Source of the DNA: Candidatus Levybacteria bacterium RIFCSPLOWO2_02_FULL_37_18
Lineage (GTDB): Bacteria > Patescibacteriota > Microgenomatia > Levybacterales > UBA12049
DNA: 57,917 nucleotides
Assembly (NCBI GenBank): GCA_001784115.1
Contig: MFPD01000013.1
Location: forward strand, 1 to 57,917
Direction of reading: 5' to 3'
Position numbers and translations under genes: made by a program. Shown piece after piece: positions 1 to 57,917 of this stretch (the stretch's first letter is position 1; the number at the start of each line of letters is the position of its first letter). A model generated the notes under the pieces. The model had not been told where the DNA came from. It ran no database searches and saw nothing but the letters and a program-made list of their open reading frames with translations.

Positions 1-64
1 GGAGTATGCTCATCAATACTTCTTCAAAGTGTTACCGATGTCCCCTGCCAGCACAGATTATTGA
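1..64 (+). CDS. C-terminal end of an unidentified protein (partial)
   Basis: An open frame enters from the left edge (codons start at base 2) and ends at TGA 62-64. The last residues are ...KVLPMSPASTDY. There is too little to name a family. The TGA overlaps the -35 box (61-66) of the promoter of the next gene, so the two genes are tightly packed but separately transcribed. The call rests only on an uninterrupted frame of 20 codons with natural-looking residue use; it could be chance. Confidence 0.4.
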   Translation, partial: EYAHQYFFKVLPMSPASTDY

Positions 65-89
65 CAAATGGCTTGTAGTTTTGTATATA
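61..89 (+). promoter_or_regulatory. sigma70-type promoter, predicted leaderless start
   Basis: TTGACA at 61-66, a 17-nt spacer and TATATA at 84-89. Transcription is expected to start about 7 nt after the -10 box, near 96-97, which is the ATG of the next gene. No Shine-Dalgarno sequence can fit, so the message is probably leaderless. Confidence 0.65.
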
Positions 90-96
90 GGTTAAT

Positions 97-633
97 ATGA
101 TTTGGGGATTACCGAAAAAGGTATTCATTTATATAGTTTCGGCTATAGTTATTGTAGGTTTGATAACTAGCATTTTCGTGTATTCAAAAATAAAACCAAG
201 TAAGCCAGCTAAAAAAACTTCGGTTGTTGTATCAAAAGAACTAAAAGAATATAGAGACACTTCTGGATTTATGTTTAAATTTCCACAAAATATACAACTT
301 AAGAAAAATGAAAATGTAAACAATAAAACATATTCTGATATTGCCCTTTTTTCGTCGCAGTCGTCTGGAATGATTTCTATAAAAATAGAAGATACTCAGT
401 ATAATTCTTTAGAGGAGTGGAAAAATAAAAAAAAAGATATTATATCTTCAGGTTCTCCAAAACCTATTTTTCTGAGCGGAATGAATGCAATGGAAGCAAC
501 CACAAAAGATGGAATTACAGCTGCTTCGATTGATAAGAACGTGTTATATATAATTCAGGTTTCATTTAAGGATAATCGAAGTTTTTGGCAAGACGTATAT
601 GCAGCTGTTGTGTCTACTTTTTCCCGATTCTAA
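97..633 (+). CDS. membrane-anchored PsbP-like extracytoplasmic protein
   Basis: 178 aa. Residues 9-31 form one N-terminal membrane segment (FIYIVSAIVIVGLITSIFVY) with a short basic cytoplasmic tail. From about residue 48 the protein is a soluble alpha/beta domain starting KEYRDTSGFMFKFP and ending DVYAAVVSTF. That pattern, an opening strand 'GF.F.FP', a middle 'SLEEW' helix and a last helix with 'STF', resembles PsbP/Mog1-like domains often found anchored outside Patescibacteria cells; the match is by eye and function is unknown. The start at 97 fits the promoter at 61-89. The gene converges with the alkyltransferase on the other strand and the two overlap by 4 nt. Confidence 0.7.
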   Translation: MIWGLPKKVFIYIVSAIVIVGLITSIFVYSKIKPSKPAKKTSVVVSKELKEYRDTSGFMFKFPQNIQLKKNENVNNKTYSDIALFSSQSSGMISIKIEDTQYNSLEEWKNKKKDIISSGSPKPIFLSGMNAMEATTKDGITAASIDKNVLYIIQVSFKDNRSFWQDVYAAVVSTFSRF

Positions 634-932
634 ATCATAAAAAGGCATTGATTTAGGTTTACTCTGTAATTGGAAGTAAATAATACACCTTCGTGTTTAA
701 GCATTTCTCTTTGTTTTTGTTTTCCGCCAAAGGCATAACCTTCTGCTAATTCTCCATTAGACTTTATTACTCTATGGCAAGGAATTTGATGTGGATTTTT
801 ATTTCTGTGTAGCGCAAATCCAACAAAACGATGATCTTTGATGTTCAGTTTTTGAGCAATTAATTTGTACGTTATTACTTTGCCTTTTGGGACTTGTGCA
901 ACAAGCATGAAAATCTGTTCAAAACTGTTCAT
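630..932 (-). CDS. methylated-DNA-protein cysteine methyltransferase, DNA-binding/catalytic domain only
   Basis: 100 aa, containing only the C-terminal domain of the O6-alkylguanine alkyltransferase family (full-length Ada/Ogt proteins are about 160-180 aa). The active-site motif PCHRV is intact at residues 51-55 with Cys52 as the methyl acceptor. The winged-helix part (GKVITYKLIAQKL) and the region RFVGFALHRN precede it. A Cys separates it from the alkyltransferase-like (ATL) proteins, which carry Trp or Ala there. It should remove alkyl groups from O6-guanine or flag such lesions for repair. It stands alone on the minus strand between two plus-strand genes. Confidence 0.85.
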   Translation of the reverse strand: MNSFEQIFMLVAQVPKGKVITYKLIAQKLNIKDHRFVGFALHRNKNPHQIPCHRVIKSNGELAEGYAFGGKQKQREMLKHEGVLFTSNYRVNLNQCLFMI

Positions 933-954
933 ACGAATATTTTACCATATCTTA

Positions 955-983
955 TTGATTTGAATTATAATTAGCGCTACAAT
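955..983 (+). promoter_or_regulatory. promoter of transketolase gene, near-leaderless
   Basis: TTGATT at 955-960, 17-nt spacer, TACAAT at 978-983. The expected start near 990 lies 2 nt before the ATG at 992. A TATAAT at 966-971 lacks a well placed -35 and is the alternative. Confidence 0.5.
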
Positions 984-991
984 AAGAAACA

Positions 992-2878
992 ATGAAAAAA
1001 TCAGGAAGTTTACTACTAGCTGATCTTAAACAAAAAGCAAGACTTATTCGAAAACTTTCTTTACTATCTACAACTGCTGCAGGTTCGGGTCATCCAACGT
1101 CATGTTTGTCAGCAGCAGATTTGACTACGGTATTGTTTAATTCGTATTTTACGTATGATACGTCTCATCCAGGCAGTCCTCATAACGATCGGTTCATCTT
1201 ATCAAAAGGACATGCTGCGCCACTTTTGTATAGTCTTTTTGCAGTCGTCGGTGTTGTTCCATTTGAAGAGTTAAAAACCCTTCGGCAAATAACAAGTCCT
1301 TTGGAAGGACACCCTACTCCTTCTTTTCCATATTCCGAAGCGGCAACCGGTTCACTTGGACAAGGGTTATCGATTGCAGCTGGTATGGCTTTGGTTGCAA
1401 AGCAGGACAAGCTTTCTTTTAAAACCTATTGTCTATTAGGAGATGGGGAAATGGCAGAAGGAAGCGTATGGGAAGCGTGTAATTTTGCTTCGTATTATAA
1501 GCTTGATAATTTGATTGCCATTATAGATGTAAATCGGTATGGTCAAAGCCAGGAAACAATGTTTGGACATCATGTTAATGAGTATGCCAAGAGATTTGCT
1601 GCATTCGGTTGGGAGGCAGTTGTTATTGACGGGCACAATCTCAAAGAGATTGAAAAGACGTTTAAACAGGCTATGTCAAATAGGTCAAAAAAACCGTTTG
1701 TTATTGTAGCAAAAACAAAGAAAGGCAAAGGAGTATCGTTTTTAGAGGATAAAGACGGATGGCACGGTAAACCGGTAAAAAAAGATGATTTGGAAAAAGC
1801 ACTGGAAGAACTAGGAGAAGTAGATGAAAGTGTAAGATTTGAATTAAAACAACCTAAAGATGTTATTCTGGTAAGCGAGGAACGAGCACATCCAGAATCT
1901 GATTCTGGAGTCGCTTCGCTCCCCAGAATGACGAATTTTAAAATCGGTGATGAGATTGCGACAAGGGAAGTATACGGGAATGTTCTGGCTGAATTGGGAA
2001 ATAAAAACCCATATATATATGCTCTAGATGCGGAAGTTAAAAACTCAACCTATGCAGTTGATTTTTTAAAAGCGCATCCGGATCGATTCGTTGAATGTTT
2101 TATTGCCGAGCAAAATATGGTGGGAGTTGGAATTGGACTATCGAGACTTGGGAAAATTCCGTTTGTTTCAACATTTGCAGCGTTTTTAACCCGCGCATTT
2201 GACCAAATACGAATGGGAGCGGTAGGACGTGCAAATATTAAATTCGTAGGTTCCCACGCCGGTGTCTCGATTGGAGAAGACGGACCTTCACAGATGGGAC
2301 TTGAAGATATTGCTCTATTTAGGACTATTCCTGATTCGGTTGTTTTGCATCCGTGCGACGGTGTGTCGACAGCGAAGTTATTGCCTCAGTTAGTTATTCA
2401 CAATGGCATTTCGTATTTACGTACCCTTCGGCAAAAAACTCCTGTGATTTATGACGCACATGAAGAATTTGAAATCGGCGGATTAAAAGTTCTCAAAGAA
2501 AGTAAAAATGATACAGTTTTGATTGTTGCTTGCGGAATTACAGTATTTGAAGCATTAAAAGCTTATGAGCAATTAAAAACCGAGGGAGTATATGTTCGTA
2601 TAATAGATTTATATTCCATAAAACCTCTTGATGAAGAACCACTTATAAAAAATGCCAGAGAAACAAATTTACAATGTGTTATAACGGTTGAAGATCATTA
2701 TGAAAACGGCGGAATGGGAGATGCAGTTGTTTCAGTTTTGGGAAAAAGTTTAGTAAGAATAGAAAAGATGGCAGTACGAGCGGTTTCTCATTCTGGGACA
2801 AAAGACGAATTGCTTGATCTGGCCGGAATTGATGCTTCGCATATTGTTGAAAAAGTGCATCAATTGACAAATAAGTAA
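992..2878 (+). CDS. tkt: transketolase
   Basis: 628 aa, a full single-chain transketolase that uses thiamine diphosphate to move two-carbon units between sugar phosphates in the non-oxidative pentose phosphate pathway. The N-terminal PP domain has SGHPT (about 32-36), SKGHAAPLLY and the TPP/Mg motif GDGEMAEGS at about 149-157. The Pyr domain begins near residue 322 (IATREVYGNVL) with AEQNMVGVGIGLS and a phosphate/substrate loop GSHAGVSIGEDGPSQMG. The C-terminal domain begins around 500. Between PP and Pyr domains, residues about 291-314 are encoded by a palindromic repeat of the CATTCTGG family (1864-1934) kept in frame, so the interdomain linker is repeat-derived. Start chosen from the promoter 955-983. 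Confidence 0.95.
   Translation: MKKSGSLLLADLKQKARLIRKLSLLSTTAAGSGHPTSCLSAADLTTVLFNSYFTYDTSHPGSPHNDRFILSKGHAAPLLYSLFAVVGVVPFEELKTLRQITSPLEGHPTPSFPYSEAATGSLGQGLSIAAGMALVAKQDKLSFKTYCLLGDGEMAEGSVWEACNFASYYKLDNLIAIIDVNRYGQSQETMFGHHVNEYAKRFAAFGWEAVVIDGHNLKEIEKTFKQAMSNRSKKPFVIVAKTKKGKGVSFLEDKDGWHGKPVKKDDLEKALEELGEVDESVRFELKQPKDVILVSEERAHPESDSGVASLPRMTNFKIGDEIATREVYGNVLAELGNKNPYIYALDAEVKNSTYAVDFLKAHPDRFVECFIAEQNMVGVGIGLSRLGKIPFVSTFAAFLTRAFDQIRMGAVGRANIKFVGSHAGVSIGEDGPSQMGLEDIALFRTIPDSVVLHPCDGVSTAKLLPQLVIHNGISYLRTLRQKTPVIYDAHEEFEIGGLKVLKESKNDTVLIVACGITVFEALKAYEQLKTEGVYVRIIDLYSIKPLDEEPLIKNARETNLQCVITVEDHYENGGMGDAVVSVLGKSLVRIEKMAVRAVSHSGTKDELLDLAGIDASHIVEKVHQLTNK
1864..1934. repeat. CATTCTGG-family palindromic element inside tkt
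   Basis: Reads ATTCTGGTAAGCGAG ... CCAGAATCTGATTCTGG ... CCAGAATGACG and closely matches the intergenic copy at 36125-36214. It adds about 24 codons in frame to the linker between the two TPP-binding domains. Confidence 0.8.
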
Positions 2879-2898
2879 TATTCGGTCACAATGTGCTT

Positions 2899-3450
2899 AT
2901 GTCTGATTCAAAACTTGATGGCTTAGATGAAAATGTTTCAAATAAAGTTTATACGCAAAATTACTCTGCCAAACCATCAATAGAAGGTGTTAAGATTGTT
3001 CCTCTGGAGATATACTTAGCAGAAGATGGAGATTTCGCAGAGGTTGTGCGTATCAATGAAAATGGGAAATTAGAACAAGTTCCTGGTTTTAAACTTGCTC
3101 AGGTTAACCGTACCCGACTTAACCCCGGGTCTTTAAAAGCTTGGCATCTCCATCTAAAGCAAGATGAAATCTGGTACGTAATTCCAACAGGACTTCTTTT
3201 TGTAGGATTATGGGATATACGAAAAGATTCTCCTACCAACGGAGTAACGATGCGAATCGTTTTAGGCGGAGGAAAATCAAGTTTATTATTTATTCCGCAA
3301 GGAGTTGCTCATGGAAGCGCAAATTTTTCCCACGAAGAAGTCCATTTGTTTTATTTTGTAAACAAACAATTTAATCTCAATAATCCTGATGAGCATAGAA
3401 TTCCATGGGATAGTAAGGGAGCTGACTTTTGGACTCCAGAGCGTGACTGA
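2899..3450 (+). CDS. RmlC-type dTDP-4-dehydrorhamnose 3,5-epimerase family protein
   Basis: 183 aa from ATG 2899 (a GTG two codons earlier, 2893, is possible). Cupin-fold epimerase: PGSLKAWHLHLKQDEIWYVI holds the conserved His of the RmlC active site, followed by GLLFVGLWDIRKDSPT and LFIPQGVAHG (second conserved region), and NPDEHRIPWDS near the end. RmlC inverts C3 and C5 of dTDP-4-keto-6-deoxyglucose on the route to dTDP-L-rhamnose. The other three Rml enzymes lie at 13.2-16.4 kb. The sequence is somewhat divergent, so a sugar isomerase of another pathway cannot be excluded. It follows tkt by about 20 nt and may be cotranscribed. Confidence 0.75.
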   Translation: MSDSKLDGLDENVSNKVYTQNYSAKPSIEGVKIVPLEIYLAEDGDFAEVVRINENGKLEQVPGFKLAQVNRTRLNPGSLKAWHLHLKQDEIWYVIPTGLLFVGLWDIRKDSPTNGVTMRIVLGGGKSSLLFIPQGVAHGSANFSHEEVHLFYFVNKQFNLNNPDEHRIPWDSKGADFWTPERD

Positions 3451-3453
3451 ATC

Positions 3454-3879
3454 ATGCAACCGCAAGAACTTGTTGCCGAAGTTTGGGATATTAAGAGAAT
3501 TATTATTGGCGTTATTGGTGTTGTAGTAATAGGTGCGGGTGGATTTGGAGTTTTTGTGTATGTTAAAGATCATGGTTTTCCACAAAAATGGAGAGAAGGA
3601 AAACCACCGACAAAAAATGTAATTGGAGCTTCAACACAAAAAGAAAATAATTCACCATCCACGAGCCAAGATACAAAACCTCCGTTTTCTTTACCTTCGA
3701 AGAATGAATTGGGAGAAAAACTGGACACGATTAAAAAACAAGTTCAATCACTTTCTATTTCCGAAATAGCCTCATCGTCTCCTCATGTACAAAAAGTATT
3801 ACAAGATATAAAAGCTTTAGAAGAGTATCCGCATAATCAGGTAAAAGATATGTGTCAAAAAATTTGCAGCTCGTTTTAA
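3454..3879 (+). CDS. single-pass membrane protein of unknown function
   Basis: 141 aa. Not recognised. A short N-terminal part (QPQELVAEVWDI) leads into one membrane helix at about 14-34 (IIIGVIGVVVIGAGGFGVFV), then a low-complexity Ser/Thr/Pro stretch (about 50-75) and a C-terminal helical region (KLDTIKKQVQSLSISEI) ending in a Cys-containing tail KDMCQKICSSF. Starts 3 nt after the RmlC-like gene and ends before a half palindromic repeat at 3899-3934. Conceivably a surface protein with a flexible stalk. Confidence 0.6.
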   Translation: MQPQELVAEVWDIKRIIIGVIGVVVIGAGGFGVFVYVKDHGFPQKWREGKPPTKNVIGASTQKENNSPSTSQDTKPPFSLPSKNELGEKLDTIKKQVQSLSISEIASSSPHVQKVLQDIKALEEYPHNQVKDMCQKICSSF

Positions 3880-3898
3880 TAGCGCATTTTTCTAGATA

Positions 3899-3934
3899 GA
3901 TTGCTTTGGTCGCTTCAGGTGACCTCGCAATGAC
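3899..3934. repeat. CATTGCGAG-family half element
   Basis: GATTGCTTTGGTCGCTTCAG followed by GTGACCTCGCAATGACG; corresponds to the right half of the full elements at 5218-5299 and 43754-43852. It ends about 10 nt before the start codon of the transporter gene. Confidence 0.75.
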
Positions 3935-3943
3935 GTGAAATAT

Positions 3944-5209
3944 ATGAAAAAGATTAAAAAATTTCTCAAAATTTTAGGACCAGGTTTTATTACAGGTGCT
4001 TCAGATGATGACCCGTCTGGTATTGCTACCTATTCTCAAGCAGGAGCTCTTTTCGGATTTGGACAATTATGGACAGCACTTTTCTCCTTTCCGCTTATGG
4101 CAGCAGTGCAGGAAATGAGCGGGAGAGTAGGATTGGTTACCGGTCTTGGTTTGGCTGGAGTAATTAAAAAAAATTATTCAAAGAAGCTATTATTTTTTTG
4201 TGTATTTCTTTTATTTGTAGCAAATACAATTAATATAGGAGCTGACTTGGGGGCAATGGCAGCATCTGCCAAACTTGTTTATAATATCCCTTTTCTGTTT
4301 TGGATTATAGGTATGGTGGTTATAACTCTTATTTTGGAGATTTTTGTTTCGTATAAAGTGTATGCGAATTATCTTAAGTTTTTAACATTTGCGCTTTTTT
4401 CTTATTTTATTGTCGCATTTATCACACACGTTAACTGGCAAAGTGTTTTTCTCTCAACAATTGTTCCTACGATTCAATTTAACAAAGATTATCTTATTAA
4501 TATCCTCGCAATTTTTGGTACTACCATTTCTCCTTATCTTTTTTTCTGGCAAGCATCCGAGGAAGTAGAAGAAGAAATAGCTCATCATAAGCTTCGCCGA
4601 ATGGGAGCAGGTGTTCCAAAGGTCACTCCAAAAGATATTACAAACCTCAGAATAGATACGACGGTGGGTATGTTTTTTTCCAATATTGTGATGTGGTTTA
4701 TTATTATTACAGTCGGAGCTACTCTTCATGCACATGGGATTACAAACATTCGTAGCGCTTCTGAAGCTGCATCTGCATTAAAACCCCTTGCTGGAGAATT
4801 TTCGTCACTGTTTTTTGCGTTGGGTATTATAGGAACAGGTTTGTTAGCTATTCCTGTATTAGCTGGTTCTGCTTCTTACGCGATCTCTGAATCTCTTGAC
4901 TGGGATGTTGGTTTGTATAAAAAATTAAAAAGCGCACATGGTTTTTACGGGGCAATAACTTTGTCTACATTACTGGGTCTATTAATTAATTTTTTGGGAT
5001 TTGATCCGATACAGGTTTTGTATTACACGGCAGTTCTCAATGGTATAATTGCTCCTCCTCTTCTTGTAGTAATTTTGTTAATCGCAAATAGTAAAAAAAT
5101 TATGAAAGATAAGGTCAACGGAATGTGGCTTAATGTTTTAGGAATTGCGACAGTAGTTATTATGAGTATTGCAAGCATACTACTTTTAATAAGTTTCTTT
5201 CAAAAATAA
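3944..5209 (+). CDS. Nramp-family (SLC11-like) divalent metal transporter
   Basis: 421 aa from ATG 3944; the in-frame GTG at 3935 lies in the repeat and is not preferred. About 11 hydrophobic segments. The N-terminus ILGPGFITGASDDDPSGIATYSQAGA is the TM1 region of Nramp-like proteins; canonical metal-binding DPGN is replaced by DPSG. The TM6 region ISPYLFFWQASEEVEEE takes the place of the canonical Ala/Met-Pro-His element. This subgroup is commonly annotated as divalent metal transporter, but with both metal-site motifs altered, preference for Mn/Fe cannot be assumed and Mg or another ion is possible. Flanked by palindromic repeats on both sides. Confidence 0.8.
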   Translation: MKKIKKFLKILGPGFITGASDDDPSGIATYSQAGALFGFGQLWTALFSFPLMAAVQEMSGRVGLVTGLGLAGVIKKNYSKKLLFFCVFLLFVANTINIGADLGAMAASAKLVYNIPFLFWIIGMVVITLILEIFVSYKVYANYLKFLTFALFSYFIVAFITHVNWQSVFLSTIVPTIQFNKDYLINILAIFGTTISPYLFFWQASEEVEEEIAHHKLRRMGAGVPKVTPKDITNLRIDTTVGMFFSNIVMWFIIITVGATLHAHGITNIRSASEAASALKPLAGEFSSLFFALGIIGTGLLAIPVLAGSASYAISESLDWDVGLYKKLKSAHGFYGAITLSTLLGLLINFLGFDPIQVLYYTAVLNGIIAPPLLVVILLIANSKKIMKDKVNGMWLNVLGIATVVIMSIASILLLISFFQK

Positions 5210-5217
5210 CTTAAAAA

Positions 5218-5299
5218 TGTCATTGCGAGGAGCTTGCGACGAAGCAATCTAATAATTCAAAAGAGATTGCTTCGGGTTTTTCAAACCCTCGCAATGACA
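5218..5299. repeat. complete CATTGCGAG-family palindromic element
   Basis: TGTCATTGCGAGGAGCTTGC ... GAAGCAATCT, a 14-nt centre, then AGATTGCTTC ... CCTCGCAATGACA. Outer and inner arms are inverted repeats, so the whole element can fold into a long hairpin. It fills the gap between the transporter gene and prfB. Confidence 0.9.
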
Positions 5300-5309
5300 A
5301 AACATTACC

Positions 5310-6311
5310 ATGGAAGATTTACAAAAAAGATTTAATGATTTAGTTCAAAAACTTAACCCCGAAGGGAAAAGTGTTCGTATCAGAGAACTTGAGGAAGCCT
5401 GTATGGATGCGAATTTTTGGAAAGGTCACCTTACAGCCGGAAAAAAAATGAAAGAGCTTTCTACATTGCAAAAGGAATTACAAGATGTTGAAAAAGTTCA
5501 AAGTTTGATTAACGAGCAAAAATTAGAAGAAGCAGAGAGTGCTTTGTCAGAGCTTGAGGCATTGGCATTTTTAGGCGGAGATTACGATAGCGGAAATGCA
5601 ATTCTTTCAATTCATTCGGGTCAGGGAGGGGTCGAGGCAATGGATTGGGCAGAAATGCTTTTGAGAATGTATACTCGTTTTTTTGAGAGAAAAGGGTGGC
5701 AATTTGAAGTATTTGACCAGACATTTGGAGAAGAAGCCGGTATAAAAAGTGTAACAGTTTCTGTTGACGGAGAGTATGCGTATGGATTGCTAAAAGGAGA
5801 AGCAGGGGTTCATAGATTAGTTCGTCAATCTCCATTTAATGCAGACAAACTACGGCAAACTTCATTTGCACTGGTAGAAGTTTTGCCTTTTATAGAACAA
5901 GAAACAGACGTAGCAATAAAAGAAGATGATTTAGACTGGGAATTTTACAGGGCAAGTTCTCATGGCGGGCAAAATGTCCAAAAAGTTTCATCAGCAGTTC
6001 GGCTAAAACACAAGCCTACAGGAATTGTTGTTACTGCTCAATCAGAAAGGTATCAAGGTCAAAACAGGGAGTATGCCTTAAAAATTTTACGGGCAAAATT
6101 ATGGGCAAAACAAGAAGATCAGCGGAAAAAACAGGAAGCGCAGTTAAAAGGCGGGTATAAAACTCCCGGTTGGGGAAATCAAATCCGATCGTATGTTTTA
6201 CATCCGTATCATATGGTCAAAGATTTGCGAAGTAGCTTTGAGACTTCTAATACAGATGCGGTTTTAGATGGGGATTTAGACGGATTTATAGAGTCCGAGC
6301 TGAAAATGTAG
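5310..6311 (+). CDS. prfB: peptide chain release factor 2
   Basis: 333 aa class I release factor. The catalytic GGQ motif is in SSHGGQNVQKV, and the stop-codon recognition motif SPF is present in RQSPFNADKL, which defines RF2 (reads UAA and UGA) rather than RF1. N-terminal coiled-coil domain about 1-95, then codon recognition and the peptidyl-tRNA hydrolysis domain. RF2 together with UGA-terminated genes in this window argues for the standard bacterial code. The gene is one continuous frame; the programmed +1 frameshift that regulates prfB in many bacteria is not needed here. ATG 5310 lies 11 nt after the palindromic element. Confidence 0.95.
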   Translation: MEDLQKRFNDLVQKLNPEGKSVRIRELEEACMDANFWKGHLTAGKKMKELSTLQKELQDVEKVQSLINEQKLEEAESALSELEALAFLGGDYDSGNAILSIHSGQGGVEAMDWAEMLLRMYTRFFERKGWQFEVFDQTFGEEAGIKSVTVSVDGEYAYGLLKGEAGVHRLVRQSPFNADKLRQTSFALVEVLPFIEQETDVAIKEDDLDWEFYRASSHGGQNVQKVSSAVRLKHKPTGIVVTAQSERYQGQNREYALKILRAKLWAKQEDQRKKQEAQLKGGYKTPGWGNQIRSYVLHPYHMVKDLRSSFETSNTDAVLDGDLDGFIESELKM

Positions 6312-6363
6312 TAATTGGGGTTGTCAAATGGGGGGAAATGTGGTTTACTAGAAGGTGAAGATT

Positions 6364-6840
6364 ATGGACAACAAAGATGTACCAGTACAAGAAAGTCCCG
6401 AACTCCTTCATAGCTTTAATGGTTCCGAAGCTCAATGTATGTCTAAATCTACTTTTATAATGGCTTTGGTTTTTGTAATCCTTTTAGGAATAACAAGCGG
6501 ATATGTTGTTGTTTCAAACAGCACATCTTCCCCGTCAAGTCCACAGGCTTCAAACATCACATCTTCTTCACAGATTTCTAAAGGCATAGTGGTTGGGTCG
6601 AATGATGCAAAAACGTTTAAAGACAGCACAGAAGGCGTATTAAAAAATGGTGGGATTGACGGAGAAGGACAGTACCACCTTGTCAGACCTGGCGGAGACA
6701 GCCAAGATGTGTATCTTACCTCATCAATTGTTGACTTGTCTGCCTTTATTGACAAAAAGATTAAAGTAAACGGACAAACACAAGCTGCTAGAAAAGCTGG
6801 TTGGCTTATGGATGTCGGAAGAGTTGAAGTTTTAGAATAA
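6364..6840 (+). CDS. membrane-anchored protein with small beta-rich C-terminal domain
   Basis: 158 aa from ATG 6364, chosen because AAGGTG at 6353-6358 gives a Shine-Dalgarno site at suitable spacing (an upstream GTG at 6355 falls inside it). One membrane helix (FIMALVFVILLGITSGYVVV), a Ser/Thr-rich spacer, then about 85 residues with strand-like pattern (QYHLVRPGGDSQDVYLTSS ... KKIKVNGQTQ ... VGRVEVLE), resembling OB-fold lipoprotein domains. Not assigned to a family. It immediately precedes ftsE by 5 nt and may be cotranscribed with the division genes. Confidence 0.65.
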   Translation: MDNKDVPVQESPELLHSFNGSEAQCMSKSTFIMALVFVILLGITSGYVVVSNSTSSPSSPQASNITSSSQISKGIVVGSNDAKTFKDSTEGVLKNGGIDGEGQYHLVRPGGDSQDVYLTSSIVDLSAFIDKKIKVNGQTQAARKAGWLMDVGRVEVLE

Positions 6841-6845
6841 TCCTC

Positions 6846-7529
6846 ATGATAAAAATAGATAGTGTTTCCAAAACATTTGGCAGTGGTGCAACTGGGCTTA
6901 CTGATATATCTTTGGTGGTAGAGCGGGGCGAATTTGTTTTTTTAGTTGGTCCAACCGGAAGCGGAAAAACCACTTTATTTCGTTTGCTTATTCGAGATAT
7001 GCTTCCCACCAAAGGATTAATTCATGTGGGAGATTTTGATTTAGGAAAACTTCCTAATAAAAAAATTCCTCATCTTAGGAAAAAAGTAGGAGTGGTTTTT
7101 CAGGATTTAAAACTTCTTATGGATCGAACCATTTTTGAAAATACAATGTTGCCTTTGGAAGTTGCCGGCGTTGATAATCTTGGTGCTAAAAAAAGAGTTG
7201 AAGAGTTGCTTTCTCAAATAAATATCGAAACGCATGCTCATAAATTTCCTGTTCAACTTTCCGGAGGCGAATTACAGCGGGCAGCAATTGCCAGGGCTTT
7301 AGTTTTATCACCGGATATCCTTTTAGCAGATGAGCCGACAGGTAATCTAGACCCTGAAACAAGCAAAGGTATTATGAAGCTTTTGCAGGAAATAAACGAA
7401 AAAGGGACAACCGTGGTTATGGCAACTCATAATGTGGAGATCGTAAACACGCTGAAAAAGCGGGTTGTAACTTTGGAAAAAGGAAAATTAATACGAGACG
7501 AAAAGAAAGGAAAATATGGGGCTTCTTAA
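6846..7529 (+). CDS. ftsE: cell division ATP-binding protein FtsE
   Basis: 227 aa ABC ATPase. Walker A GPTGSGKTT (about 37-45), Q-loop VFQDLKLL, signature LSGGELQRAAIARAL, Walker B ILLADEPTGNLD and H-loop ATHNVEI are all present. FtsE pairs with FtsX at the inner face of the membrane and uses ATP to switch on a cell-wall hydrolase during division. Assignment to FtsE rather than another small ABC ATPase rests on the 14-nt overlap with ftsX downstream and the coiled-coil peptidase gene that follows. Confidence 0.93.
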   Translation: MIKIDSVSKTFGSGATGLTDISLVVERGEFVFLVGPTGSGKTTLFRLLIRDMLPTKGLIHVGDFDLGKLPNKKIPHLRKKVGVVFQDLKLLMDRTIFENTMLPLEVAGVDNLGAKKRVEELLSQINIETHAHKFPVQLSGGELQRAAIARALVLSPDILLADEPTGNLDPETSKGIMKLLQEINEKGTTVVMATHNVEIVNTLKKRVVTLEKGKLIRDEKKGKYGAS

Positions 7530-8382
7530 GACAACATGGCAACATACCAGACGATCTCCGTATCAGACATTTGCTGCGGTTTTAATTATTACTCAAACTT
7601 TTTTTGTTATTTCCATATTTAGTTTTATAATTTTTGCTTCATCAAAAATAATTACCTATTTTGAATCAAAACCCCAGGTTACGGCATTTTTTAAAAATGA
7701 AGCAAAGCAGAAAGATATAGAAGGCTTAAAAAACCAATTACAGGCAAACGGAAAAGTTTCAACGGTCAAATTTGTATCCAAACAGGAAGCTTTGTCTATT
7801 TATAAAAATCAAAATAAATCCGATCCATTGCTTTTGGAATTAGTTACCGCGGACATTTTACCATCTTCTCTGGAAATTTCTGCGGTAAATCTGCAGGATT
7901 TAGGAAGCATCTCAGACATATTAAAAAACTCTCCACTCGTGTCCGAGGTTGTGTATCAAAAAGATATTATTGCAACACTGACAAGTTGGACAAATGCTAT
8001 TCGAAAAGTAGGTTTAGTGCTTATTGGAGTGTTAGCTGCAGATTCAATCCTTGTTATGATTATTATTATCGGTATTAAAATTTCTCAGAAAAAGCACGAA
8101 ATTGAAATTATGAAACTCATTGGCGCGACCAACTGGTATATTCGCTGGCCATTTGTTTTGGAAGGAATATTTTACGGAATTTTAGGTGCTTTGGTTGGTT
8201 GGTCTTTGGCAAGCGGGGCATTATGGTATTTTACGCCGTTTCTTGCAACGTTTTTGAAAGGAATTCCGGTGTTGCCAATCTCGATTCTTAATCTTTTGCA
8301 ATTATTAGGTATAGAGGTATTGCTTGCAATTCTTTTGGGTGTTATAGCAAGTTTTTTGGCAGTTTTGAGATACTTAAAATAA
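7516..8382 (+). CDS. ftsX: cell division protein FtsX
   Basis: 288 aa, four membrane segments: one near 20-45 (FAAVLIITQTFFVISIFSF), a large outer loop of about 110 residues, and three towards the C-terminus (about 168-190, 215-240, 255-285). The MEIMKLIGAT-like motif (EIEIMKLIGATNWYIRWPF) is typical of FtsX and MacB-type permeases. The outer loop is the part that contacts the periplasmic hydrolase activator in other bacteria. Overlaps ftsE by 14 nt; the hydrolase-like gene follows 6 nt after its stop. Confidence 0.92.
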   Translation: MGLLKTTWQHTRRSPYQTFAAVLIITQTFFVISIFSFIIFASSKIITYFESKPQVTAFFKNEAKQKDIEGLKNQLQANGKVSTVKFVSKQEALSIYKNQNKSDPLLLELVTADILPSSLEISAVNLQDLGSISDILKNSPLVSEVVYQKDIIATLTSWTNAIRKVGLVLIGVLAADSILVMIIIIGIKISQKKHEIEIMKLIGATNWYIRWPFVLEGIFYGILGALVGWSLASGALWYFTPFLATFLKGIPVLPISILNLLQLLGIEVLLAILLGVIASFLAVLRYLK

Positions 8383-8388
8383 TTATGT

Positions 8389-9624
8389 ATGAGGCGTTTT
8401 CTTTTTTTACTTTTTCTTTTATTTTGTGAGGTTGTAATCGGATCAAAAGTTCTTGCGCAAACTTCAACACCTTCACCTGTTCCAACTTCGAGTTCGTCTG
8501 TCTGCACAAGCATTCCGGAATGCGCGTCACAAAATCTAACTTGCGATCAATGCGTTTCGCATTTTAAAGATAAGGTAAACTCGGCTCAATCAACGGGAAA
8601 AACACTTGCTTCTCAAATAAGCGCAATGAACAACCAAATAAAACTTACCGAAGTCAGAGTCAGCGCAACCAAACAACAACTTGTTGATTTGACTTCCAAT
8701 ATAGAAACAACCACAAAAAAGATTTCAAAACTTGAGGAATCTTTAGATTCTTTGACAAAAATTTTAGCCAATAGAATTGTGGTTTCGTATGAAGTCGGGT
8801 CAGGGAACGAGCTTCAAACACTTTTTTTAGCGAGTAATTTTTCCGATCTTATTTCGAGGGCTCAATATCTACGGATTGTTCAGTCTCATGACAGAAAACT
8901 TATTTTTCAGACCCAGCAGGCAAAAAATGATTACGCAAATCAAAAAACCATTTTTGAGGACAGAAAGAAAAAAGTCGAAGATTTAAAAACGCAACTGGAG
9001 GCATATAATACCCAGCTGGATACGGAAAAAAAGAGCAAACAAGAATTATTGGCTGTAACTCGAAACGATGAAGAACGCTATCAAAAATTACTCTCAGATG
9101 CATTAGCTCAGACTCAAGCTTTTAAATCGTTTTCAAAATCTCAAGGCGGGACGATTTTACCTCCCCAGCCAAGCCCGGATGGTTGGTATTTTAATCAAAG
9201 AGACGAGAGATGGGCTCGCAACAATATCGGAAGATCAGGTGAACAAATTTGGGATGTGGGATGTTTGGTTGCTTCAACAGCAATGGTACTTAAAAAACAT
9301 GGGCAAAGTGTAACTCCATCTGATGTTGCGGGAAACGCAAGTTATTTTTTTTCCGATACTGCTTATATGCTTTTGCCATGGAATGGCGGAAAGTTTGCCT
9401 CGATTTGGGGCTATGATGGAGGTTCAATTGACAATAAACTAGCAAGCGGAGAACCTGTGCTAGTTGGGCTTCGGGCTGGAGTGTATGGCATGCATTTTGT
9501 GGTTTTAAAAAGCGGTTCGGGAGGCAATTACACCATGAATGATCCGTGGAACGGGCCGGATTTAAAATTCTCGGATTATTATTCAACCGGGCAGATTTTT
9601 CAGTGGGGGTATTATAATGGGTAA
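8389..9624 (+). CDS. secreted coiled-coil protein with C39-like cysteine peptidase domain, probable FtsEX partner
   Basis: 411 aa. Signal peptide about 1-24 (FLFLLFLLFCEVVIGSKVLA), a Ser/Thr/Pro linker with four Cys (CTSIPECASQNLTCDQC), then a long coiled coil (about 55-250) like that of EnvC and PcsB. The C-terminal 145 residues match the peptidase C39-like (papain-fold) family: Cys292 in VGCLVAST, His in MHFVVLKSG and Asp in TMNDPWNGPD. Known FtsEX partners use LytM (EnvC), NlpC/P60 or CHAP domains; here the hydrolase slot is filled by a C39-like fold. Inferred role: peptidoglycan or protein cleavage at the septum, controlled by FtsEX. Confidence 0.85.
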   Translation: MRRFLFLLFLLFCEVVIGSKVLAQTSTPSPVPTSSSSVCTSIPECASQNLTCDQCVSHFKDKVNSAQSTGKTLASQISAMNNQIKLTEVRVSATKQQLVDLTSNIETTTKKISKLEESLDSLTKILANRIVVSYEVGSGNELQTLFLASNFSDLISRAQYLRIVQSHDRKLIFQTQQAKNDYANQKTIFEDRKKKVEDLKTQLEAYNTQLDTEKKSKQELLAVTRNDEERYQKLLSDALAQTQAFKSFSKSQGGTILPPQPSPDGWYFNQRDERWARNNIGRSGEQIWDVGCLVASTAMVLKKHGQSVTPSDVAGNASYFFSDTAYMLLPWNGGKFASIWGYDGGSIDNKLASGEPVLVGLRAGVYGMHFVVLKSGSGGNYTMNDPWNGPDLKFSDYYSTGQIFQWGYYNG

Positions 9625-9639
9625 CTGGTAGGAAACCGC

Positions 9640-10539
9640 ATGAATCGATTCATTATACTTGGAATCGTCATTTGCTTTTTTAACTTGGCGTCTTTTTTTC
9701 CAAAAAAAGCTTTCGCCGCTGAGCCTAAAATAAATGAATTTTTGTTAGCACCATCAACGGGAAATGATGAGTGGGTTGAGTTTTATAATCCTGATAACCT
9801 AGATATTAGTTCTTACTGGATAGATGATGATACAGATTTTAATAGTGATAGTGGTAATAGTTCGAAGAAGCCATTATCTTCAATTGATAATACAAATTTA
9901 GCTTATCCAGTCATTGTCCTAACATCAGCAATTTTTAATAATACATGTAATAACGAATGCGATTTTGTTGTTTTATTTTCTTCAAGCGGAATAGTAATTG
10001 ATCAATATCAATATACGGAAAATCCAGGAACAGATGTCCCAATCGGAAGATTTCCTGACGGTTCCGGTTCTTTTCAGTCTCTTTCAAGTACAACAAAGGG
10101 AGCACAAAATAGTGAGCCTCCTACCGCAACGCCAGTACCGACTACAACACCAACTTCAATTCCAACTCCAACAAAGACCCCCACTCCGGCCAAAACTCCG
10201 ACTCCTGTTCCCACAGCAGTTCAAACTAAAACTCCAACGGCTAATCCTACTAGCACTTCTACCCCAACATTTGCGCCTATTTCTTCAACTTTAGAACAAG
10301 ATTCTTCTTCAGTGTTATCAAGAAAACAAGCAACTGATTCAGTTGCATTTGCTGTTTTGGGAGAAGGTACAGTTGAACCAAGCAAAGGTGAAGATGTGCT
10401 GGTTAAAAGTTTAAGTAGCAAAAAAAAGAACAGTGGGTCGCCAATTTTTTTGATTATTGGAGGAATTTTATTTTTTGCTTCCTGTGGTATACTTGCATAT
10501 CAAGTTTATAAAAAGAAAGAGATTGATAAAATTCTATGA
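9640..10539 (+). CDS. secreted lamin-tail-domain surface protein with C-terminal membrane anchor
   Basis: 299 aa. Signal peptide about 1-27 (ends AFAAEP), a lamin-tail (LTD) domain about 28-155 recognisable by INEFLLAPSTGNDEWVEFYN and the closing GRFPDGSGSFQ, a proline/threonine-rich stalk about 158-215 with repeated TPTP-like units, a spacer, and a C-terminal membrane helix (FLIIGGILFFASCGILAYQV) followed by a basic tail KKKEIDKIL. The layout is that of a protein displayed on the cell surface. LTD domains are common in secreted bacterial proteins, often with nucleases, but bind unknown ligands. The Thr/Pro stalk may be glycosylated by the GT39-like enzymes encoded further on. Confidence 0.8.
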   Translation: MNRFIILGIVICFFNLASFFPKKAFAAEPKINEFLLAPSTGNDEWVEFYNPDNLDISSYWIDDDTDFNSDSGNSSKKPLSSIDNTNLAYPVIVLTSAIFNNTCNNECDFVVLFSSSGIVIDQYQYTENPGTDVPIGRFPDGSGSFQSLSSTTKGAQNSEPPTATPVPTTTPTSIPTPTKTPTPAKTPTPVPTAVQTKTPTANPTSTSTPTFAPISSTLEQDSSSVLSRKQATDSVAFAVLGEGTVEPSKGEDVLVKSLSSKKKNSGSPIFLIIGGILFFASCGILAYQVYKKKEIDKIL

Positions 10540-11642
10540 AACAAAATATTTTTATTACAAAAAGTAATAAAGAAACGCAAAAAATAGCGCAGGAATTTAG
10601 TTCATGTTTAATAAATAGAGGTGTTATTGCGCTTTTTGGAGATTTGGGAGCCGGAAAAACAACATTTGTGCAAGGGTTGGCAAAGGGATTGGGGATTAAA
10701 CAAAGAATAATATCACCAACTTTTATAATAGTTCGTTCATACGAACTAAATGGCAAATTGCAAACTGCAAATGGCAAAACTTCATCTCAAATTTTAAAAC
10801 TATTTTATCATATAGATTTATATAGAACTGAAAGCGTGAAAGATGTTTTGGGATTGGGAATAAAAGAAATAATGAACAATCCAGAAAATGTTGTTGTCAT
10901 TGAGTGGGCAGAGAAAATAGAAAATCTTTTGCCCAAAAATACTATAAAAATATATTTTGAATATATAAATGATACGGAAAGGAAGTTAAAAATCGTTCAA
11001 AATCCGCAGGTGGAGCTACGATTCCACCCCAAGGGTGGAAAATATCAAGAGGCAATAAAAGTTCTAAAACAGGGTGGGATTGTGATATTTCCGACGGACA
11101 CGGCGTTTGGGATTGGGTGTCGGATTGATAATGAAAAAGCTGTTCAGCGCCTGTTTACAATAAGAAAAAGACCAACGACTCAAGCAACACTGGTTCTTGT
11201 TGATACAGTAAGGATGGCTCAAGGTTATCTTGAACCTATTTTTCAAGAAGTTATAGATAAACTTATAGAGCCGTATTGGCCAGGTGCTCTCACAATCGTT
11301 CTTCCTTGTAAAAAAGAAAAAGTTCCAAGTCTTGTGAGAGGCGGGGAAAATACAATAGGAGTTAGGATTCCTAATCATCCGATTACAAGAACATTGATTC
11401 GTGAAATTGGTGTTCCGATTCTTGGTCCTTCTGCTAATTTCCATGGAGAACAAACGCCGTATGAGTTTGAAGAAATAGATACGGAACTTATAAAGCTAGT
11501 CGATTATCTGATTCCAAAAGAGATTGCTTCGCCCGTCTTTGGCGAGGCTCGCAGTGACATAAGACTTGCTTCAACAGTGATTGATTGTTCCGAAAAACCT
11601 TGGAAAATATTGCGAGAAGGAGCAATTCAATTGTCATTCTGA
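10536..11642 (+). CDS. TsaE-TsaC fusion, t6A tRNA modification
   Basis: 368 aa in one frame. Residues about 1-154 are TsaE (P-loop ATPase: LFGDLGAGKTTFVQGLAKGL, SPTFIIVRSYEL, YHIDLYR, VIEWAEK). Residues about 170-368 are TsaC/Sua5-YrdC (FPTDTAFGIGCR, RKRPTTQATLVLV, WPGALTIVLP, GVRIPNHP, GPSANFHGEQTP). TsaC makes threonylcarbamoyl-AMP, TsaE works with TsaB/TsaD in transfer to A37 of tRNA. The exact junction (residues about 155-170) is the 46-nt hairpin at 10999-11044. A heptad repeat (10751-10778) adds a loop in TsaE, a CATTGCGAG half element (11521-11560) lies near the C-terminus, and the stop TGA is within a further repeat. Overlaps the LTD gene by 4 nt. Confidence 0.93.
   Translation: MKQNIFITKSNKETQKIAQEFSSCLINRGVIALFGDLGAGKTTFVQGLAKGLGIKQRIISPTFIIVRSYELNGKLQTANGKTSSQILKLFYHIDLYRTESVKDVLGLGIKEIMNNPENVVVIEWAEKIENLLPKNTIKIYFEYINDTERKLKIVQNPQVELRFHPKGGKYQEAIKVLKQGGIVIFPTDTAFGIGCRIDNEKAVQRLFTIRKRPTTQATLVLVDTVRMAQGYLEPIFQEVIDKLIEPYWPGALTIVLPCKKEKVPSLVRGGENTIGVRIPNHPITRTLIREIGVPILGPSANFHGEQTPYEFEEIDTELIKLVDYLIPKEIASPVFGEARSDIRLASTVIDCSEKPWKILREGAIQLSF
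10751..10778. repeat. heptanucleotide repeat inside tsaE part
   Basis: Four units: TGGCAAA, TTGCAAA, CTGCAAA, TGGCAAA. Encodes the loop NGKLQTANGK between the conserved SYEL and YHIDLYR segments of TsaE. Confidence 0.8.
10999..11044. repeat. 46-nt hairpin repeat, copy 1 (TsaE/TsaC junction)
   Basis: Identical over 46 nt to 27091-27136. The core GGTGGA-GCTACGAT-TCCACC is a 6-bp stem with an 8-nt loop, followed by CCAAGGGTGG. Here it is read as QVELRFHPKGGKY. Confidence 0.92.
11521..11560. repeat. CATTGCGAG-family half element inside tsaC part
   Basis: AGATTGCTTCGCCC ... GGCTCGCAGTGACAT. Encodes EIASPVFGEARSDI between the conserved TsaC domain and its last strand ASTVIDCS. Confidence 0.75.
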
Positions 11643-11689
11643 ACTAGTTTCAGAATCTCTGAGATGCTGAATCAAGTTCAGCATGACAC
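11633..11689. repeat. CATTCTGA-family element between tsaE-tsaC and tsaB
   Basis: GTCATTCTGAACTAG ... TTCAGAATCTC ... GCTGAATCAAGTTCAGCATGACA. The TGA inside CATTCTGA is the stop codon of the fusion gene. Confidence 0.75.
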
Positions 11690-11699
11690 GAACGGGAAT

Positions 11700-12014
11700 A
11701 TGAATACGATTTTTATTGATACAACAGATAATAAAAAGATTATGGTTGGGATTAGAATTCAGAGTAAAGAGTTTAGAAAAGAAAAAGAAGTTGAGAAGAA
11801 TAGAGACCAAGCGATGTTGCCATTAATTGATAAGATTTTAAAAGAACACAAACTTACATTTTCAGACATAAGTTCAATTGAAGTAAACAGAGGGCCAGGT
11901 TCATTTACAGGGATAAAGGTAGGAATTTCGGTTGCAAATGCTTTATCTTTTGCCTTAAAAATTCCGGTTAATGGTAAATCGGTTGGAGAATTTGTTGATG
12001 GAGTGTATCAATGA
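11700..12014 (+). CDS. tsaB: short TsaB, t6A tRNA modification scaffold
   Basis: 104 aa from ATG 11700; a start at 11664 would add residues encoded by the repeat and is rejected. MNTIFIDTTDNKKI is the ASKHA-fold first strand, LPLIDKIL, and VNRGPGSFTGIKVGISVANALSF is the highly conserved TsaB motif. Only the N-terminal lobe is present (E. coli TsaB is 231 aa); the second lobe is missing. TsaB is the platform for TsaD and TsaE. Its position directly after the TsaE-TsaC fusion supports the call. tsaD is not in the window. Confidence 0.9.
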   Translation: MNTIFIDTTDNKKIMVGIRIQSKEFRKEKEVEKNRDQAMLPLIDKILKEHKLTFSDISSIEVNRGPGSFTGIKVGISVANALSFALKIPVNGKSVGEFVDGVYQ

Positions 12015-12020
12015 TATACT
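11992..12020 (+). promoter_or_regulatory. promoter of CAP-domain gene, predicted leaderless
   Basis: TTGTTG 11992-11997, 17-nt spacer, TATACT 12015-12020. The predicted start falls at 12027, exactly the A of the ATG. The promoter overlaps the end of tsaB. Confidence 0.5.
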
Positions 12021-12026
12021 CAAAGT

Positions 12027-12896
12027 ATGAGAGAATTTCTGCACCATCTCTTGTTTCCACGGGAATCGAATAATCACCGTTCTAAATTATTACATCACCA
12101 AAGCTTATTGTTTGCCATTGCGTTTTTTTTAATCGCGGGAGTTTCAGTTCATATTTTCAAGACACAATATGCTTCTGTTTTAGGAATAGCAACAAATATT
12201 TCAGTACAACAATTGTTAGCGTTAACGAATAAGGAGCGTGAAAAAGCAGGGGTAGGAACAGTAGTTTTAAATGAAGAGCTTTCTAAAGCAGCTGCAAAAA
12301 AAGCAAGCGACATGTTTAGCAAAAACTATTGGGCGCATAATTCACCGGACGGAAAAACACCGTGGTATTTTATCAAAGGACAAGGGTATGAATATGTGTA
12401 CGCGGGAGAAAACTTAGCCAGAGGATTTGGTACGTCTGAAGAAGTGGTAAAAGCCTGGATGGCAAGTCCGTCACATAAAGAAAATCTTATTTCTTCATAT
12501 TATAAAGATATTGGATTTGCGGTTATTGAGGGAAAATTACTGGGAGAAAATACAACGCTTGTTGTCCAGGAATTTGGGAACAAGACGCTTATTGCTAAAG
12601 AAACAAAGACTTCTGAGGTTGTGCAATTGCCCCGGCAGGAAAACCAAGTCGCAGGAAAACAAGCTATAGTTTCAGAGCCATCTGTTATTCATATCCCGCT
12701 TCTTGACAGTTTTTCGATTTCACGGAATATAAGTGTAGGAGTTATTGGTTTATTTGTGTTTATTTTTATAATAGACATGATTATTGTGGCAAGAAAAAAT
12801 ATAGTACGGCTTGTCGGGCATAATGTGGATCACATATTTTTTTTGGGAGGAATGTTAATATTAATGTTTATATTTAGTAAAGGAATTATCTTATGA
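12027..12896 (+). CDS. membrane protein with CAP/SCP (PR1-like) domain
   Basis: 289 aa. N-terminal membrane helix about 29-48 (LLFAIAFFLIAGVSVHIF), outside CAP domain about 66-195: LLALTNKEREKAGV, HNSPDGKTPWYF, YAGENLARGF, SPSHKENLISSYYKDIGFAV, matching the CAP signature His/Glu/Glu/His sites. Two further membrane helices near the C-terminus (about 235-255 and 270-288). CAP proteins are secreted and widespread; bacterial functions are mostly unknown. Promoter 11992-12020 gives a leaderless start; the next gene overlaps by 4 nt. Confidence 0.85.
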   Translation: MREFLHHLLFPRESNNHRSKLLHHQSLLFAIAFFLIAGVSVHIFKTQYASVLGIATNISVQQLLALTNKEREKAGVGTVVLNEELSKAAAKKASDMFSKNYWAHNSPDGKTPWYFIKGQGYEYVYAGENLARGFGTSEEVVKAWMASPSHKENLISSYYKDIGFAVIEGKLLGENTTLVVQEFGNKTLIAKETKTSEVVQLPRQENQVAGKQAIVSEPSVIHIPLLDSFSISRNISVGVIGLFVFIFIIDMIIVARKNIVRLVGHNVDHIFFLGGMLILMFIFSKGIIL

Positions 12897-13159
12897 TTTC
12901 TGCTTTTCAAAAGCACTACCGGTATTATTTTTCTCTATTTTTTATTCTTTTTTTTGGTATTTTGGCGATTACTAACAGCTCGCACAACAGACAGCTTCAG
13001 GTACTCGTTGTTGTATCTACCTCCTTTTTGTATGTACTGCTTGCTCTTATTCACCACTATCTCGAACATGATCTGACAACTAAAATTGTGGTAGAATATA
13101 TTCTCATTGGAAGTTTGGCGGTGTCGGCATTTATGTTTTTATTAAGCGGTATTTTATAA
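12893..13159 (+). CDS. small three-helix membrane protein
   Basis: 88 aa, unrecognised. Three hydrophobic segments (about 11-26, 34-53 with LQVLVVVSTSFLYVLLALIHHYLEH region, and 66-87). The His/Glu-rich HHYLEHD between helices 2 and 3 is its only polar motif. It overlaps the CAP gene by 4 nt (ATGA) and ends 2 nt before rmlA, so it is translated within an operon. Could assist the CAP protein, whose C-terminus is also membrane-embedded. Confidence 0.65.
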   Translation: MISAFQKHYRYYFSLFFILFFGILAITNSSHNRQLQVLVVVSTSFLYVLLALIHHYLEHDLTTKIVVEYILIGSLAVSAFMFLLSGIL

Positions 13160-13161
13160 AT

Positions 13162-13899
13162 ATGAAGGGAATTATTTTAGCCGGTGGACTTGCAACACGT
13201 TTGAGACCTCTAACATGGGTTACCAACAAACATCTTCTGCCTATATATAACAAGCCCATGATTTACTATCCGCTTGAAGCACTTGTTGGTGCTGGGATTA
13301 CGGATATACTTATTACAAGCTCAGAAGATCATGCCGGACACTTCGAAAACTTACTGAAGTCAGGAAGTGGTTTTGGAGTTAGAATATTTTACGCAATTCA
13401 AAAAAATCCAAAAGGAGGAATTGCCGATGCGATTTTATTATCTGAAGAATTTGCCAAGGGAGAAAAAATAGTTGTTATTTTAGGAGATAATATTTTTCGG
13501 TTTAATTTAAAGCAAAGTGTTGAAAGATTTAATCAGCAAGAAAAAGGAGCAATGATATTTGGTGTCAGAATGCCAACGGATTTTGGTCAATATGGCGTGA
13601 TTGAAATGGACGAAAGCAGAAAAGTATTATCAATTGAAGAAAAACCTCAACATCCTAAGTCGGATATTGTCCAGACAGGGATTTATATGTATGACAATCG
13701 CGTTTTTGACTTTATTCGTTTGCTTACCCCATCGGGCCGGGGAGAACTTGAAGTAACAGATCTTAATAACGCATACGTTGCGGAAAAAACTTTACAATGT
13801 GAGCTATTGGATTGGTGGATTGATGCCGGCACATCTTTTGATGAATTACTCAGAGCAAATAATTTGGTGGCTGAAAAAGTGAAGAAAGGGGAATTATAA
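13162..13899 (+). CDS. rmlA: glucose-1-phosphate thymidylyltransferase, short form
   Basis: 245 aa. The nucleotidyltransferase signature is complete: MKGIILAGGLATRLRPLT, the HLLPIYNKPMIYYPLE block, ILGDNIF (catalytic Asp), GQYGVIEMD, IEEKPQHPKSD and the C-terminal WWIDAGTSFDELL. Makes dTDP-glucose from glucose-1-phosphate and dTTP, first step to dTDP-L-rhamnose. About 45 residues shorter than E. coli RmlA, lacking the C-terminal helices. Neighbours rmlB and rmlD support the assignment. Confidence 0.88.
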   Translation: MKGIILAGGLATRLRPLTWVTNKHLLPIYNKPMIYYPLEALVGAGITDILITSSEDHAGHFENLLKSGSGFGVRIFYAIQKNPKGGIADAILLSEEFAKGEKIVVILGDNIFRFNLKQSVERFNQQEKGAMIFGVRMPTDFGQYGVIEMDESRKVLSIEEKPQHPKSDIVQTGIYMYDNRVFDFIRLLTPSGRGELEVTDLNNAYVAEKTLQCELLDWWIDAGTSFDELLRANNLVAEKVKKGEL

Positions 13900-13908
13900 A
13901 AAGACTTG

Positions 13909-14451
13909 ATGAAGAAAATTTCTATACAATCAGATAAACCTGTTTTACAGGCAAAGCTATTTACCGTTTCGGAAATCAAACTTTCCCTGCCAGAGGGAAC
14001 AAAATACTCACATATTGTAGCAAGGCGATATCCGACAGTTTGTGTTTTTCCCATCACGAATGTGTACGAAATATATCTGGTATCACAATATCGTTATTTG
14101 CTTGAAAAAGAAACGCTTGAATCAGTTGCGGGATTTATTGATAAAGGTGAAACAACAATCGAAGCAGCTCAGCGAGAATTAAAAGAAGAAACAGGAATTG
14201 AGGCTTTACAATTTGAAGAAATTGCAAGACTGGATCTTTCCGGAAGTGTATTTAAAGCAATAGTACATTTGTTTTTGGCAAAGGGACTTGAATTTGGGAA
14301 AGCCCAACCCGAAGAAGATGAATGTATACAATTAGTCAAGATTCCGCTGACAGAAGCAGTAAAAAAAGTTATCAGCGGAGAGATTTCCGATGCATCTACC
14401 GTTTCTGGAATTTTATTACTTGAAACATTACGAAGACAAAAAAATTTATGA
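13909..14451 (+). CDS. Nudix hydrolase, ADP-ribose pyrophosphatase-like
   Basis: 180 aa from ATG 13909 (a TTG at 13906 is in the same frame). Full Nudix box GFIDKGETTIEAAQREL plus KEETGI, following G-x5-E-x7-RE-U-x-EE-x-GU. A preceding Gly/Ala-type motif SQYRYLLEKETLESVAG is typical of the ADP-ribose/nucleotide-sugar pyrophosphatase branch. It cleaves a nucleoside diphosphate linked to another group; which one cannot be told. Lying inside the nucleotide-sugar operon, a nucleotide-sugar housekeeping role is plausible. Confidence 0.85.
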   Translation: MKKISIQSDKPVLQAKLFTVSEIKLSLPEGTKYSHIVARRYPTVCVFPITNVYEIYLVSQYRYLLEKETLESVAGFIDKGETTIEAAQRELKEETGIEALQFEEIARLDLSGSVFKAIVHLFLAKGLEFGKAQPEEDECIQLVKIPLTEAVKKVISGEISDASTVSGILLLETLRRQKNL

Positions 14452-14475
14452 CCCATTCGGAAAGCTCAGGGTCAT
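14448..14475. repeat. short inverted repeat between Nudix gene and rmlB
   Basis: ATGACCC (14449-14455) and GGGTCAT flank CATTCGGAAAGCTCA-type sequence also found in the palindromic elements. It covers the Nudix stop codon and could be a small hairpin. Confidence 0.45.
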
Positions 14476-14493
14476 AGTGAGTTTAATCGAACT

Positions 14494-15507
14494 ATGAAAA
14501 TACTTGTTACTGGTGGTGCAGGATTTATTGGTAGTAATTTTATTTTATATTGGTTGAAAAATCATCCAGATGATTTTGTTGTAAATCTGGACAAGTTGAC
14601 TTATGCGGGTAACCTGGAAAATCTTAAAGAGGTTGAAGGCAATCCAAATTATTCTTTTTTTTATGGTGATATTTGTGAAGGTTCAATAGTGGACAAAGCC
14701 ATGGAAGAAGTAGATGTTGTCGTACATTTTGCCGCAGAAAGTCACGTTGATCGTTCGATTCTGGATCCATCAATATTTATAAAAACGAATGTATTGGGAA
14801 CACAAGTTCTTTTAGAACAAGCATTAAAGCATAAGGTAAAACGATTTCATCATATTTCAACAGATGAGGTATTTGGTAGCCTAAAGCTAGAAGATCCGAG
14901 TAAATTTAATGATCGAACACCTTATAATCCCAGAAGTCCATATTCAGCAAGCAAGGCAGGAGCTGATCACCTTGTTCGGTCTTACTTTACAACATATGGA
15001 TTGCCTATTACAATGACAAATTGCGCGGATAATTTTGGACCATTTCAATTTCCAGAAAAACTAATTTCACTTGCAATAACAAATCTTTTGGAAGGAAAAC
15101 GGATTCCTATTTACGGAGACGGACTATATGTCAGAGATTGGTTGTATGTTGAAGATCATTGTCGGGCAATTGAGACAATTTTAAAAAAGGGAAAAATTGG
15201 AGAAACATATCTTATTGGATCAACAATTGAGGAAATGAATAATCTTACAGTAATTAAAAAGATACTAAAGTATATGGGAAAAGATGAAAATTATGTTGAA
15301 TTTGTTAAAGATAGGCCGGGACATGACAGGCGTTACGCGGTTGACTGGTCAAAAATAAAAAAAGAGATTGGATGGAAACCTATGCACTCTTTTGATAAAA
15401 CACTTAAGCAAACAATTGAGTGGTATACATTGAATGAAGATTGGTGGAAACGCATAAAAAACGGAGAATATAAAGAGTATTACAAAAAACAATATGGAGA
15501 AATATGA
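14494..15507 (+). CDS. rmlB: dTDP-glucose 4,6-dehydratase
   Basis: 337 aa extended short-chain dehydrogenase. NAD site [11 protein letters not shown] at 6-16, [32 protein letters not shown], catalytic [20 protein letters not shown] and [14 protein letters not shown] are all typical of RmlB. Converts dTDP-glucose to dTDP-4-keto-6-deoxyglucose. Usual family length (about 330-360). Overlaps rmlD by 4 nt. Confidence 0.95.
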
Positions 15508-16376
15508 AAATAATAACAACAGGACTTTTAGGGTTTGTAGGTTCAAGAATTAGCGAAATATTGGGAAAAAAATATGAGTTTACAAACATAAGCCGGAGTT
15601 GTGGGGTAAATATTAAAAATAGAACGCAAGTTTTAAAATATATAGAGAATTCCGATGCTCCCATAGTTCTTCATTTAGCTGCGAAAACAAATGTAGATGC
15701 TTGCCAAAGAGATAAAGATGATACATGGGCAATTAATGTCGTGGGAACTCAAAATATCATAGATGCTTGCGATAAAACAGGAAAAAAAATTATCTATGTT
15801 TCAACAGATTTTGTGTTTGATGGCGAAAAAGAAGAAGAGTTATACACGGAAGAAGATATCCAAAATCCAATTAATTGGTATGGAAAAACAAAGTATGAAG
15901 GAGAAAAAATTGTTCAAAAATCTTCAGTTCCATGGATCATTATGCGTATCGCATATCCATACCGTGCACAATCTGAAAAAAAAGATTTTTTTCGAGCAAT
16001 GCTTTCAAGACTTGAAAATGGTTATGGAATTTCAGCGGTGACTGACCATGTAATGACTCCGACATTTATAGACGATATTGCACATGCGCTTGATGTTCTT
16101 ATTCAAAAAAATGCAGAAGGATTGTTTCATGTAGTGGGAGGTGAACATCTTAGTCCTTTTGAAGCTGCTTTAAGTATTGGTAAAACATTTAAACTCAACT
16201 CAAATCTTATTACAAAAACAACAAGAGAAGAATATTTCAAAACGAATGCTCCCCGACCCTTTAAACTGGCATTGGGAAATGCTAAAATAGGAAAATTGGG
16301 TATAGAAATGCGTTCTTTTACTCAAGGAATAGAGGAGATTAAAAGACAAACAAAGAACAGCAATGTAACAATTTAG
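15504..16376 (+). CDS. rmlD: dTDP-4-dehydrorhamnose reductase (RmlD-like)
   Basis: 290 aa SDR. NAD(P) motif [30 protein letters not shown] (RmlD-type 'AAKT-VD-CE' motif), STDFVFDG, catalytic [10 protein letters not shown] and [13 protein letters not shown]. The last step of dTDP-L-rhamnose synthesis, reducing the 4-keto group. Start ATG overlaps rmlB by 4 nt. Could be another RmlD-family sugar reductase, but RmlA, B and a C-type epimerase in the window make rhamnose the simplest reading. Confidence 0.87.
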
Positions 16377-16398
16377 CAATAAAACAATCTTTTATTTT

Positions 16399-17688
16399 AT
16401 GACAATTACATTTTTAGGCCATGGGTATGTTGGGTTAGTCAGTGCGACAATTTTTGCTGACTTAGGGAATACAGTGTGGGTTATTGGACATACGCCTGAA
16501 AAAATAGAAAATCTAAAAAAAGGAATTATTCCCATTTACGAACCCGGCCTTGAAGAAGTGGCGAAAAGAAATATCAAGGCAAAACGTCTTCTTTTTACTC
16601 TTGATTACGATAAAGCAATTCCTGCTTCTGAAGTTGTATTTATAGCAGTTGGTACTCCCCCAAAAGATAATGGAGAAGCAGACTTGTCGATTGTTTTTGA
16701 AGTTGCAAAAAAAATTGGCCAATATTTAGATGGATATACTGTAGTTGCGACAAAAAGTACTGTGCCTGTTGGGACAAACAGGAAAATAAAAGAAATAGTG
16801 GAATCTGTGCGTCCAAGGAAAGCAAAATTTGATATAGCATCGGTTCCGGAATTTCTACGTGAAGGGCAGGCAATTTCGGATACATTAAATCCAGACCGAG
16901 TGGTAATTGGTACCGAGACAAAAGAGGCTCGCAGTGTATTAGTTGAGCTTCATAAACCAATTAATAGTTTTGGGGTTTTAACAACTATTGAAACTGCTGA
17001 AATGATCAAATATGCGGCAAACGCCTTTTTAGCCACAAAAATATCTTTTTCCAATGCAATCGCTTACTTGTCAGAGATAACGGGAGCAGACGCATTACAT
17101 GTTCTTGAAGCCGTAGGTTTAGATAAGCGAGTTGGAAGCGCGTTTCTTTCTCCCGGCGCTGGATTTGGCGGAAGCTGTTTTCCCAAAGACGTAAAAGCGT
17201 TGATTGCGATTGCCAAGCAACATGACTATGAATTTTCTTTGTTAAAAGTTGTTGAAGAAGTAAATAAACAGGCGATGCAAAGCATAGTAACAAAAGCAAA
17301 AAAAATGCTTGGAAAAGTAGAGGGAAAAACAGTCGGAATATTAGGGCTTTCGTTTAAACCGGATACAGATGATATGAGGGAAGCACCTTCTTTATACATA
17401 ATTTCCGCATTGCAAAAAGAAGGAGCAAAGATAAAAGCGTATGATCCTATTGCAATGGAAAATGCAAAAAAATTAACTTCAGGAGTTACATTCTTAAGTA
17501 ATTCATACGAAGCGGCAAAAGATTGCGATTTACTTATTGTTGTTACCGAATGGAACGAGTTTAGACAACTTGATTTGGAAAAAATGAAATCAGAAATGAA
17601 AAACCCGGTACTCCTTGACGGAAGAAATATTTACGACCCCAAAAAAGCAAAACAGATCGGTTTTACGTATTTTGGGGTAGGAAGATAG
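16399..17688 (+). CDS. ugd: UDP-glucose 6-dehydrogenase
   Basis: 429 aa. N-terminal NAD domain FLGHGYVGLVSATIFADLG, VAVGTPPKDNGEADLS, TVPVGTNRKI; middle domain ANAFLATKISFSNAI; catalytic Cys about residue 260 in GFGGSCFPKDVKALI; C-terminal domain LGLSFKPDTDDMREAPS and VVTEWNEFRQLDL. Oxidises UDP-glucose to UDP-glucuronate with two NAD+, giving an acidic sugar for surface polymers. Family-typical length. Part of the sugar operon, 4 nt before the next gene. Confidence 0.95.
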   Translation: MTITFLGHGYVGLVSATIFADLGNTVWVIGHTPEKIENLKKGIIPIYEPGLEEVAKRNIKAKRLLFTLDYDKAIPASEVVFIAVGTPPKDNGEADLSIVFEVAKKIGQYLDGYTVVATKSTVPVGTNRKIKEIVESVRPRKAKFDIASVPEFLREGQAISDTLNPDRVVIGTETKEARSVLVELHKPINSFGVLTTIETAEMIKYAANAFLATKISFSNAIAYLSEITGADALHVLEAVGLDKRVGSAFLSPGAGFGGSCFPKDVKALIAIAKQHDYEFSLLKVVEEVNKQAMQSIVTKAKKMLGKVEGKTVGILGLSFKPDTDDMREAPSLYIISALQKEGAKIKAYDPIAMENAKKLTSGVTFLSNSYEAAKDCDLLIVVTEWNEFRQLDLEKMKSEMKNPVLLDGRNIYDPKKAKQIGFTYFGVGR

Positions 17689-17691
17689 TAT

Positions 17692-19642
<1,951 letters not shown>

Positions 19643-19651
19643 CGCGCCAAT

Positions 19652-20821
19652 ATGAAAGTAGCTATAGTACTTCCTACGTATAACGAAGAAGGAAATATTC
19701 AGCGCCTAATCACGTTACTAGAAGAAGAAATATTCCCTCAGATAAAAAATCACAACATACATATTATTGTTGCTGATGATAACTCACCGGACGGAACGGG
19801 AAAAATCGTCGAAGACCTCATTAAAAAATATAAAAACCTTCATATTGTTTACGGCGAAAAACAAGGATTAGGCGCGGCATATCTTCGCGGGATGACAGCC
19901 GGAGTTGAAAAACTTCACGCGGATGTATTATTTGAAATGGATGCTGATTTTTATCATGATCCAAAGAAAATCCCCGAGTTCTTAAAAAAAATTGAAGAAG
20001 GATATGATTTTGTAATTGGCACACGATATAACAACGGTGGAGCGATACCAAAAAATTGGGGTTTGCATAGAAAGATATTTTCTATTTTTGCAAATCTTTT
20101 AATTCGAACAATTCTTTTTAGATTTTCCATACATGATTGGACCGGTGGATACAGAGCAATAAAAAAAGAAGTTTTTTTAAAAGAAAGAAATGAGTTTGCT
20201 AAATACGGGGGGTATACATTTCAAGTTGCAGTTTTATATAATGCAGTTTTGGACGGATTTAAAATTGCCGAAGTACCTTTTCACGCAACAGATCGGGTAT
20301 TAGGCAGATCAAAGATTGCGCCTTTTGACTACATTAAAAATTTACTTCAATATGTTATTGTTTCAAAGTTTATCGAGATTTGGAATTCTCCATTTCCTAA
20401 ATACGCAATAGTTGGGTTTTCGGGCTATCTGATTAACGCTATTTCTTTAGAAATTATTAAGAACTCATTTGGACTTTCGTCAGGCTTGTCTGCCGCATTA
20501 GGCGGAGAATTGACAAATATTTGGAATTTTTTGCTAAATAACTATTGGGCTTTTTCTTCTCAAAAAATTACTTCATTTAATAAGCTATTTTCTAAATTTG
20601 TCCAATTTAATATTGTTGCTTTTGGATCACTTGTATTAATCGGACTATTTGTGGAGGCGGCAACCTCTTTATACTCAGACACAAGTTTGGTAAGGCAAGT
20701 TGCATTATTTGTTTCAATTCCTTTGTTGGTTATTCCATACAGCTATACTATGTATAACATTTTTATCTGGAAACGGTGGCATATTCCTTTTTTATCCAAG
20801 CTTCAAAAAATCGCCGGATGA
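19652..20821 (+). CDS. polyprenol-phosphate sugar synthase (DPM1-like GT2) fused to GtrA domain
   Basis: 389 aa. Residues about 1-240 are a GT-A glycosyltransferase of the dolichol-phosphate mannose synthase type: VLPTYNEEGNIQRLI, ADDNSPDGTG, EMDADFYHDP (DxD), GTRYNNGGAI and the acceptor region VLGRSKI. Residues about 250-389 are a GtrA-like four-helix membrane domain (KYAIVGFSGYLINAISLEII ... NNYWAFSS). It should load a sugar onto a lipid carrier, which GT39-type enzymes such as the next gene then use outside the membrane. The ATG of the next gene overlaps its stop (ATGA). Confidence 0.9.
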   Translation: MKVAIVLPTYNEEGNIQRLITLLEEEIFPQIKNHNIHIIVADDNSPDGTGKIVEDLIKKYKNLHIVYGEKQGLGAAYLRGMTAGVEKLHADVLFEMDADFYHDPKKIPEFLKKIEEGYDFVIGTRYNNGGAIPKNWGLHRKIFSIFANLLIRTILFRFSIHDWTGGYRAIKKEVFLKERNEFAKYGGYTFQVAVLYNAVLDGFKIAEVPFHATDRVLGRSKIAPFDYIKNLLQYVIVSKFIEIWNSPFPKYAIVGFSGYLINAISLEIIKNSFGLSSGLSAALGGELTNIWNFLLNNYWAFSSQKITSFNKLFSKFVQFNIVAFGSLVLIGLFVEAATSLYSDTSLVRQVALFVSIPLLVIPYSYTMYNIFIWKRWHIPFLSKLQKIAG

Positions 20822-22413
20822 ATTTTTTTACAAAATTAATTAAAAAATTAAATCCTTATATCATCCAATTTTTGCTGGTAATAGTGCTGCTTTTTGCTGC
20901 TTTTCTTCGTTTGTATAAAGTACGAGAGTATATGACCTTTTTGGGAGATGAAGGAAGAGATATGCTTGTTGTCTACGATATTTTACACGGTAAATTTACA
21001 TTACTTGGTCCAACCGCATCCGTAGGAGGATTTTTCATGGGCCCCATTTATTATTATTTTATAACTCCATTTTTGTGGTTATTTCATTATGATCCGATCG
21101 GCCCGTCAGTTATGGTGGGATTATTAGGGGTTATTACAGTCTATTTTGTGTATAAGATAGGAAGTGAATTCTTAGGCAGAAAACAAGGCTTGATCGCAGC
21201 TTTTTTATATTCAATTTCTCCTCTTGTTATCGCGCATTCGCGTTCGTCTTGGAATCCAAATGTAATGCCATTTTTTTCACTCGTTACAATGTATGCATTA
21301 TGGAAAGCAATGATAAAGAAAAGAAATATATTTTTGCTTTTACTCACAGGTATTTTATTTGGAATAGACATCCAATTGCATTACGTAGAACTTTTTCTTG
21401 GTATTGCAATACTAGTATATATACTAGTATTTCGATTTTTTGAGTCGGGTAATAATGTTTCCTTCAAAGGAAGTCTTTTAAAAATAGCAAAAGATTACAT
21501 ATGTATATTCATAGGATTTATTTTAGGATTTTCTCCGTTTCTTGCGTTTGAAATGCGACACGGGTTTCCGAATATCAAAAGTGTGATAAACTTTATTTTT
21601 CACTCGGGAGAAACCGGAGGAAATAGTAATTTTTTTCCTATCATTACTAATGTTTTTTTCCGATTATTTGGTAGACTCGTTACCGCGTATCCTCCTTCCG
21701 AACAGATTGTGGCAGGTATGCATAAGAATATAGAGTATATTACTTCTTTGGTTTGGATAGTAGCAACAGCAAGCTTCTTTTATTTTGTATATCTTCTGTG
21801 TCTTAGATATAAAGAAAAAAACCAAAATTTTTATCAATTACTTTTATTATGTATATGGTTTACCTCCGGAGTAATTATATTTGGGTTTTATAAAAAACCA
21901 ATTTATGATTATTACTTTGAATTTTTATTTCCTTTGCCGTTTCTTTTCGTAGGAAATTTTCTCATATTTTTATGGAGTAGGAAATTAGTTTATAAAATGG
22001 TCTCATCTGTTTTTTTCTTATGGATTGTAACAGTAAGTCTTATGGGTATTCCATTCCGGTTTTCTCCCAACAGGCAACTTGAACAAACACAGACAATTTC
22101 TAAATTTGTTATAGAAAGAGCAGAGGGAAAGCCGTTTAATTTTGCGCTTATTACCGGCGGAAACTCTGACCATGCGTATCGGTATTTTTTCAAACTTGCA
22201 GGGAAAGATCCAATTGTCATTCAATATGAAGGTGCCGATCCACAAAGGAAAACAGTAACGGATCAACTGCTTGTTGTGTGCGAGAAACTCCCGTGCGAAC
22301 CGCTTGGTAATCCGCTTTGGGAGGTTTCTGGTTTTGGCAGAGCAGAAATTGCAGCTTCCTGGGACGTGTCTGTTGTAAAAGTCTATAAGCTTGCTCGTTA
22401 CTTCTTTAAATAG
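20818..22413 (+). CDS. GT39/ArnT-like integral membrane glycosyltransferase
   Basis: 531 aa from ATG 20818 (4-nt overlap with the preceding gene); an upstream GTG at 20776 is not needed. Around eleven membrane helices. The first outer loop holds FLGDEGRDMLVVYDIL, an acidic pair as in the catalytic loop of GT-C enzymes that use lipid-phosphate sugars, and RSSWNPNVMPFF is another conserved loop. A C-terminal outside domain (about 430-531) has two Cys (CEKLPC). Likely transfers a sugar from the carrier made by the DPM-like enzyme to protein or glycan. Confidence 0.8.
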   Translation: MNFFTKLIKKLNPYIIQFLLVIVLLFAAFLRLYKVREYMTFLGDEGRDMLVVYDILHGKFTLLGPTASVGGFFMGPIYYYFITPFLWLFHYDPIGPSVMVGLLGVITVYFVYKIGSEFLGRKQGLIAAFLYSISPLVIAHSRSSWNPNVMPFFSLVTMYALWKAMIKKRNIFLLLLTGILFGIDIQLHYVELFLGIAILVYILVFRFFESGNNVSFKGSLLKIAKDYICIFIGFILGFSPFLAFEMRHGFPNIKSVINFIFHSGETGGNSNFFPIITNVFFRLFGRLVTAYPPSEQIVAGMHKNIEYITSLVWIVATASFFYFVYLLCLRYKEKNQNFYQLLLLCIWFTSGVIIFGFYKKPIYDYYFEFLFPLPFLFVGNFLIFLWSRKLVYKMVSSVFFLWIVTVSLMGIPFRFSPNRQLEQTQTISKFVIERAEGKPFNFALITGGNSDHAYRYFFKLAGKDPIVIQYEGADPQRKTVTDQLLVVCEKLPCEPLGNPLWEVSGFGRAEIAASWDVSVVKVYKLARYFFK

Positions 22414-22423
22414 TTTCCGCAAT

Positions 22424-22452
22424 TTGACAACTCATGGGCATTTTTGTATGAT
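22424..22452 (+). promoter_or_regulatory. strong promoter of the rrf2-suf operon
   Basis: Consensus TTGACA at 22424-22429, exactly 17 nt, TATGAT at 22447-22452. Predicted start near 22459 lies inside the inverted repeat 22453-22473. It is the only promoter I see for the SUF genes. Confidence 0.8.
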
Positions 22453-22473
22453 ATACCAATACTAACTTGGTAT
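22453..22473 (+). promoter_or_regulatory. probable Rrf2-family operator
   Basis: ATACCAA-TACTAAC-TTGGTAT: a perfect 7-bp inverted repeat with 7-nt spacer, directly after the -10 box and covering the transcription start, 11 nt before the regulator's own ATG. Dyad sites of similar size overlapping the promoter are usual for Rrf2 regulators such as IscR; binding here would block transcription. Confidence 0.65.
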
Positions 22474-22483
22474 TAGTTTTTCT

Positions 22484-22900
22484 ATGATTCGATTTTCAAG
22501 GCGAGAAGATTACGCTGTAATCCTAATTACAAAACTTGCCCAAAATTATAATAAGCGGTTGGTCCCGCTTACCGAGGTTTCTAAAGAATACAACATTTCA
22601 ATTTTATTTTTGCGAAACCTGGCAAGTGATTTACGCAATAGCGGAATCATAAAAGCAGTTGAGGGAAAAAACGGCGGATATTTTTTACAAAAAGATCCCA
22701 AGAAGCTTCTTATGAAAGACGTTTTATCAGCGTTTTCAAAAGAACCTCTGCTTGAATGTTGTCCTGCGGGAATTACCCATAAAGGAATATGCCCTAAATC
22801 AGGATTCTGCCAGCCTGGTTTTATTTGGAGAAGATTAAATAAAGATTTTATCGAAAAAATTTCTAATCTATCTATAGACCAATTTATGAAATATGAATAA
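22484..22900 (+). CDS. Rrf2-family Fe-S-sensing repressor (IscR/SufR-like)
   Basis: 138 aa. Winged helix-turn-helix (REDYAVILITKLAQN, SILFLRNLASDL, wing VEGKNGGYFL), then a dimer helix and a Cys-rich loop with Cys92, Cys93, Cys103 and Cys109 (LLECCPAG, GICPKSGFC), which should bind an Fe-S cluster as in IscR. It precedes sufC with an 8-nt overlap, and an inverted repeat covers its own start site, so autoregulation of the SUF operon by cluster status is inferred. Confidence 0.9.
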   Translation: MIRFSRREDYAVILITKLAQNYNKRLVPLTEVSKEYNISILFLRNLASDLRNSGIIKAVEGKNGGYFLQKDPKKLLMKDVLSAFSKEPLLECCPAGITHKGICPKSGFCQPGFIWRRLNKDFIEKISNLSIDQFMKYE

Positions 22901-23636
22901 CTCATTTGTAATTAAAAATCTAGAGTCTTCAGTTGGAGGAAAAGAAATTCTAAAAGGGGTCAGTTTGGAGATTATGCCTTCGGAAATTCATGCAGTTATG
23001 GGTCCCAATGGTGCGGGAAAAACAACACTGGTAATGAGTTTGATGGGCAACCCGAATTACAAGTTCAGAATTCAGAATTCAGAATTCAGAATTAACGGGG
23101 AAGATATGTTTAATAAGACTTCCGAAGAAAGAGCCAAGAATGGGCTGTTCGTGGCGTTTCAGCATCCAATAGAAATTCAAGGAGTTTCTGTTTTAGCATT
23201 TTTGCGGACGTCTTATAAAGCATTATATCCTCAAGAAAAAATTCCTTTATCCGATTTTAAAAAACAGGTAGTAGAAGCTTTAAAGATGGTGAATTTGGAT
23301 GAAGGTTTTATGCAGAGATCAATTAACGAAGGATTTTCCGGAGGAGAAAAAAAGAGAATGGAAATAGCTCAATTATTGGTGTTAAAACCAAAATTTGCAA
23401 TCTTAGATGAAATAGACTCAGGACTTGATATAGATAGCTTGAGAATTGTTGCAAAAGCAATTGGAGGCGCTGTTAAAAAATACAAGACTGGAATTTTACT
23501 CATTACGCATTATCAAAGAATTCTTTATTACTTGAAACCCCATTATGTTCACGTGCTTATTGATGGGAAAATAAAAAAGTCGGATGGATTGTCTTTGGTT
23601 AGAAAAATAGAAAAGGGCGGATATGCAGCAGTTTAA
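22893..23636 (+). CDS. sufC: SufC, Fe-S assembly ATPase
   Basis: 247 aa ABC-type ATPase. Walker [15 protein letters not shown]-loop [10 protein letters not shown], signature [18 protein letters not shown], Walker [15 protein letters not shown] and H-loop ITHYQRIL. The IDSGLD and GGEKKR motifs are SufC-specific. It powers the SufBCD scaffold. Residues about 58-67 ([10 protein letters not shown]) come from a heptanucleotide repeat at 23064-23093 inserted between Walker A and the NGEDMF segment. The reading frame continues in tight overlap with sufB (14 nt). Confidence 0.95.
23064..23093. repeat. heptanucleotide repeat inside sufC
   Basis: Four copies of TTCAGAA plus TT, read as [10 protein letters not shown]. 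The same unit occurs five times in secF at 35371-35405. Confidence 0.92.
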
Positions 23637-25014
23637 TACTTCACATTATGAGTTTGGATTTCATGATAAACTTAAACCAGTTTACTCCACGCAAAAAGGA
23701 CTGACGGAAAAAACAGTTAGGGAAATTTCTTCTATGAAACAGGAGCCGGAGTGGATGCTTGGGATTCGGCTCAAAGCACTTGCTTTATTTTTTTCAAAAA
23801 AATTACCGACATGGGGAGGAGATTTAACGAGACTTAATTTTGATGAGATTTATTACTATGTTAAGCCAACTGATAAACAAGGAAGAACATGGGATGAAGT
23901 ACCAAAAGAAATAAAAGATACGTTTGACAAGATTGGAATTCCGCAAGCAGAAAGAAAATTCTTAGCAGGCGTTGCTGCGCAATACGATTCGGAAGTTGTC
24001 TATCACAGCATTTCCAAAATGCTTGAGGCAAAAGGAGTTATTTTTGTCGATACAGATACTGCTTTAAAAAAATATCCGGACTTACTTCGACAATATTTTG
24101 GAAAAATTATTCCTCCGGCAGATAATAAGCTTGCTGCTTTAAATACCGCAGTGTGGAGCGGTGGATCATGTATCTATGTTCCGAAAAATGTTTGTGTTGA
24201 TCTTCCTTTGCAAGCATATTTTCGCATTAACGCAAAAAACATGGGACAGTTTGAGAGGACATTAATTATTGCGGATGAGGGAAGTTATGTTCATTACGTG
24301 GAGGGTTGTACAGCTCCAATTTTTACAACAGATTCTTTGCATAGTGCAGTTGTGGAAATTTTGGTTAAAAAGGGAGCGCGTGTTAGATACACGACAATTC
24401 AAAACTGGAGTAAGAATGTTTATAACTTGGTTACGAAGAGAATGTTTGTTGAAGAAGAAGGATTTGGGGAATGGATTGATGGAAATCTAGGCAGTCAACT
24501 TACCATGAAATATCCAAGTGTATATTTAATGGGAAGAAAAGCGCGGGGAGAAGTTTTGTCACTGGCTTTCGCGGGAGAGGATCAACATCAGGATGCGGGA
24601 GGGAAAGCCATACACTTTGCGCCAGAAACAAGCTCGGTTATTTCCTCAAAATCAGTGAGTAAAGACGGAGGGAGAACCTCATATAGAGGGCTTTTAAAAG
24701 TTTTAAAAGGAGCAGAAAATTCTAAATCAACAGTTAGATGTGATGCATTAATTTTAGATCCTAAGAGTCGTTCTGACACGTACCCAACAATGGAAATTAA
24801 TGAAGAAAAAGTTACTATTGGACATGAAGCGGCAGTTTCTAAGATTGGAGAAGATCAATTATTTTATTTTCGAAGCAGAGGAATTTCTCAGGCAGCTGCA
24901 GAGGTTATGATTGTCAATGGATTTATCGAACCGATTGTTCGGGAATTACCAATGGAGTACGCGGTGGAATTAAATAGGCTTATACAGCTAGAAATGACTG
25001 GAGCGGTGGGATGA
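23623..25014 (+). CDS. sufB: SufB, Fe-S cluster scaffold
   Basis: 463 aa, near the usual length of about 465-495. Beta-helix core with [27 protein letters not shown], and the C-terminal block [19 protein letters not shown] (Cys conserved with the E. coli SufB cluster residue) followed by [20 protein letters not shown]. SufB builds the cluster within the SufBC2D complex in the cytosol. Overlaps sufC by 14 nt. Confidence 0.96.
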
Positions 25015-25016
25015 TA

Positions 25017-25055
25017 CGTATTAAGTATAAAGTATAAAATATTAAGTATAAACAA
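25017..25055. repeat. AGTATAA heptad repeat between sufB and sufD
   Basis: AGTATAA AGTATAA AATATTA AGTATAA, period 7, ending 5 nt before the sufD ATG; leaves no room for a Shine-Dalgarno site. Confidence 0.7.
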
Positions 25056-25059
25056 AAAT

Positions 25060-25629
25060 ATGAAGAACATAAATATTACAGTTAAGAAAAATGAAGAGAA
25101 AGTTGTTCCGTACATCTGGATCAATGGTTCTGAGTCTGAGATAAACTTTGATGCGGAACTTATTGGTGAAGGCGCAAACCTAACGATTATTGGAATTTTT
25201 ATTGGGAAAAATTCTGATTCAGTGATTTTTAATACAAACGTTATTCACAAAGCTCCCAAGACAAAAAGTATGACACATATTCGGGGAGTTTTTTATGACA
25301 AGTCCATTTTTAATAATGATGGCATGGTACATATTGCAAAAGGAGCAAAAGGAGCTGATGGATACTTTGCATCAAAAATACTACTCTTTGATGACGCAAA
25401 AGGACGAAGCGTGCCTTCTTTGGAAATTGATGAAAATGATTTAAAAGCAGGACATGCGTCAACAGTTGGAAGACCCGATGAGAATCAGTTATTCTATTTA
25501 AGAAGTAGAGGTTTGTCAGAAAAGCAAGCTGAAAAATTAATTGTTTCCGGTTTTTTTGAGCCAACACTTTCAATGCTTTCTGAAAATAAACAAATAGAGA
25601 TTAGACAAAATCTTTTAAAGAATTTGTAA
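25060..25629 (+). CDS. sufD: SufD, short form
   Basis: 189 aa, less than half the usual SufD (about 420). It keeps the final part of the beta-helix and the C-terminal block: SLEIDENDLKAGHASTVGRP with the conserved His, then ENQLFYLRSRGLSEKQAEKL and VSGFFEP. The missing N-terminal helical domain suggests a minimal SufD that only supplies the dimer interface and cluster-site His. Position after sufB supports the call. Intact start ATG 25060, no sign of a broken 5' end. Confidence 0.88.
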   Translation: MKNINITVKKNEEKVVPYIWINGSESEINFDAELIGEGANLTIIGIFIGKNSDSVIFNTNVIHKAPKTKSMTHIRGVFYDKSIFNNDGMVHIAKGAKGADGYFASKILLFDDAKGRSVPSLEIDENDLKAGHASTVGRPDENQLFYLRSRGLSEKQAEKLIVSGFFEPTLSMLSENKQIEIRQNLLKNL

Positions 25630-25690
25630 AATGAATAACTTTAAATCTTTCAAAACATTTAAATAAGTTCAACATTTTCAATTTTCAAGT

Positions 25691-26917
25691 ATGAAAAATT
25701 ACAAGAATGATTTTCCGATTTTTAATCAAAATTCAAAAGATAAACAACTTGTATATTTAGATTCTGCTGCAACCTCACAAAAACCGAGAGCAGTTTTAGA
25801 CGCAATGGATGAGTATTATAAAAACTACAATTCCAATGTTCGTCGCGGTTTGTATCCGATTGCCGAAATTGCAACGCAAAAAGTAGAAGAAGTTCGAAAT
25901 CAAGTCGCACGATTTATTAATGCAAGAGATGCTTCTGAAATTATTTTTGTTCGTAATTCTACAGAAGCAATAAACTTGGTTATGAACACATGGGGAGATA
26001 TGAGTATTGATATGGCAATGGATGATGTTATTGTTGCAACGATTATGGAACATCACAGTAATTTTGTTCCCTGGCAGTTTTTAGCACAGTATAAAGAAAC
26101 TGCGTTTGTAGTGATTGATATCACAGGGGAAGGATATATAGATGTAGATGGTATGTACAAAAAAATAAAAAACGCAAAAATTTTGGCAATTACTCATGTT
26201 TCGAATGTCTTGGGAACAATAAATCCAATAAAAGAAATTATCAAAAAAATAAGGATTGTAAATCCAAATATAACCATTCTTATTGATGGCGCTCAGGCAG
26301 TTCCACACATGAAGGTTGATGTACAAGATTTGGATTGTGATTTTTACGTTTTTTCAGGACATAAAATGATCGCAGCAACCGGTATCGGAGTTTTGTATGG
26401 AAAGAAGAAACTTTTGGAAGAAATGCCGCCTTTTTTATTTGGCGGAGAAATGATACGAGAAGTGACTGTTGAGCAAACTACTTTTGCAAATGCGCCTTTT
26501 AAATTTGAAGCAGGAACACCTGATATTGCGGGAATAATAAGTCTTGGTGCTGCAATAGATTACCTTGAAGATATCGGAATGGAAATAGTTAAAAATCACG
26601 AGAAAGAACTTCTAGAACATGCTTTTTCGCAGATGGAAAAAATCAACGGACTTACTCTGTATGGACCGAAAGACATTAAAGACAGAAGTGGTGTTATTTC
26701 ATTTAATATTAAGGGGGTTCATGCACATGATATAGCTCAGGTTTTGGGAGACATGAATATCTGTATTCGCGCCGGTCATCATTGCGCAATGCCGCTTCAT
26801 AAACACTTGGGAATTGTCGCAAGTGCAAGAATTAGTGTGTATATTTACAACACAAAAGAAGATATTGATCTGTTTATAAGCGGATTAAAAAAAGTAAAAG
26901 AAATTTTTAAAGTCTGA
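25691..26917 (+). CDS. sufS: SufS cysteine desulfurase
   Basis: 408 aa class-V aminotransferase fold. YLDSAATSQKP, TEAINLVMNTWG, ATIMEHHSNFVPW, SHVSNVLGT-type region ITHVSNVLGT, PLP-binding Lys in FSGHKMIAATGIG, and the active-site Cys in IRAGHHCAMPLHK. The group II RxGHHCA motif shows SufS rather than IscS/NifS. Releases sulfur from cysteine and passes it to SufU. 61 nt after sufD across a degenerate AT-rich heptad-like stretch. Confidence 0.95.
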   Translation: MKNYKNDFPIFNQNSKDKQLVYLDSAATSQKPRAVLDAMDEYYKNYNSNVRRGLYPIAEIATQKVEEVRNQVARFINARDASEIIFVRNSTEAINLVMNTWGDMSIDMAMDDVIVATIMEHHSNFVPWQFLAQYKETAFVVIDITGEGYIDVDGMYKKIKNAKILAITHVSNVLGTINPIKEIIKKIRIVNPNITILIDGAQAVPHMKVDVQDLDCDFYVFSGHKMIAATGIGVLYGKKKLLEEMPPFLFGGEMIREVTVEQTTFANAPFKFEAGTPDIAGIISLGAAIDYLEDIGMEIVKNHEKELLEHAFSQMEKINGLTLYGPKDIKDRSGVISFNIKGVHAHDIAQVLGDMNICIRAGHHCAMPLHKHLGIVASARISVYIYNTKEDIDLFISGLKKVKEIFKV

Positions 26918-26944
26918 TGATCTAAATCATTAGACTAGTTAGAG

Positions 26945-27343
26945 ATGGAAGACATAGTATATCGGGAAGAAATTTTAGAACATTATAAAACCCCTCTTAA
27001 TTTTGGAAAACCAGATAAATTTGCTATTTCTTCCAGACAAACAAATCCATTTTGTGGAGACGAGATTGAAATGTTTGTCGAATTTGAAGAAAAATCCGCA
27101 GGTGGAGCTACGATTCCACCCCAAGGGTGGAAAATAAAAACAATTGGGTTTGAGGGAGTAGGGTGCGTAATTAGCATCGTTGCTGGTTCAATGCTTACAG
27201 ATTATGCTAAAGGAAAAACAAAAAAAGAGTTGACAAAGTTTAGTCAAGAAGATATGCTTGACTTGCTTGGAATAGAAGTTTCCGAAACTCGGAAAAAATG
27301 CGCGTTGTTAGCATTTTCGGTTCTCAAAGAATGCTTGGTGTAA
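26945..27343 (+). CDS. sufU: SufU, sulfur-transfer protein, with repeat-encoded insertion
   Basis: 132 aa. Three conserved Cys positions of SufU: NPFCGDEIE, FEGVGCVISIVAGS and TRKKCALLAFS, with the SufU-type helix after the second Cys. In Gram-positive bacteria SufU binds zinc and accepts sulfur from SufS. Residues about 50-65 (SAGGATIPPQGWKIK) are encoded by the 46-nt hairpin at 27091-27136, in place of the short hairpin loop between two strands. The fold should tolerate it because the insertion is in a beta-turn far from the Cys residues in sequence. Confidence 0.9.
   Translation: MEDIVYREEILEHYKTPLNFGKPDKFAISSRQTNPFCGDEIEMFVEFEEKSAGGATIPPQGWKIKTIGFEGVGCVISIVAGSMLTDYAKGKTKKELTKFSQEDMLDLLGIEVSETRKKCALLAFSVLKECLV
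27091..27136. repeat. 46-nt hairpin repeat, copy 2 (inside sufU)
   Basis: Identical over 46 nt to 10999-11044 but read in a different frame (GGATIPPQGWK here). Core stem GGTGGA/TCCACC. Confidence 0.92.
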
Positions 27344-27383
27344 AAAATTTATGAATGAACCAGGGAAAATAGAATAAGCATTT

Positions 27384-27656
27384 ATGCCGTTAAAAGTAAA
27401 AGTTGACAGGAGGCTTTGTATCGGAGCAGCTTCTTGTGTTGCTGTCGCGCCGAATACGTTTGAGCTTGATTCGGAAGGAAAAGCTGTAATTAAAAAGAAA
27501 GATGGTTCGCAAACATCAGAGTTTGTAAGTTATTCAGATATTAATGACACCGAAACAAACATAGAACGTGCTGCGAAATCCTGTCCTGTAAATGCTGTTG
27601 TGATTATAGAAGTTGATGAGCAAGGTAAAGAAATCCGCCAAGTCTGGCCCCAATAA
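27384..27656 (+). CDS. small ferredoxin with three cysteine ligands
   Basis: 90 aa, single-cluster ferredoxin fold. Only three Cys exist: Cys12 and Cys18 in CIGAASC and one in KSCPVNAV. In [4Fe-4S] relatives the motif is CxxC/DxxCxxxCP; here the second position is Ala and the fourth is Ala (VAVAPNTF), as in [3Fe-4S] ferredoxins that partner P450s. So a [3Fe-4S] cluster, or [4Fe-4S] with an outside ligand, is expected. Located between the SUF genes and korAB, it is the likely electron acceptor of the 2-oxoacid oxidoreductase. Confidence 0.85.
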   Translation: MPLKVKVDRRLCIGAASCVAVAPNTFELDSEGKAVIKKKDGSQTSEFVSYSDINDTETNIERAAKSCPVNAVVIIEVDEQGKEIRQVWPQ

Positions 27657-27665
27657 AACTTTCTT

Positions 27666-27707
27666 ACGTCATTCTGGTAAGGTCGACCAGGCGACCGCTC
27701 CAGTCTC
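27666..27707. repeat. CATTCTGG-family element upstream of first GIY-YIG gene
   Basis: ACGTCATTCTGGTAAGGTCG ... GGCGACCGCTCCAGTCTCC, with an inner GGTCG/CGACC pairing, ending 4 nt before the GIY-YIG ATG. Confidence 0.65.
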
Positions 27708-27711
27708 CTAT

Positions 27712-27969
27712 ATGAATAAAGGTAGTTTTGTTTACATAATGGCAAATATTAGGGAAACGCTTTACACAGGAGCAATAAATAGTTTAATACGTCGTGTTTT
27801 TGAACATAAAAATAATCTCATAAAAGGATTTGCTCAAAAATACAATCTTCACTTATTAGTTTATTATGAAGTTTTTGAAACAATAGAACAGACAATTATT
27901 AGAGAAAAACAAATTAAAGGTATGAATAGGGTAGACAAATTAAAAATGCTAAGGAAGTCCGATGCGTGA
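27712..27969 (+). CDS. GIY-YIG nuclease domain protein, copy 1
   Basis: 85 aa from ATG 27712; a longer open frame upstream (from 27613) covers the ferredoxin end and the repeat and is rejected. A bare GIY-YIG domain: GSFVYIMANIRETLYTGAI (the VYI...YTG pair), Arg/His helix RRVFEHKNN, and Glu in TIIREKQIKG. By eye about two thirds identical to the protein at 36265-36564 but lacking its last 16 residues. Such single-domain nucleases are abundant in Patescibacteria with no known role. A CATTCTGG-type palindrome abuts its start. Confidence 0.85.
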   Translation: MNKGSFVYIMANIRETLYTGAINSLIRRVFEHKNNLIKGFAQKYNLHLLVYYEVFETIEQTIIREKQIKGMNRVDKLKMLRKSDA

Positions 27970-28036
27970 TACGCCAAGAAGCAGAGATGCGTATTGTAAA
28001 AACTGCGGATTTAAAGACCCCTATTGCGGAGATTAG
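27962..28036 (+). CDS. 24-residue Cys-containing mini-ORF
   Basis: ATG 27962 to TAG 28034-28036, overlapping the end of the GIY-YIG gene by 8 nt, with a good Shine-Dalgarno-like AAGGAAG 5 nt before the ATG. The product contains YCKNCGFKDPYCGD, a CxxC plus a third Cys, reminiscent of a zinc knuckle. Nothing else supports it; it may be chance or the remnant of a larger gene. Confidence 0.3.
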   Translation: MRDTPRSRDAYCKNCGFKDPYCGD

Positions 28037-28112
28037 AAATTACTATTTTTACTTTATTTTTATTTGTAATTTATACCTGAAATTGATAGCATGGTAGTTG
28101 GAGTATTGTAAT

Positions 28113-29858
28113 ATGACCGACATACAGTGGCTTATAGGTGGAGAAGCGGGTTACGGCATTATGACAACCGGGGTAATGATGTCAAAAGTATTTACCCGGC
28201 TTGGATTGTCTGTTTTTGATTATGTGGAATATCCTTCTTTGATTCGGGGAGGACATAATGCATATTATGTCAGAGCTTCAGATGAAGAAATCTATTCACA
28301 AAGACGAGGGGTTGATATATTAGTTGCTTTAAATAGAGAAACAATAGACAAACATAAAAGTGAATTATCGCAAAACGCTGCTGTTATTTTTGATCCAACT
28401 TTAGTAAAAGTAGATCCGCAAGAATTGTTTTCAACAATACTCCAAGTTTCAGTTCCTTTATTAGAACTTGCCAATCAAGTTGGCGCAGACAGACTTATGA
28501 TTAATACGGTTTCGGTTGGATCATCTTTGGCATTGCTGTATAGCGATTTTTCTGTTTTAGAAAAAATCATGCAAGATGTGTTTAATAAAAAAGGGGAAGA
28601 AGTAGTTTTACTAAATATAAATACCTCAAAAGCCGGGTTTGATTTTGTGCAAAAAAATTTCCAAAACAAGTTCTTTGTTCACATAGAAAAACAAAAACAA
28701 AAAAATTTACTAATCGGCGGCGCAGAAGCTGTGGCATTAGGTGCAATTCGGGCAGGAGTTGGTTTTGCTGCAATGTATCCCATGACTCCAATTAATGGCA
28801 TTATGACAACGCTTGTTGCTCAAGCTTCAAAATATAATTTTGTAATAAAAGAGCCGGAAGATGAGATTGCGGGGATTAATATGGCAATTGGTGCATCCTA
28901 CGCCGGAGTTAGATCACTTGCAGCTACTTCAGGCGGCGGATTTTCTTTAATGGTGGAAAGTCTTGGTTTGGCAGCTCAAACAGAAGTTCCATTAGTGCTG
29001 GTTGAAGGAATGCGGCCAGGTCCTGCAACAGGAATGCCAACATGGACAGAGCAGGGAGATTTACGATTTGTGTTACACGCTGCTCAGGGAGATTTCCCAA
29101 GAATTATTATTGCTCCTGGGGATTTACTTGAATGTTTTACGTATACCTTGCATGCGTTTAACTTGGCTGAAAAATATCAGTTGCCGGTTATTATTTTGGT
29201 AGATAAATATAATATGGAGGGACACTCTTCGATTGCGATCGAAGAATTCAAGATTCAAGATTCAAGATTCAAGATTGAACGAGGAAAAATTCTTTCAGAT
29301 GAAGAGGCGGGAGTCCAAACTGACTATAAGAGATACGTGTTTGTCGAAGATGGAATTTCTCCTCGTTCTCTACCAGGACAGAAGGGTGGGATTGCGCTTT
29401 CAGGTTCGGACGAACACGACGAGCGGGGATTATATGACGAAGAGGCAGAAAATAGAAAAAAAATGGTAGATAAAAGGTTTAAAAAATTAGAAATGTGTTT
29501 GCCGGAAATTCCAGGACCTCAAATGTACGGTTTAGAAGACGCACCACTTACAATAGTCTCATTTGGTTCTACAAAACTGCCGATTTTAGAAGCAATGAAA
29601 TGGCTTGCCAAAGAAAATATTTTTATTAATTTTGTCCAAGTTGCATATCTTAATCCCCTCATTCCCGATCAGTTCAATTCAGCTATAAAAAATGCAAAGA
29701 AAACACTGGTTATTGAAAATAATCATCAAGGACAATTCCAGGGTTTACTAAGAGAGCATACGGGGTTTGTTTCGGATGATCATTTAAGAAAATACGACGG
29801 ACGGCCATTTTATCCGGAAGAAATAGTGGAAAAGGTGAAAGCTATGCTTTCATCCTGA
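28113..29858 (+). CDS. korA: 2-oxoacid:ferredoxin oxidoreductase, gamma-alpha subunit (KorA-like)
   Basis: 581 aa from ATG 28113, with GGAG at 28100-28103. The first 190 residues are the gamma domain (IQWLIGGEAGYGIMTTGVMM, YPSLIRGGHNAYYVR), the rest the alpha domain (GAIRAGVGFAAMYPMTPI, EPEDEIAGINMAIGASYAG, TSGGGFSLMVE, EGMRPGPATGMPTWTEQGD). With KorB it decarboxylates 2-oxoacids to acyl-CoA and reduces ferredoxin, or runs in reverse. A heptad repeat at 29245-29276 inserts FKIQDSRFKI near residue 380. The stop TGA is part of a CATCCTGAG palindromic element. Substrate (pyruvate, 2-oxoglutarate or other) cannot be read from sequence. Confidence 0.9.
   Translation: MTDIQWLIGGEAGYGIMTTGVMMSKVFTRLGLSVFDYVEYPSLIRGGHNAYYVRASDEEIYSQRRGVDILVALNRETIDKHKSELSQNAAVIFDPTLVKVDPQELFSTILQVSVPLLELANQVGADRLMINTVSVGSSLALLYSDFSVLEKIMQDVFNKKGEEVVLLNINTSKAGFDFVQKNFQNKFFVHIEKQKQKNLLIGGAEAVALGAIRAGVGFAAMYPMTPINGIMTTLVAQASKYNFVIKEPEDEIAGINMAIGASYAGVRSLAATSGGGFSLMVESLGLAAQTEVPLVLVEGMRPGPATGMPTWTEQGDLRFVLHAAQGDFPRIIIAPGDLLECFTYTLHAFNLAEKYQLPVIILVDKYNMEGHSSIAIEEFKIQDSRFKIERGKILSDEEAGVQTDYKRYVFVEDGISPRSLPGQKGGIALSGSDEHDERGLYDEEAENRKKMVDKRFKKLEMCLPEIPGPQMYGLEDAPLTIVSFGSTKLPILEAMKWLAKENIFINFVQVAYLNPLIPDQFNSAIKNAKKTLVIENNHQGQFQGLLREHTGFVSDDHLRKYDGRPFYPEEIVEKVKAMLSS
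29245..29276. repeat. heptanucleotide repeat inside korA
   Basis: AATTCAA followed by three GATTCAA and GATT; read as EFKIQDSRFKIE. Confidence 0.9.
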
Positions 29859-29923
29859 GCGCATGCGAAGGATCCCCTGAATAAGGAAAGAGATTTCTCA
29901 CATTCGTTCGGAATGACATTTTA
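29851..29923. repeat. CATCCTGAG/GGAATGACA palindromic element between korA and korB
   Basis: TCATCCTGAGCGCATGCGAAGGATCC ... in parts, ending CATTCGTTCGGAATGACA; the TGA within CATCCTGAG is the korA stop. Confidence 0.8.
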
Positions 29924-29929
29924 GAACAT

Positions 29930-30820
29930 ATGACAGAGCTAAAAGATTTAGAAATTACCTATGATAAACCCAACTGGTGTCCGGGGTGTGGTGATTTTGG
30001 CGTGTGGGTATCTTTAAAAAATGCAATAGTACAACTTGGTTTAAATCCTTGGGAAGTTGTGTTGGTTTCGGGAATTGGGTGTTCAAGCAAACTTCCTTAT
30101 TGGGTCAAAACATATGGGTTCAATGGTCTTCATGGTAGACCCATGCCGGTTGCAGAAGGAATAAAACTGGCAAATCATGGTTTGACGGTAATTGTGATTG
30201 GAGGAGACGGAGACCAATATGGAGAAGGAGGAAATCATTTATTGCATGCTGCCAGGAGAAATATAGACTTGACAGTAATAGTTCACAACAACCAAGTATA
30301 TGGGTTAACCACAGGCCAGTTTTCTCCAACAACTGATATCGGAGAAAAAAACAAAGCAAATCCAAACCCAATTATGGAAGCGCCTGTTAATCCAATTGAG
30401 TTTGCCTTAGCAGCTGGGGCAACCTACGTTGCCAGAGGATTTGCTGGAGACCACAAGCAGGAAACAGAGCTGATTACGGCAGGCATTAAGCATAAAGGGT
30501 TTGCAATGATTGACATCATGCAACCATGTGTTACGTTTAATCACAAAAACACATTTTCTTGGTTTTATGAGCGAGTATATACATTAGAACAAGAGGGGCA
30601 TGATATAAAAGATAAAATAAAGGCATTTCAAAGAGCAGAAGAATGGCCTCTGAGACGACCATTATCAGAGGGAGAAAAAGAGAAAGTTGCCACGGGAATT
30701 TTTTATCAAGAAGATCGTCCGACATGGGAAGATGTAACCCCGCAATTGGGTTCGACACCGCTCGTAAAACACACTATAGACAACCGTGATATTACTCTGC
30801 TTTTGGAGGAATTGATGTAA
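29930..30820 (+). CDS. korB: 2-oxoacid:ferredoxin oxidoreductase, beta subunit (KorB-like)
   Basis: 296 aa, thiamine diphosphate-binding subunit. NWCPGCGDFGVW and GIGCSSKLPYW and a later QPCVTFNHKN supply the four Cys of the [4Fe-4S] cluster; GGDGDQYGEGGNHLLHAARRN and NNQVYGLTTGQFSPT are the TPP/Mg motifs. Works with KorA and ferredoxin; strict need for Fe-S clusters fits the SUF operon upstream. Start ATG 29930, 6 nt after the palindromic element. Confidence 0.92.
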   Translation: MTELKDLEITYDKPNWCPGCGDFGVWVSLKNAIVQLGLNPWEVVLVSGIGCSSKLPYWVKTYGFNGLHGRPMPVAEGIKLANHGLTVIVIGGDGDQYGEGGNHLLHAARRNIDLTVIVHNNQVYGLTTGQFSPTTDIGEKNKANPNPIMEAPVNPIEFALAAGATYVARGFAGDHKQETELITAGIKHKGFAMIDIMQPCVTFNHKNTFSWFYERVYTLEQEGHDIKDKIKAFQRAEEWPLRRPLSEGEKEKVATGIFYQEDRPTWEDVTPQLGSTPLVKHTIDNRDITLLLEELM

Positions 30821-30867
30821 TCTGTGTCATTGTTTCGCCTCTTTTAAATCCAAAATGTGAAAACCAC

Positions 30868-30893
30868 AAAAAAACCTCTCAATAAGAGAGGTT
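30868..30893 (-). terminator. intrinsic terminator of the SAM-like RNA
   Basis: 8-bp perfect hairpin, arms 30873-30880 and 30886-30893 (AACCTCTC/GAGAGGTT), followed on the minus strand by seven T. Confidence 0.85.
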
Positions 30894-30973
30894 GAAATGC
30901 GAATCCTTCCCTTAGGGTTGCTGGATGGATCAACGGGCAAGATCCCTCCCCCATCACTCTTGATTTAGTTTAT
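30868..30973 (-). ncRNA. orphan SAM-I-like riboswitch / small RNA
   Basis: Minus-strand transcript bounded by its own promoter (30980-31008) and a strong terminator (30868-30893). It contains ATCAAGAG, GGGGGAGGGA, TTGCCC, TTGATCC and AGCAACC in the order and spacing of the SAM-I core; GATGG pairs with CCATC (P2-like), and CCC-TAA-GGG gives a small P3-like hairpin. GGGAGG can pair with CCTCTC of the terminator, the expected antiterminator. The 3' part differs from the standard AAGGTGC-AATTCC. No minus-strand gene follows; readthrough would be antisense to korB. Call rests on memory of the SAM-I consensus, not a model search. Confidence 0.45.
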
Positions 30974-30979
30974 ATTGTG

Positions 30980-31008
30980 AGTATAAAAGAAGCAAAAAAA
31001 TTTGTCAA
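30980..31008 (-). promoter_or_regulatory. consensus promoter of the SAM-like RNA
   Basis: On the minus strand TTGACA (31003-31008), 17 nt, TATACT (30980-30985). Start expected near 30973. Its -35 abuts the T-tract of the upstream minus-strand terminator. Confidence 0.75.
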
Positions 31009-31009
31009 T

Positions 31010-31040
31010 AAAGAAAACCCCTCACCATGTTGGCAAGGGG
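31010..31040 (-). terminator. intrinsic terminator of the DUF5679 transcription unit
   Basis: CCCCT (31018-31022) pairs with AGGGG (31036-31040), with inner CCA/TGG; on the minus strand a TTTTCTTT tract follows. Confidence 0.75.
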
Positions 31041-31057
31041 AATCTTTTCTTGATTAA

Positions 31058-31073
31058 AAAACTCTAGAGTTTT
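31058..31073. terminator. AAAACTCTAGAGTTTT palindrome after the DUF5679 gene
   Basis: Perfect 16-nt palindrome, followed by T residues in the minus direction; a weak additional terminator or just a dyad. Confidence 0.4.
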
Positions 31074-31092
31074 CAAGAACCAGAGCTTATGT

Positions 31093-31236
31093 TTACGATG
31101 CTCCAATTTTGTACATTCCCGTACCACAAACTGGACATTTACCTTTTAATGCCGGTTTACCATTTTTCATGGTAACTTTTTGAGCATTTGGATCATCTCT
31201 TTTTGCTCTGCATTTTACACAATACATGGATGCCAT
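31093..31236 (-). CDS. DUF5679 small zinc-ribbon protein
   Basis: 47 aa. Two CxxC pairs, MYCVKCRAKRD and GKCPVCGTGMYKIG, with the conserved VTMKNGKPALKG between them; this is the DUF5679 pattern, common in Patescibacteria and other bacteria. Probably binds one zinc ion; function unknown. Start ATG at 31236 preceded by a strong GGGAGGTGAG ribosome site, rare in this window. Downstream of the small membrane protein gene on the same strand, with a terminator at 31010-31040. Confidence 0.88.
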   Translation of the reverse strand: MASMYCVKCRAKRDDPNAQKVTMKNGKPALKGKCPVCGTGMYKIGAS

Positions 31237-31276
31237 GGGTAGACTCACCTCCCTCCATCGAGTAAAACTCGACTAT

Positions 31277-31540
31277 TTACCTGTAAGAAATAAATGGAAT
31301 AGCTAATACGTTGTTTTTTAATGCGTAAAAAAGGAAAATTTCTACAGCGATTATTACAAAGGTAAGAATAAGCGTTTTAAAAAGATCAAATACTATATGA
31401 GACGTATCGTATAATCCTGCCGTACTGTTTTCTTTTGCATCTGATTGAAGATGAAGCGATGTCTTTTGCGTTTGTAAAAGAGATATATGCTTACTATCTG
31501 TTTTCTCTTTCTCAAGGCGAGTTTTCCTGTGCTTACTCAT
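31277..31540 (-). CDS. small single-pass membrane protein
   Basis: 87 aa, unrecognised. Basic and polar N-terminal half (SKHRKTRLEKEKTDSKH), then one membrane helix about 53-75 (LFKTLILTFVIIAVEIFLFY) and a short tail. It is expressed from the divergent promoter at 31552-31581, whose start site lies about 5 nt before the ATG. Cotranscribed with the DUF5679 gene. Confidence 0.7.
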   Translation of the reverse strand: MSKHRKTRLEKEKTDSKHISLLQTQKTSLHLQSDAKENSTAGLYDTSHIVFDLFKTLILTFVIIAVEIFLFYALKNNVLAIPFISYR

Positions 31541-31551
31541 GTGATAGGCAA

Positions 31552-31592
31552 AGATTACACTATTGACACCGAGGCTGTCAAGAGGCTAATAT
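31552..31592. promoter_or_regulatory. overlapping divergent promoters sharing a palindromic -35 region
   Basis: Plus strand: TTGACA 31563-31568, 18 nt, TAATAT 31587-31592. Minus strand: TTGACA (31576-31581), 18 nt, TAATCT (31552-31557). The two -35 boxes form TTGACA-CCGAGGC-TGTCAA. Both transcripts should start within a few nucleotides of the start codons of their genes. Confidence 0.7.
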
Positions 31593-31602
31593 GAATCTTA
31601 TT

Positions 31603-32061
31603 ATGGTTTTTAATTTTGAATTATTAGTTTTGGCAATTACAATTGTTTGGTTGATAATATTAAGCGTTTTCTTTTTTCAAGCTTGGACTCACTACAATTC
31701 ACTTATTAAAGGTGCTTCAGGGAAAACACTTCAACATGTTTTAGATTCCTTGGTAAAAGATGGAGAAAAAAATAGAAAAGATATTGACGGATTAAAGATA
31801 ATTTGTGATAGAATCGAAAAAGAAGGACGATTACACATCCAAAAAATCGGCCTTTTGCGATTCAATCCTTTTAAAGATACAGGAGGAGATCAAAGCTTTG
31901 TTTTGGCTTTAGTAGATGGACAAAATACAGGCGTTGTCATTTCTGGAATTTATTCCCGGTTGGGGACACGATGGTATGCAAAGAGAGTTATTGAAGGAAA
32001 GGGAATCGAACACGAACTCTCAGATGAGGAAAAACAAGCTCTCAAATCCGCAAAAGTGTAA
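31603..32061 (+). CDS. DUF4446 family membrane-anchored protein
   Basis: 152 aa from ATG 31603; an ATG at 31591 overlaps the -10 box and would lie upstream of the expected transcript start. N-terminal membrane helix about 4-25 (LVLAITIVWLIILSVFFF), a helical stalk, and the C-terminal DUF4446 domain IQKIGLLRFNPFKDTGGDQS, FVLALVDGQNTGVVISG, YSRLGTRWYAK, EHELSDEEKQAL. The family is common in Firmicutes (near parB) and Patescibacteria and has no known function. Confidence 0.88.
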   Translation: MVFNFELLVLAITIVWLIILSVFFFQAWTHYNSLIKGASGKTLQHVLDSLVKDGEKNRKDIDGLKIICDRIEKEGRLHIQKIGLLRFNPFKDTGGDQSFVLALVDGQNTGVVISGIYSRLGTRWYAKRVIEGKGIEHELSDEEKQALKSAKV

Positions 32062-32066
32062 TACTT

Positions 32067-33227
32067 ATGACTAAAACAAAATCAATCCTTATTCTTGTTG
32101 TCGTCTTTGTTGTTTCTACCCTATTGTCATATTGGTTTTTTTTGGGCTCAACGCTAAATCTTCAGAAACAAGTTGTGAAGCCTCATATCCCAAATAGTAA
32201 TGGTGCGTTAAGTTTTGATGATACTAAGCCAAAGACAGAAAGTTGTCCTTTAAATGGAGCTTTATACTCAAAGGACCAAAGACAGTGGTGGGAGACGCAT
32301 AGACCGCTAGGGATTATGGTAGAAAACCACGAAAATTCCCGGCCGCAATCGGGAATTATAGGCGCAGACGTAGTGTACGAAGTAATTTCAGAAGGCGGCA
32401 TTACACGCTTCTTAACAATATTCTATTGCAGAGACGCCGGGCAAGTTGGACCAATCAGGTCTGCTCGGACGTACTTTTTAGACATTATTTCAGAATACGG
32501 AGACTCACCCTTATATGTTCACGTCGGAGGAGCAAATACAGATGGGCCGGCAAACGCGTTGGGCCAAATAGAGCAGTATGGTTGGGTTGGGTATAATGAT
32601 ATAAATCAATTTTCTGTTGGATTTCCTACTTTTTGGAGAGACTACGACAGACTTGGACATGAAACCGCAACCGAGCATACGATGTATTCGACTACTAAAA
32701 AATTGTGGGATTTGGCAAAATTGCGAGGATTAACCAATGTTGATAAAAAAGGAAACCCATGGGACGGTAAATTTGTACCGTATTCTTTCAAAGACGATGC
32801 TTCTCCGACACAGCGGGGAAATCCCCAAACAATCCATTTGGAATTTTGGAAAAATTATTCTAACTACTTCGTAGATTGGATATACGATAAAGAAGCAAAT
32901 ATATACAAAAGAAACAACGGCGGTAAACAGCATATTGACCGCGATAACAACAAGCAAATAACCGTAAAGAACATAGTTGTATTGTTTATGCAGGAAAACA
33001 GTGCAAATGACGGGTATGAAAATAATCTCCATCTTTTGTATAAGACAAAGGGAATAGGAAGAGCAACCATATTTATGGATGGACAAAAAATAACAGGTAC
33101 ATGGAGAAAAGAAACTCGAACCTCTCGCATGCAAATTTTTGACTCAGCAGGATTGCCTGTTAAATTTGATAGAGGAGTATTATGGTTTGATATACTGCCC
33201 ATAGACGGAGTTGCAACAGTACAGTAA
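32067..33227 (+). CDS. DUF3048 (YerB-like) secreted protein
   Basis: 386 aa. N-terminal anchor (ILILVVVFVVSTLLSYWFF), then RPLGIMVENHENSRPQSGI, ADVVYEVISEGGITRFLTIFY, GPIRSARTYFLDI, HVGGANTDGP, and a C-terminal DUF3048C domain. YerB-like proteins are surface lipoproteins in Firmicutes of unclear function; here the anchor is a transmembrane helix. It lies 5 nt after the DUF4446 gene. Two Cys (CPLNG, FYCRDAG) might form a disulfide. Confidence 0.88.
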   Translation: MTKTKSILILVVVFVVSTLLSYWFFLGSTLNLQKQVVKPHIPNSNGALSFDDTKPKTESCPLNGALYSKDQRQWWETHRPLGIMVENHENSRPQSGIIGADVVYEVISEGGITRFLTIFYCRDAGQVGPIRSARTYFLDIISEYGDSPLYVHVGGANTDGPANALGQIEQYGWVGYNDINQFSVGFPTFWRDYDRLGHETATEHTMYSTTKKLWDLAKLRGLTNVDKKGNPWDGKFVPYSFKDDASPTQRGNPQTIHLEFWKNYSNYFVDWIYDKEANIYKRNNGGKQHIDRDNNKQITVKNIVVLFMQENSANDGYENNLHLLYKTKGIGRATIFMDGQKITGTWRKETRTSRMQIFDSAGLPVKFDRGVLWFDILPIDGVATVQ

Positions 33228-33235
33228 ATTCGGGG

Positions 33236-33263
33236 TTTACAAATTATAAAAAACTGATATACT
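33236..33263 (+). promoter_or_regulatory. promoter upstream of HTH-secDF unit
   Basis: TTTACA 33236-33241, 16 nt, TATACT 33258-33263, about 25 nt before the ATG 33289. Confidence 0.5.
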
Positions 33264-33288
33264 GTGTGCGATCATATCAGATGGGCTT

Positions 33289-33864
33289 ATGTTATCGGAT
33301 TTAATTACTTCACAGTCACGAATAAAGTTACTTACTGTTTTTCTTACGAGTCCTTACGACATGCTTCATGTTAGAGAGCTTGTTAGAAGGACGGGAGATG
33401 AGATAAACGCAGTCAGACGGGAGCTTTCGTTTTTAGAAAAAAAAGGAATCTTTAGCAAAGAGCAGCGGGCAAACAGGTTATATTATTTTCTGTCTCGAAA
33501 TTATCCGTTTTACAATGACTTACTAAGACTTGGGGCAAAAATTGTCGGTCTTGGGTCAGAAATATTAAAAAATAGACCAAAATTAGGAAAAATTAAATAC
33601 ATAATGTTTTCCGGAGGATTTGTAAAAAGAATTAAAAAAAATAACGATTCCGTAGACGTACTCGTAGTAGGTACAATAGTTTTGCCGGAACTTGCACTTT
33701 TGATTCGAAATGAAGAAAAACGTTTATCAACAGAAATAAATTACACTGTTATGTCAGAAGATGAATTTGATTTTAGAAAAAAGAAAAATGACCCGTTTAT
33801 TTCTTCCATATTGGCAGGTTCCCGGGTCATGCTTATAGGTGATGAAGAAAGCATGCTTGCATGA
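33289..33864 (+). CDS. winged-helix protein with nucleotidyltransferase-like domain
   Basis: 191 aa. Residues about 1-75 form an ArsR-like winged helix (SRIKLLTVFLTSP, DEINAVRRELSFLEKKGI, RANRLYYFL). Residues about 100-185 resemble a MNT-type nucleotidyltransferase fold (KYIMFSGGFVKRI, SVDVLVVG). The canonical GS and DxD metal site is only partly kept (SGG, SVD), so catalysis is doubtful. Such fusions are frequent in Patescibacteria. The ATG of secD overlaps its stop (ATGA), suggesting it regulates or senses something tied to SecDF. Confidence 0.8.
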   Translation: MLSDLITSQSRIKLLTVFLTSPYDMLHVRELVRRTGDEINAVRRELSFLEKKGIFSKEQRANRLYYFLSRNYPFYNDLLRLGAKIVGLGSEILKNRPKLGKIKYIMFSGGFVKRIKKNNDSVDVLVVGTIVLPELALLIRNEEKRLSTEINYTVMSEDEFDFRKKKNDPFISSILAGSRVMLIGDEESMLA

Positions 33865-35129
33865 AACAAAGTCGACTCCTACCGTGGTTAATACCGTTAT
33901 TGACCTTTTTATCTATTTATATTGATACTTCTTCTGCTTTGGTAGTACCCTGGTTAAAAATTAATCGGGACATTTCTTTTCATAAAGGGTTAGATTTGGC
34001 AGGCGGGACAAGCGTAACACTTAAAGCAGACATGAGTAAAATTCCCAACGATCAAAAAAAACAGGCACTTGATAGTGCTAAAGACGTAATAGAAAGAAGG
34101 GTAAATTTGTTTGGCGTAAGAGAACCGGTTGTAAGAAGTGTTTTTTCGGCACGAGACGCACGAGTTGTTGTCGAACTTCCAGGAGTAGCAGACGTAAAGC
34201 AGGCAGCTGCTTTAGTTGGAAAAACAGCGCAACTGGAGTTTCGCAAAGTTGGGGATGCAACTGCGTCTGCCGAGATTGAAGAAAAAAGCACTCCGACAGG
34301 ACTTACCGGTGCAGATATTAAAAGCGCTCAGGTTTCATTTGACAATCAACGAAGCGGAGAACCTGTTGTCGCTTTTACGATTGCTGATAAAAGTCAAAAA
34401 AAATTCTTTGACACGACCACTCGACTCATTGGTAAACGGATGGCAATATTTTTAGATAATCAATTTATTTCAGCGCCAACTGTCCAAAATGCCATCAGAG
34501 ACAGCGGACAAATTAGCGGAAGATTCACAACCGAAGAAGCAAAACGGCTGGCAACTCAATTAAATGCCGGAGCATTGCCTGTTCCGTTATCAATTCTAGA
34601 ACAGAAAACGATTGGCGCGACGTTAGGACAATCGTCTCTTGAAAAAAGTTTGTTTGCCGCTGCGGTTGGATTTTTAGCAATTGTCATTTTTATGACTGTT
34701 TTGTACGGATGGCTTGGAGTTGTAGCAAGTGTTTCGTTGGTATTATACTCTTTGTTTACGCTTGTCTTATTCAAGCTTATTCCTATAACTCTGACTCTTG
34801 CCGGAATTGCCGGATTTATTCTTTCGATTGGCATGGCGGTTGACGCAAATATTTTAATTTTTGAGAGAATGAGAGAGGAAAAAAGAAAAGGAAAGACACC
34901 TTATATTGCTTTGGAGCTTGGATTTACAAGAGCTTGGTCTTCAATTCGGGATTCAAATATTTCCAGTATTATTACTGCTTTTATTTTGTTTCAGTTTGGT
35001 ACGGGGACAGTCAGGGGATTTGCGATAACATTATTTTTGGGTGTGGTGGTGTCGATGTTTACAGCAATAAATGTAACACGGACAATACTGCGAATAATAT
35101 ATAGAGAAAACTCGAAGCACGAAATTTGA
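33861..35129 (+). CDS. secD: SecD, protein translocation subunit
   Basis: 422 aa. First membrane helix, then FHKGLDLAGGTSVTLKAD (D1 motif of SecD), VIERRVNLFGVREPVV, and the C-terminal membrane block with LTLAGIAGFILSIGMAVDANILIFERMREE, the transmission-coupled GxxAD-type motif. SecD uses the proton gradient to pull exported proteins through SecYEG. Shorter than E. coli SecD (615 aa), as in many small-genome bacteria. Overlaps the HTH gene by 4 nt. Confidence 0.95.
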   Translation: MKQSRLLPWLIPLLTFLSIYIDTSSALVVPWLKINRDISFHKGLDLAGGTSVTLKADMSKIPNDQKKQALDSAKDVIERRVNLFGVREPVVRSVFSARDARVVVELPGVADVKQAAALVGKTAQLEFRKVGDATASAEIEEKSTPTGLTGADIKSAQVSFDNQRSGEPVVAFTIADKSQKKFFDTTTRLIGKRMAIFLDNQFISAPTVQNAIRDSGQISGRFTTEEAKRLATQLNAGALPVPLSILEQKTIGATLGQSSLEKSLFAAAVGFLAIVIFMTVLYGWLGVVASVSLVLYSLFTLVLFKLIPITLTLAGIAGFILSIGMAVDANILIFERMREEKRKGKTPYIALELGFTRAWSSIRDSNISSIITAFILFQFGTGTVRGFAITLFLGVVVSMFTAINVTRTILRIIYRENSKHEI

Positions 35130-35240
35130 AATACGAAACAAATCTAAATGTTCAAAAATACAAAATTCAAAACGTTTTAAACATTCGTAAATTTAAGTTT
35201 TGAAAATTGTTTCGAGTTTCGATATTCGGATTTAAAGATT
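35110..35240. repeat. long degenerate heptad palindrome between secD and secF
   Basis: Reads in 7-nt steps (ATTTGAAA, TACGAAA, CAAATCT, AAATGTT, CAAAAAT, ACAAAAT, TCAAAAC, then GTTTTAA and the reverse complements up to GTTTCGAGTTTCGATATTCG). Left and right halves are complementary, making one large imperfect hairpin. Related to 46146-46262. Confidence 0.75.
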
Positions 35241-36149
35241 ATGAATATAATTGGTAAAAAAAATTTGTATTTTATTATTTCTCTTTTGGTAATTATTCCG
35301 GGAACATTGTCTTTGTTGTTTTACGGACTTAAACTTTCTATTGACTTTACCGGAGGGTCTAGATTAGAAGTTCAGAATTCAGAATTCAGAATTCAGAATT
35401 CAGAGACAAGAATAAAAAAAATATTAAAAGAACAAAATCTAGTGCTTGAGTCTGTTGGGAAATCAGGAACAGATACGTATATTGTCCAGACAAAACCTAT
35501 TGATCAGAATGCTCATCAGAAAATTATTTCTCAACTTAAAAAAGAATTTGGAGAGATAAAAGAGATAAGTTTTGAGACCATCGGGCCGACTGTAGGAAAT
35601 GAGACAACTTTAAATGCGTTTAAATCTGTTTTATATGCGTCGGTTTTAATTATCCTATATATTGCGTGGTCTTTTCGATCTGTACCAAAACCGGCTTCAA
35701 GTATTCGGTTTGGCATTTGTGCTATTATCGCACTGTTACATGATGTATTGGTGTTGGTTGGAGTATTTTCGATTTTGGGACATTTTTTCGGAGTTGAAGT
35801 AGACAGTTTATTTGTAACAGCAGTTTTGACTGTCATAGGATTTTCCGTGCATGATACTATTGTTGTATTTGACAGAATCAGAGAAAATCTCAAAAGAACA
35901 AGCGGAGTATCATTTGCCAAAATTACCAATGATTCGATTTTGCAAACCTTGGGGCGTTCGCTTAACACATCACTAACAGTGCTTATTGTATTGTTTACAT
36001 TATTATTATTTGGAGGAGAAAGTACCAAGTGGTTTGTCGTCGCGCTTTTAGTAGGTATTACAAGTGGAACCTATTCTTCCATCTTTAACGCCGCCCCGCT
36101 GTTGGTTTTATGGGATGAGTTTTCGCGTCATTCTGGTAAGCGAGTGTAA
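35241..36149 (+). CDS. secF: SecF, protein translocation subunit
   Basis: 302 aa, six membrane segments. LKLSIDFTGGSRLEV (SecF D1 motif) and TVIGFSVHDTIVVFDRIRENL, NTSLTVLIVLFTLLLFGG near the C-terminus. Residues about 44-55 ([12 protein letters not shown] region) are encoded by five TTCAGAA-type heptads at 35371-35405, directly after the conserved GGS motif. The last residues RHSGKRV and the stop TAA are encoded by a CATTCTGG palindromic element. Partner of SecD. Confidence 0.95.
   Translation: MNIIGKKNLYFIISLLVIIPGTLSLLFYGLKLSIDFTGGSRLEVQNSEFRIQNSETRIKKILKEQNLVLESVGKSGTDTYIVQTKPIDQNAHQKIISQLKKEFGEIKEISFETIGPTVGNETTLNAFKSVLYASVLIILYIAWSFRSVPKPASSIRFGICAIIALLHDVLVLVGVFSILGHFFGVEVDSLFVTAVLTVIGFSVHDTIVVFDRIRENLKRTSGVSFAKITNDSILQTLGRSLNTSLTVLIVLFTLLLFGGESTKWFVVALLVGITSGTYSSIFNAAPLLVLWDEFSRHSGKRV
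35371..35405. repeat. heptanucleotide repeat inside secF
   Basis: Four TTCAGAA units plus TTCAGAG, the same unit as in sufC. Confidence 0.92.
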
Positions 36150-36214
36150 CGAGCGCATCCAGAATCAGATTCTGGACGCCTCCACGCTTCGCTCTGAGTT
36201 GCCAGAATGACGAA
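36125..36214. repeat. complete CATTCTGG-family palindromic element
   Basis: CGTCATTCTGGTAAGCGAGTG ... in parts, CCAGAATCAGATTCTGG in the middle and GCCAGAATGACG at the end. Overlaps the 3' end of secF, giving its last residues and stop. Closely matches the copy inside tkt. Confidence 0.9.
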
Positions 36215-36221
36215 GAGTCAA

Positions 36222-36263
36222 GCGTCATTCTGGGGAGGAGTGAACACGACGACTCCAGAATCG
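36222..36263. repeat. second CATTCTGG-family element, upstream of GIY-YIG copy 2
   Basis: GCGTCATTCTGGGGAGGAGTG ... in parts, ending GACTCCAGAATCG 1 nt before the GIY-YIG ATG. Confidence 0.75.
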
Positions 36264-36264
36264 T

Positions 36265-36564
36265 ATGAAAAAAGGTGGATTTGTTTACATAATGGCGAAT
36301 GATCGTCCGACTTTATATACTGGCGTAACGAGTAATTTGATTGGAAGAGTATATCAACATAAAAACAATTTGGTTAAAGGATTTACATCAAAATATAACC
36401 TGCATAAACTTGTCTATTATGAAATTTTTGATACAATCGAAGAGGCAATTATTAGAGAAAAGAAAATTAAGGATATGAACAAAATAGATAAGTTAGAAAT
36501 GATAAAGAAATTTAATCCCATTTTTGAAGATCTTTACAACCAGATTCTGGGCAATCCAGAATGA
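36265..36564 (+). CDS. GIY-YIG nuclease domain protein, copy 2
   Basis: 99 aa. GGFVYIMANDRPTLYTGV (VYI...YTG), GRVYQHKNN with Arg and His, and AIIREKKIKD with the metal-binding Glu make a complete single-domain GIY-YIG nuclease. A CATTCTGG palindrome ends right before its ATG, and its last codons (ILGNPE) plus the TGA stop are part of another (GATTCTGGGCAATCCAGAATGA), so the gene is bracketed by repeat ends. Related to the copy at 27712-27969. Inferred: it may act on hairpins formed by these repeats. Confidence 0.88.
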   Translation: MKKGGFVYIMANDRPTLYTGVTSNLIGRVYQHKNNLVKGFTSKYNLHKLVYYEIFDTIEEAIIREKKIKDMNKIDKLEMIKKFNPIFEDLYNQILGNPE

Positions 36565-36625
36565 CGAGAATAAAGAAACCGTCATCTTGGTAAAGCCGCC
36601 GAGGCGGCCGCATCCAGGATCTGAA
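36542..36625. repeat. CATTCTGG-family repeat remnants after GIY-YIG copy 2
   Basis: GATTCTGGGCAATCCAGAAT (36543-36562) is a short palindrome; GTCATCTTGG ... GCCGAGGCGGC ... CATCCAGGATC at 36580-36621 is a degenerate further copy. Confidence 0.7.
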
Positions 36626-36646
36626 TTCTAGAATTACGAAAAAAGT

Positions 36647-36921
36647 ATGACAGAAACTACACCACCAAAATTTTTTCAACTAGTAACTTTAAAAGAACTA
36701 AATAGGAAGATTTCACTTATTACAGATAATAGAATTTTAGATGAAGTCATTGATTATATAATCGCTAATGTCCCTCACAAGCGAAATCGACCGGGGATGT
36801 TCGATCAACACTTAAGGAAGGAATGTATGTTCTCTACAAAAGTGGAAATATTTCTTTGGAAGAACTAAGAAAACTGGGGCATTTTGAGATGAAAGTAAAA
36901 CATTGTTTAGTATTATACTAG
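36647..36921 (+). pseudogene. small gene of unknown function, frameshifted
   Basis: Starting at ATG 36647 the frame reads PPKFFQLVTLKELNRKI ... DYIIANVPHKRNRPGMF and would end in an unnatural tail at 36868. In the -1 frame, from about 36815, the reading continues EGMYVLYKSGNISLEELRK ... HCLVLY to TAG 36919-36921. Joining the two gives a plausible protein of about 91 aa, so one base seems to be missing near 36805-36822. The two parts look like one family I do not recognise. Could be a true pseudogene or a sequence error. The end lies 4 nt from the minus-strand yqeY stop. Confidence 0.6.
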
Positions 36922-36925
36922 TATA

Positions 36926-37384
36926 TTAGTTTTTCTTTAGTAGTTCCTCTTTGACGATTTTGCTTACCAGACTTCCATCTGCTTTGCCTTTGGTTTTGGG
37001 AATTAGGGAACCCATGATCTTTCCTATTTCCTGCAGTGTTGTTGCTGCTGTTTCTTTTATTGCGTTTTGAACATGAGTTCGGATTTCTTGTTCACTCATT
37101 TGTTTAGGAAGGTAATTATGCAAGATCTCAAGTTCTTTTTCTTCTTTCTCTGCTAGTTCACTGCGCCCTGCGTTTTTAAACTGCTCTATGGAATCTTTTC
37201 GCTGCTTTGCTTCTTTTTGAATAACTTGCAAAACATCTTCTTCCGAAGCTTGGTATCCTGCTCCGCCTTTTTGAATTTCATAATAATTGATTGTCGATAA
37301 TAACATTCTAAGAACCGATGTTTTTAACTGGTCTTTTGCAAGCATGGATTGTTTTAATTCTTCTTGTAATTGTTGCTTTGTCAT
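36926..37384 (-). CDS. YqeY/GatB-YqeY domain protein
   Basis: 152 aa from ATG at 37384 (an upstream TTG at 37393 is less likely). Helical N-terminal half (KQQLQEELKQSMLAKD, SVLRMLLSTINYYEI, RKDSIEQFKNAGRSELAEKE) and the C-terminal three-helix YqeY domain with LHNYLPKQMSEQEI and IGKIMGSLIPKTKGKADGSL. The same C-terminal domain occurs in GatB, suggesting a link to tRNA amidation, but stand-alone YqeY has no firmly established role. Confidence 0.9.
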   Translation of the reverse strand: MTKQQLQEELKQSMLAKDQLKTSVLRMLLSTINYYEIQKGGAGYQASEEDVLQVIQKEAKQRKDSIEQFKNAGRSELAEKEEKELEILHNYLPKQMSEQEIRTHVQNAIKETAATTLQEIGKIMGSLIPKTKGKADGSLVSKIVKEELLKKN

Positions 37385-37394
37385 TGTTCTCAAA

Positions 37395-37470
37395 TGTCAT
37401 TCTGAGCGATAGCTAAGAATCTTCTTTTGAACATTGATTGAAAGATTCCTCACTTCGTTCGGAATGACAT
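37395..37470. repeat. CATTCTGAG/GGAATGACA palindromic element
   Basis: TGTCATTCTGAGCGATAGC ... AAGATTCCTCACTTCGTTCG followed by GAATGACAT; fills the gap between yqeY and the ABC permease gene. Related to 29851-29923. Confidence 0.85.
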
Positions 37471-37477
37471 GGATAAA

Positions 37478-38269
37478 CTATATCAGTCTTGAAAGTCCAA
37501 GTTTTTTGCTTTTGCCAAACATTGCAACAAAAAACCAAAGCGACAAAATTAAATATATTGCGTTTAGAATAAAACTTGTGACTAGTTTATCATAGTGTAC
37601 AGTTCCTGTAAAAAGAATATCTCGAATGCTTTCAAAAATATACGTAGATGGGATAAGGAGAGATACAGTTTGCGCCCACGAGGGCAGGACAGAAACAGGA
37701 TAATAAATGGCGGAAAAGGGGGCAATTAAAGCAATGCCGGCCCAAGCGAGAGTTTGAAGCTTCATGCCATATCGAATAATAAACGCTGCAACCAAAAAAC
37801 CTCCTGCCCAACCAGTTGCAAGAAGACTGAGTATAAAAGGAATTAAAAGCCAATGAAAAGAAAAAATGTTAAATCTATAAAATATAAAAGATAATATCGC
37901 AGAAAACGAAACACTTACTATTGTTTTTAAAAATCCGAATACCATAACCGCCAGTATCCATTCACTTACTTTAAGGGGAGAAGCAAATATATTTACGATA
38001 TTTCTGTCCCACATTTCAGATAAAAGATTGGTGGTAATTTCGTATTGCGATCTCCATACAACTATCCAAAATACCAAACCGCTTAAAATAATAAGCAGGT
38101 AATGGGATGAATTATTGCTTAATTTTGCAATATAAAGGCCTGTTAATCCCCAAATAAATAAATCTAAAGCCGGCCAATAAAATAAATCAGTTAATCTATC
38201 ATAATTATGACGAAGATAGATAGTGTATCTAATGATCATTGCCCAAACCCTGTTAACATTAATTCTCAT
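37478..38269 (-). CDS. ABC-2 type transporter permease
   Basis: 263 aa with six membrane helices (for example LLIILSGLVFWIVVW, FGFLKTIVSVSFSAILSFIF, LAWAGIALIAPFSAIYYPVS). The region IYYPVSVLPSWAQ with following LIPSTYIFESIRD is the characteristic loop of ABC-2 permeases. Its start overlaps the ATPase gene by 11 nt. Substrate unknown; ABC-2 exporters move polysaccharides, lipids or drugs, and surface glycan export would fit the window. Confidence 0.85.
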   Translation of the reverse strand: MRINVNRVWAMIIRYTIYLRHNYDRLTDLFYWPALDLFIWGLTGLYIAKLSNNSSHYLLIILSGLVFWIVVWRSQYEITTNLLSEMWDRNIVNIFASPLKVSEWILAVMVFGFLKTIVSVSFSAILSFIFYRFNIFSFHWLLIPFILSLLATGWAGGFLVAAFIIRYGMKLQTLAWAGIALIAPFSAIYYPVSVLPSWAQTVSLLIPSTYIFESIRDILFTGTVHYDKLVTSFILNAIYLILSLWFFVAMFGKSKKLGLSRLI

Positions 38270-39182
38270 TTGTATCTCCTATTACTTGCAAAAAGTAATC
38301 TTCAAGCGTTGGTTTTTCGATGCTAATTTCCTGGTATTCAATATTGTCTTTAGACAAACCTGTAAGAAACTCAGCAATTTTCTTTTCGGCAATCGGAATT
38401 TTAAAACTAAATCTCTCCTGATAAAATTGTATCTTTGATTTTGTAAAAAAACCAATTGCCCTTTTTTGATCTCTTGTTATCAAGAGTTCAACAAGGGAGA
38501 TGGAAATGTTTTTTGCCAGATTCTGCGGAGTATTATGGGCGATAATTTTTCCGTGATTTAAAATCATAACCCGGTCACACATCTCTTCGACTTCGCTCAT
38601 ATTATGAGATGTAAATAAAATACTCACATTGTATTCTTGTCTTTCTTTTTTAAGAAATTCCCTAATTTTTATCGCGATATCCGGGTCAAGAGAAGCGGTT
38701 GGTTCGTCTAGCAAAATAAGTTTTGGATAATTTAAAAACGCTTTTGTCAGAAACAATCGGGTTTGTTCACCGGCAGATAACATATGGAATTGTTTTTCTA
38801 ATAAGTGATCGATTTCAAATTCTTTTGCAAGCTTTTCTATTCTTTTTTTTCTGTCGGGAACTTCATACAGCATTCCATAAATTTTTAAAATTTCCGAAAC
38901 TTTAAAAAGCCAGGGCATGGAAATATAGGTAGAAGAAAAATTGATTTGTTTTAAGATATTTTCTCTGTGTTTTTTAAAAGGTTTGCCAAAATAGAATATC
39001 TCGCCGCTGGTTGGCTCCATTACACTTAGAAGCATTTGAATAGTTGTTGTTTTGCCGGCGCCATTTGGTCCCAAAACGCCTAAAATTTCTCCGTCTGCAA
39101 TGGAAAAAGTTAGATTATCAACAGCTGTAAAATTATTGAATTTTTTAGTGAGATTTTTTACTTCTAAAACTGGATGTTGCAT
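38259..39182 (-). CDS. ABC transporter ATP-binding protein
   Basis: 307 aa. Walker [15 protein letters not shown]-loop-region INFSSTYISM, signature MLSAGEQTRLFLTKAF (Ala in place of the first Gly), Walker B LILLDEPTASLDPD, H-loop FTSHNMSEVE. About 80 residues follow the ATPase domain, typical of CcmA/drug-type ABC-2 exporters. First gene of the minus-strand pair with the permease. Confidence 0.92.
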   Translation of the reverse strand: MQHPVLEVKNLTKKFNNFTAVDNLTFSIADGEILGVLGPNGAGKTTTIQMLLSVMEPTSGEIFYFGKPFKKHRENILKQINFSSTYISMPWLFKVSEILKIYGMLYEVPDRKKRIEKLAKEFEIDHLLEKQFHMLSAGEQTRLFLTKAFLNYPKLILLDEPTASLDPDIAIKIREFLKKERQEYNVSILFTSHNMSEVEEMCDRVMILNHGKIIAHNTPQNLAKNISISLVELLITRDQKRAIGFFTKSKIQFYQERFSFKIPIAEKKIAEFLTGLSKDNIEYQEISIEKPTLEDYFLQVIGDTNEN

Positions 39183-39238
39183 ATATTAATAATTCATTTT
39201 CTTTAAGTGAAGTTATGAAACAGAGAAAATTTTAGTGT

Positions 39239-39284
39239 CGTAGTGTCACTTTAATAATATATATCATTAAAGTGTACCACTACG
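39239..39284. repeat. 46-nt palindrome between ABC pair and cca
   Basis: CGTAGTG (39239-39245) pairs with CACTACG (39278-39284), and CACTTTAAT (39247-39255) with ATTAAAGTG (39266-39274); 10-nt AT loop. Unlike the other two repeat families. Either a bidirectional terminator between the two minus-strand units or a transposon-type end. Confidence 0.75.
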
Positions 39285-39307
39285 TAATGACATACTCTAG
39301 AATAAAA

Positions 39308-40795
39308 TTACGATAACTCTTTCACTCTTTTAAGTAAATGTTCTCTATTATTTAAAGACAGATTTTCGTCTACTTCTTCAAAAAGTTTTTGTAAAATTTC
39401 ACCTACTCTTGGCCCCGGTTTAATATTGAGAACTCGCATAACGTCATTTCCATCAACCGCAAGATCATTAATCGAAAAAGGACCGGGAGTAAGTTGTTCT
39501 TCTACTCTTTTTTTAAATAACTTAAGCCTCCAGCTTTCTGCAGTTTTTGTTCCGCTGCCAAGTCTATCGCCAATTCGTAAATCAATCATATCTTTGATAT
39601 TTTCCACACGGACTCTTCTGATAAATCTTCGGATAGCCGCATCTGTGGTATGTTCGTCAACCGTAAACATATGCCAGCGGATCAAGGTTGTAATTTTTTC
39701 TTTTTGCTTTTTGGAAAGTCTTAGTCGATCACAAATTTCGTAAGCCATTTTTGCTCCTACGATTTCGTGGTTATGAAATACCACCAGTCCTTGTTGGTCA
39801 GTCCCGACAACTTTTGGCTTGCCAATATCATGAAGAAGTGTTGCTAGTCTGACAATAGGATCTTTTGAAGGACAGAATTTTAAAGATAACAAATTATGAG
39901 TAAAGACATCATTTGTGTGGTGTCTTCCGGGCCTGACTTGTGAAACACCAGTTCCTTCCAAAAGTTCGGGAATAATATGTTCTAAGAGTTTTGCATTTTG
40001 TAAAAGGATTATTCCTTCGTAGGGTTTTTCACTGGCCAAGATTTTTAAAAGCTCGTCTCTGATTCTTTCAAAAGAAATATGAGTTATTAATGACGCATCA
40101 TTCATAATTTCTTGCCATGTTTCTCGTTCGATATTAAAATCAAGAACAGCTGCAAAACGAATTGCTCGCATAAGACGAAGGCTGTCTTCTTTAAAGCGTT
40201 GCTTTGGATCGCCAACTGCGCGAATTATTTTACTCTCAAGATCTTTTTGTCCGTTAAAAGGATCGATAAGTTCAAAAGAACTGCCATTGTGAGTCTCGTC
40301 AAAGGCGGATTCGGCAATCCCTTCAGGATTAGATTGCCTCGCTCCGCTCGCAACGACAATTAAGTTTAGTTTTAGGGCAATCGCATTGATTGTAAAATCT
40401 CTTCTTGATAAATCTTCATTAATGGTTTTACCCCACAAAACTTTGTCAGGACGTCTCTTGTCTGAATATCCGTGTTCGGTTCGAAATGTTGTAATTTCTA
40501 CAATATTTTTTTCGTCATTCTGGATTGCCCCGCTCAGCGGGGCTTGAGAGAGTTGAGCTCTCTGTCCAGAATCCGTGACGGGAATACCAACTGTTCCGAA
40601 TTGATTATCATAAAATCCGTTTGGAAAAAGTGATAAAATATTATCGGGGGAAGCATTAGTTGTTAAGTCCCAGTCTTTTACAGCCTTTTGCAAAAGCAAG
40701 CCTCTTACACATCCGCCAACAAGATAGACTTCAAAACGTGCCGATTCGATAGACTTATAAATAGAAATAATTTCGTCTGGAATAGCGTGTATCAT
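39308..40795 (-). CDS. cca: CCA-adding-type tRNA nucleotidyltransferase with HD domain
   Basis: 495 aa. Head domain VYLVGGCVRGLLL, KDWDLTTNASPD (DxD), ITTFRTEHGYSD, RRDFTINAIAL, IDPFNG; neck RLMRAIRFAA; then an HD hydrolase domain (LATLLHDIGKP) and IRWHMFTVDEH, RIGDRLGSGTK. Matures tRNA 3' ends with CCA (or adds A tails). Two palindromic repeats are translated in frame: residues about 72-94 (SGQRAQLSQAPLSGAIQ) from 40512-40579 and about 145-155 (VASGARQSN) from 40331-40358, both in loops between core strands. Confidence 0.92.
   Translation of the reverse strand: MIHAIPDEIISIYKSIESARFEVYLVGGCVRGLLLQKAVKDWDLTTNASPDNILSLFPNGFYDNQFGTVGIPVTDSGQRAQLSQAPLSGAIQNDEKNIVEITTFRTEHGYSDKRRPDKVLWGKTINEDLSRRDFTINAIALKLNLIVVASGARQSNPEGIAESAFDETHNGSSFELIDPFNGQKDLESKIIRAVGDPKQRFKEDSLRLMRAIRFAAVLDFNIERETWQEIMNDASLITHISFERIRDELLKILASEKPYEGIILLQNAKLLEHIIPELLEGTGVSQVRPGRHHTNDVFTHNLLSLKFCPSKDPIVRLATLLHDIGKPKVVGTDQQGLVVFHNHEIVGAKMAYEICDRLRLSKKQKEKITTLIRWHMFTVDEHTTDAAIRRFIRRVRVENIKDMIDLRIGDRLGSGTKTAESWRLKLFKKRVEEQLTPGPFSINDLAVDGNDVMRVLNIKPGPRVGEILQKLFEEVDENLSLNNREHLLKRVKELS
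40331..40358. repeat. CATTGCGAG-family fragment inside cca
   Basis: AGATTGCCTCGCTCC then GCTCGCAACGACAA; an in-frame insertion on the minus strand. Confidence 0.7.
40512..40579. repeat. CATTCTGG-family element inside cca
   Basis: TCGTCATTCTGGATTGCC, inner CCCCGCTCAGCGGGG hairpin and GAGAGAGTTGAGCTCTC hairpin, then TGTCCAGAATCCGTGACG. In-frame insertion of about 23 codons. Confidence 0.85.
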
Positions 40796-40824
40796 ATCTG
40801 GTATAGTATAGCAACAAATATTGT

Positions 40825-42552
40825 ATGAAGAAATGGGAGATTCAAAATAAAGTCAAAAGTCAAAAGTCAAAAGTCAAAATTGACGAACTAACTAAAGTTC
40901 TTTTTGAAAATAGGGGAATTAAGACAAATAAAGAAAGAGAAGAATTTTTACACCCGGATATTAGTTTGGTAACGACAGAAAACGTAGGGGCAGATAGAAT
41001 GCAATTGCAAAAAGCTGTTGATCGAATTGCAAAAGCTGTAGAAAATAAGGAGCAGATTATTGTATACGGTGATTATGATGTTGATGGTATAAGCGGCACT
41101 GCGATTTTGTGGGAAACATTACATCAACTAGGCGCAAAAGTTCTTCCATACATTCCTTACAGAATGGACGAGGGTTATGGCTTGTCGATTCGTGGAATCG
41201 ACAAACTCAAAACTCAAAACTCAAAACTCAAAACGGATGAAGCAAAACTCATTATAACTGTTGATAACGGAATAGTTGCTCACGATGCAGTTGAGTATGC
41301 AAATGATCAAGGTATGGATGTGATAATTACAGATCATCATGTCCGCGCCAAAACAGATCCAAAAGCATATGCTATTGTTCATACGACAAAACTATGTGGA
41401 ACCGGAGTAGCATATCTGCTATCGCAGGAAATTCAAAATTCAAAATTCGAAATTCGAAACAAATCAAAAATCAAAAATACAAATGTTCAAAAAATGAAAA
41501 ATGACCACTTGGGTCTTGTGGCTTTGGCGACTATTGCAGATTTGGTTCCCTTAACTGGCGCAAATAGAACAGTTGCTAAATTTGGTACAGAAGTTCTTCA
41601 AAAGACAAACAGAATTGGCCTTTTGGAGCTGTTTGAGGAATCTGGGATTATTCAGAAGAACATCGGAGTGTATGAAATTGGCCATATTATAGCACCGCGT
41701 TTAAACGCGATGGGACGGCTTGAGTTTGCCATGGATTCTCTTCGGCTTTTATGTACTGGAAATAAAGATCGCGCAAAACTTCTGGCAGAAAAATTAGGGA
41801 CAACAAATAGAGAAAGGCAATCGTTAACAGCCCAAAGCGCAGAACACGCATTATCGGAAGTCAGAACTCAATCAGAACTCGGCAAATTAATTTTTATTTC
41901 GCATGAGTCGTATCAACAGGGCGTAATTGGACTTGTGGCAGGAAAATTGGTGGAAGAATTCTACCGGCCGTCAATTGTTGTTTCCATTGGGCAAACACAT
42001 AGCAAAGCGTCAGCACGGTCAATTCATGGATTTAATATTATTGAGTTCATCCGAGGCGCTTCTGAATTTCTGGTCGATGCCGGCGGGCATCCTATGGCTG
42101 CTGGATTTACGGTTGAAACAGCAAAACTTGCTTTGCTTCAAAAAGCTTTGGAAGAAAGAGTTACATTATTACTTTCTGATGAGCTTTTAATGCGATCTCT
42201 TCGTATTGATTGTGAGTTGGAGTTAGAACATGTCTCAAAAGAATTGTATTCTGCTCTGCAAGAACTTTCGCCATTTGGTATGGGAAATCCGGAGCCAACA
42301 TTTGTAAGTAAAAATGTTGGCATTAGCGATATGCGGGTGATTGGAAGGGATGGAAAGCACCTTAAACTAAAGTTCAAAGTTCAAAGTTCAAAGTTCAAAG
42401 TTGAATTTGATGCGATTGGGTTTGGAATGGGAAATTTGTCAAAAGAATTTAAAATTGGGGACATGGTTGATATTGCGTATGTTATTGGTGAAAATACCTG
42501 GAATGGTAGTACTAAGCTGCAGTTAAAAATTAAGGATATTAAGAAGGTATAA
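40825..42552 (+). CDS. recJ: RecJ single-strand-specific exonuclease with four repeat-encoded insertions
   Basis: 575 aa. DHH domain motifs: VYGDYDVDGISGTAI, TVDNGIVAHD, ITDHHVR, LVALATIADLVPL; then APRLNAMGRL and the DHHA1 motif DAGGHPMAAGFTV, and a C-terminal OB domain. 5'-3' exonuclease on single-stranded DNA in recombination and mismatch repair. Four heptanucleotide blocks are translated: about residues 9-19 (KSQKSKVKI), 127-137 (LKTQNSKLKT), 202-226 (NSKFEIRNKSKIKN) and 516-527 (FKVQSSKFKV). All lie between conserved motifs, so the enzyme should remain active. Confidence 0.95.
   Translation: MKKWEIQNKVKSQKSKVKIDELTKVLFENRGIKTNKEREEFLHPDISLVTTENVGADRMQLQKAVDRIAKAVENKEQIIVYGDYDVDGISGTAILWETLHQLGAKVLPYIPYRMDEGYGLSIRGIDKLKTQNSKLKTDEAKLIITVDNGIVAHDAVEYANDQGMDVIITDHHVRAKTDPKAYAIVHTTKLCGTGVAYLLSQEIQNSKFEIRNKSKIKNTNVQKMKNDHLGLVALATIADLVPLTGANRTVAKFGTEVLQKTNRIGLLELFEESGIIQKNIGVYEIGHIIAPRLNAMGRLEFAMDSLRLLCTGNKDRAKLLAEKLGTTNRERQSLTAQSAEHALSEVRTQSELGKLIFISHESYQQGVIGLVAGKLVEEFYRPSIVVSIGQTHSKASARSIHGFNIIEFIRGASEFLVDAGGHPMAAGFTVETAKLALLQKALEERVTLLLSDELLMRSLRIDCELELEHVSKELYSALQELSPFGMGNPEPTFVSKNVGISDMRVIGRDGKHLKLKFKVQSSKFKVEFDAIGFGMGNLSKEFKIGDMVDIAYVIGENTWNGSTKLQLKIKDIKKV
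40851..40881. repeat. heptanucleotide repeat 1 inside recJ
   Basis: Four copies of AGTCAAA plus ATT near the 5' end of the gene, read as VKSQKSKVKI. Confidence 0.92.
41204..41234. repeat. heptanucleotide repeat 2 inside recJ
   Basis: Four copies of AACTCAA plus AAC, read as KLKTQNSKLKT. Confidence 0.92.
41430..41500. repeat. heptanucleotide repeat 3 inside recJ (half of the long palindrome)
   Basis: AATTCAA twice, AATTCGA twice, then CGAAACAAATCAAAAATC ... AATGTTCAAAAAATG in parts. Its order matches the left half of the secD-secF palindrome. Confidence 0.85.
42371..42405. repeat. heptanucleotide repeat 4 inside recJ
   Basis: Four copies of AGTTCAA plus AGTTGAA, read as FKVQSSKFKVEF. Confidence 0.92.
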
Positions 42553-42569
42553 TTTTACCTTTACCGTTT

Positions 42570-43277
42570 CTATTTTTTTGTAAATTTCCAAGTTGCTTTC
42601 ATAATTGCCCTTTCTGTACCGGCAGCTATTTGTAAAAAATTATTAATTTGCCTTGCTTTTCCGACCTGTTCGTTTACAGAACCCGAAAAAACATTTCTAT
42701 CATACATGGCGAGAAGTTTTTCTCGTTCTTTTTCCGGTATTCCTGCAACTTCCCATATTCGATCTATATAGTCTTTTGCATTTACTACTCTTAATAATAA
42801 TTCGAGAGTGTTTGATGCTTCGATTTGTTGTTGTGCAGTGCCGGCATATAATTTTTCTTCTAACTCTTTTTTTCTTTCTTGTCTGACCTTTTTATCAACA
42901 CCTATTTTTTCCCAGATTTTGCCAATTGTATATATTGCTACAACTGAAGTATCAATATCCGGAATTTCTCCTTGTGCAGCTTTTATAAATGATCTGATTT
43001 CATTCAGGGAAGTTTGGGAGTCTTGCGGATTTGGGAATTCAATTATTGTTATTGTTTTAGGTTTAGTTACTCTTTGTGATAATAATACTTCTCCTCTTCG
43101 GGAGAATATGCGATCTCTGAAAATTACAATAGTTCCAAATGCACGGGCTAACAACCTGGCTTCATGAGGTTGTATTCCAGGCATCGTCTGAATATCTGGA
43201 GGAACCGGAATATCTGTCGCAGGTTCAATTATTGGTAACCTTGATCTTGGTAATTCCTCGAATTTATTTCCAGCCAT
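42570..43277 (-). CDS. soluble protein of unknown function
   Basis: 235 aa, not recognised. No membrane helix, no signal peptide and no Cys. A Pro-rich N-terminal part (RLPIIEPATDIPVPPDIQTM), a small beta segment (FGTIVIFRDRIFSRRGEVLL, ITIIEFPNP), then a mostly helical remainder with charged helices (KKVRQERKKELEEKL) and a basic C-terminus. Second gene of a minus-strand unit whose first frame (43282-43539) is interrupted by TAG. AAAGGA precedes its ATG. The unit has its own promoter and a terminator-bearing leader, so it is probably conditionally expressed. Confidence 0.65.
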   Translation of the reverse strand: MAGNKFEELPRSRLPIIEPATDIPVPPDIQTMPGIQPHEARLLARAFGTIVIFRDRIFSRRGEVLLSQRVTKPKTITIIEFPNPQDSQTSLNEIRSFIKAAQGEIPDIDTSVVAIYTIGKIWEKIGVDKKVRQERKKELEEKLYAGTAQQQIEASNTLELLLRVVNAKDYIDRIWEVAGIPEKEREKLLAMYDRNVFSGSVNEQVGKARQINNFLQIAAGTERAIMKATWKFTKK

Positions 43278-43281
43278 AGTT

Positions 43282-43539
43282 TTATATCCTTTTTTCTCTT
43301 CTAATAAATGTCATTTGTCCATTTGAGGTATGGATTCTGCCATGAGCGATTCCTGCGTTACTTATTCTACTTGCTCTTTTTCTAGTTTCCCATGCTGCTT
43401 CTGATAAGAATCTTCCTTGAGAAGAAGTTCTTTGATTGGAAGGAGTGTAAGCTGCTGAAACAACATTTACAGCTCGTCTTGTTTCAAGAGCCTAAACCCT
43501 CCAACTTACTCCAGCTCGTTTTAATATTTCTCGTTTCAT
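43282..43539 (-). pseudogene. small basic protein gene with an in-frame TAG
   Basis: Frame from ATG 43539 to TAA 43282-43284 would encode 85 residues but codon 16 is TAG (43492-43494). Before it: MKREILKRAGVSWRV; after it: ALETRRAVNVVSAAYT ... RFLSEAAWETRKRASRI ... HTSNGQMTFIRREKRI, rich in Arg and Ser. A single CAG-to-TAG change would explain it. It lies 4 nt before the 235-aa gene and 22 nt after the leader terminator. Not recognised. Readthrough, true pseudogene or sequence error are all possible. Confidence 0.55.
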
Positions 43540-43682
43540 ATATTTTCCATTAAAATAAAAAACTCCCGGTTACTAAATGCTTAGTAAGGGAGTTCTGAGC
43601 TTCGTTGCACAAAACATTCCCTCTATGTAAAGAGGAGAATGTATGCAAAAATAGCTTGATTCGCCAAGGCGTTCATAACTAT
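43540..43682 (-). promoter_or_regulatory. structured 5' leader, possible riboswitch or attenuator
   Basis: About 140 nt from the predicted start to the ATG at 43539. It contains a CGCC-TT-GGCG hairpin (around 43663-43672), a CATTC-CCTCT hairpin (43615-43641) and the strong terminator (43561-43594). I do not recognise the sequence as a known riboswitch class. Confidence 0.5.
43561..43594 (-). terminator. attenuator-like terminator in the leader of the minus-strand unit
   Basis: Outer arms AACTCCC/GGGAGTT (43561-43567, 43588-43594), inner arms TTACTAA/TTAGTAA (43570-43576, 43581-43587), loop ATGC, followed on the minus strand by TTTTTTATTTT. It stands between the promoter and the first ORF, so it can stop transcription before the genes. 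Confidence 0.85.
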
Positions 43683-43688
43683 AGGCCA

Positions 43689-43717
43689 ATTCTACTATAG
43701 AAAAACCTGCTTGTCAA
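43689..43717 (-). promoter_or_regulatory. consensus promoter of the minus-strand unit
   Basis: On the minus strand TTGACA (43712-43717), 17 nt, TAGAAT (43689-43694); start expected near 43682. Confidence 0.75.
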
Positions 43718-43753
43718 GAGGGAAAAATTACATTACAATGAGTTCAAGATTAA

Positions 43754-43852
43754 TTGTCATTGCGAGCACGTTCGACAAGCTCAGTGTAAACTCCGCGAAG
43801 CAATCCAAAAAGAGACTGCTTCGGTCGCCTCAGGCGACCTCGCAGTGACAAT
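43754..43852. repeat. complete CATTGCGAG-family palindromic element upstream of aspS
   Basis: TTGTCATTGCGAGCACG ... GCGAAGCAATCC, short centre, AGACTGCTTCGGTCGCC ... GACCTCGCAGTGACAAT. Same architecture as 5218-5299 with a different inner filler. Ends 16 nt before the aspS ATG. Confidence 0.9.
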
Positions 43853-43867
43853 AAAGAGAGGTCACAT

Positions 43868-45202
43868 ATGAAAAGGACACTTAATATAGACACCGTTGAG
43901 CATGCAGGCGAAGAGGTTTTAATAAAAGGCTGGGTGCGGCTTAGGCGGGATCATGGAAAATTAATCTTTCTTGATATCAGAGACCGCAGCGGAATACTGC
44001 AAGTTGTGGTAAACCCGCAAGTGTCTGAGAATGCTTATAAACTAGCTTCGGAACTTAAGCCAGAATACGTTGTAAAAATTAAAGGACTGGTTAAAAAAAG
44101 ACCTGAGAGTGCTGTTAATAAAGACTTAGAAACAGGCATAGTAGAATTGGAAGCGCAAGAAGTGTCAATTGTATCAAAAGCAAAAACTCTTCCTTTTGAC
44201 ATGGGAGCCCAAGATCTTAACCTCGAACTTCCCACCCTGCTTGATCATCGCAGTCTTTCGCTTCGCCACCCGAAACAACAGGCGATTTTTGAAGTTCAGG
44301 CAGCGCTTTTGGAAGGATTTCGAAAAGCAGCCACAGAAATTGATTGCAGAGAAATTGTTGTACCAACTATAGTTAGAGGTTCAACAGAAGGCGGAGCAGA
44401 GCTTTTGGAAGTTGGTTATTATACCCACAAAGCATTTCTTTCCCAAAGCCCGCAACTGTATAAACAAATGATGGTTGGTGTGTTTGAGAGAGTATGGACG
44501 ATTGCAAAAGCCTACCGGGCAGAGCCATCTGTTACCACCCGTCACCTGTCAGAGACAACCCAGCTTGACTGTGAAATCGGATTTATTGAATTTGAAGAAC
44601 TTTTGGATATGCTGGAGTACGTTGCGTTTGCAATGATTGGACATGCAGAAAAAAAATGCTCTCATATTATTTCTCAGTTCACGAAGGAAAAAGTGTTGTA
44701 TGGAAAAGTTCCGCGGATAACGCTTCAACAAGCTCAGGAAATAATTAAAAAAGAATTTGGCAGAGACCAAACTCGTGAAAAAGATTTATCTCCGCAAGAT
44801 GAAGTTGATGTATGCCAGTGGGCAAAAAAACAACACAAAAGCGATTTTGTCACAGTCACACATTTTCCTGCCATTGCAAAACCGTTTTATACCATGCCGG
44901 ATCCCAAGAATCCGACATTGAGCTTAAGCTATGACTTATTATTTCGCGGAGTTGAGGTATTAAGCGGAAGCCAACGAGTTCATGATTATGAAATGCTTTT
45001 GGAAAGTATTAAAAACCGGGAATTAAATCCTGATGATTTTAGAATGTATCTTATGGCGTTTGAATACGGTATGCCGCCTGAAGGTGGATTTTCGTTTGGT
45101 CTCGAACGGGTGACAATGAAGCTTTTGAAATTGGCAAATATTAGACAGGCGAGTTTGTTTCCCCGGGACATGGAACGCATAGATGAAAGACTTTCTCTCT
45201 AA
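43868..45202 (+). CDS. aspS: aspartyl-tRNA synthetase, compact archaeal-type
   Basis: 444 aa class II synthetase. N-terminal OB anticodon-binding domain (VLIKGWVRLRRDHGKLIFLD), motif 2 region AKAYRAEPSVTTRHLSE, motif 3 FSFGLERVTMKLL, and GSTEGGAELLEVGYY plus FLSQSPQLYKQMMV typical of archaeal/eukaryal AspRS. The large GAD insertion of bacterial AspRS (about 590 aa) is absent. Such enzymes are often non-discriminating and then need GatCAB amidotransferase for Asn-tRNA. GAGAGG precedes ATG 43868 (a Shine-Dalgarno site). Overlaps the next gene by 20 nt. Confidence 0.93.
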   Translation: MKRTLNIDTVEHAGEEVLIKGWVRLRRDHGKLIFLDIRDRSGILQVVVNPQVSENAYKLASELKPEYVVKIKGLVKKRPESAVNKDLETGIVELEAQEVSIVSKAKTLPFDMGAQDLNLELPTLLDHRSLSLRHPKQQAIFEVQAALLEGFRKAATEIDCREIVVPTIVRGSTEGGAELLEVGYYTHKAFLSQSPQLYKQMMVGVFERVWTIAKAYRAEPSVTTRHLSETTQLDCEIGFIEFEELLDMLEYVAFAMIGHAEKKCSHIISQFTKEKVLYGKVPRITLQQAQEIIKKEFGRDQTREKDLSPQDEVDVCQWAKKQHKSDFVTVTHFPAIAKPFYTMPDPKNPTLSLSYDLLFRGVEVLSGSQRVHDYEMLLESIKNRELNPDDFRMYLMAFEYGMPPEGGFSFGLERVTMKLLKLANIRQASLFPRDMERIDERLSL

Positions 45203-46145
45203 GCTCTACTTTAAACTTCGTGTATTTGCAGTCCCCATTATTTTGATGGCTATTTTTGTTCAGCTTTTAACTATAAACAATAATTTGTCCAAACAAGTCG
45301 CCAACATGTTTATTAAAGCACCTCCATACTTTCTTGCTAATAAGTTAATCGTGCCAATTTTAAAAAAAACTGTTCTCGGAGAATCTTCGTTTAAAAAAAA
45401 CCTCTTTTCGGCAGAAGCCGCAGTCGTAATGGACGGTGACTCAAAAGTTTTGATATTTTCTAAAAACGAGAATTTACGATTTTCCATGGCTTCTACAACA
45501 AAAATAATGACAGCCCTCGTTGGACTTAAATATTTTAAGCTCAACGACATTTTAACTGTATACGAGCAAGACATTGAGGGAGTAAACGTGGGTTTTAAAA
45601 AAGAGCAGAAGTATAGATTTAGAGACGTATTATATGCAATGCTACTGCCATCAGGAAATGATGCAGCGCTTACTATTGCTCAAAATTACCTGGATGGAGA
45701 AGAAGCTTTTGTTACAAAAATGAATGAAGCAGCTCAAAGTTTCTATCTGCGAAATACTCATTTTTCAGATCCGATTGGGCTTACTGATGAAGGAGATTAT
45801 ACAACCGCATATGACTTAGCACGTCTTACTTCAATTGCTTTGAAGAATCCTACTTTTGCACAAGTGGTTTCAACAAAACATACGATAATTTCAGATACCC
45901 TAGGTTTAGAAATATTTTCTTTATTTAACTTAAATAAGCTTTTAGATCAACCGGGAATTACAGGTGTAAAAACAGGGTTTACAGAAGAGGCAAAAGGAGT
46001 ATTGGTTACATCCAAAAATGAATCTGGACATACTATTATAATAGTAGTTATGCGAAGTAAAGACAGGTTTGCGGATACTAATTATCTTTTGCAACTTGTA
46101 TCAGAAGGTATTGTTTATAAGCCAATTTATTATCCTTCCAAATAA
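45183..46145 (+). CDS. D-alanyl-D-alanine carboxypeptidase (peptidase S11)
   Basis: 320 aa, N-terminal membrane anchor (IILMAIFVQLLTI). The three penicillin-binding motifs are intact: SxxK in FSMASTTKIMTALVG, SGN in LLPSGNDAALTIA and KTG in GVKTGFTEEAKG. It trims the terminal D-Ala of peptidoglycan stem peptides. Lacks the extra C-terminal beta domain of DacA. Starts inside the aspS 3' end (20-nt overlap). Confidence 0.92.
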   Translation: MKDFLSKLYFKLRVFAVPIILMAIFVQLLTINNNLSKQVANMFIKAPPYFLANKLIVPILKKTVLGESSFKKNLFSAEAAVVMDGDSKVLIFSKNENLRFSMASTTKIMTALVGLKYFKLNDILTVYEQDIEGVNVGFKKEQKYRFRDVLYAMLLPSGNDAALTIAQNYLDGEEAFVTKMNEAAQSFYLRNTHFSDPIGLTDEGDYTTAYDLARLTSIALKNPTFAQVVSTKHTIISDTLGLEIFSLFNLNKLLDQPGITGVKTGFTEEAKGVLVTSKNESGHTIIIVVMRSKDRFADTNYLLQLVSEGIVYKPIYYPSK

Positions 46146-46262
46146 TTTCCAATGTCTAATATCTAAATCCTAAATAATATTAAATATTCAAAATACAAAA
46201 ATTCTAAACAGTTTTAAGCATTTGAATTTGGAATTTGTCTAGGATTTAGTGCTTAGGATTTG
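46146..46262. repeat. long degenerate heptad palindrome
   Basis: TCTAAATCCTAAATAAT ... CAAAATACAAAAATTC ... AACAGTTTTAAGCATTTGAA ... TTTGTCTAGGATTTAG ... in parts. Left and right ends are complementary and the steps are near 7 nt, as in 35110-35240. It lies between two convergent genes and may act as a terminator. Confidence 0.7.
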
Positions 46263-46276
46263 TATTTTAAAAATTT

Positions 46277-47332
46277 TTATTTTTGAACCCATTCGTTTTT
46301 TACCGCAGGAACATACGCAAAGAAACCGTTTGTGCCCTGAAAGACAATAATTGGTAAAAGCATCTGTTGGTCTTCAACGCCTAGATAATACGAAAGGAAT
46401 ATGTCTTTTATTTTTATTTCCGTATCAATACCATTATAAGAGGCAATGTATGCCTTACGGTTTTGAAGCTTAGCGATGGCTTCTGAAGAGGTAATTATAG
46501 GATACGTTGCGGATGTTTTATCAATCGAATAATGATGATAATGCGCTTCAACAATTTGTCCGTTTGAGTCTCCTCCTGCGATTAGAGTATAGGTAGAAGA
46601 AAATGGAGGGTTTGGGTACACAATAGGAAGTTTGTCAATGTCTTTTTGGAAAAAATCAACCCGTATAATATCGGTATCGGAAATGCTGATTGAAGGAACT
46701 AAATCATTATTAACCATGGAAAAATTTGTTATTTTTGTTTTCTTTTGATCGATATCATCAAGGGGTAAGGCAAGTTGATTAAAAAGTGCTTTCGACATAT
46801 TGCTTGCTTGCTCGTTTAACAAATATGGTTTTTTTTCCAAAACCGTAGAATCTTTCAAAAAGGAAGAAGTAAGGTCAAAGTGACTTGAAATAATATCAAA
46901 TACAAGTTTTCTTTTGAGAGTGGTTTGGTCGTTCCATTGATACAGAGTTTCCGAAAGAGAAATTCCTTTAGCAGGGAAACCGAGTTTAGCTACTTTTTTC
47001 TCGGCTCTTTGTAGAGAAAAAAGTGTTGGACTATTTGACATCAATTTATATACAGATACCCTGTCTGGTAAATTTGGCAGTGTGCCGCTGAGAGTGTCAA
47101 TTATATAGGAAGTATTTGTAACTTCATTTTGAAATTTATTTTGAATGAAAAGAATTTTTTGTACTTTTCCAAACTCAACTGTTGGAGGTTTGGGAGGAGT
47201 TGAAAAAAAAGATTCTTTAAGGGATTTGGAAAATCCAAACAAAAGCGGAGAAAATAATAAAATAAGAAAAAAAATTCCACCAATTACTAATAATTTTTTA
47301 GTGCTTACTAAAACTCTATGAAGAGCAGTCAT
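46277..47332 (-). CDS. membrane-anchored extracytoplasmic protein, unknown function
   Basis: 351 aa from ATG at 47332, chosen because a promoter lies just upstream; the frame could extend to 47395. One N-terminal membrane helix (LLVIGGIFFLILLFSPLLFG), then about 310 outside residues, beta-rich. C-terminal 90 residues (VEAHYHHYSIDKTSATYPII, EAIAKLQNRKAYI, LSYYLGVEDQQMLLPIIVFQ, FAYVPAV) form a domain seen in some Firmicutes sensor-associated proteins, but I cannot name it. Divergent from gltX. Confidence 0.7.
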   Translation of the reverse strand: MTALHRVLVSTKKLLVIGGIFFLILLFSPLLFGFSKSLKESFFSTPPKPPTVEFGKVQKILFIQNKFQNEVTNTSYIIDTLSGTLPNLPDRVSVYKLMSNSPTLFSLQRAEKKVAKLGFPAKGISLSETLYQWNDQTTLKRKLVFDIISSHFDLTSSFLKDSTVLEKKPYLLNEQASNMSKALFNQLALPLDDIDQKKTKITNFSMVNNDLVPSISISDTDIIRVDFFQKDIDKLPIVYPNPPFSSTYTLIAGGDSNGQIVEAHYHHYSIDKTSATYPIITSSEAIAKLQNRKAYIASYNGIDTEIKIKDIFLSYYLGVEDQQMLLPIIVFQGTNGFFAYVPAVKNEWVQK

Positions 47333-47338
47333 GTCTTG

Positions 47339-47367
47339 AGTATAAAGTAAGTTTGGGATACAATCAA
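47339..47367 (-). promoter_or_regulatory. promoter of the minus-strand membrane protein gene
   Basis: Minus strand TTGATT (47362-47367), 17 nt, TATACT (47339-47344). The expected start near 47332 coincides with the ATG: leaderless. Confidence 0.6.
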
Positions 47368-47400
47368 GAAAATAAACAAATAATCCAATAAACAAATGAA

Positions 47401-48651
47401 ATGAAAGACAATACTAAAAGTTCAATCCGAGTTCGTATAGCGCCAAGCCCTACAGGCACTCCCCATATTGGAAATACCAGGACGGCATTGCTTAATTATT
47501 TATTTGCAAAGCATAATAATGGAGCGTTTATTTTGCGTATCGAAGATACAGATCAAGCAAGGATTGTTGAAGGAGCAGTGGAAGCAATAGAAGAAATCCT
47601 AAATTGGTTAGGTCTTGTTCCAGACGAGAGATACGTTCAATCACAGCGTTTGGATTTATATAAAGAAAAAGCAGATGAATTAGTACAAAAAGGATTGACA
47701 AAAAAAGAGAATGGTGCCGTACGATTTATTATTCCAAATAACAGAACTCTTGAGTGGACAGACGCAGTCGGCAATAAAAAAATTTCTTTTCATTCAAATG
47801 ATGTTGAGGATTTTATTATTTTAAAATCCGATGGCTTTCCTACCTATCATTTAGCAAGTGTTGTTGACGATAACGATACAAACATTTCCCATGTATTTCG
47901 GGGAGAAGAGTGGATTTCATCAACACCAAAACATCTGTTGTTGTATCAGGCTTTCGGTTGGATTCCTCCTGTTTTTGTCCATCTTCCTGTTATTGTAGGT
48001 CCGGATAAACAAAAACTTTCCAAAAGACATGGTGCAAAATCTGTTCTTGATTATAGAGATGAGGGGTATTTAAAAGAAGCTTTGCTCAATTTTATGGTGC
48101 TTTTGGGATGGAATCCGGGAGGAGATAGGGAAATAATGAGTATGGAAGAAATGATACAACTGTTTGATCTTAAGGATATTAATTCGTCAAGTCCGGTTTT
48201 TGATGCAAAAAAACTTGAATGGATGAACGGAGTATACATAAGAGAAGCTCAAATCTCAAATCTCAAATCTCAAATCTTAGCTCAGAACTTAAAACTTACA
48301 GAAATTTCAGATGCGCAACTAGAAAAAATTATTCCGATAGCCCAGACGAGGATGAAGACGCTTAAAGAGTTTAATGAACTTGTGATGCCATTCTTTGAAC
48401 AGGTTGAGATTAAATTGGATGACAAAGAAAAAGAAGTTGCGCATACTCTAGTTCAATCATTAGCAAATGTAGAGGTGTGGAACAATGAGGCGATACTTGT
48501 TGTTCTAAAACAAATAATGCAAGGAGAAAAGCTTAGAATGCCGATACTATACAAAATACTGACAGGTAAAGAGAGCGGGCTTCCAATTTCTGATATGCTG
48601 GAAATTGTAGGAAAAGAAAAAACCCTTGAGAAATTAATAAGAAGCACATGA
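47401..48651 (+). CDS. gltX: glutamyl-tRNA synthetase, shortened
   Basis: 416 aa class I synthetase; family usually 460-490. HIGH motif in RIAPSPTGTPHIGNTRTALL, IEDTDQAR, FRGEEWISSTPKHLLLYQAF, and KMSKS equivalent KLSKRHG. The anticodon-binding region after about residue 300 is shortened. A heptad repeat (48247-48279) adds QISNLKSQIL at about 283-293, between the catalytic and anticodon domains. Charges tRNA-Glu; with no GlnRS seen it may also charge tRNA-Gln for GatCAB. Confidence 0.94.
   Translation: MKDNTKSSIRVRIAPSPTGTPHIGNTRTALLNYLFAKHNNGAFILRIEDTDQARIVEGAVEAIEEILNWLGLVPDERYVQSQRLDLYKEKADELVQKGLTKKENGAVRFIIPNNRTLEWTDAVGNKKISFHSNDVEDFIILKSDGFPTYHLASVVDDNDTNISHVFRGEEWISSTPKHLLLYQAFGWIPPVFVHLPVIVGPDKQKLSKRHGAKSVLDYRDEGYLKEALLNFMVLLGWNPGGDREIMSMEEMIQLFDLKDINSSSPVFDAKKLEWMNGVYIREAQISNLKSQILAQNLKLTEISDAQLEKIIPIAQTRMKTLKEFNELVMPFFEQVEIKLDDKEKEVAHTLVQSLANVEVWNNEAILVVLKQIMQGEKLRMPILYKILTGKESGLPISDMLEIVGKEKTLEKLIRST
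48247..48279. repeat. heptanucleotide repeat inside gltX
   Basis: GCTCAAA, then three TCTCAAA and TCTTA; read as QISNLKSQILA. Confidence 0.9.
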
Positions 48652-49241
48652 AATTATTTGCAAAATTTATATCCTATCTTTTTCATCCAGTCCTGTTTTT
48701 TTTAATCATGCCATTTTTTATTGTATATCGTCAGACTGAAAGCGGTATGTATGCGATAAAATGGATGGTATTTTCTTCGGTTTTTATATTATTTGGGGTT
48801 ATGACGATATTGTTTGAAACGTTGAAAGGAGATTTTTCCGATTTTGATATTTCACACAAAGAGCAAAGAGTGAAATTTTATATGATTATTTTTGTGATTG
48901 GCGCTACCTATTTATTTGCAGCCCTTTATTTTAAAGGAATATTTTTTCCATTGTCGATTATTTCTTTGGGAATTGTTTTGGGTTTAATTATTTTTGCCTT
49001 TGTAAGTCATTATGTAAAAGCCAGTATTCATGTTGCTGTTTCTTCGGCGTTTGTTGCGACAATTGCTCTTTTATACAGAAATGGATCAATAACAGAAGTT
49101 GGGTGGATTGTGCCATTAGTTGCGTGGGCAAGGATCACATTAAAGCGACATACATTTTCTGAGGTATTTGTTGGAGGAGTATTGGGGGTGGCAATCGCGG
49201 CGATCACCTTTATACTGGGAAAGTATATCTATTCTTTATGA
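48648..49241 (+). CDS. PAP2-like membrane phosphatase family protein
   Basis: 197 aa, about six membrane helices. A reduced PAP2 signature: DISHKEQRVKFYM (motif 1, K...R), KASIHVAVSSAFV (motif 2, His but no PSG) and ARITLKRHTFSEVFVGGVLG (motif 3, R...H...E). PAP2 enzymes remove phosphate from lipid phosphates such as undecaprenyl pyrophosphate. The following dgkA-like lipid kinase gene (4-nt overlap) supports a role in carrier-lipid recycling. Activity uncertain because motif 2 is weak. Confidence 0.75.
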   Translation: MKLFAKFISYLFHPVLFFLIMPFFIVYRQTESGMYAIKWMVFSSVFILFGVMTILFETLKGDFSDFDISHKEQRVKFYMIIFVIGATYLFAALYFKGIFFPLSIISLGIVLGLIIFAFVSHYVKASIHVAVSSAFVATIALLYRNGSITEVGWIVPLVAWARITLKRHTFSEVFVGGVLGVAIAAITFILGKYIYSL

Positions 49242-49606
49242 TTCATCATAGGACATTACTAGATTCTTTTAAGCATGCCTTCGAAGGCATTCTGTTTTCG
49301 TTAAGATACAACCAAAACTTGCGCATCCATTTTATAGTGGCATTTTTTGTAATAATTGCGAGTGTATTTTTTAAAGTGACTCCTTTTGAAATGGGAATTT
49401 TGGGAGTTACGATTTTACTGGTTGTTTGTTGCGAAATGATTAACACGGCTATTGAAGAAATGACAGATTTAATTACCAAAGAACATAGACAAGAAGCGAA
49501 AATAGCCAAAGATGTTTCCGCAGGAATGGTATTACTTACTTCTATTGGTGCTGTAATAGTTGGCGTCTTGATTTTTATGCCGCATGTTTTACAGCTTTTT
49601 AGATAA
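49238..49606 (+). CDS. dgkA: diacylglycerol/undecaprenol kinase (DgkA family)
   Basis: 122 aa, three membrane helices. FKHAFEGILFSLRYNQNLRIH, the active-site helix CEMINTAIEEMTDLI and AKIAKDVSAGMVLLTSIGAVIVG are complete DgkA motifs. In Gram-positive bacteria this family phosphorylates undecaprenol for cell-wall carrier supply; the PAP2-like gene in front points the same way. Overlaps both neighbours (4 nt and 1 nt). Confidence 0.93.
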   Translation: MIHHRTLLDSFKHAFEGILFSLRYNQNLRIHFIVAFFVIIASVFFKVTPFEMGILGVTILLVVCCEMINTAIEEMTDLITKEHRQEAKIAKDVSAGMVLLTSIGAVIVGVLIFMPHVLQLFR

Positions 49607-50307
49607 TGGAATTTATACTTGCATTTCTTTTGGGACTAAGACATGGAGTGGACATAGATCACGTTGCTGCAATTTCTGATATAACAAGTTCTCAAACTTC
49701 CTCAAAAAAAGGCATAGAATACGTCATGTATTACATAGCAGGTCATGGATTAGTGGTATTACTACTTGGAGGTATTGCAATATTTTTAGGAAAATATTTG
49801 CCAAAAAATTATGATAGATTTTTTGAAGCAATAGTTGGAATAACGCTTATTATATTAGGAGTATATGTATTTTTTTCTCTTTTTAAAAACAAAAAAAAGT
49901 TTAGATTAAAAAGCAGGTGGATGATTATTTTTTCTTTTATTAACTACGCGAAACATAGATTGCTTCATTGTTTAAAACTTGAGCACGATCATCCGAATTT
50001 TAAGGAAGAAAAATACAGTTCGATTGCAACACTTTGTATGGGAATGATTCATGGAGTCGGAGCGGAAACTCCGACTCAGGTGGTTGCGTTATCAACGCTT
50101 GCCGGAATCGGAGTAGCCCCCGGAGCTTTATTTTTAGGTATATTTTTGATTGGAATTTTTACTTCTAACGTGATAGTAACATTTTTAACATCGTATGGTT
50201 ATCTAAGAGCCCGGCAGAATTTTAGAACATACGCACTTTTGGGAGTTTTGACCGCCGTATTTAGTTTGATTGTTGGAGTATCGTTTTTACTGGAAAAAAC
50301 TATTTAA
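49606..50307 (+). CDS. NiCoT-family nickel/cobalt transporter-like protein
   Basis: 233 aa, about six to seven membrane helices. The first helix carries LGLRHGVDIDHVAAISD, the HX4DH-type metal signature of NiCoT permeases; GMIHGVGAETPTQ is the second conserved region and a His/Asp-rich loop (KLEHDHPNF) lies between. Shorter than HoxN/NixA (about 330 aa). Probably takes up or exports Ni or Co; direction cannot be told. ATG overlaps the dgkA stop (TAATG). Confidence 0.82.
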   Translation: MEFILAFLLGLRHGVDIDHVAAISDITSSQTSSKKGIEYVMYYIAGHGLVVLLLGGIAIFLGKYLPKNYDRFFEAIVGITLIILGVYVFFSLFKNKKKFRLKSRWMIIFSFINYAKHRLLHCLKLEHDHPNFKEEKYSSIATLCMGMIHGVGAETPTQVVALSTLAGIGVAPGALFLGIFLIGIFTSNVIVTFLTSYGYLRARQNFRTYALLGVLTAVFSLIVGVSFLLEKTI

Positions 50308-50440
50308 GAACAGATTTAATACGTTTTGCGCTTATACTGCAGACTTCTTCGATTTAACTTGTCAAATAATGAGAAATTAGACAACAGTTTAATCATTTGC
50401 AGGTATTTACATTTTAGACCAACTGGTCTACGCTAAATTT
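50308..50440. other. 133-nt intergenic region before the L,D-transpeptidase gene
   Basis: Contains only the promoter/operator at 50406-50434. No coding potential and no repeat family member seen. Confidence 0.6.
50406..50434 (+). promoter_or_regulatory. promoter with TetR-type palindromic operator
   Basis: TTTACA 50406-50411, 17 nt, TACGCT 50429-50434; expected start at the GTG 50441. The spacer holds TAGACCA-AC-TGGTCTA (50415-50430), a 7-bp inverted repeat like operators of TetR-family repressors. No such regulator is encoded in the window. Confidence 0.5.
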
Positions 50441-51145
50441 GTGAAGAAAAAAAGGAAAACATCTCCCCAAAAAACTATTTACCACTACGCGCTTCGTATT
50501 TTTATTTCGATGATGCTTGGCGTTGCAGTATTTATTACCGGAAAGCATTTTTTAAAACCTCCTATTCCATGCGCAAATTCCTTGACGTGTGTTTCTGATT
50601 TATCTTTAAAAATTGAAAATGGTTCGATAGGTATGTTCCAGGGTCGAAAAGTCACTCCTCCGGCTATTGATCTTGCGCTGGATACATCAACAAATGTATT
50701 GGGGGTAAGTTTTCCTATTGGTGAAAAACACATTTATGTTGATCTTGCCTCACAGTCTTTGTATGCCTATCAGGGGAAAACTAGAGTTTTAGAAACGTAT
50801 GTTTCTACTGGAAGATGGGGTAAAACGCCTGTTGGTAATTTTCATATCTGGCAGAAATTACGGGCAACGCGCATGGCAGGAGGAGCAGGAGACGATGCAT
50901 ACGACTTGCCGAATGTGCCATATGTCATGTATTTTTTTCGTGATTTTGGGCTGCATGGAGCATATTGGCACGATAATTTTGGTCATACCATGAGCCACGG
51001 ATGTGTGAATTTAAGGCAAGTTGATGCCCAGGCTTTATTCAATTGGGCCAACGGCCCAACAAATGGAGAAAAGGGGACTGCGGTTTCAATCTGCAATAAT
51101 TTTATAAAACCGAATAAATGTATACAGGATAACCCGGTACAGTAA
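50441..51145 (+). CDS. L,D-transpeptidase (YkuD domain)
   Basis: 234 aa, GTG start at 50441. N-terminal membrane anchor about 17-33, then a YkuD catalytic domain about 97-225: IYVDLASQSLYAYQ, TYVSTGRWGKTPVG, FGLHGAYWHDNFG and the active-site SHGCVNLRQVDAQALF with the catalytic Cys. Forms 3-3 cross-links in peptidoglycan or attaches proteins. Complements the D,D-carboxypeptidase at 45183. Confidence 0.93.
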   Translation: MKKKRKTSPQKTIYHYALRIFISMMLGVAVFITGKHFLKPPIPCANSLTCVSDLSLKIENGSIGMFQGRKVTPPAIDLALDTSTNVLGVSFPIGEKHIYVDLASQSLYAYQGKTRVLETYVSTGRWGKTPVGNFHIWQKLRATRMAGGAGDDAYDLPNVPYVMYFFRDFGLHGAYWHDNFGHTMSHGCVNLRQVDAQALFNWANGPTNGEKGTAVSICNNFIKPNKCIQDNPVQ

Positions 51146-51148
51146 TAT

Positions 51149-51796
51149 ATGATCAAAATAGATAAAAAAACAGAGTGGGAAACTGTGTATGTATGCCTTC
51201 TGGCAGTTTTTGTAAGTAGCTTTTTTGTTTGGCAAAGCAATAAAGATTTTGGAAAGAAATTCTTCTCAAGCGTTCCAATTTTAGCAGGTAGTAAAAATAC
51301 TATTGTTTCACCCGTTCCAAGCTCAACTTTAGATATTGAAACTGCTTCGCAGGTTTCTCCGGATGGAACAAAAAAACTTCATTTAAAAATTATGCACAAT
51401 AAAGACTTAACAAAAACCTACATATTCACAGTTTCTGACAGTTTGGATAAAGATAAAAAATTGTTGTTCCAACAAACTTTGCATGAGTCAGAAAGTATGG
51501 GCCTGCCATTTAACGCGTGGTCGCCTGATAATAAGTTTTTGTTTATTTATAAAAATGATTCCAATGCTTTGCTTTTTAAAGCAAGTGGGGAACTGTTCAC
51601 AAATGATCAGGTGCGTTATCTTAGTGTTCTTGATATATTTAAGGAAAAAAACAAAACAAATAGACTTTTGGAAATTACCGGTTGGGCATCGCAAGATCTT
51701 CTAATTGTAAACACGCTAGACGGTAATAATCAAAATTCATCATTTTGGTTGGAAATTCCATCCAAAGCAATTATTCCTCTTGCATCCCAATTTTGA
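51149..51796 (+). CDS. membrane-anchored protein with beta-propeller-like repeats, unknown function
   Basis: 215 aa. N-terminal membrane helix about 13-30 (VYVCLLAVFVSSFFVW), Ser/Pro linker, then an outside domain with strand patterns (SPDGTKKLHLKIM, AWSPDNKFLFIYKND, GWASQDLLIVNTLDG) similar to TolB/WD-type blades. Fewer blades than a full propeller. Starts 3 nt after the L,D-transpeptidase gene, so probably in one operon with it. Confidence 0.65.
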   Translation: MIKIDKKTEWETVYVCLLAVFVSSFFVWQSNKDFGKKFFSSVPILAGSKNTIVSPVPSSTLDIETASQVSPDGTKKLHLKIMHNKDLTKTYIFTVSDSLDKDKKLLFQQTLHESESMGLPFNAWSPDNKFLFIYKNDSNALLFKASGELFTNDQVRYLSVLDIFKEKNKTNRLLEITGWASQDLLIVNTLDGNNQNSSFWLEIPSKAIIPLASQF

Positions 51797-51834
51797 TGTC
51801 TTCCTTTAAGAATTTTAAAAAAATTGCTCATTTA

Positions 51835-51979
51835 CACGAGTTTCGCAGATCAGCGAAATTATTTCCATGTCATTCCCGCGAAAGCGGGAATCTATATATC
51901 AATAATTATTTGTATGGATTTCGCATCAAAGCCTGCCCCGTACTCACGGGGTGCGGAATGACAAACTGCGAAACTCGTG
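51835..51979. repeat. nested palindrome: CATTCCCGCG element within a 14-bp inverted repeat
   Basis: Outer arms CACGAGTTTCGCAG (51835-51848) and CTGCGAAACTCGTG (51966-51979) are perfect. Inside, GTCATTCCCGCGAAAGCGGGAAT and CCCGTACTCACGGGGTGCGG with GAATGACA make two more hairpins. It separates the upstream operon from tRNA-Gln. Confidence 0.85.
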
Positions 51980-52010
51980 ACGTTTAGATTCCTCATTTGC
52001 TAGGCCTGAG

Positions 52011-52081
52011 CTGGGAGACATGGATTCGGACCATGATTAACGGATTCAGAGTCCGTTGTCCTACCATTAGACGATCTCCCA
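52011..52081 (-). tRNA. tRNA-Gln (anticodon CTG)
   Basis: 71 nt on the minus strand, CCA not encoded. Acceptor TGGGAGA/TCTCCCA with the U1-A72 pair typical of tRNA-Gln, D-arm GTC/GAC, anticodon arm ACGGA-CTCTGAA-TCCGT (anticodon CTG, reading CAG), T-arm CATGG-TCCGAAT-CCATG, discriminator G. The T-loop starts TCC instead of the usual TTC. Confidence 0.92.
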
Positions 52082-52133
52082 AGGGTAATGTTATTTTAAC
52101 AAAATTGGCCTTCGAGCACAAACCCTTTTTGGT

Positions 52134-52163
52134 TTGACTTTTTGGGTAGTTTTAAGGTATATT
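52134..52163 (+). promoter_or_regulatory. promoter of the SGNH hydrolase gene, near-leaderless
   Basis: TTGACT 52134-52139, 18 nt, TATATT 52158-52163; expected start near 52170, 3 nt before the ATG 52173. Confidence 0.55.
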
Positions 52164-52172
52164 TACGTTACC

Positions 52173-52865
52173 ATGAAGGCCAAAACAATACTCTCAACAT
52201 TTCGGTTTTGGTTTACATTCTTATTTAAGAAACTCTTTACAAAAAAGAGGTTTGTGTATGTGGCTTTGGGAGATAGCACAGTTGAAGGAGTTGGGGCTTC
52301 AACACCTTCTAAATCATTTTCATTTTTAGTTCATACCGCTATTAAACAAAGGAATAAACATGCAAAATATTATAACTTTGGCAAAAGCGGAGCTAAAGCT
52401 TTGGATGTTTTAAATCTTCAAGTAGAAAAAGCTATTAAACTGCAACCGGATCTAATTGTAATTTCTATGGGGTTTAATGATGTAGTGGGGAAAACAAAAA
52501 TAGCTGATTTTAAAAATAATTTGAGTAAGGTTATTAAAGAGTTATCTACAAAAACTCACGGTCTAGTTGTTATAAATACTATTCCCGATATTTCTTTGGC
52601 AAGAATCCCATTTTATAAAAAGCTCTATGGAAAAATGATGATAAAAAAATTTAATCAAGAAATAAAGTATCAAGTTCAAAACTCAAAAGCTTTATTAGTT
52701 GATCTGCATTCTCATAGCTTGGTATTAAAAGGTTATAAAGAATTGGTTTCTGATGATGGTCTTCATCCGTCTGATTTAGGACACGCGATATGGGGAAATA
52801 CGATAATTTCTCATATTTGGAATGCACTTTTTAGTGTCGGCAAACTTTCTCAAGCAGTTCAATAA
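52173..52865 (+). CDS. SGNH/GDSL hydrolase
   Basis: 230 aa from ATG 52173 (a longer frame begins at 52134 but overlaps the promoter). Block I VALGDSTVEGVGAS with the nucleophile Ser, block II Gly in NFGKSGAKALD, block III Asn in SMGFNDVVG, block V DGLHPSDLGHAIW with Asp/His. Esterase or acyltransferase family; substrate unknown, often removes O-acetyl groups from surface glycans. A short hydrophobic N-terminus suggests membrane association. A two-unit heptad (AGTTCAA AACTCAA, around 52673-52686) occurs near the end. Confidence 0.88.
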   Translation: MKAKTILSTFRFWFTFLFKKLFTKKRFVYVALGDSTVEGVGASTPSKSFSFLVHTAIKQRNKHAKYYNFGKSGAKALDVLNLQVEKAIKLQPDLIVISMGFNDVVGKTKIADFKNNLSKVIKELSTKTHGLVVINTIPDISLARIPFYKKLYGKMMIKKFNQEIKYQVQNSKALLVDLHSHSLVLKGYKELVSDDGLHPSDLGHAIWGNTIISHIWNALFSVGKLSQAVQ

Positions 52866-52906
52866 CCTCTGGCTGATTTAATTCAATTGATGTACAATTC
52901 TTCTGG

Positions 52907-54202
52907 ATGAAGAAAGTTTTTATTGTTTTTTCTATTTTGCTTCTCGGTTTTTTTATTCGGGTTCATAACTATCAACTTTATCCACAGAGGGGAGCAACAA
53001 GCGATGAGTATACATATTCTTTTCTTGGAGTGAGTTTGATTACCAAACGTGTTCCAATTTCGTGGTCTTATTTTGCATACGATAATAGATCGGATTTGAC
53101 AATTAATAATATTTATTTTCCTATTGTGTATCCTTATTTTGATCATCCGCCACTCAATGGATTATTTGTAGGTGGTTGGGCAGTTTTAAAGGGACAAGAT
53201 ACGTTTACAAAAATAGATTTAAAAACAATACGAATCGTTCCAATTTTTTTCGGGATGATCTCTTCTCTCTTGTTGTTTTTAATAGCTAATCGTTTGTATT
53301 CTTTTAAAACCGCAGTGTGGTCGCTTCTTATTTTTTCAACTTCGACACTATTTGTGATGAATATGAGAGTTGTGGTAGCAGAAAACCTTTTGACGGTACT
53401 ATTTTTGGGAAGTCTCTATGCATACGCATACTTTATAAAAAACATGACGACTAGAAAAGCAATAATACTCGGTATTCTTAGTGGGTTTTCTCTTTGGACA
53501 AAGATTATGGGTATCAGTATTTTTCTAACGCTTTTATTTTTTTTCTTAAAAGACAGGGTAAAAACAAAATATATTGTTATGTTTTGTACTGCATTTTTTG
53601 TGTTCGTCGGATTGTTGCTCGGATATGCGGGTTATTATGATTTTAAATTGTTTTGGCAGGTTCAGCTTTCTCAAGGAGGAAGAAACATTGGACCAGAAAC
53701 ATTACGATTAATACTTAGCAGCCCAGTAATTGTAAATAAAGTATTTTATGACGGGTGGTATTTTTTTGGGTTTTTTAGCTTATTTCTACAGTTTACAAGT
53801 TTTAAAAAAAACAAATACATCATTGTTTCTAGTCTTTTTTATTTGTGTTTACTTTTAATTTCTATGACAAAAGAAGGACATTCCGGTTGGTATATGATTC
53901 CACTTTTTCCTTTTATGGCAATTGCGATGGGGGAAGTTTTAAAAGAAGCAGTTGAAGCCGGAAGCTTTATTTTAGCAATATTTCTTTTATTTATCGGAAT
54001 GTCTCACATTCAAAACATCTATCAAGTCTGGTTTGGTTTAACGCCTGCTTATTACAGAATTCTTTTTGTACTCCTAATATTTCCATTTCTGTTTATTTTT
54101 TTAATCAAGAAAAAATGGATATATGCGCTTGCAAATATACTGTTTTATAGTATGATCCTTGGAAACATACTTCAGACATATTCATATATTCATCCATCCT
54201 GA
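52907..54202 (+). CDS. GT39-like integral membrane glycosyltransferase
   Basis: 431 aa, about ten membrane helices. First outer loop YPQRGATSDEYTYSFLG with an acidic pair and the later YFDHPPLNGLFVGGWAVL (HPP motif) match the ArnT/protein O-mannosyltransferase superfamily. Uses lipid-linked sugar at the outer membrane face. A TACAAT -10 box at 52893-52898 predicts a start about 2 nt before the ATG, though no good -35 is seen. Stop TGA lies in CATCCTGAG, an end motif of the palindromic repeats. Confidence 0.82.
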   Translation: MKKVFIVFSILLLGFFIRVHNYQLYPQRGATSDEYTYSFLGVSLITKRVPISWSYFAYDNRSDLTINNIYFPIVYPYFDHPPLNGLFVGGWAVLKGQDTFTKIDLKTIRIVPIFFGMISSLLLFLIANRLYSFKTAVWSLLIFSTSTLFVMNMRVVVAENLLTVLFLGSLYAYAYFIKNMTTRKAIILGILSGFSLWTKIMGISIFLTLLFFFLKDRVKTKYIVMFCTAFFVFVGLLLGYAGYYDFKLFWQVQLSQGGRNIGPETLRLILSSPVIVNKVFYDGWYFFGFFSLFLQFTSFKKNKYIIVSSLFYLCLLLISMTKEGHSGWYMIPLFPFMAIAMGEVLKEAVEAGSFILAIFLLFIGMSHIQNIYQVWFGLTPAYYRILFVLLIFPFLFIFLIKKKWIYALANILFYSMILGNILQTYSYIHPS

Positions 54203-54226
54203 GAGGAAAAAAGGGGTGTATTTTCA

Positions 54227-55395
54227 ATGATTAAAAAAATAATATTACTTTTTTTGCTCTGGAAAATACTTGTCTATGCATGTACCTTGCTTGCTCCTTT
54301 TTTTTAGTAAAAAATTCCTTTTTTACTCCAAGCGTGCATTATACTAAAGGCCTTTCTTTTTTAATATTAATTTTTGCAAATTTTGATGGCGCACATTATA
54401 TAGAAGTAGCGAGAAACGGATATCATGATTTTTTGTATCCTTTCTTTCCTTTTTATCCTTTACTTGTTAAGATTACTACCCCGTATTTATTTAAATCTCA
54501 TATTATCTCCGGAGAAGTTATTTCTCATATCTCTTTTTTTGCAGCATGTTTGGTTGTTTATAAGCTTTTACATCTTGACAAGAAAAACAATCTTTTTGTC
54601 ATTTTTATGGCAATTGTTTTGTTTTTTCCTTCTTCGTTTTTTTATGGAGCAGTTTATAACGATTCTTTATTTTTCTTTTTTGCTACACTCACTATCTACT
54701 TTTCGCGGAGAAAAAAATGGATTCTAGCAAGTTTTGCAGGAGCCTTGGCGACATACACGAGATTAAATGGTCTTGCTCTTATTTTTTTGATATTTCTTGA
54801 ATACATCCAATCCTTTAATAAAGACAAAGATCTGTGGAACATAAGAGATTCTAAGAAAGCCTTTATTACTGCATTCTCATTTAGAAATATTTTTCACAGT
54901 GGAATAGTAGCAATAATTCTTATTCCTTTTGCTTTTTTATCGTTTCTTGCTTATATACATATATCTTACGGTGGTTGGAGTCTCGTTTTTTCTTCTATGA
55001 AGCAATGGGATCAGGATAAGATAATATTTCCTCTTCAGGTATTTTGGCGATATTATAAAATTCTTGTTTTATACCCTACTTTTAATATATCTTATTTGGT
55101 CGCGTTAAATGAGCAATTTTCTGTAATTATGTATCTTGTGGGAATTACGTATTCATTTAAAAAAATAAGACTTTCATATTGGATTTTTTTTGTTATATCA
55201 ATAATTATTCCTTCGCTTACTGGCACATTTCAAGGGATGCCACGGTATGGCCTTCATTTATATCCTTTTTTTCTTTCTTTTGTTTTGATTTTAAGTAATA
55301 GAGGAAAAATTTTTAAGTTTTTATATTTCGCCATCTCTTTGACTATTGCTTTTTTCTCTATAATATTGTTTACGAGTGGTTTTTTTATAGCCTAG
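54227..55395 (+). pseudogene. PIG-V-like mannosyltransferase gene with a frameshift in a T8 tract
   Basis: The intact-looking part (from about 54306) encodes a GT-C membrane protein: FANFDGAHYIEVARNGY, YPFFPFYPLLVKI, FYGAVYNDSLFFFFATLTIY, ATYTRLNGLAL, as in the PIG-V mannosyltransferase family. Its natural N-terminus (MIKKIILLFLLWKILVYA, then CTLLAPFF) is in another frame from ATG 54227 and stops at TAG just after eight T (54298-54305). One extra T would join them into about 390 aa. Without it, translation could only start at an ATG at 54280. Slippage, phase switching or sequence error may be the cause. Confidence 0.75.
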
Positions 55396-55400
55396 TTTTA

Positions 55401-56111
55401 ATGAAAAAAATAACAAGTCTTTCGCTATTTTTTCCTGTGTTTAATGATGCAAGAATAATCCCTGTGCTTGTTGAGAAAGCTAATAAGACAGCCCAAGAGA
55501 TAACCGATGATTATGAAATTATTTGCATTAACGACGGTTCAACCGATACTACCTACCAAGTTCTTAATCATTTGCAGGAAAACTATTCACGATTAAAAAT
55601 AATTCATCACAAAAAAAACAAAGGCTATGGAGGAGCGCTTATTTCCGGATTTGAAAACTCAACGAAAGAATGGATATTTTATACTGATGGAGACGGACAA
55701 TATGATCCGAATGAACTTACTTCGTTAGTAAATGTTCTACAGAATGGTGTTGATGTGGTAAATGGCTATAAGTTAAAACGGGAAGACTCATTAATAAGAA
55801 AAATTGTTGGAAATTTAAATAACTTTCTTGTTCATGCATTTTTCCCAATTCCAATTTCTGACATTGATTGTGATTTTAGATTAATAAGAAGTTCGTTGAT
55901 GAAAAAAATTGAACTCACCTTTTCATCGGGAACTATTTGTACAGAACTAATTTTAAAACTGCAAAAACAGGGAGCAGGATTTACAGAAGTCGGAGTGCAT
56001 CACTATAAAAGAAAATTTGGACAATCGCAATTTTTTAGTTTTATAAGAGTTATTCAAACAATAATTGATAATACTAAACTATTCTTAGCGTTCAAAAGAA
56101 ATAAATTATGA
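55401..56111 (+). CDS. family 2 glycosyltransferase (DPM1-like)
   Basis: 236 aa, GT-A fold. LFFPVFNDARIIPVLVEKA, CINDGSTDTTYQVL, KGYGGALISGFENSTKEWI, TDGDGQYDPNEL (DxD) and YKRKFGQSQFFSF near the end match dolichol/undecaprenyl-phosphate sugar synthases. No C-terminal membrane domain, unlike the DPM-GtrA fusion at 19652. Probably loads the carrier used by the two preceding membrane transferases. Confidence 0.9.
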   Translation: MKKITSLSLFFPVFNDARIIPVLVEKANKTAQEITDDYEIICINDGSTDTTYQVLNHLQENYSRLKIIHHKKNKGYGGALISGFENSTKEWIFYTDGDGQYDPNELTSLVNVLQNGVDVVNGYKLKREDSLIRKIVGNLNNFLVHAFFPIPISDIDCDFRLIRSSLMKKIELTFSSGTICTELILKLQKQGAGFTEVGVHHYKRKFGQSQFFSFIRVIQTIIDNTKLFLAFKRNKL

Positions 56112-56158
56112 GATTTTGAAACCGCTTCAGACGCGGTGAATCAAGTTCAGAATGACAT
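56111..56158. repeat. partial CATTCTGA-family element
   Basis: ACCGCTTCAGACGCGGTGAA then TCAAGTTCAGAATGACATG; CCGC-TTCAGA-CGCGG is a small hairpin. Begins at the stop of the GT2 gene. Confidence 0.65.
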
Positions 56159-56182
56159 GTTTTAATGTTTTGCATGACGATT

Positions 56183-56749
56183 ATGAAAAGAATTCTGTAT
56201 GTAATAGTTTTAATTTTTATTTACATCTCAATTTATCCATTTACTAAGAATCAAAGTTTACACGTTGAGAAAAGAATTAAAGGAACAAAAATAATTGCAA
56301 CGCCAGTTCCAGGTTCAACATCAAATATTACTTTGTACCAAGTTGTACATGTTGTTGATGGTGATACTATTCAGGTTGATATAAATGGCTCAAAAGAAAC
56401 TATTCGGCTTATTGGCGTGGATACTCCGGAAGTTGTTGATCCAAGAAAACCTGTACAATGTTTTGGCAGGGAAGCTTCGAATAAAACCAAAGAAATTTTA
56501 ATTGGAAAAAAAGTTCGATTGGAATCTGACCCAACGCAATCAAATAGAGACAAGTATCAAAGACCTTTGCGATATGTTTTTTTGGAGGATGGGACATTGT
56601 TCAATAAGTTATTGATTGAACAAGGATACGCGCATGAATATACGTATCAAAGCAACTCGTACAGATATCAACTGGAGTTCAAAACTGCAGAAAAAGACGC
56701 AAGAGAGAATAAACGAGGCCTTTGGGCAGAAGATATATGTTTAAAATAA
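56183..56749 (+). CDS. secreted thermonuclease (SNase-like)
   Basis: 188 aa from ATG 56183; in-frame ATGs at 56165 and 56174 are possible. Signal or anchor about 3-20 (ILYVIVLIFIYISIYPF). SNase domain about 55-185: VVDGDTIQVDI, IRLIGVDTPEVVDP (Ca-binding Asp and catalytic Arg), REASNKTKEILIGKKVRL, DKYQRPLRYVFL, GYAHEYTY and EKDARENKRGLW. Degrades DNA or RNA outside the cell, giving nucleotides to an organism expected to lack their synthesis, or acts in DNA uptake. Confidence 0.93.
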   Translation: MKRILYVIVLIFIYISIYPFTKNQSLHVEKRIKGTKIIATPVPGSTSNITLYQVVHVVDGDTIQVDINGSKETIRLIGVDTPEVVDPRKPVQCFGREASNKTKEILIGKKVRLESDPTQSNRDKYQRPLRYVFLEDGTLFNKLLIEQGYAHEYTYQSNSYRYQLEFKTAEKDARENKRGLWAEDICLK

Positions 56750-56800
56750 ACACATATCCGATTTTATCAAGCTAATGTAGCCGATAACAAAAAAAGAAGA

Positions 56801-57790
56801 CTAAAACCATCGTTTAAACTTAAAAATAGTAAGCATCGAAACTCCTATAGCAAACATAAAAGCCATTATAATTGCAAATGCGACATGATCTTCTGCAAAC
56901 GGAAGTCCCGGAATATTCATTCCATAAATACTTGCTAAAAGGTTAAGGGGAAGAAGAATAGCTGAATAAATAGTTAGGACTTTTACTATTTCATTCGTTT
57001 TGGAGGTAAGAAGGGATTCGTTGCTTTCGGAGATTCCTTCGAGAAGTTCTCGGTTGTCCTCTACTCGTTCCATTATTTTTTGAAGATGGTCGGATATGTT
57101 GCCCCAGAAAGGCTGCATTTTTCCATTGAGCTGTTTGTATACTCCTTCTTCCAGACCTTTAAAAAGCGGAATAATAGGCTTTATGATGGTGTGAAACACG
57201 ACAATATTTCTTCGGGTAGTTGAGATTTCTTCTAATGTATTTTGAGATTGTTTGTCTTCGAGTTCTCGGTCGATTCTATCGATTGTTGAGGAGAGCGTAT
57301 TTATCACCGGAAAACAGGAGTCAACCAGCGCGTCTATGATTCGGTACGCCAAAAAAACCGATCCTTCACCTATGTATTCCTCACGATTTCGGAGGGTTTT
57401 TTGACATTGGGAAAAAATATAATTTATGGGAGTAAGGGATCCGTCATAGAGAATAACAAGGTAGTTATTGCCTATAAAAAAATCAACTTGGGAGCTAAAG
57501 ATTCGTTTCTTTTTCTCGAAAGGAATAAATTGAGGAAAGGAAAGTACTCCGTTTTTTTCACCATTTTTTCCAGAGAGAGGCTCACTTTGGGGAAAATAGG
57601 GAAAATCAAGCACTAAAAGGGTATAGTCTTTAAAGATTTCTATTTTAGGAACCTGGGTTTTGTATATATAGTCGTCTAAATGGAGTGAGTCAAATCCAAA
57701 GTTATTTTTGAGGTATTTGATTTCAAGGTTTGACGGATTCGTTACGTTCACAAATGACGCATCATTAAAATTAACAGTTTGGATATTCAT
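56801..57790 (-). CDS. corA: CorA-family Mg2+/Co2+ transporter
   Basis: 329 aa. Large cytosolic N-terminal domain (about 1-265), two C-terminal membrane helices (VLTIYSAILLPLNLLASIYG and FAIIMAFMFAIGVSMLTIF) with the selectivity motif YGMNIPG between, and a basic end KFKRWF. The usual length for CorA/MgtE-type pentameric channels of about 315-330 aa. The start ATG 57790 follows TATACT directly; no clear ribosome site. Confidence 0.94.
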   Translation of the reverse strand: MNIQTVNFNDASFVNVTNPSNLEIKYLKNNFGFDSLHLDDYIYKTQVPKIEIFKDYTLLVLDFPYFPQSEPLSGKNGEKNGVLSFPQFIPFEKKKRIFSSQVDFFIGNNYLVILYDGSLTPINYIFSQCQKTLRNREEYIGEGSVFLAYRIIDALVDSCFPVINTLSSTIDRIDRELEDKQSQNTLEEISTTRRNIVVFHTIIKPIIPLFKGLEEGVYKQLNGKMQPFWGNISDHLQKIMERVEDNRELLEGISESNESLLTSKTNEIVKVLTIYSAILLPLNLLASIYGMNIPGLPFAEDHVAFAIIMAFMFAIGVSMLTIFKFKRWF

Positions 57791-57810
57791 AGTATATTTA
57801 GGGTCTTATG

Positions 57811-57917
57811 TCAAGACCGGACAAAAACTCCATTTCTATAGGTCATCAATAGTTTCATAATCTCGTTGGCTTGATCAGTAAAGTTGATATCTCTGTTATT
57901 GTACCGCCACTCCATTT
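57811..57917 (-). CDS. C-terminal end of an unidentified protein (partial)
   Basis: A minus-strand frame entering from the right edge and ending at TGA 57811-57813. 34 codons: MEWRYNNRDINFTDQANEIM and LLMTYRNGVFVRS among them, with natural residue use. I do not recognise the family. It lies 20 nt before corA on the same strand. Confidence 0.45.
   Translation of the reverse strand, partial: MEWRYNNRDINFTDQANEIMKLLMTYRNGVFVRS

Follow-up and report, generated by a model that had tools for sequence, protein, structure and literature searches.

The interval between recJ and aspS in a 57,917-nucleotide contig of Candidatus Levybacteria bacterium RIFCSPLOWO2_02_FULL_37_18 (the window, by which we mean the whole stretch of DNA that was analyzed) raises the question of what controls a short transcription unit coding for an unrecognized 235-aa protein, and to which signal this control might respond. 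An initial annotation described a strong promoter followed by a structured leader with an intrinsic terminator just before the first open reading frame (ORF), took the unit to contain two genes and suggested that the leader was a riboswitch or an attenuator. Our analysis indicates, with a probability of roughly 0.8, that the leader is a ribosome-mediated transcription attenuator, with general stalling of translation as its likely signal and a changing, probably stress-related module as its output. The promoter, leader, terminator and ORFs all lie on the minus strand, in the following setting:

40825..42552, plus strand: recJ, the conserved left neighbor (name checked).
43277-42570, minus strand: intact ORF of 235 aa.
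43539-43282, minus strand: first downstream frame, cut short after codon 15 by a TAG stop (43494-43492).
43717-43689, minus strand: promoter TTGACA-17-TAGAAT, matching 11 of 12 consensus positions.
43868..45202, plus strand: aspS, the conserved right neighbor, divergent from the unit (name checked).

The layout and coordinates first proposed for the promoter, leader and terminator proved correct. The promoter, as strong as had been claimed, is the best of its kind across 3 kb, where 11 promoter-like sites stand against 6.3 expected, and its context, TTGACAAG, is found again in the recJ-aspS gaps of relatives. The aspS product is of the non-discriminating type, an aspartate--tRNA(Asn) ligase. 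Between promoter and aspS (43740-43855) lies an inverted-repeat-like stretch, GTCATTGCGAGC ... CTCGCAGTGACAAT, which looks like a dispersed genomic repeat.

From a predicted transcription start near 43682 the leader extends to 43550 (about 130 nt), and its fold (-43.4 kcal/mol) is far more stable than that of shuffled sequences (-23.5 +/- 3.4; z = -5.9), with none of 200 shuffles as stable. Both the fold and a T-run, GTTTTTTATTTT at 43562-43551, bear out the intrinsic terminator, which stands on the same strand as the first gene and leaves 12 nt to its ATG (43539); the position previously predicted for termination, about 43561, agrees with this structure, and we place the predicted transcript end at about 43555-43561. 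Read on the plus strand, the hairpin precedes CTGAGCTTCG and is followed by no T-run, so the terminator serves the minus strand only and does not belong to the plus-strand context, a possibility that the initial annotation had raised. Within the leader, the following elements can be delimited:

43676-43623, minus strand: leader ORF of 17 codons, MNALANQAIFAYILLFT, with a TAG stop (predicted translation).
43648-43605, minus strand: hairpin 1 (1:2 pairing), outer stem included, carrying the stop codon of the leader ORF in its loop.
43631..43640, minus strand: segment 1, ATTCTCCTCT, into which the final leader-ORF codons extend.
43609..43624, minus strand: segment 2, AGAGGGAATGTTTTGT, the 3′ arm of hairpin 1 or, with segment 3, the antiterminator.
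43585..43597, minus strand: segment 3, CAGAACTCCCTTA, the 5′ arm of the terminator or the partner of segment 2.
43596-43559, minus strand: intrinsic terminator (3:4 pairing), identified by fold and T-run; 43596-43551 with the T-run.

These elements form the four-segment 1-2-3-4 layout of a ribosome-mediated attenuator of the trp/leu/phe type. The 2:3 antiterminator, whose formation excludes the terminator, has a dG of -13.2 in the window leader (p = 0.004 against shuffles), and in 15 of the 26 leaders compared its pairing exceeds that of dinucleotide shuffles (p < 0.05; combined p = 2e-18). Since it is slightly weaker than the window's terminator (dG34 = -15.3), the ON state would need a stalled ribosome or kinetic trapping.

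The 17-codon leader ORF, which was absent from the initial annotation, starts at 43676, about 6 nt past the predicted transcription start, and is therefore nearly leaderless; its stop codon (43625-43623) falls in the loop of hairpin 1, at segment 2. Across 26 leaders, located mostly by synteny, we took the first ATG or GTG past the -10 box and found an in-frame stop between -8 and +12 nt from segment 2 in 20 of 26, against 2/26 and 4/26 in the two other frames (6/52; Fisher 1.4e-8), the window leader having its stop at -2 nt. The predicted ORFs, which thus appear to end at the switch segments, comprise 15-20 codons in the 22 clear recJ-aspS cases.

The conservation of this arrangement was assessed with aspS as an anchor on the upstream stretches of 40 genomes, of which 32 gave both recJ and aspS. 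The named relatives are mostly Candidatus Levybacteria/Levyibacteriota. In all 32 the two genes lie on one strand, separated by 39-1887 nt, and the gap usually holds one or two ORFs, oriented opposite to recJ and aspS and mostly unrelated to one another, behind similar leaders. The common layout consists of a promoter, a leader ORF of 15-20 codons, a hairpin topped by the stop codon, a terminator and an ATG; it is present in full in about 20-22 gaps, later additions included, and in a compact variant, read by eye, in four more (L064-L067), while about one third of the gaps examined have another leader or no attenuator. The leader is accordingly kept at syntenic genes of relatives, contrary to the lack of conservation upstream of homologues that would have spoken against a regulatory role. 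When 20 leaders were placed on a covariance model (R1), which was seeded on nine leaders with loop bases trimmed or padded by hand and towards whose structure the covariation counts consequently lean, 95.4% of cells were paired and two-sided changes occurred at 6 of 12 pairs; the covariation score was matched by none of 500 shuffles, and slid structures were at most 75% paired. Searches for leader paralogues by DNA similarity returned chance-level matches only, so that the covariance model was required, and the regions upstream of aspS in other groups of the candidate phyla radiation (CPR; Woesebacteria, Kaiserbacteria, Vogelbacteria and others) showed no leader of this type.

Several gaps (L032, L033, L040, L060, L062, L068 and L078) contain, by eye, TGTCA direct repeats about 11 bp apart, often with a palindrome, that resemble the Pho box of a PhoB/OmpR-type regulator. 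These gaps have no attenuator, except L078, which combines both.

The same covariance model also finds leaders in related genomes ahead of ilvE, ilvA, leuA, pheS and gatC, with codons that match the gene behind them. Gene identities were established with NCBIfam, apart from a short piece without a match that we take to be pheS on our own reading of the sequence. The window's own genome has such a leader at ilvE (L180, G000:C7:3699-3785), with the peptide MSLIQELVALQVALLIVVEK (Ile/Leu/Val at 11 of 19 residues). The ilvA leaders (L190, L191, L195) include MKKFSSIQIISIISIMES, with 4-6 Ile; those of leuA (L081, L083) MNKRILLLNLVLLLKE, with 5-7 Leu; those of pheS (L186, L088, L216, L223) MSNKFFFFTFTS, with 5 Phe; and those of gatC (L184, L198) MSANTQNQTS and MRSIKTQDQQNNSL, with 4-5 Asn/Gln, which count as matching because GatCAB produces precisely Asn and Gln. 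Outside the Levybacteria family the model recovers more pheS leaders, in other families of the class, one leader with four Thr codons ahead of an epimerase-family protein, and some chance matches. As judged from their predicted peptides, these sister leaders appear to serve as positive controls in which an amino-acid gene goes with matching codons, and they render a ribosome-mediated type of mechanism well supported in this lineage. One chance match to the model (L091) adjoins an apparent cobalamin riboswitch before a 403-aa protein.

These data bear directly on the first part of the initial proposal. A metabolite riboswitch or protein-binding leader, sensing its ligand directly and without translation, would likewise present a stable, conserved leader with a terminator ahead of a gene. 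We consider it very unlikely, since the leader-ORF stop keeps its place at segment 2 in a single frame, leaders of the same class carry matching codons ahead of amino-acid genes, conserved unpaired sequence is absent (the only invariant columns being the CTCCC/GGGAG arms) and an Rfam search of the leader returned no matching family. Of the two original suggestions, the attenuator is retained and the riboswitch abandoned.

The codon content of the leader peptides provides the main indication of what a ribosome-mediated attenuator at this locus might sense. The largest share of any single residue averages 0.20 in recJ-aspS peptides, against 0.32 in the leuA, ilvA, ilvE, pheS and gatC leaders (p = 6e-5). 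No residue is shared among the recJ-aspS peptides beyond the level of the other frames, and a codon run for the amino acid of a downstream gene was not found there. Asp sensing, suggested by the adjacent aspS, was rejected upon finding Asp nearly absent from the leader peptides, as was a Phe-specific signal: Phe occurs in every peptide, but the other frames give 19/22 and 20/22. An attenuator specific for one amino acid in the manner of leuA or ilvA, sensing for instance Ala or Leu, would share the architecture observed here, and the window peptide does contain Ala at 4 of 16 residues and 3 Leu; yet the syntenic leaders conserve no residue, and the abundance of Leu/Phe close to the stop reflects the need of the pyrimidine-rich arm to pair, other frames counting alike, which leaves such specificity unlikely. 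Because the recJ-aspS peptides have no run of one codon, we regard a general stall as the most likely signal, in the sense that slow or stalled translation at large, whether from a broad shortage of amino acids or charged tRNA or from ribosome inhibition, is probably what is sensed, though deducing generality from mixed codons means arguing from absence.

General stalling also invites comparison with antibiotic-inducible attenuators of the erm/ABC-F type, which have leader peptides of about 15-20 residues and in which ribosome stalling is presumed to decide expression. A drug- or arrest-peptide-sensing attenuator of this kind, whose leader peptide would be stalled by a ribosome inhibitor, would suit both the 15-20 residues and the mixed codons of the predicted recJ-aspS leader peptides; no resistance-type gene was found among the downstream proteins searched, however, and no conserved arrest motif was seen, so that we hold this reading, too, to be improbable.

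The gene content behind the leader only partly agrees with the two-gene unit first described. The 235-aa ORF is intact, but the first downstream frame is broken by its in-frame TAG, past which there is no usable start codon, and is probably a decayed gene. By eye, the first ORF is also interrupted early in some relatives (by a TAA in L054, and in L064 by what looks like a frameshift at an A-run). The 235-aa protein is as unrecognized as initially claimed: it has no Pfam or NCBIfam match and no relative in genome or viral contig collections, and its AlphaFold model, weak (pLDDT 54) and all-helical in the C-terminal half, has no PDB fold match. It is poorly conserved, 100 related genomes yielding a single clear relative, encoded at the same locus (G017, 109 aa, E = 6e-7). 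Its C-terminal half consists of two copies of a repeat of about 55 aa that is common to the gap orphans of G017, G043 and G047 and, weakly, G011, and a second small protein family links other gaps (L045, L062, L068, L111). The promoters of large genes (440-580 aa; L047, L206, L208, L210) have a motif in common, ACTACTATAAGATATG, which lies in the spacer from -35 to -10 and may be an operator.

Such interrupted frames and poorly conserved proteins are what would be expected if the locus were an unregulated, decaying leftover, in which a constitutive terminator insulates aspS while the genes behind it are being lost. Nonetheless, the leader ORF frame, the stop position, the antiterminator and the covarying stems are kept in divergent genomes as the genes change, and decay would lose them; this explanation is hence highly improbable.

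In some relatives the same genomic position is occupied by a family of proteins of about 440 aa, found in the gaps of G006, G007, G015, G029, G040 and G052, with further members elsewhere. The attenuator precedes three of them, in G007, in G015 and, at another locus, in G021. By fold these proteins resemble RelA/SpoT alarmone synthetases (PF04607), their best PDB matches in Foldseek being SpoT, RelSeq, RelA and small alarmone synthetases (probability 0.97-0.99), but the E-values are only 0.004-0.04, on a model with pLDDT 71, and most members have no Pfam match; one lies around the PF04607 cut-off of 27, with 29.4 bits in one search and 26.6 in another. The modeled structure is thus suggestive of divergent RelA/SpoT-like proteins. 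PF04607 matches occur in only 2 of 73 genomes of the family and not in the window's genome, which also has no relative of the 440-aa proteins. For the 235-aa protein, a connection between this locus and starvation signaling is therefore at most suggestive.

Under the preferred ribosome-mediated attenuator, transcription would start at about 43682 and a ribosome would load on the 17-codon leader ORF very close to the 5′ end. A ribosome that reached the leader-ORF stop within the loop of hairpin 1 unhindered would cover the start of segment 2, allowing the 3:4 terminator to form and ending the transcript at about 43555 (OFF). If the leader were left untranslated, segments 1:2 and 3:4 would pair, with the same outcome. 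A ribosome stalled a few codons before the stop would instead block segment 1, so that 2:3 would pair, the terminator would be prevented and the downstream gene or genes would be expressed (ON). The output would be an accessory, probably stress-related module that varies by genome, here the 235-aa protein and in some relatives a RelA/SpoT-like one. It is conceivable, if rather doubtful, that a general stall attenuator at a fixed spot, driving interchangeable stress modules in a lineage mostly devoid of canonical RelA/SpoT, constitutes an attenuation form of a stringent-like response.

Ribosome-mediated attenuation of amino-acid operons (trp, leu, his, phe, ilv) is a known kind of regulation (PMC1183508, PMC1262725). 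The recJ-aspS leader resembles those systems in that a short leader ORF ends between segments 1 and 2, the 1:2/3:4 and 2:3 pairings exclude each other, and a terminator stands ahead of the first gene. Unlike those systems, it has a nearly leaderless ORF without a single-amino-acid codon run, precedes orphan or RelA/SpoT-like rather than biosynthetic genes, and stays at one genomic spot while these genes change. The literature searched, mostly outside subscription journals, contained no paper joining transcription attenuation with the candidate phyla radiation. What is new is a leader ORF that is nearly leaderless, a mixed codon content, a locus that stays in place while its genes change, and the occurrence in CPR bacteria.

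Taken with the leaders at ilvE, ilvA, leuA, pheS and gatC, the mixed-codon form, which precedes orphan and RelA/SpoT-like genes, suggests that ribosome-mediated attenuation is widespread in these reduced and mostly uncultured bacteria. Attenuator leaders open a route, from sequence, to what orphan genes do in bacteria that are very hard to grow, and the starvation response of a lineage with almost no canonical RelA/SpoT becomes testable.
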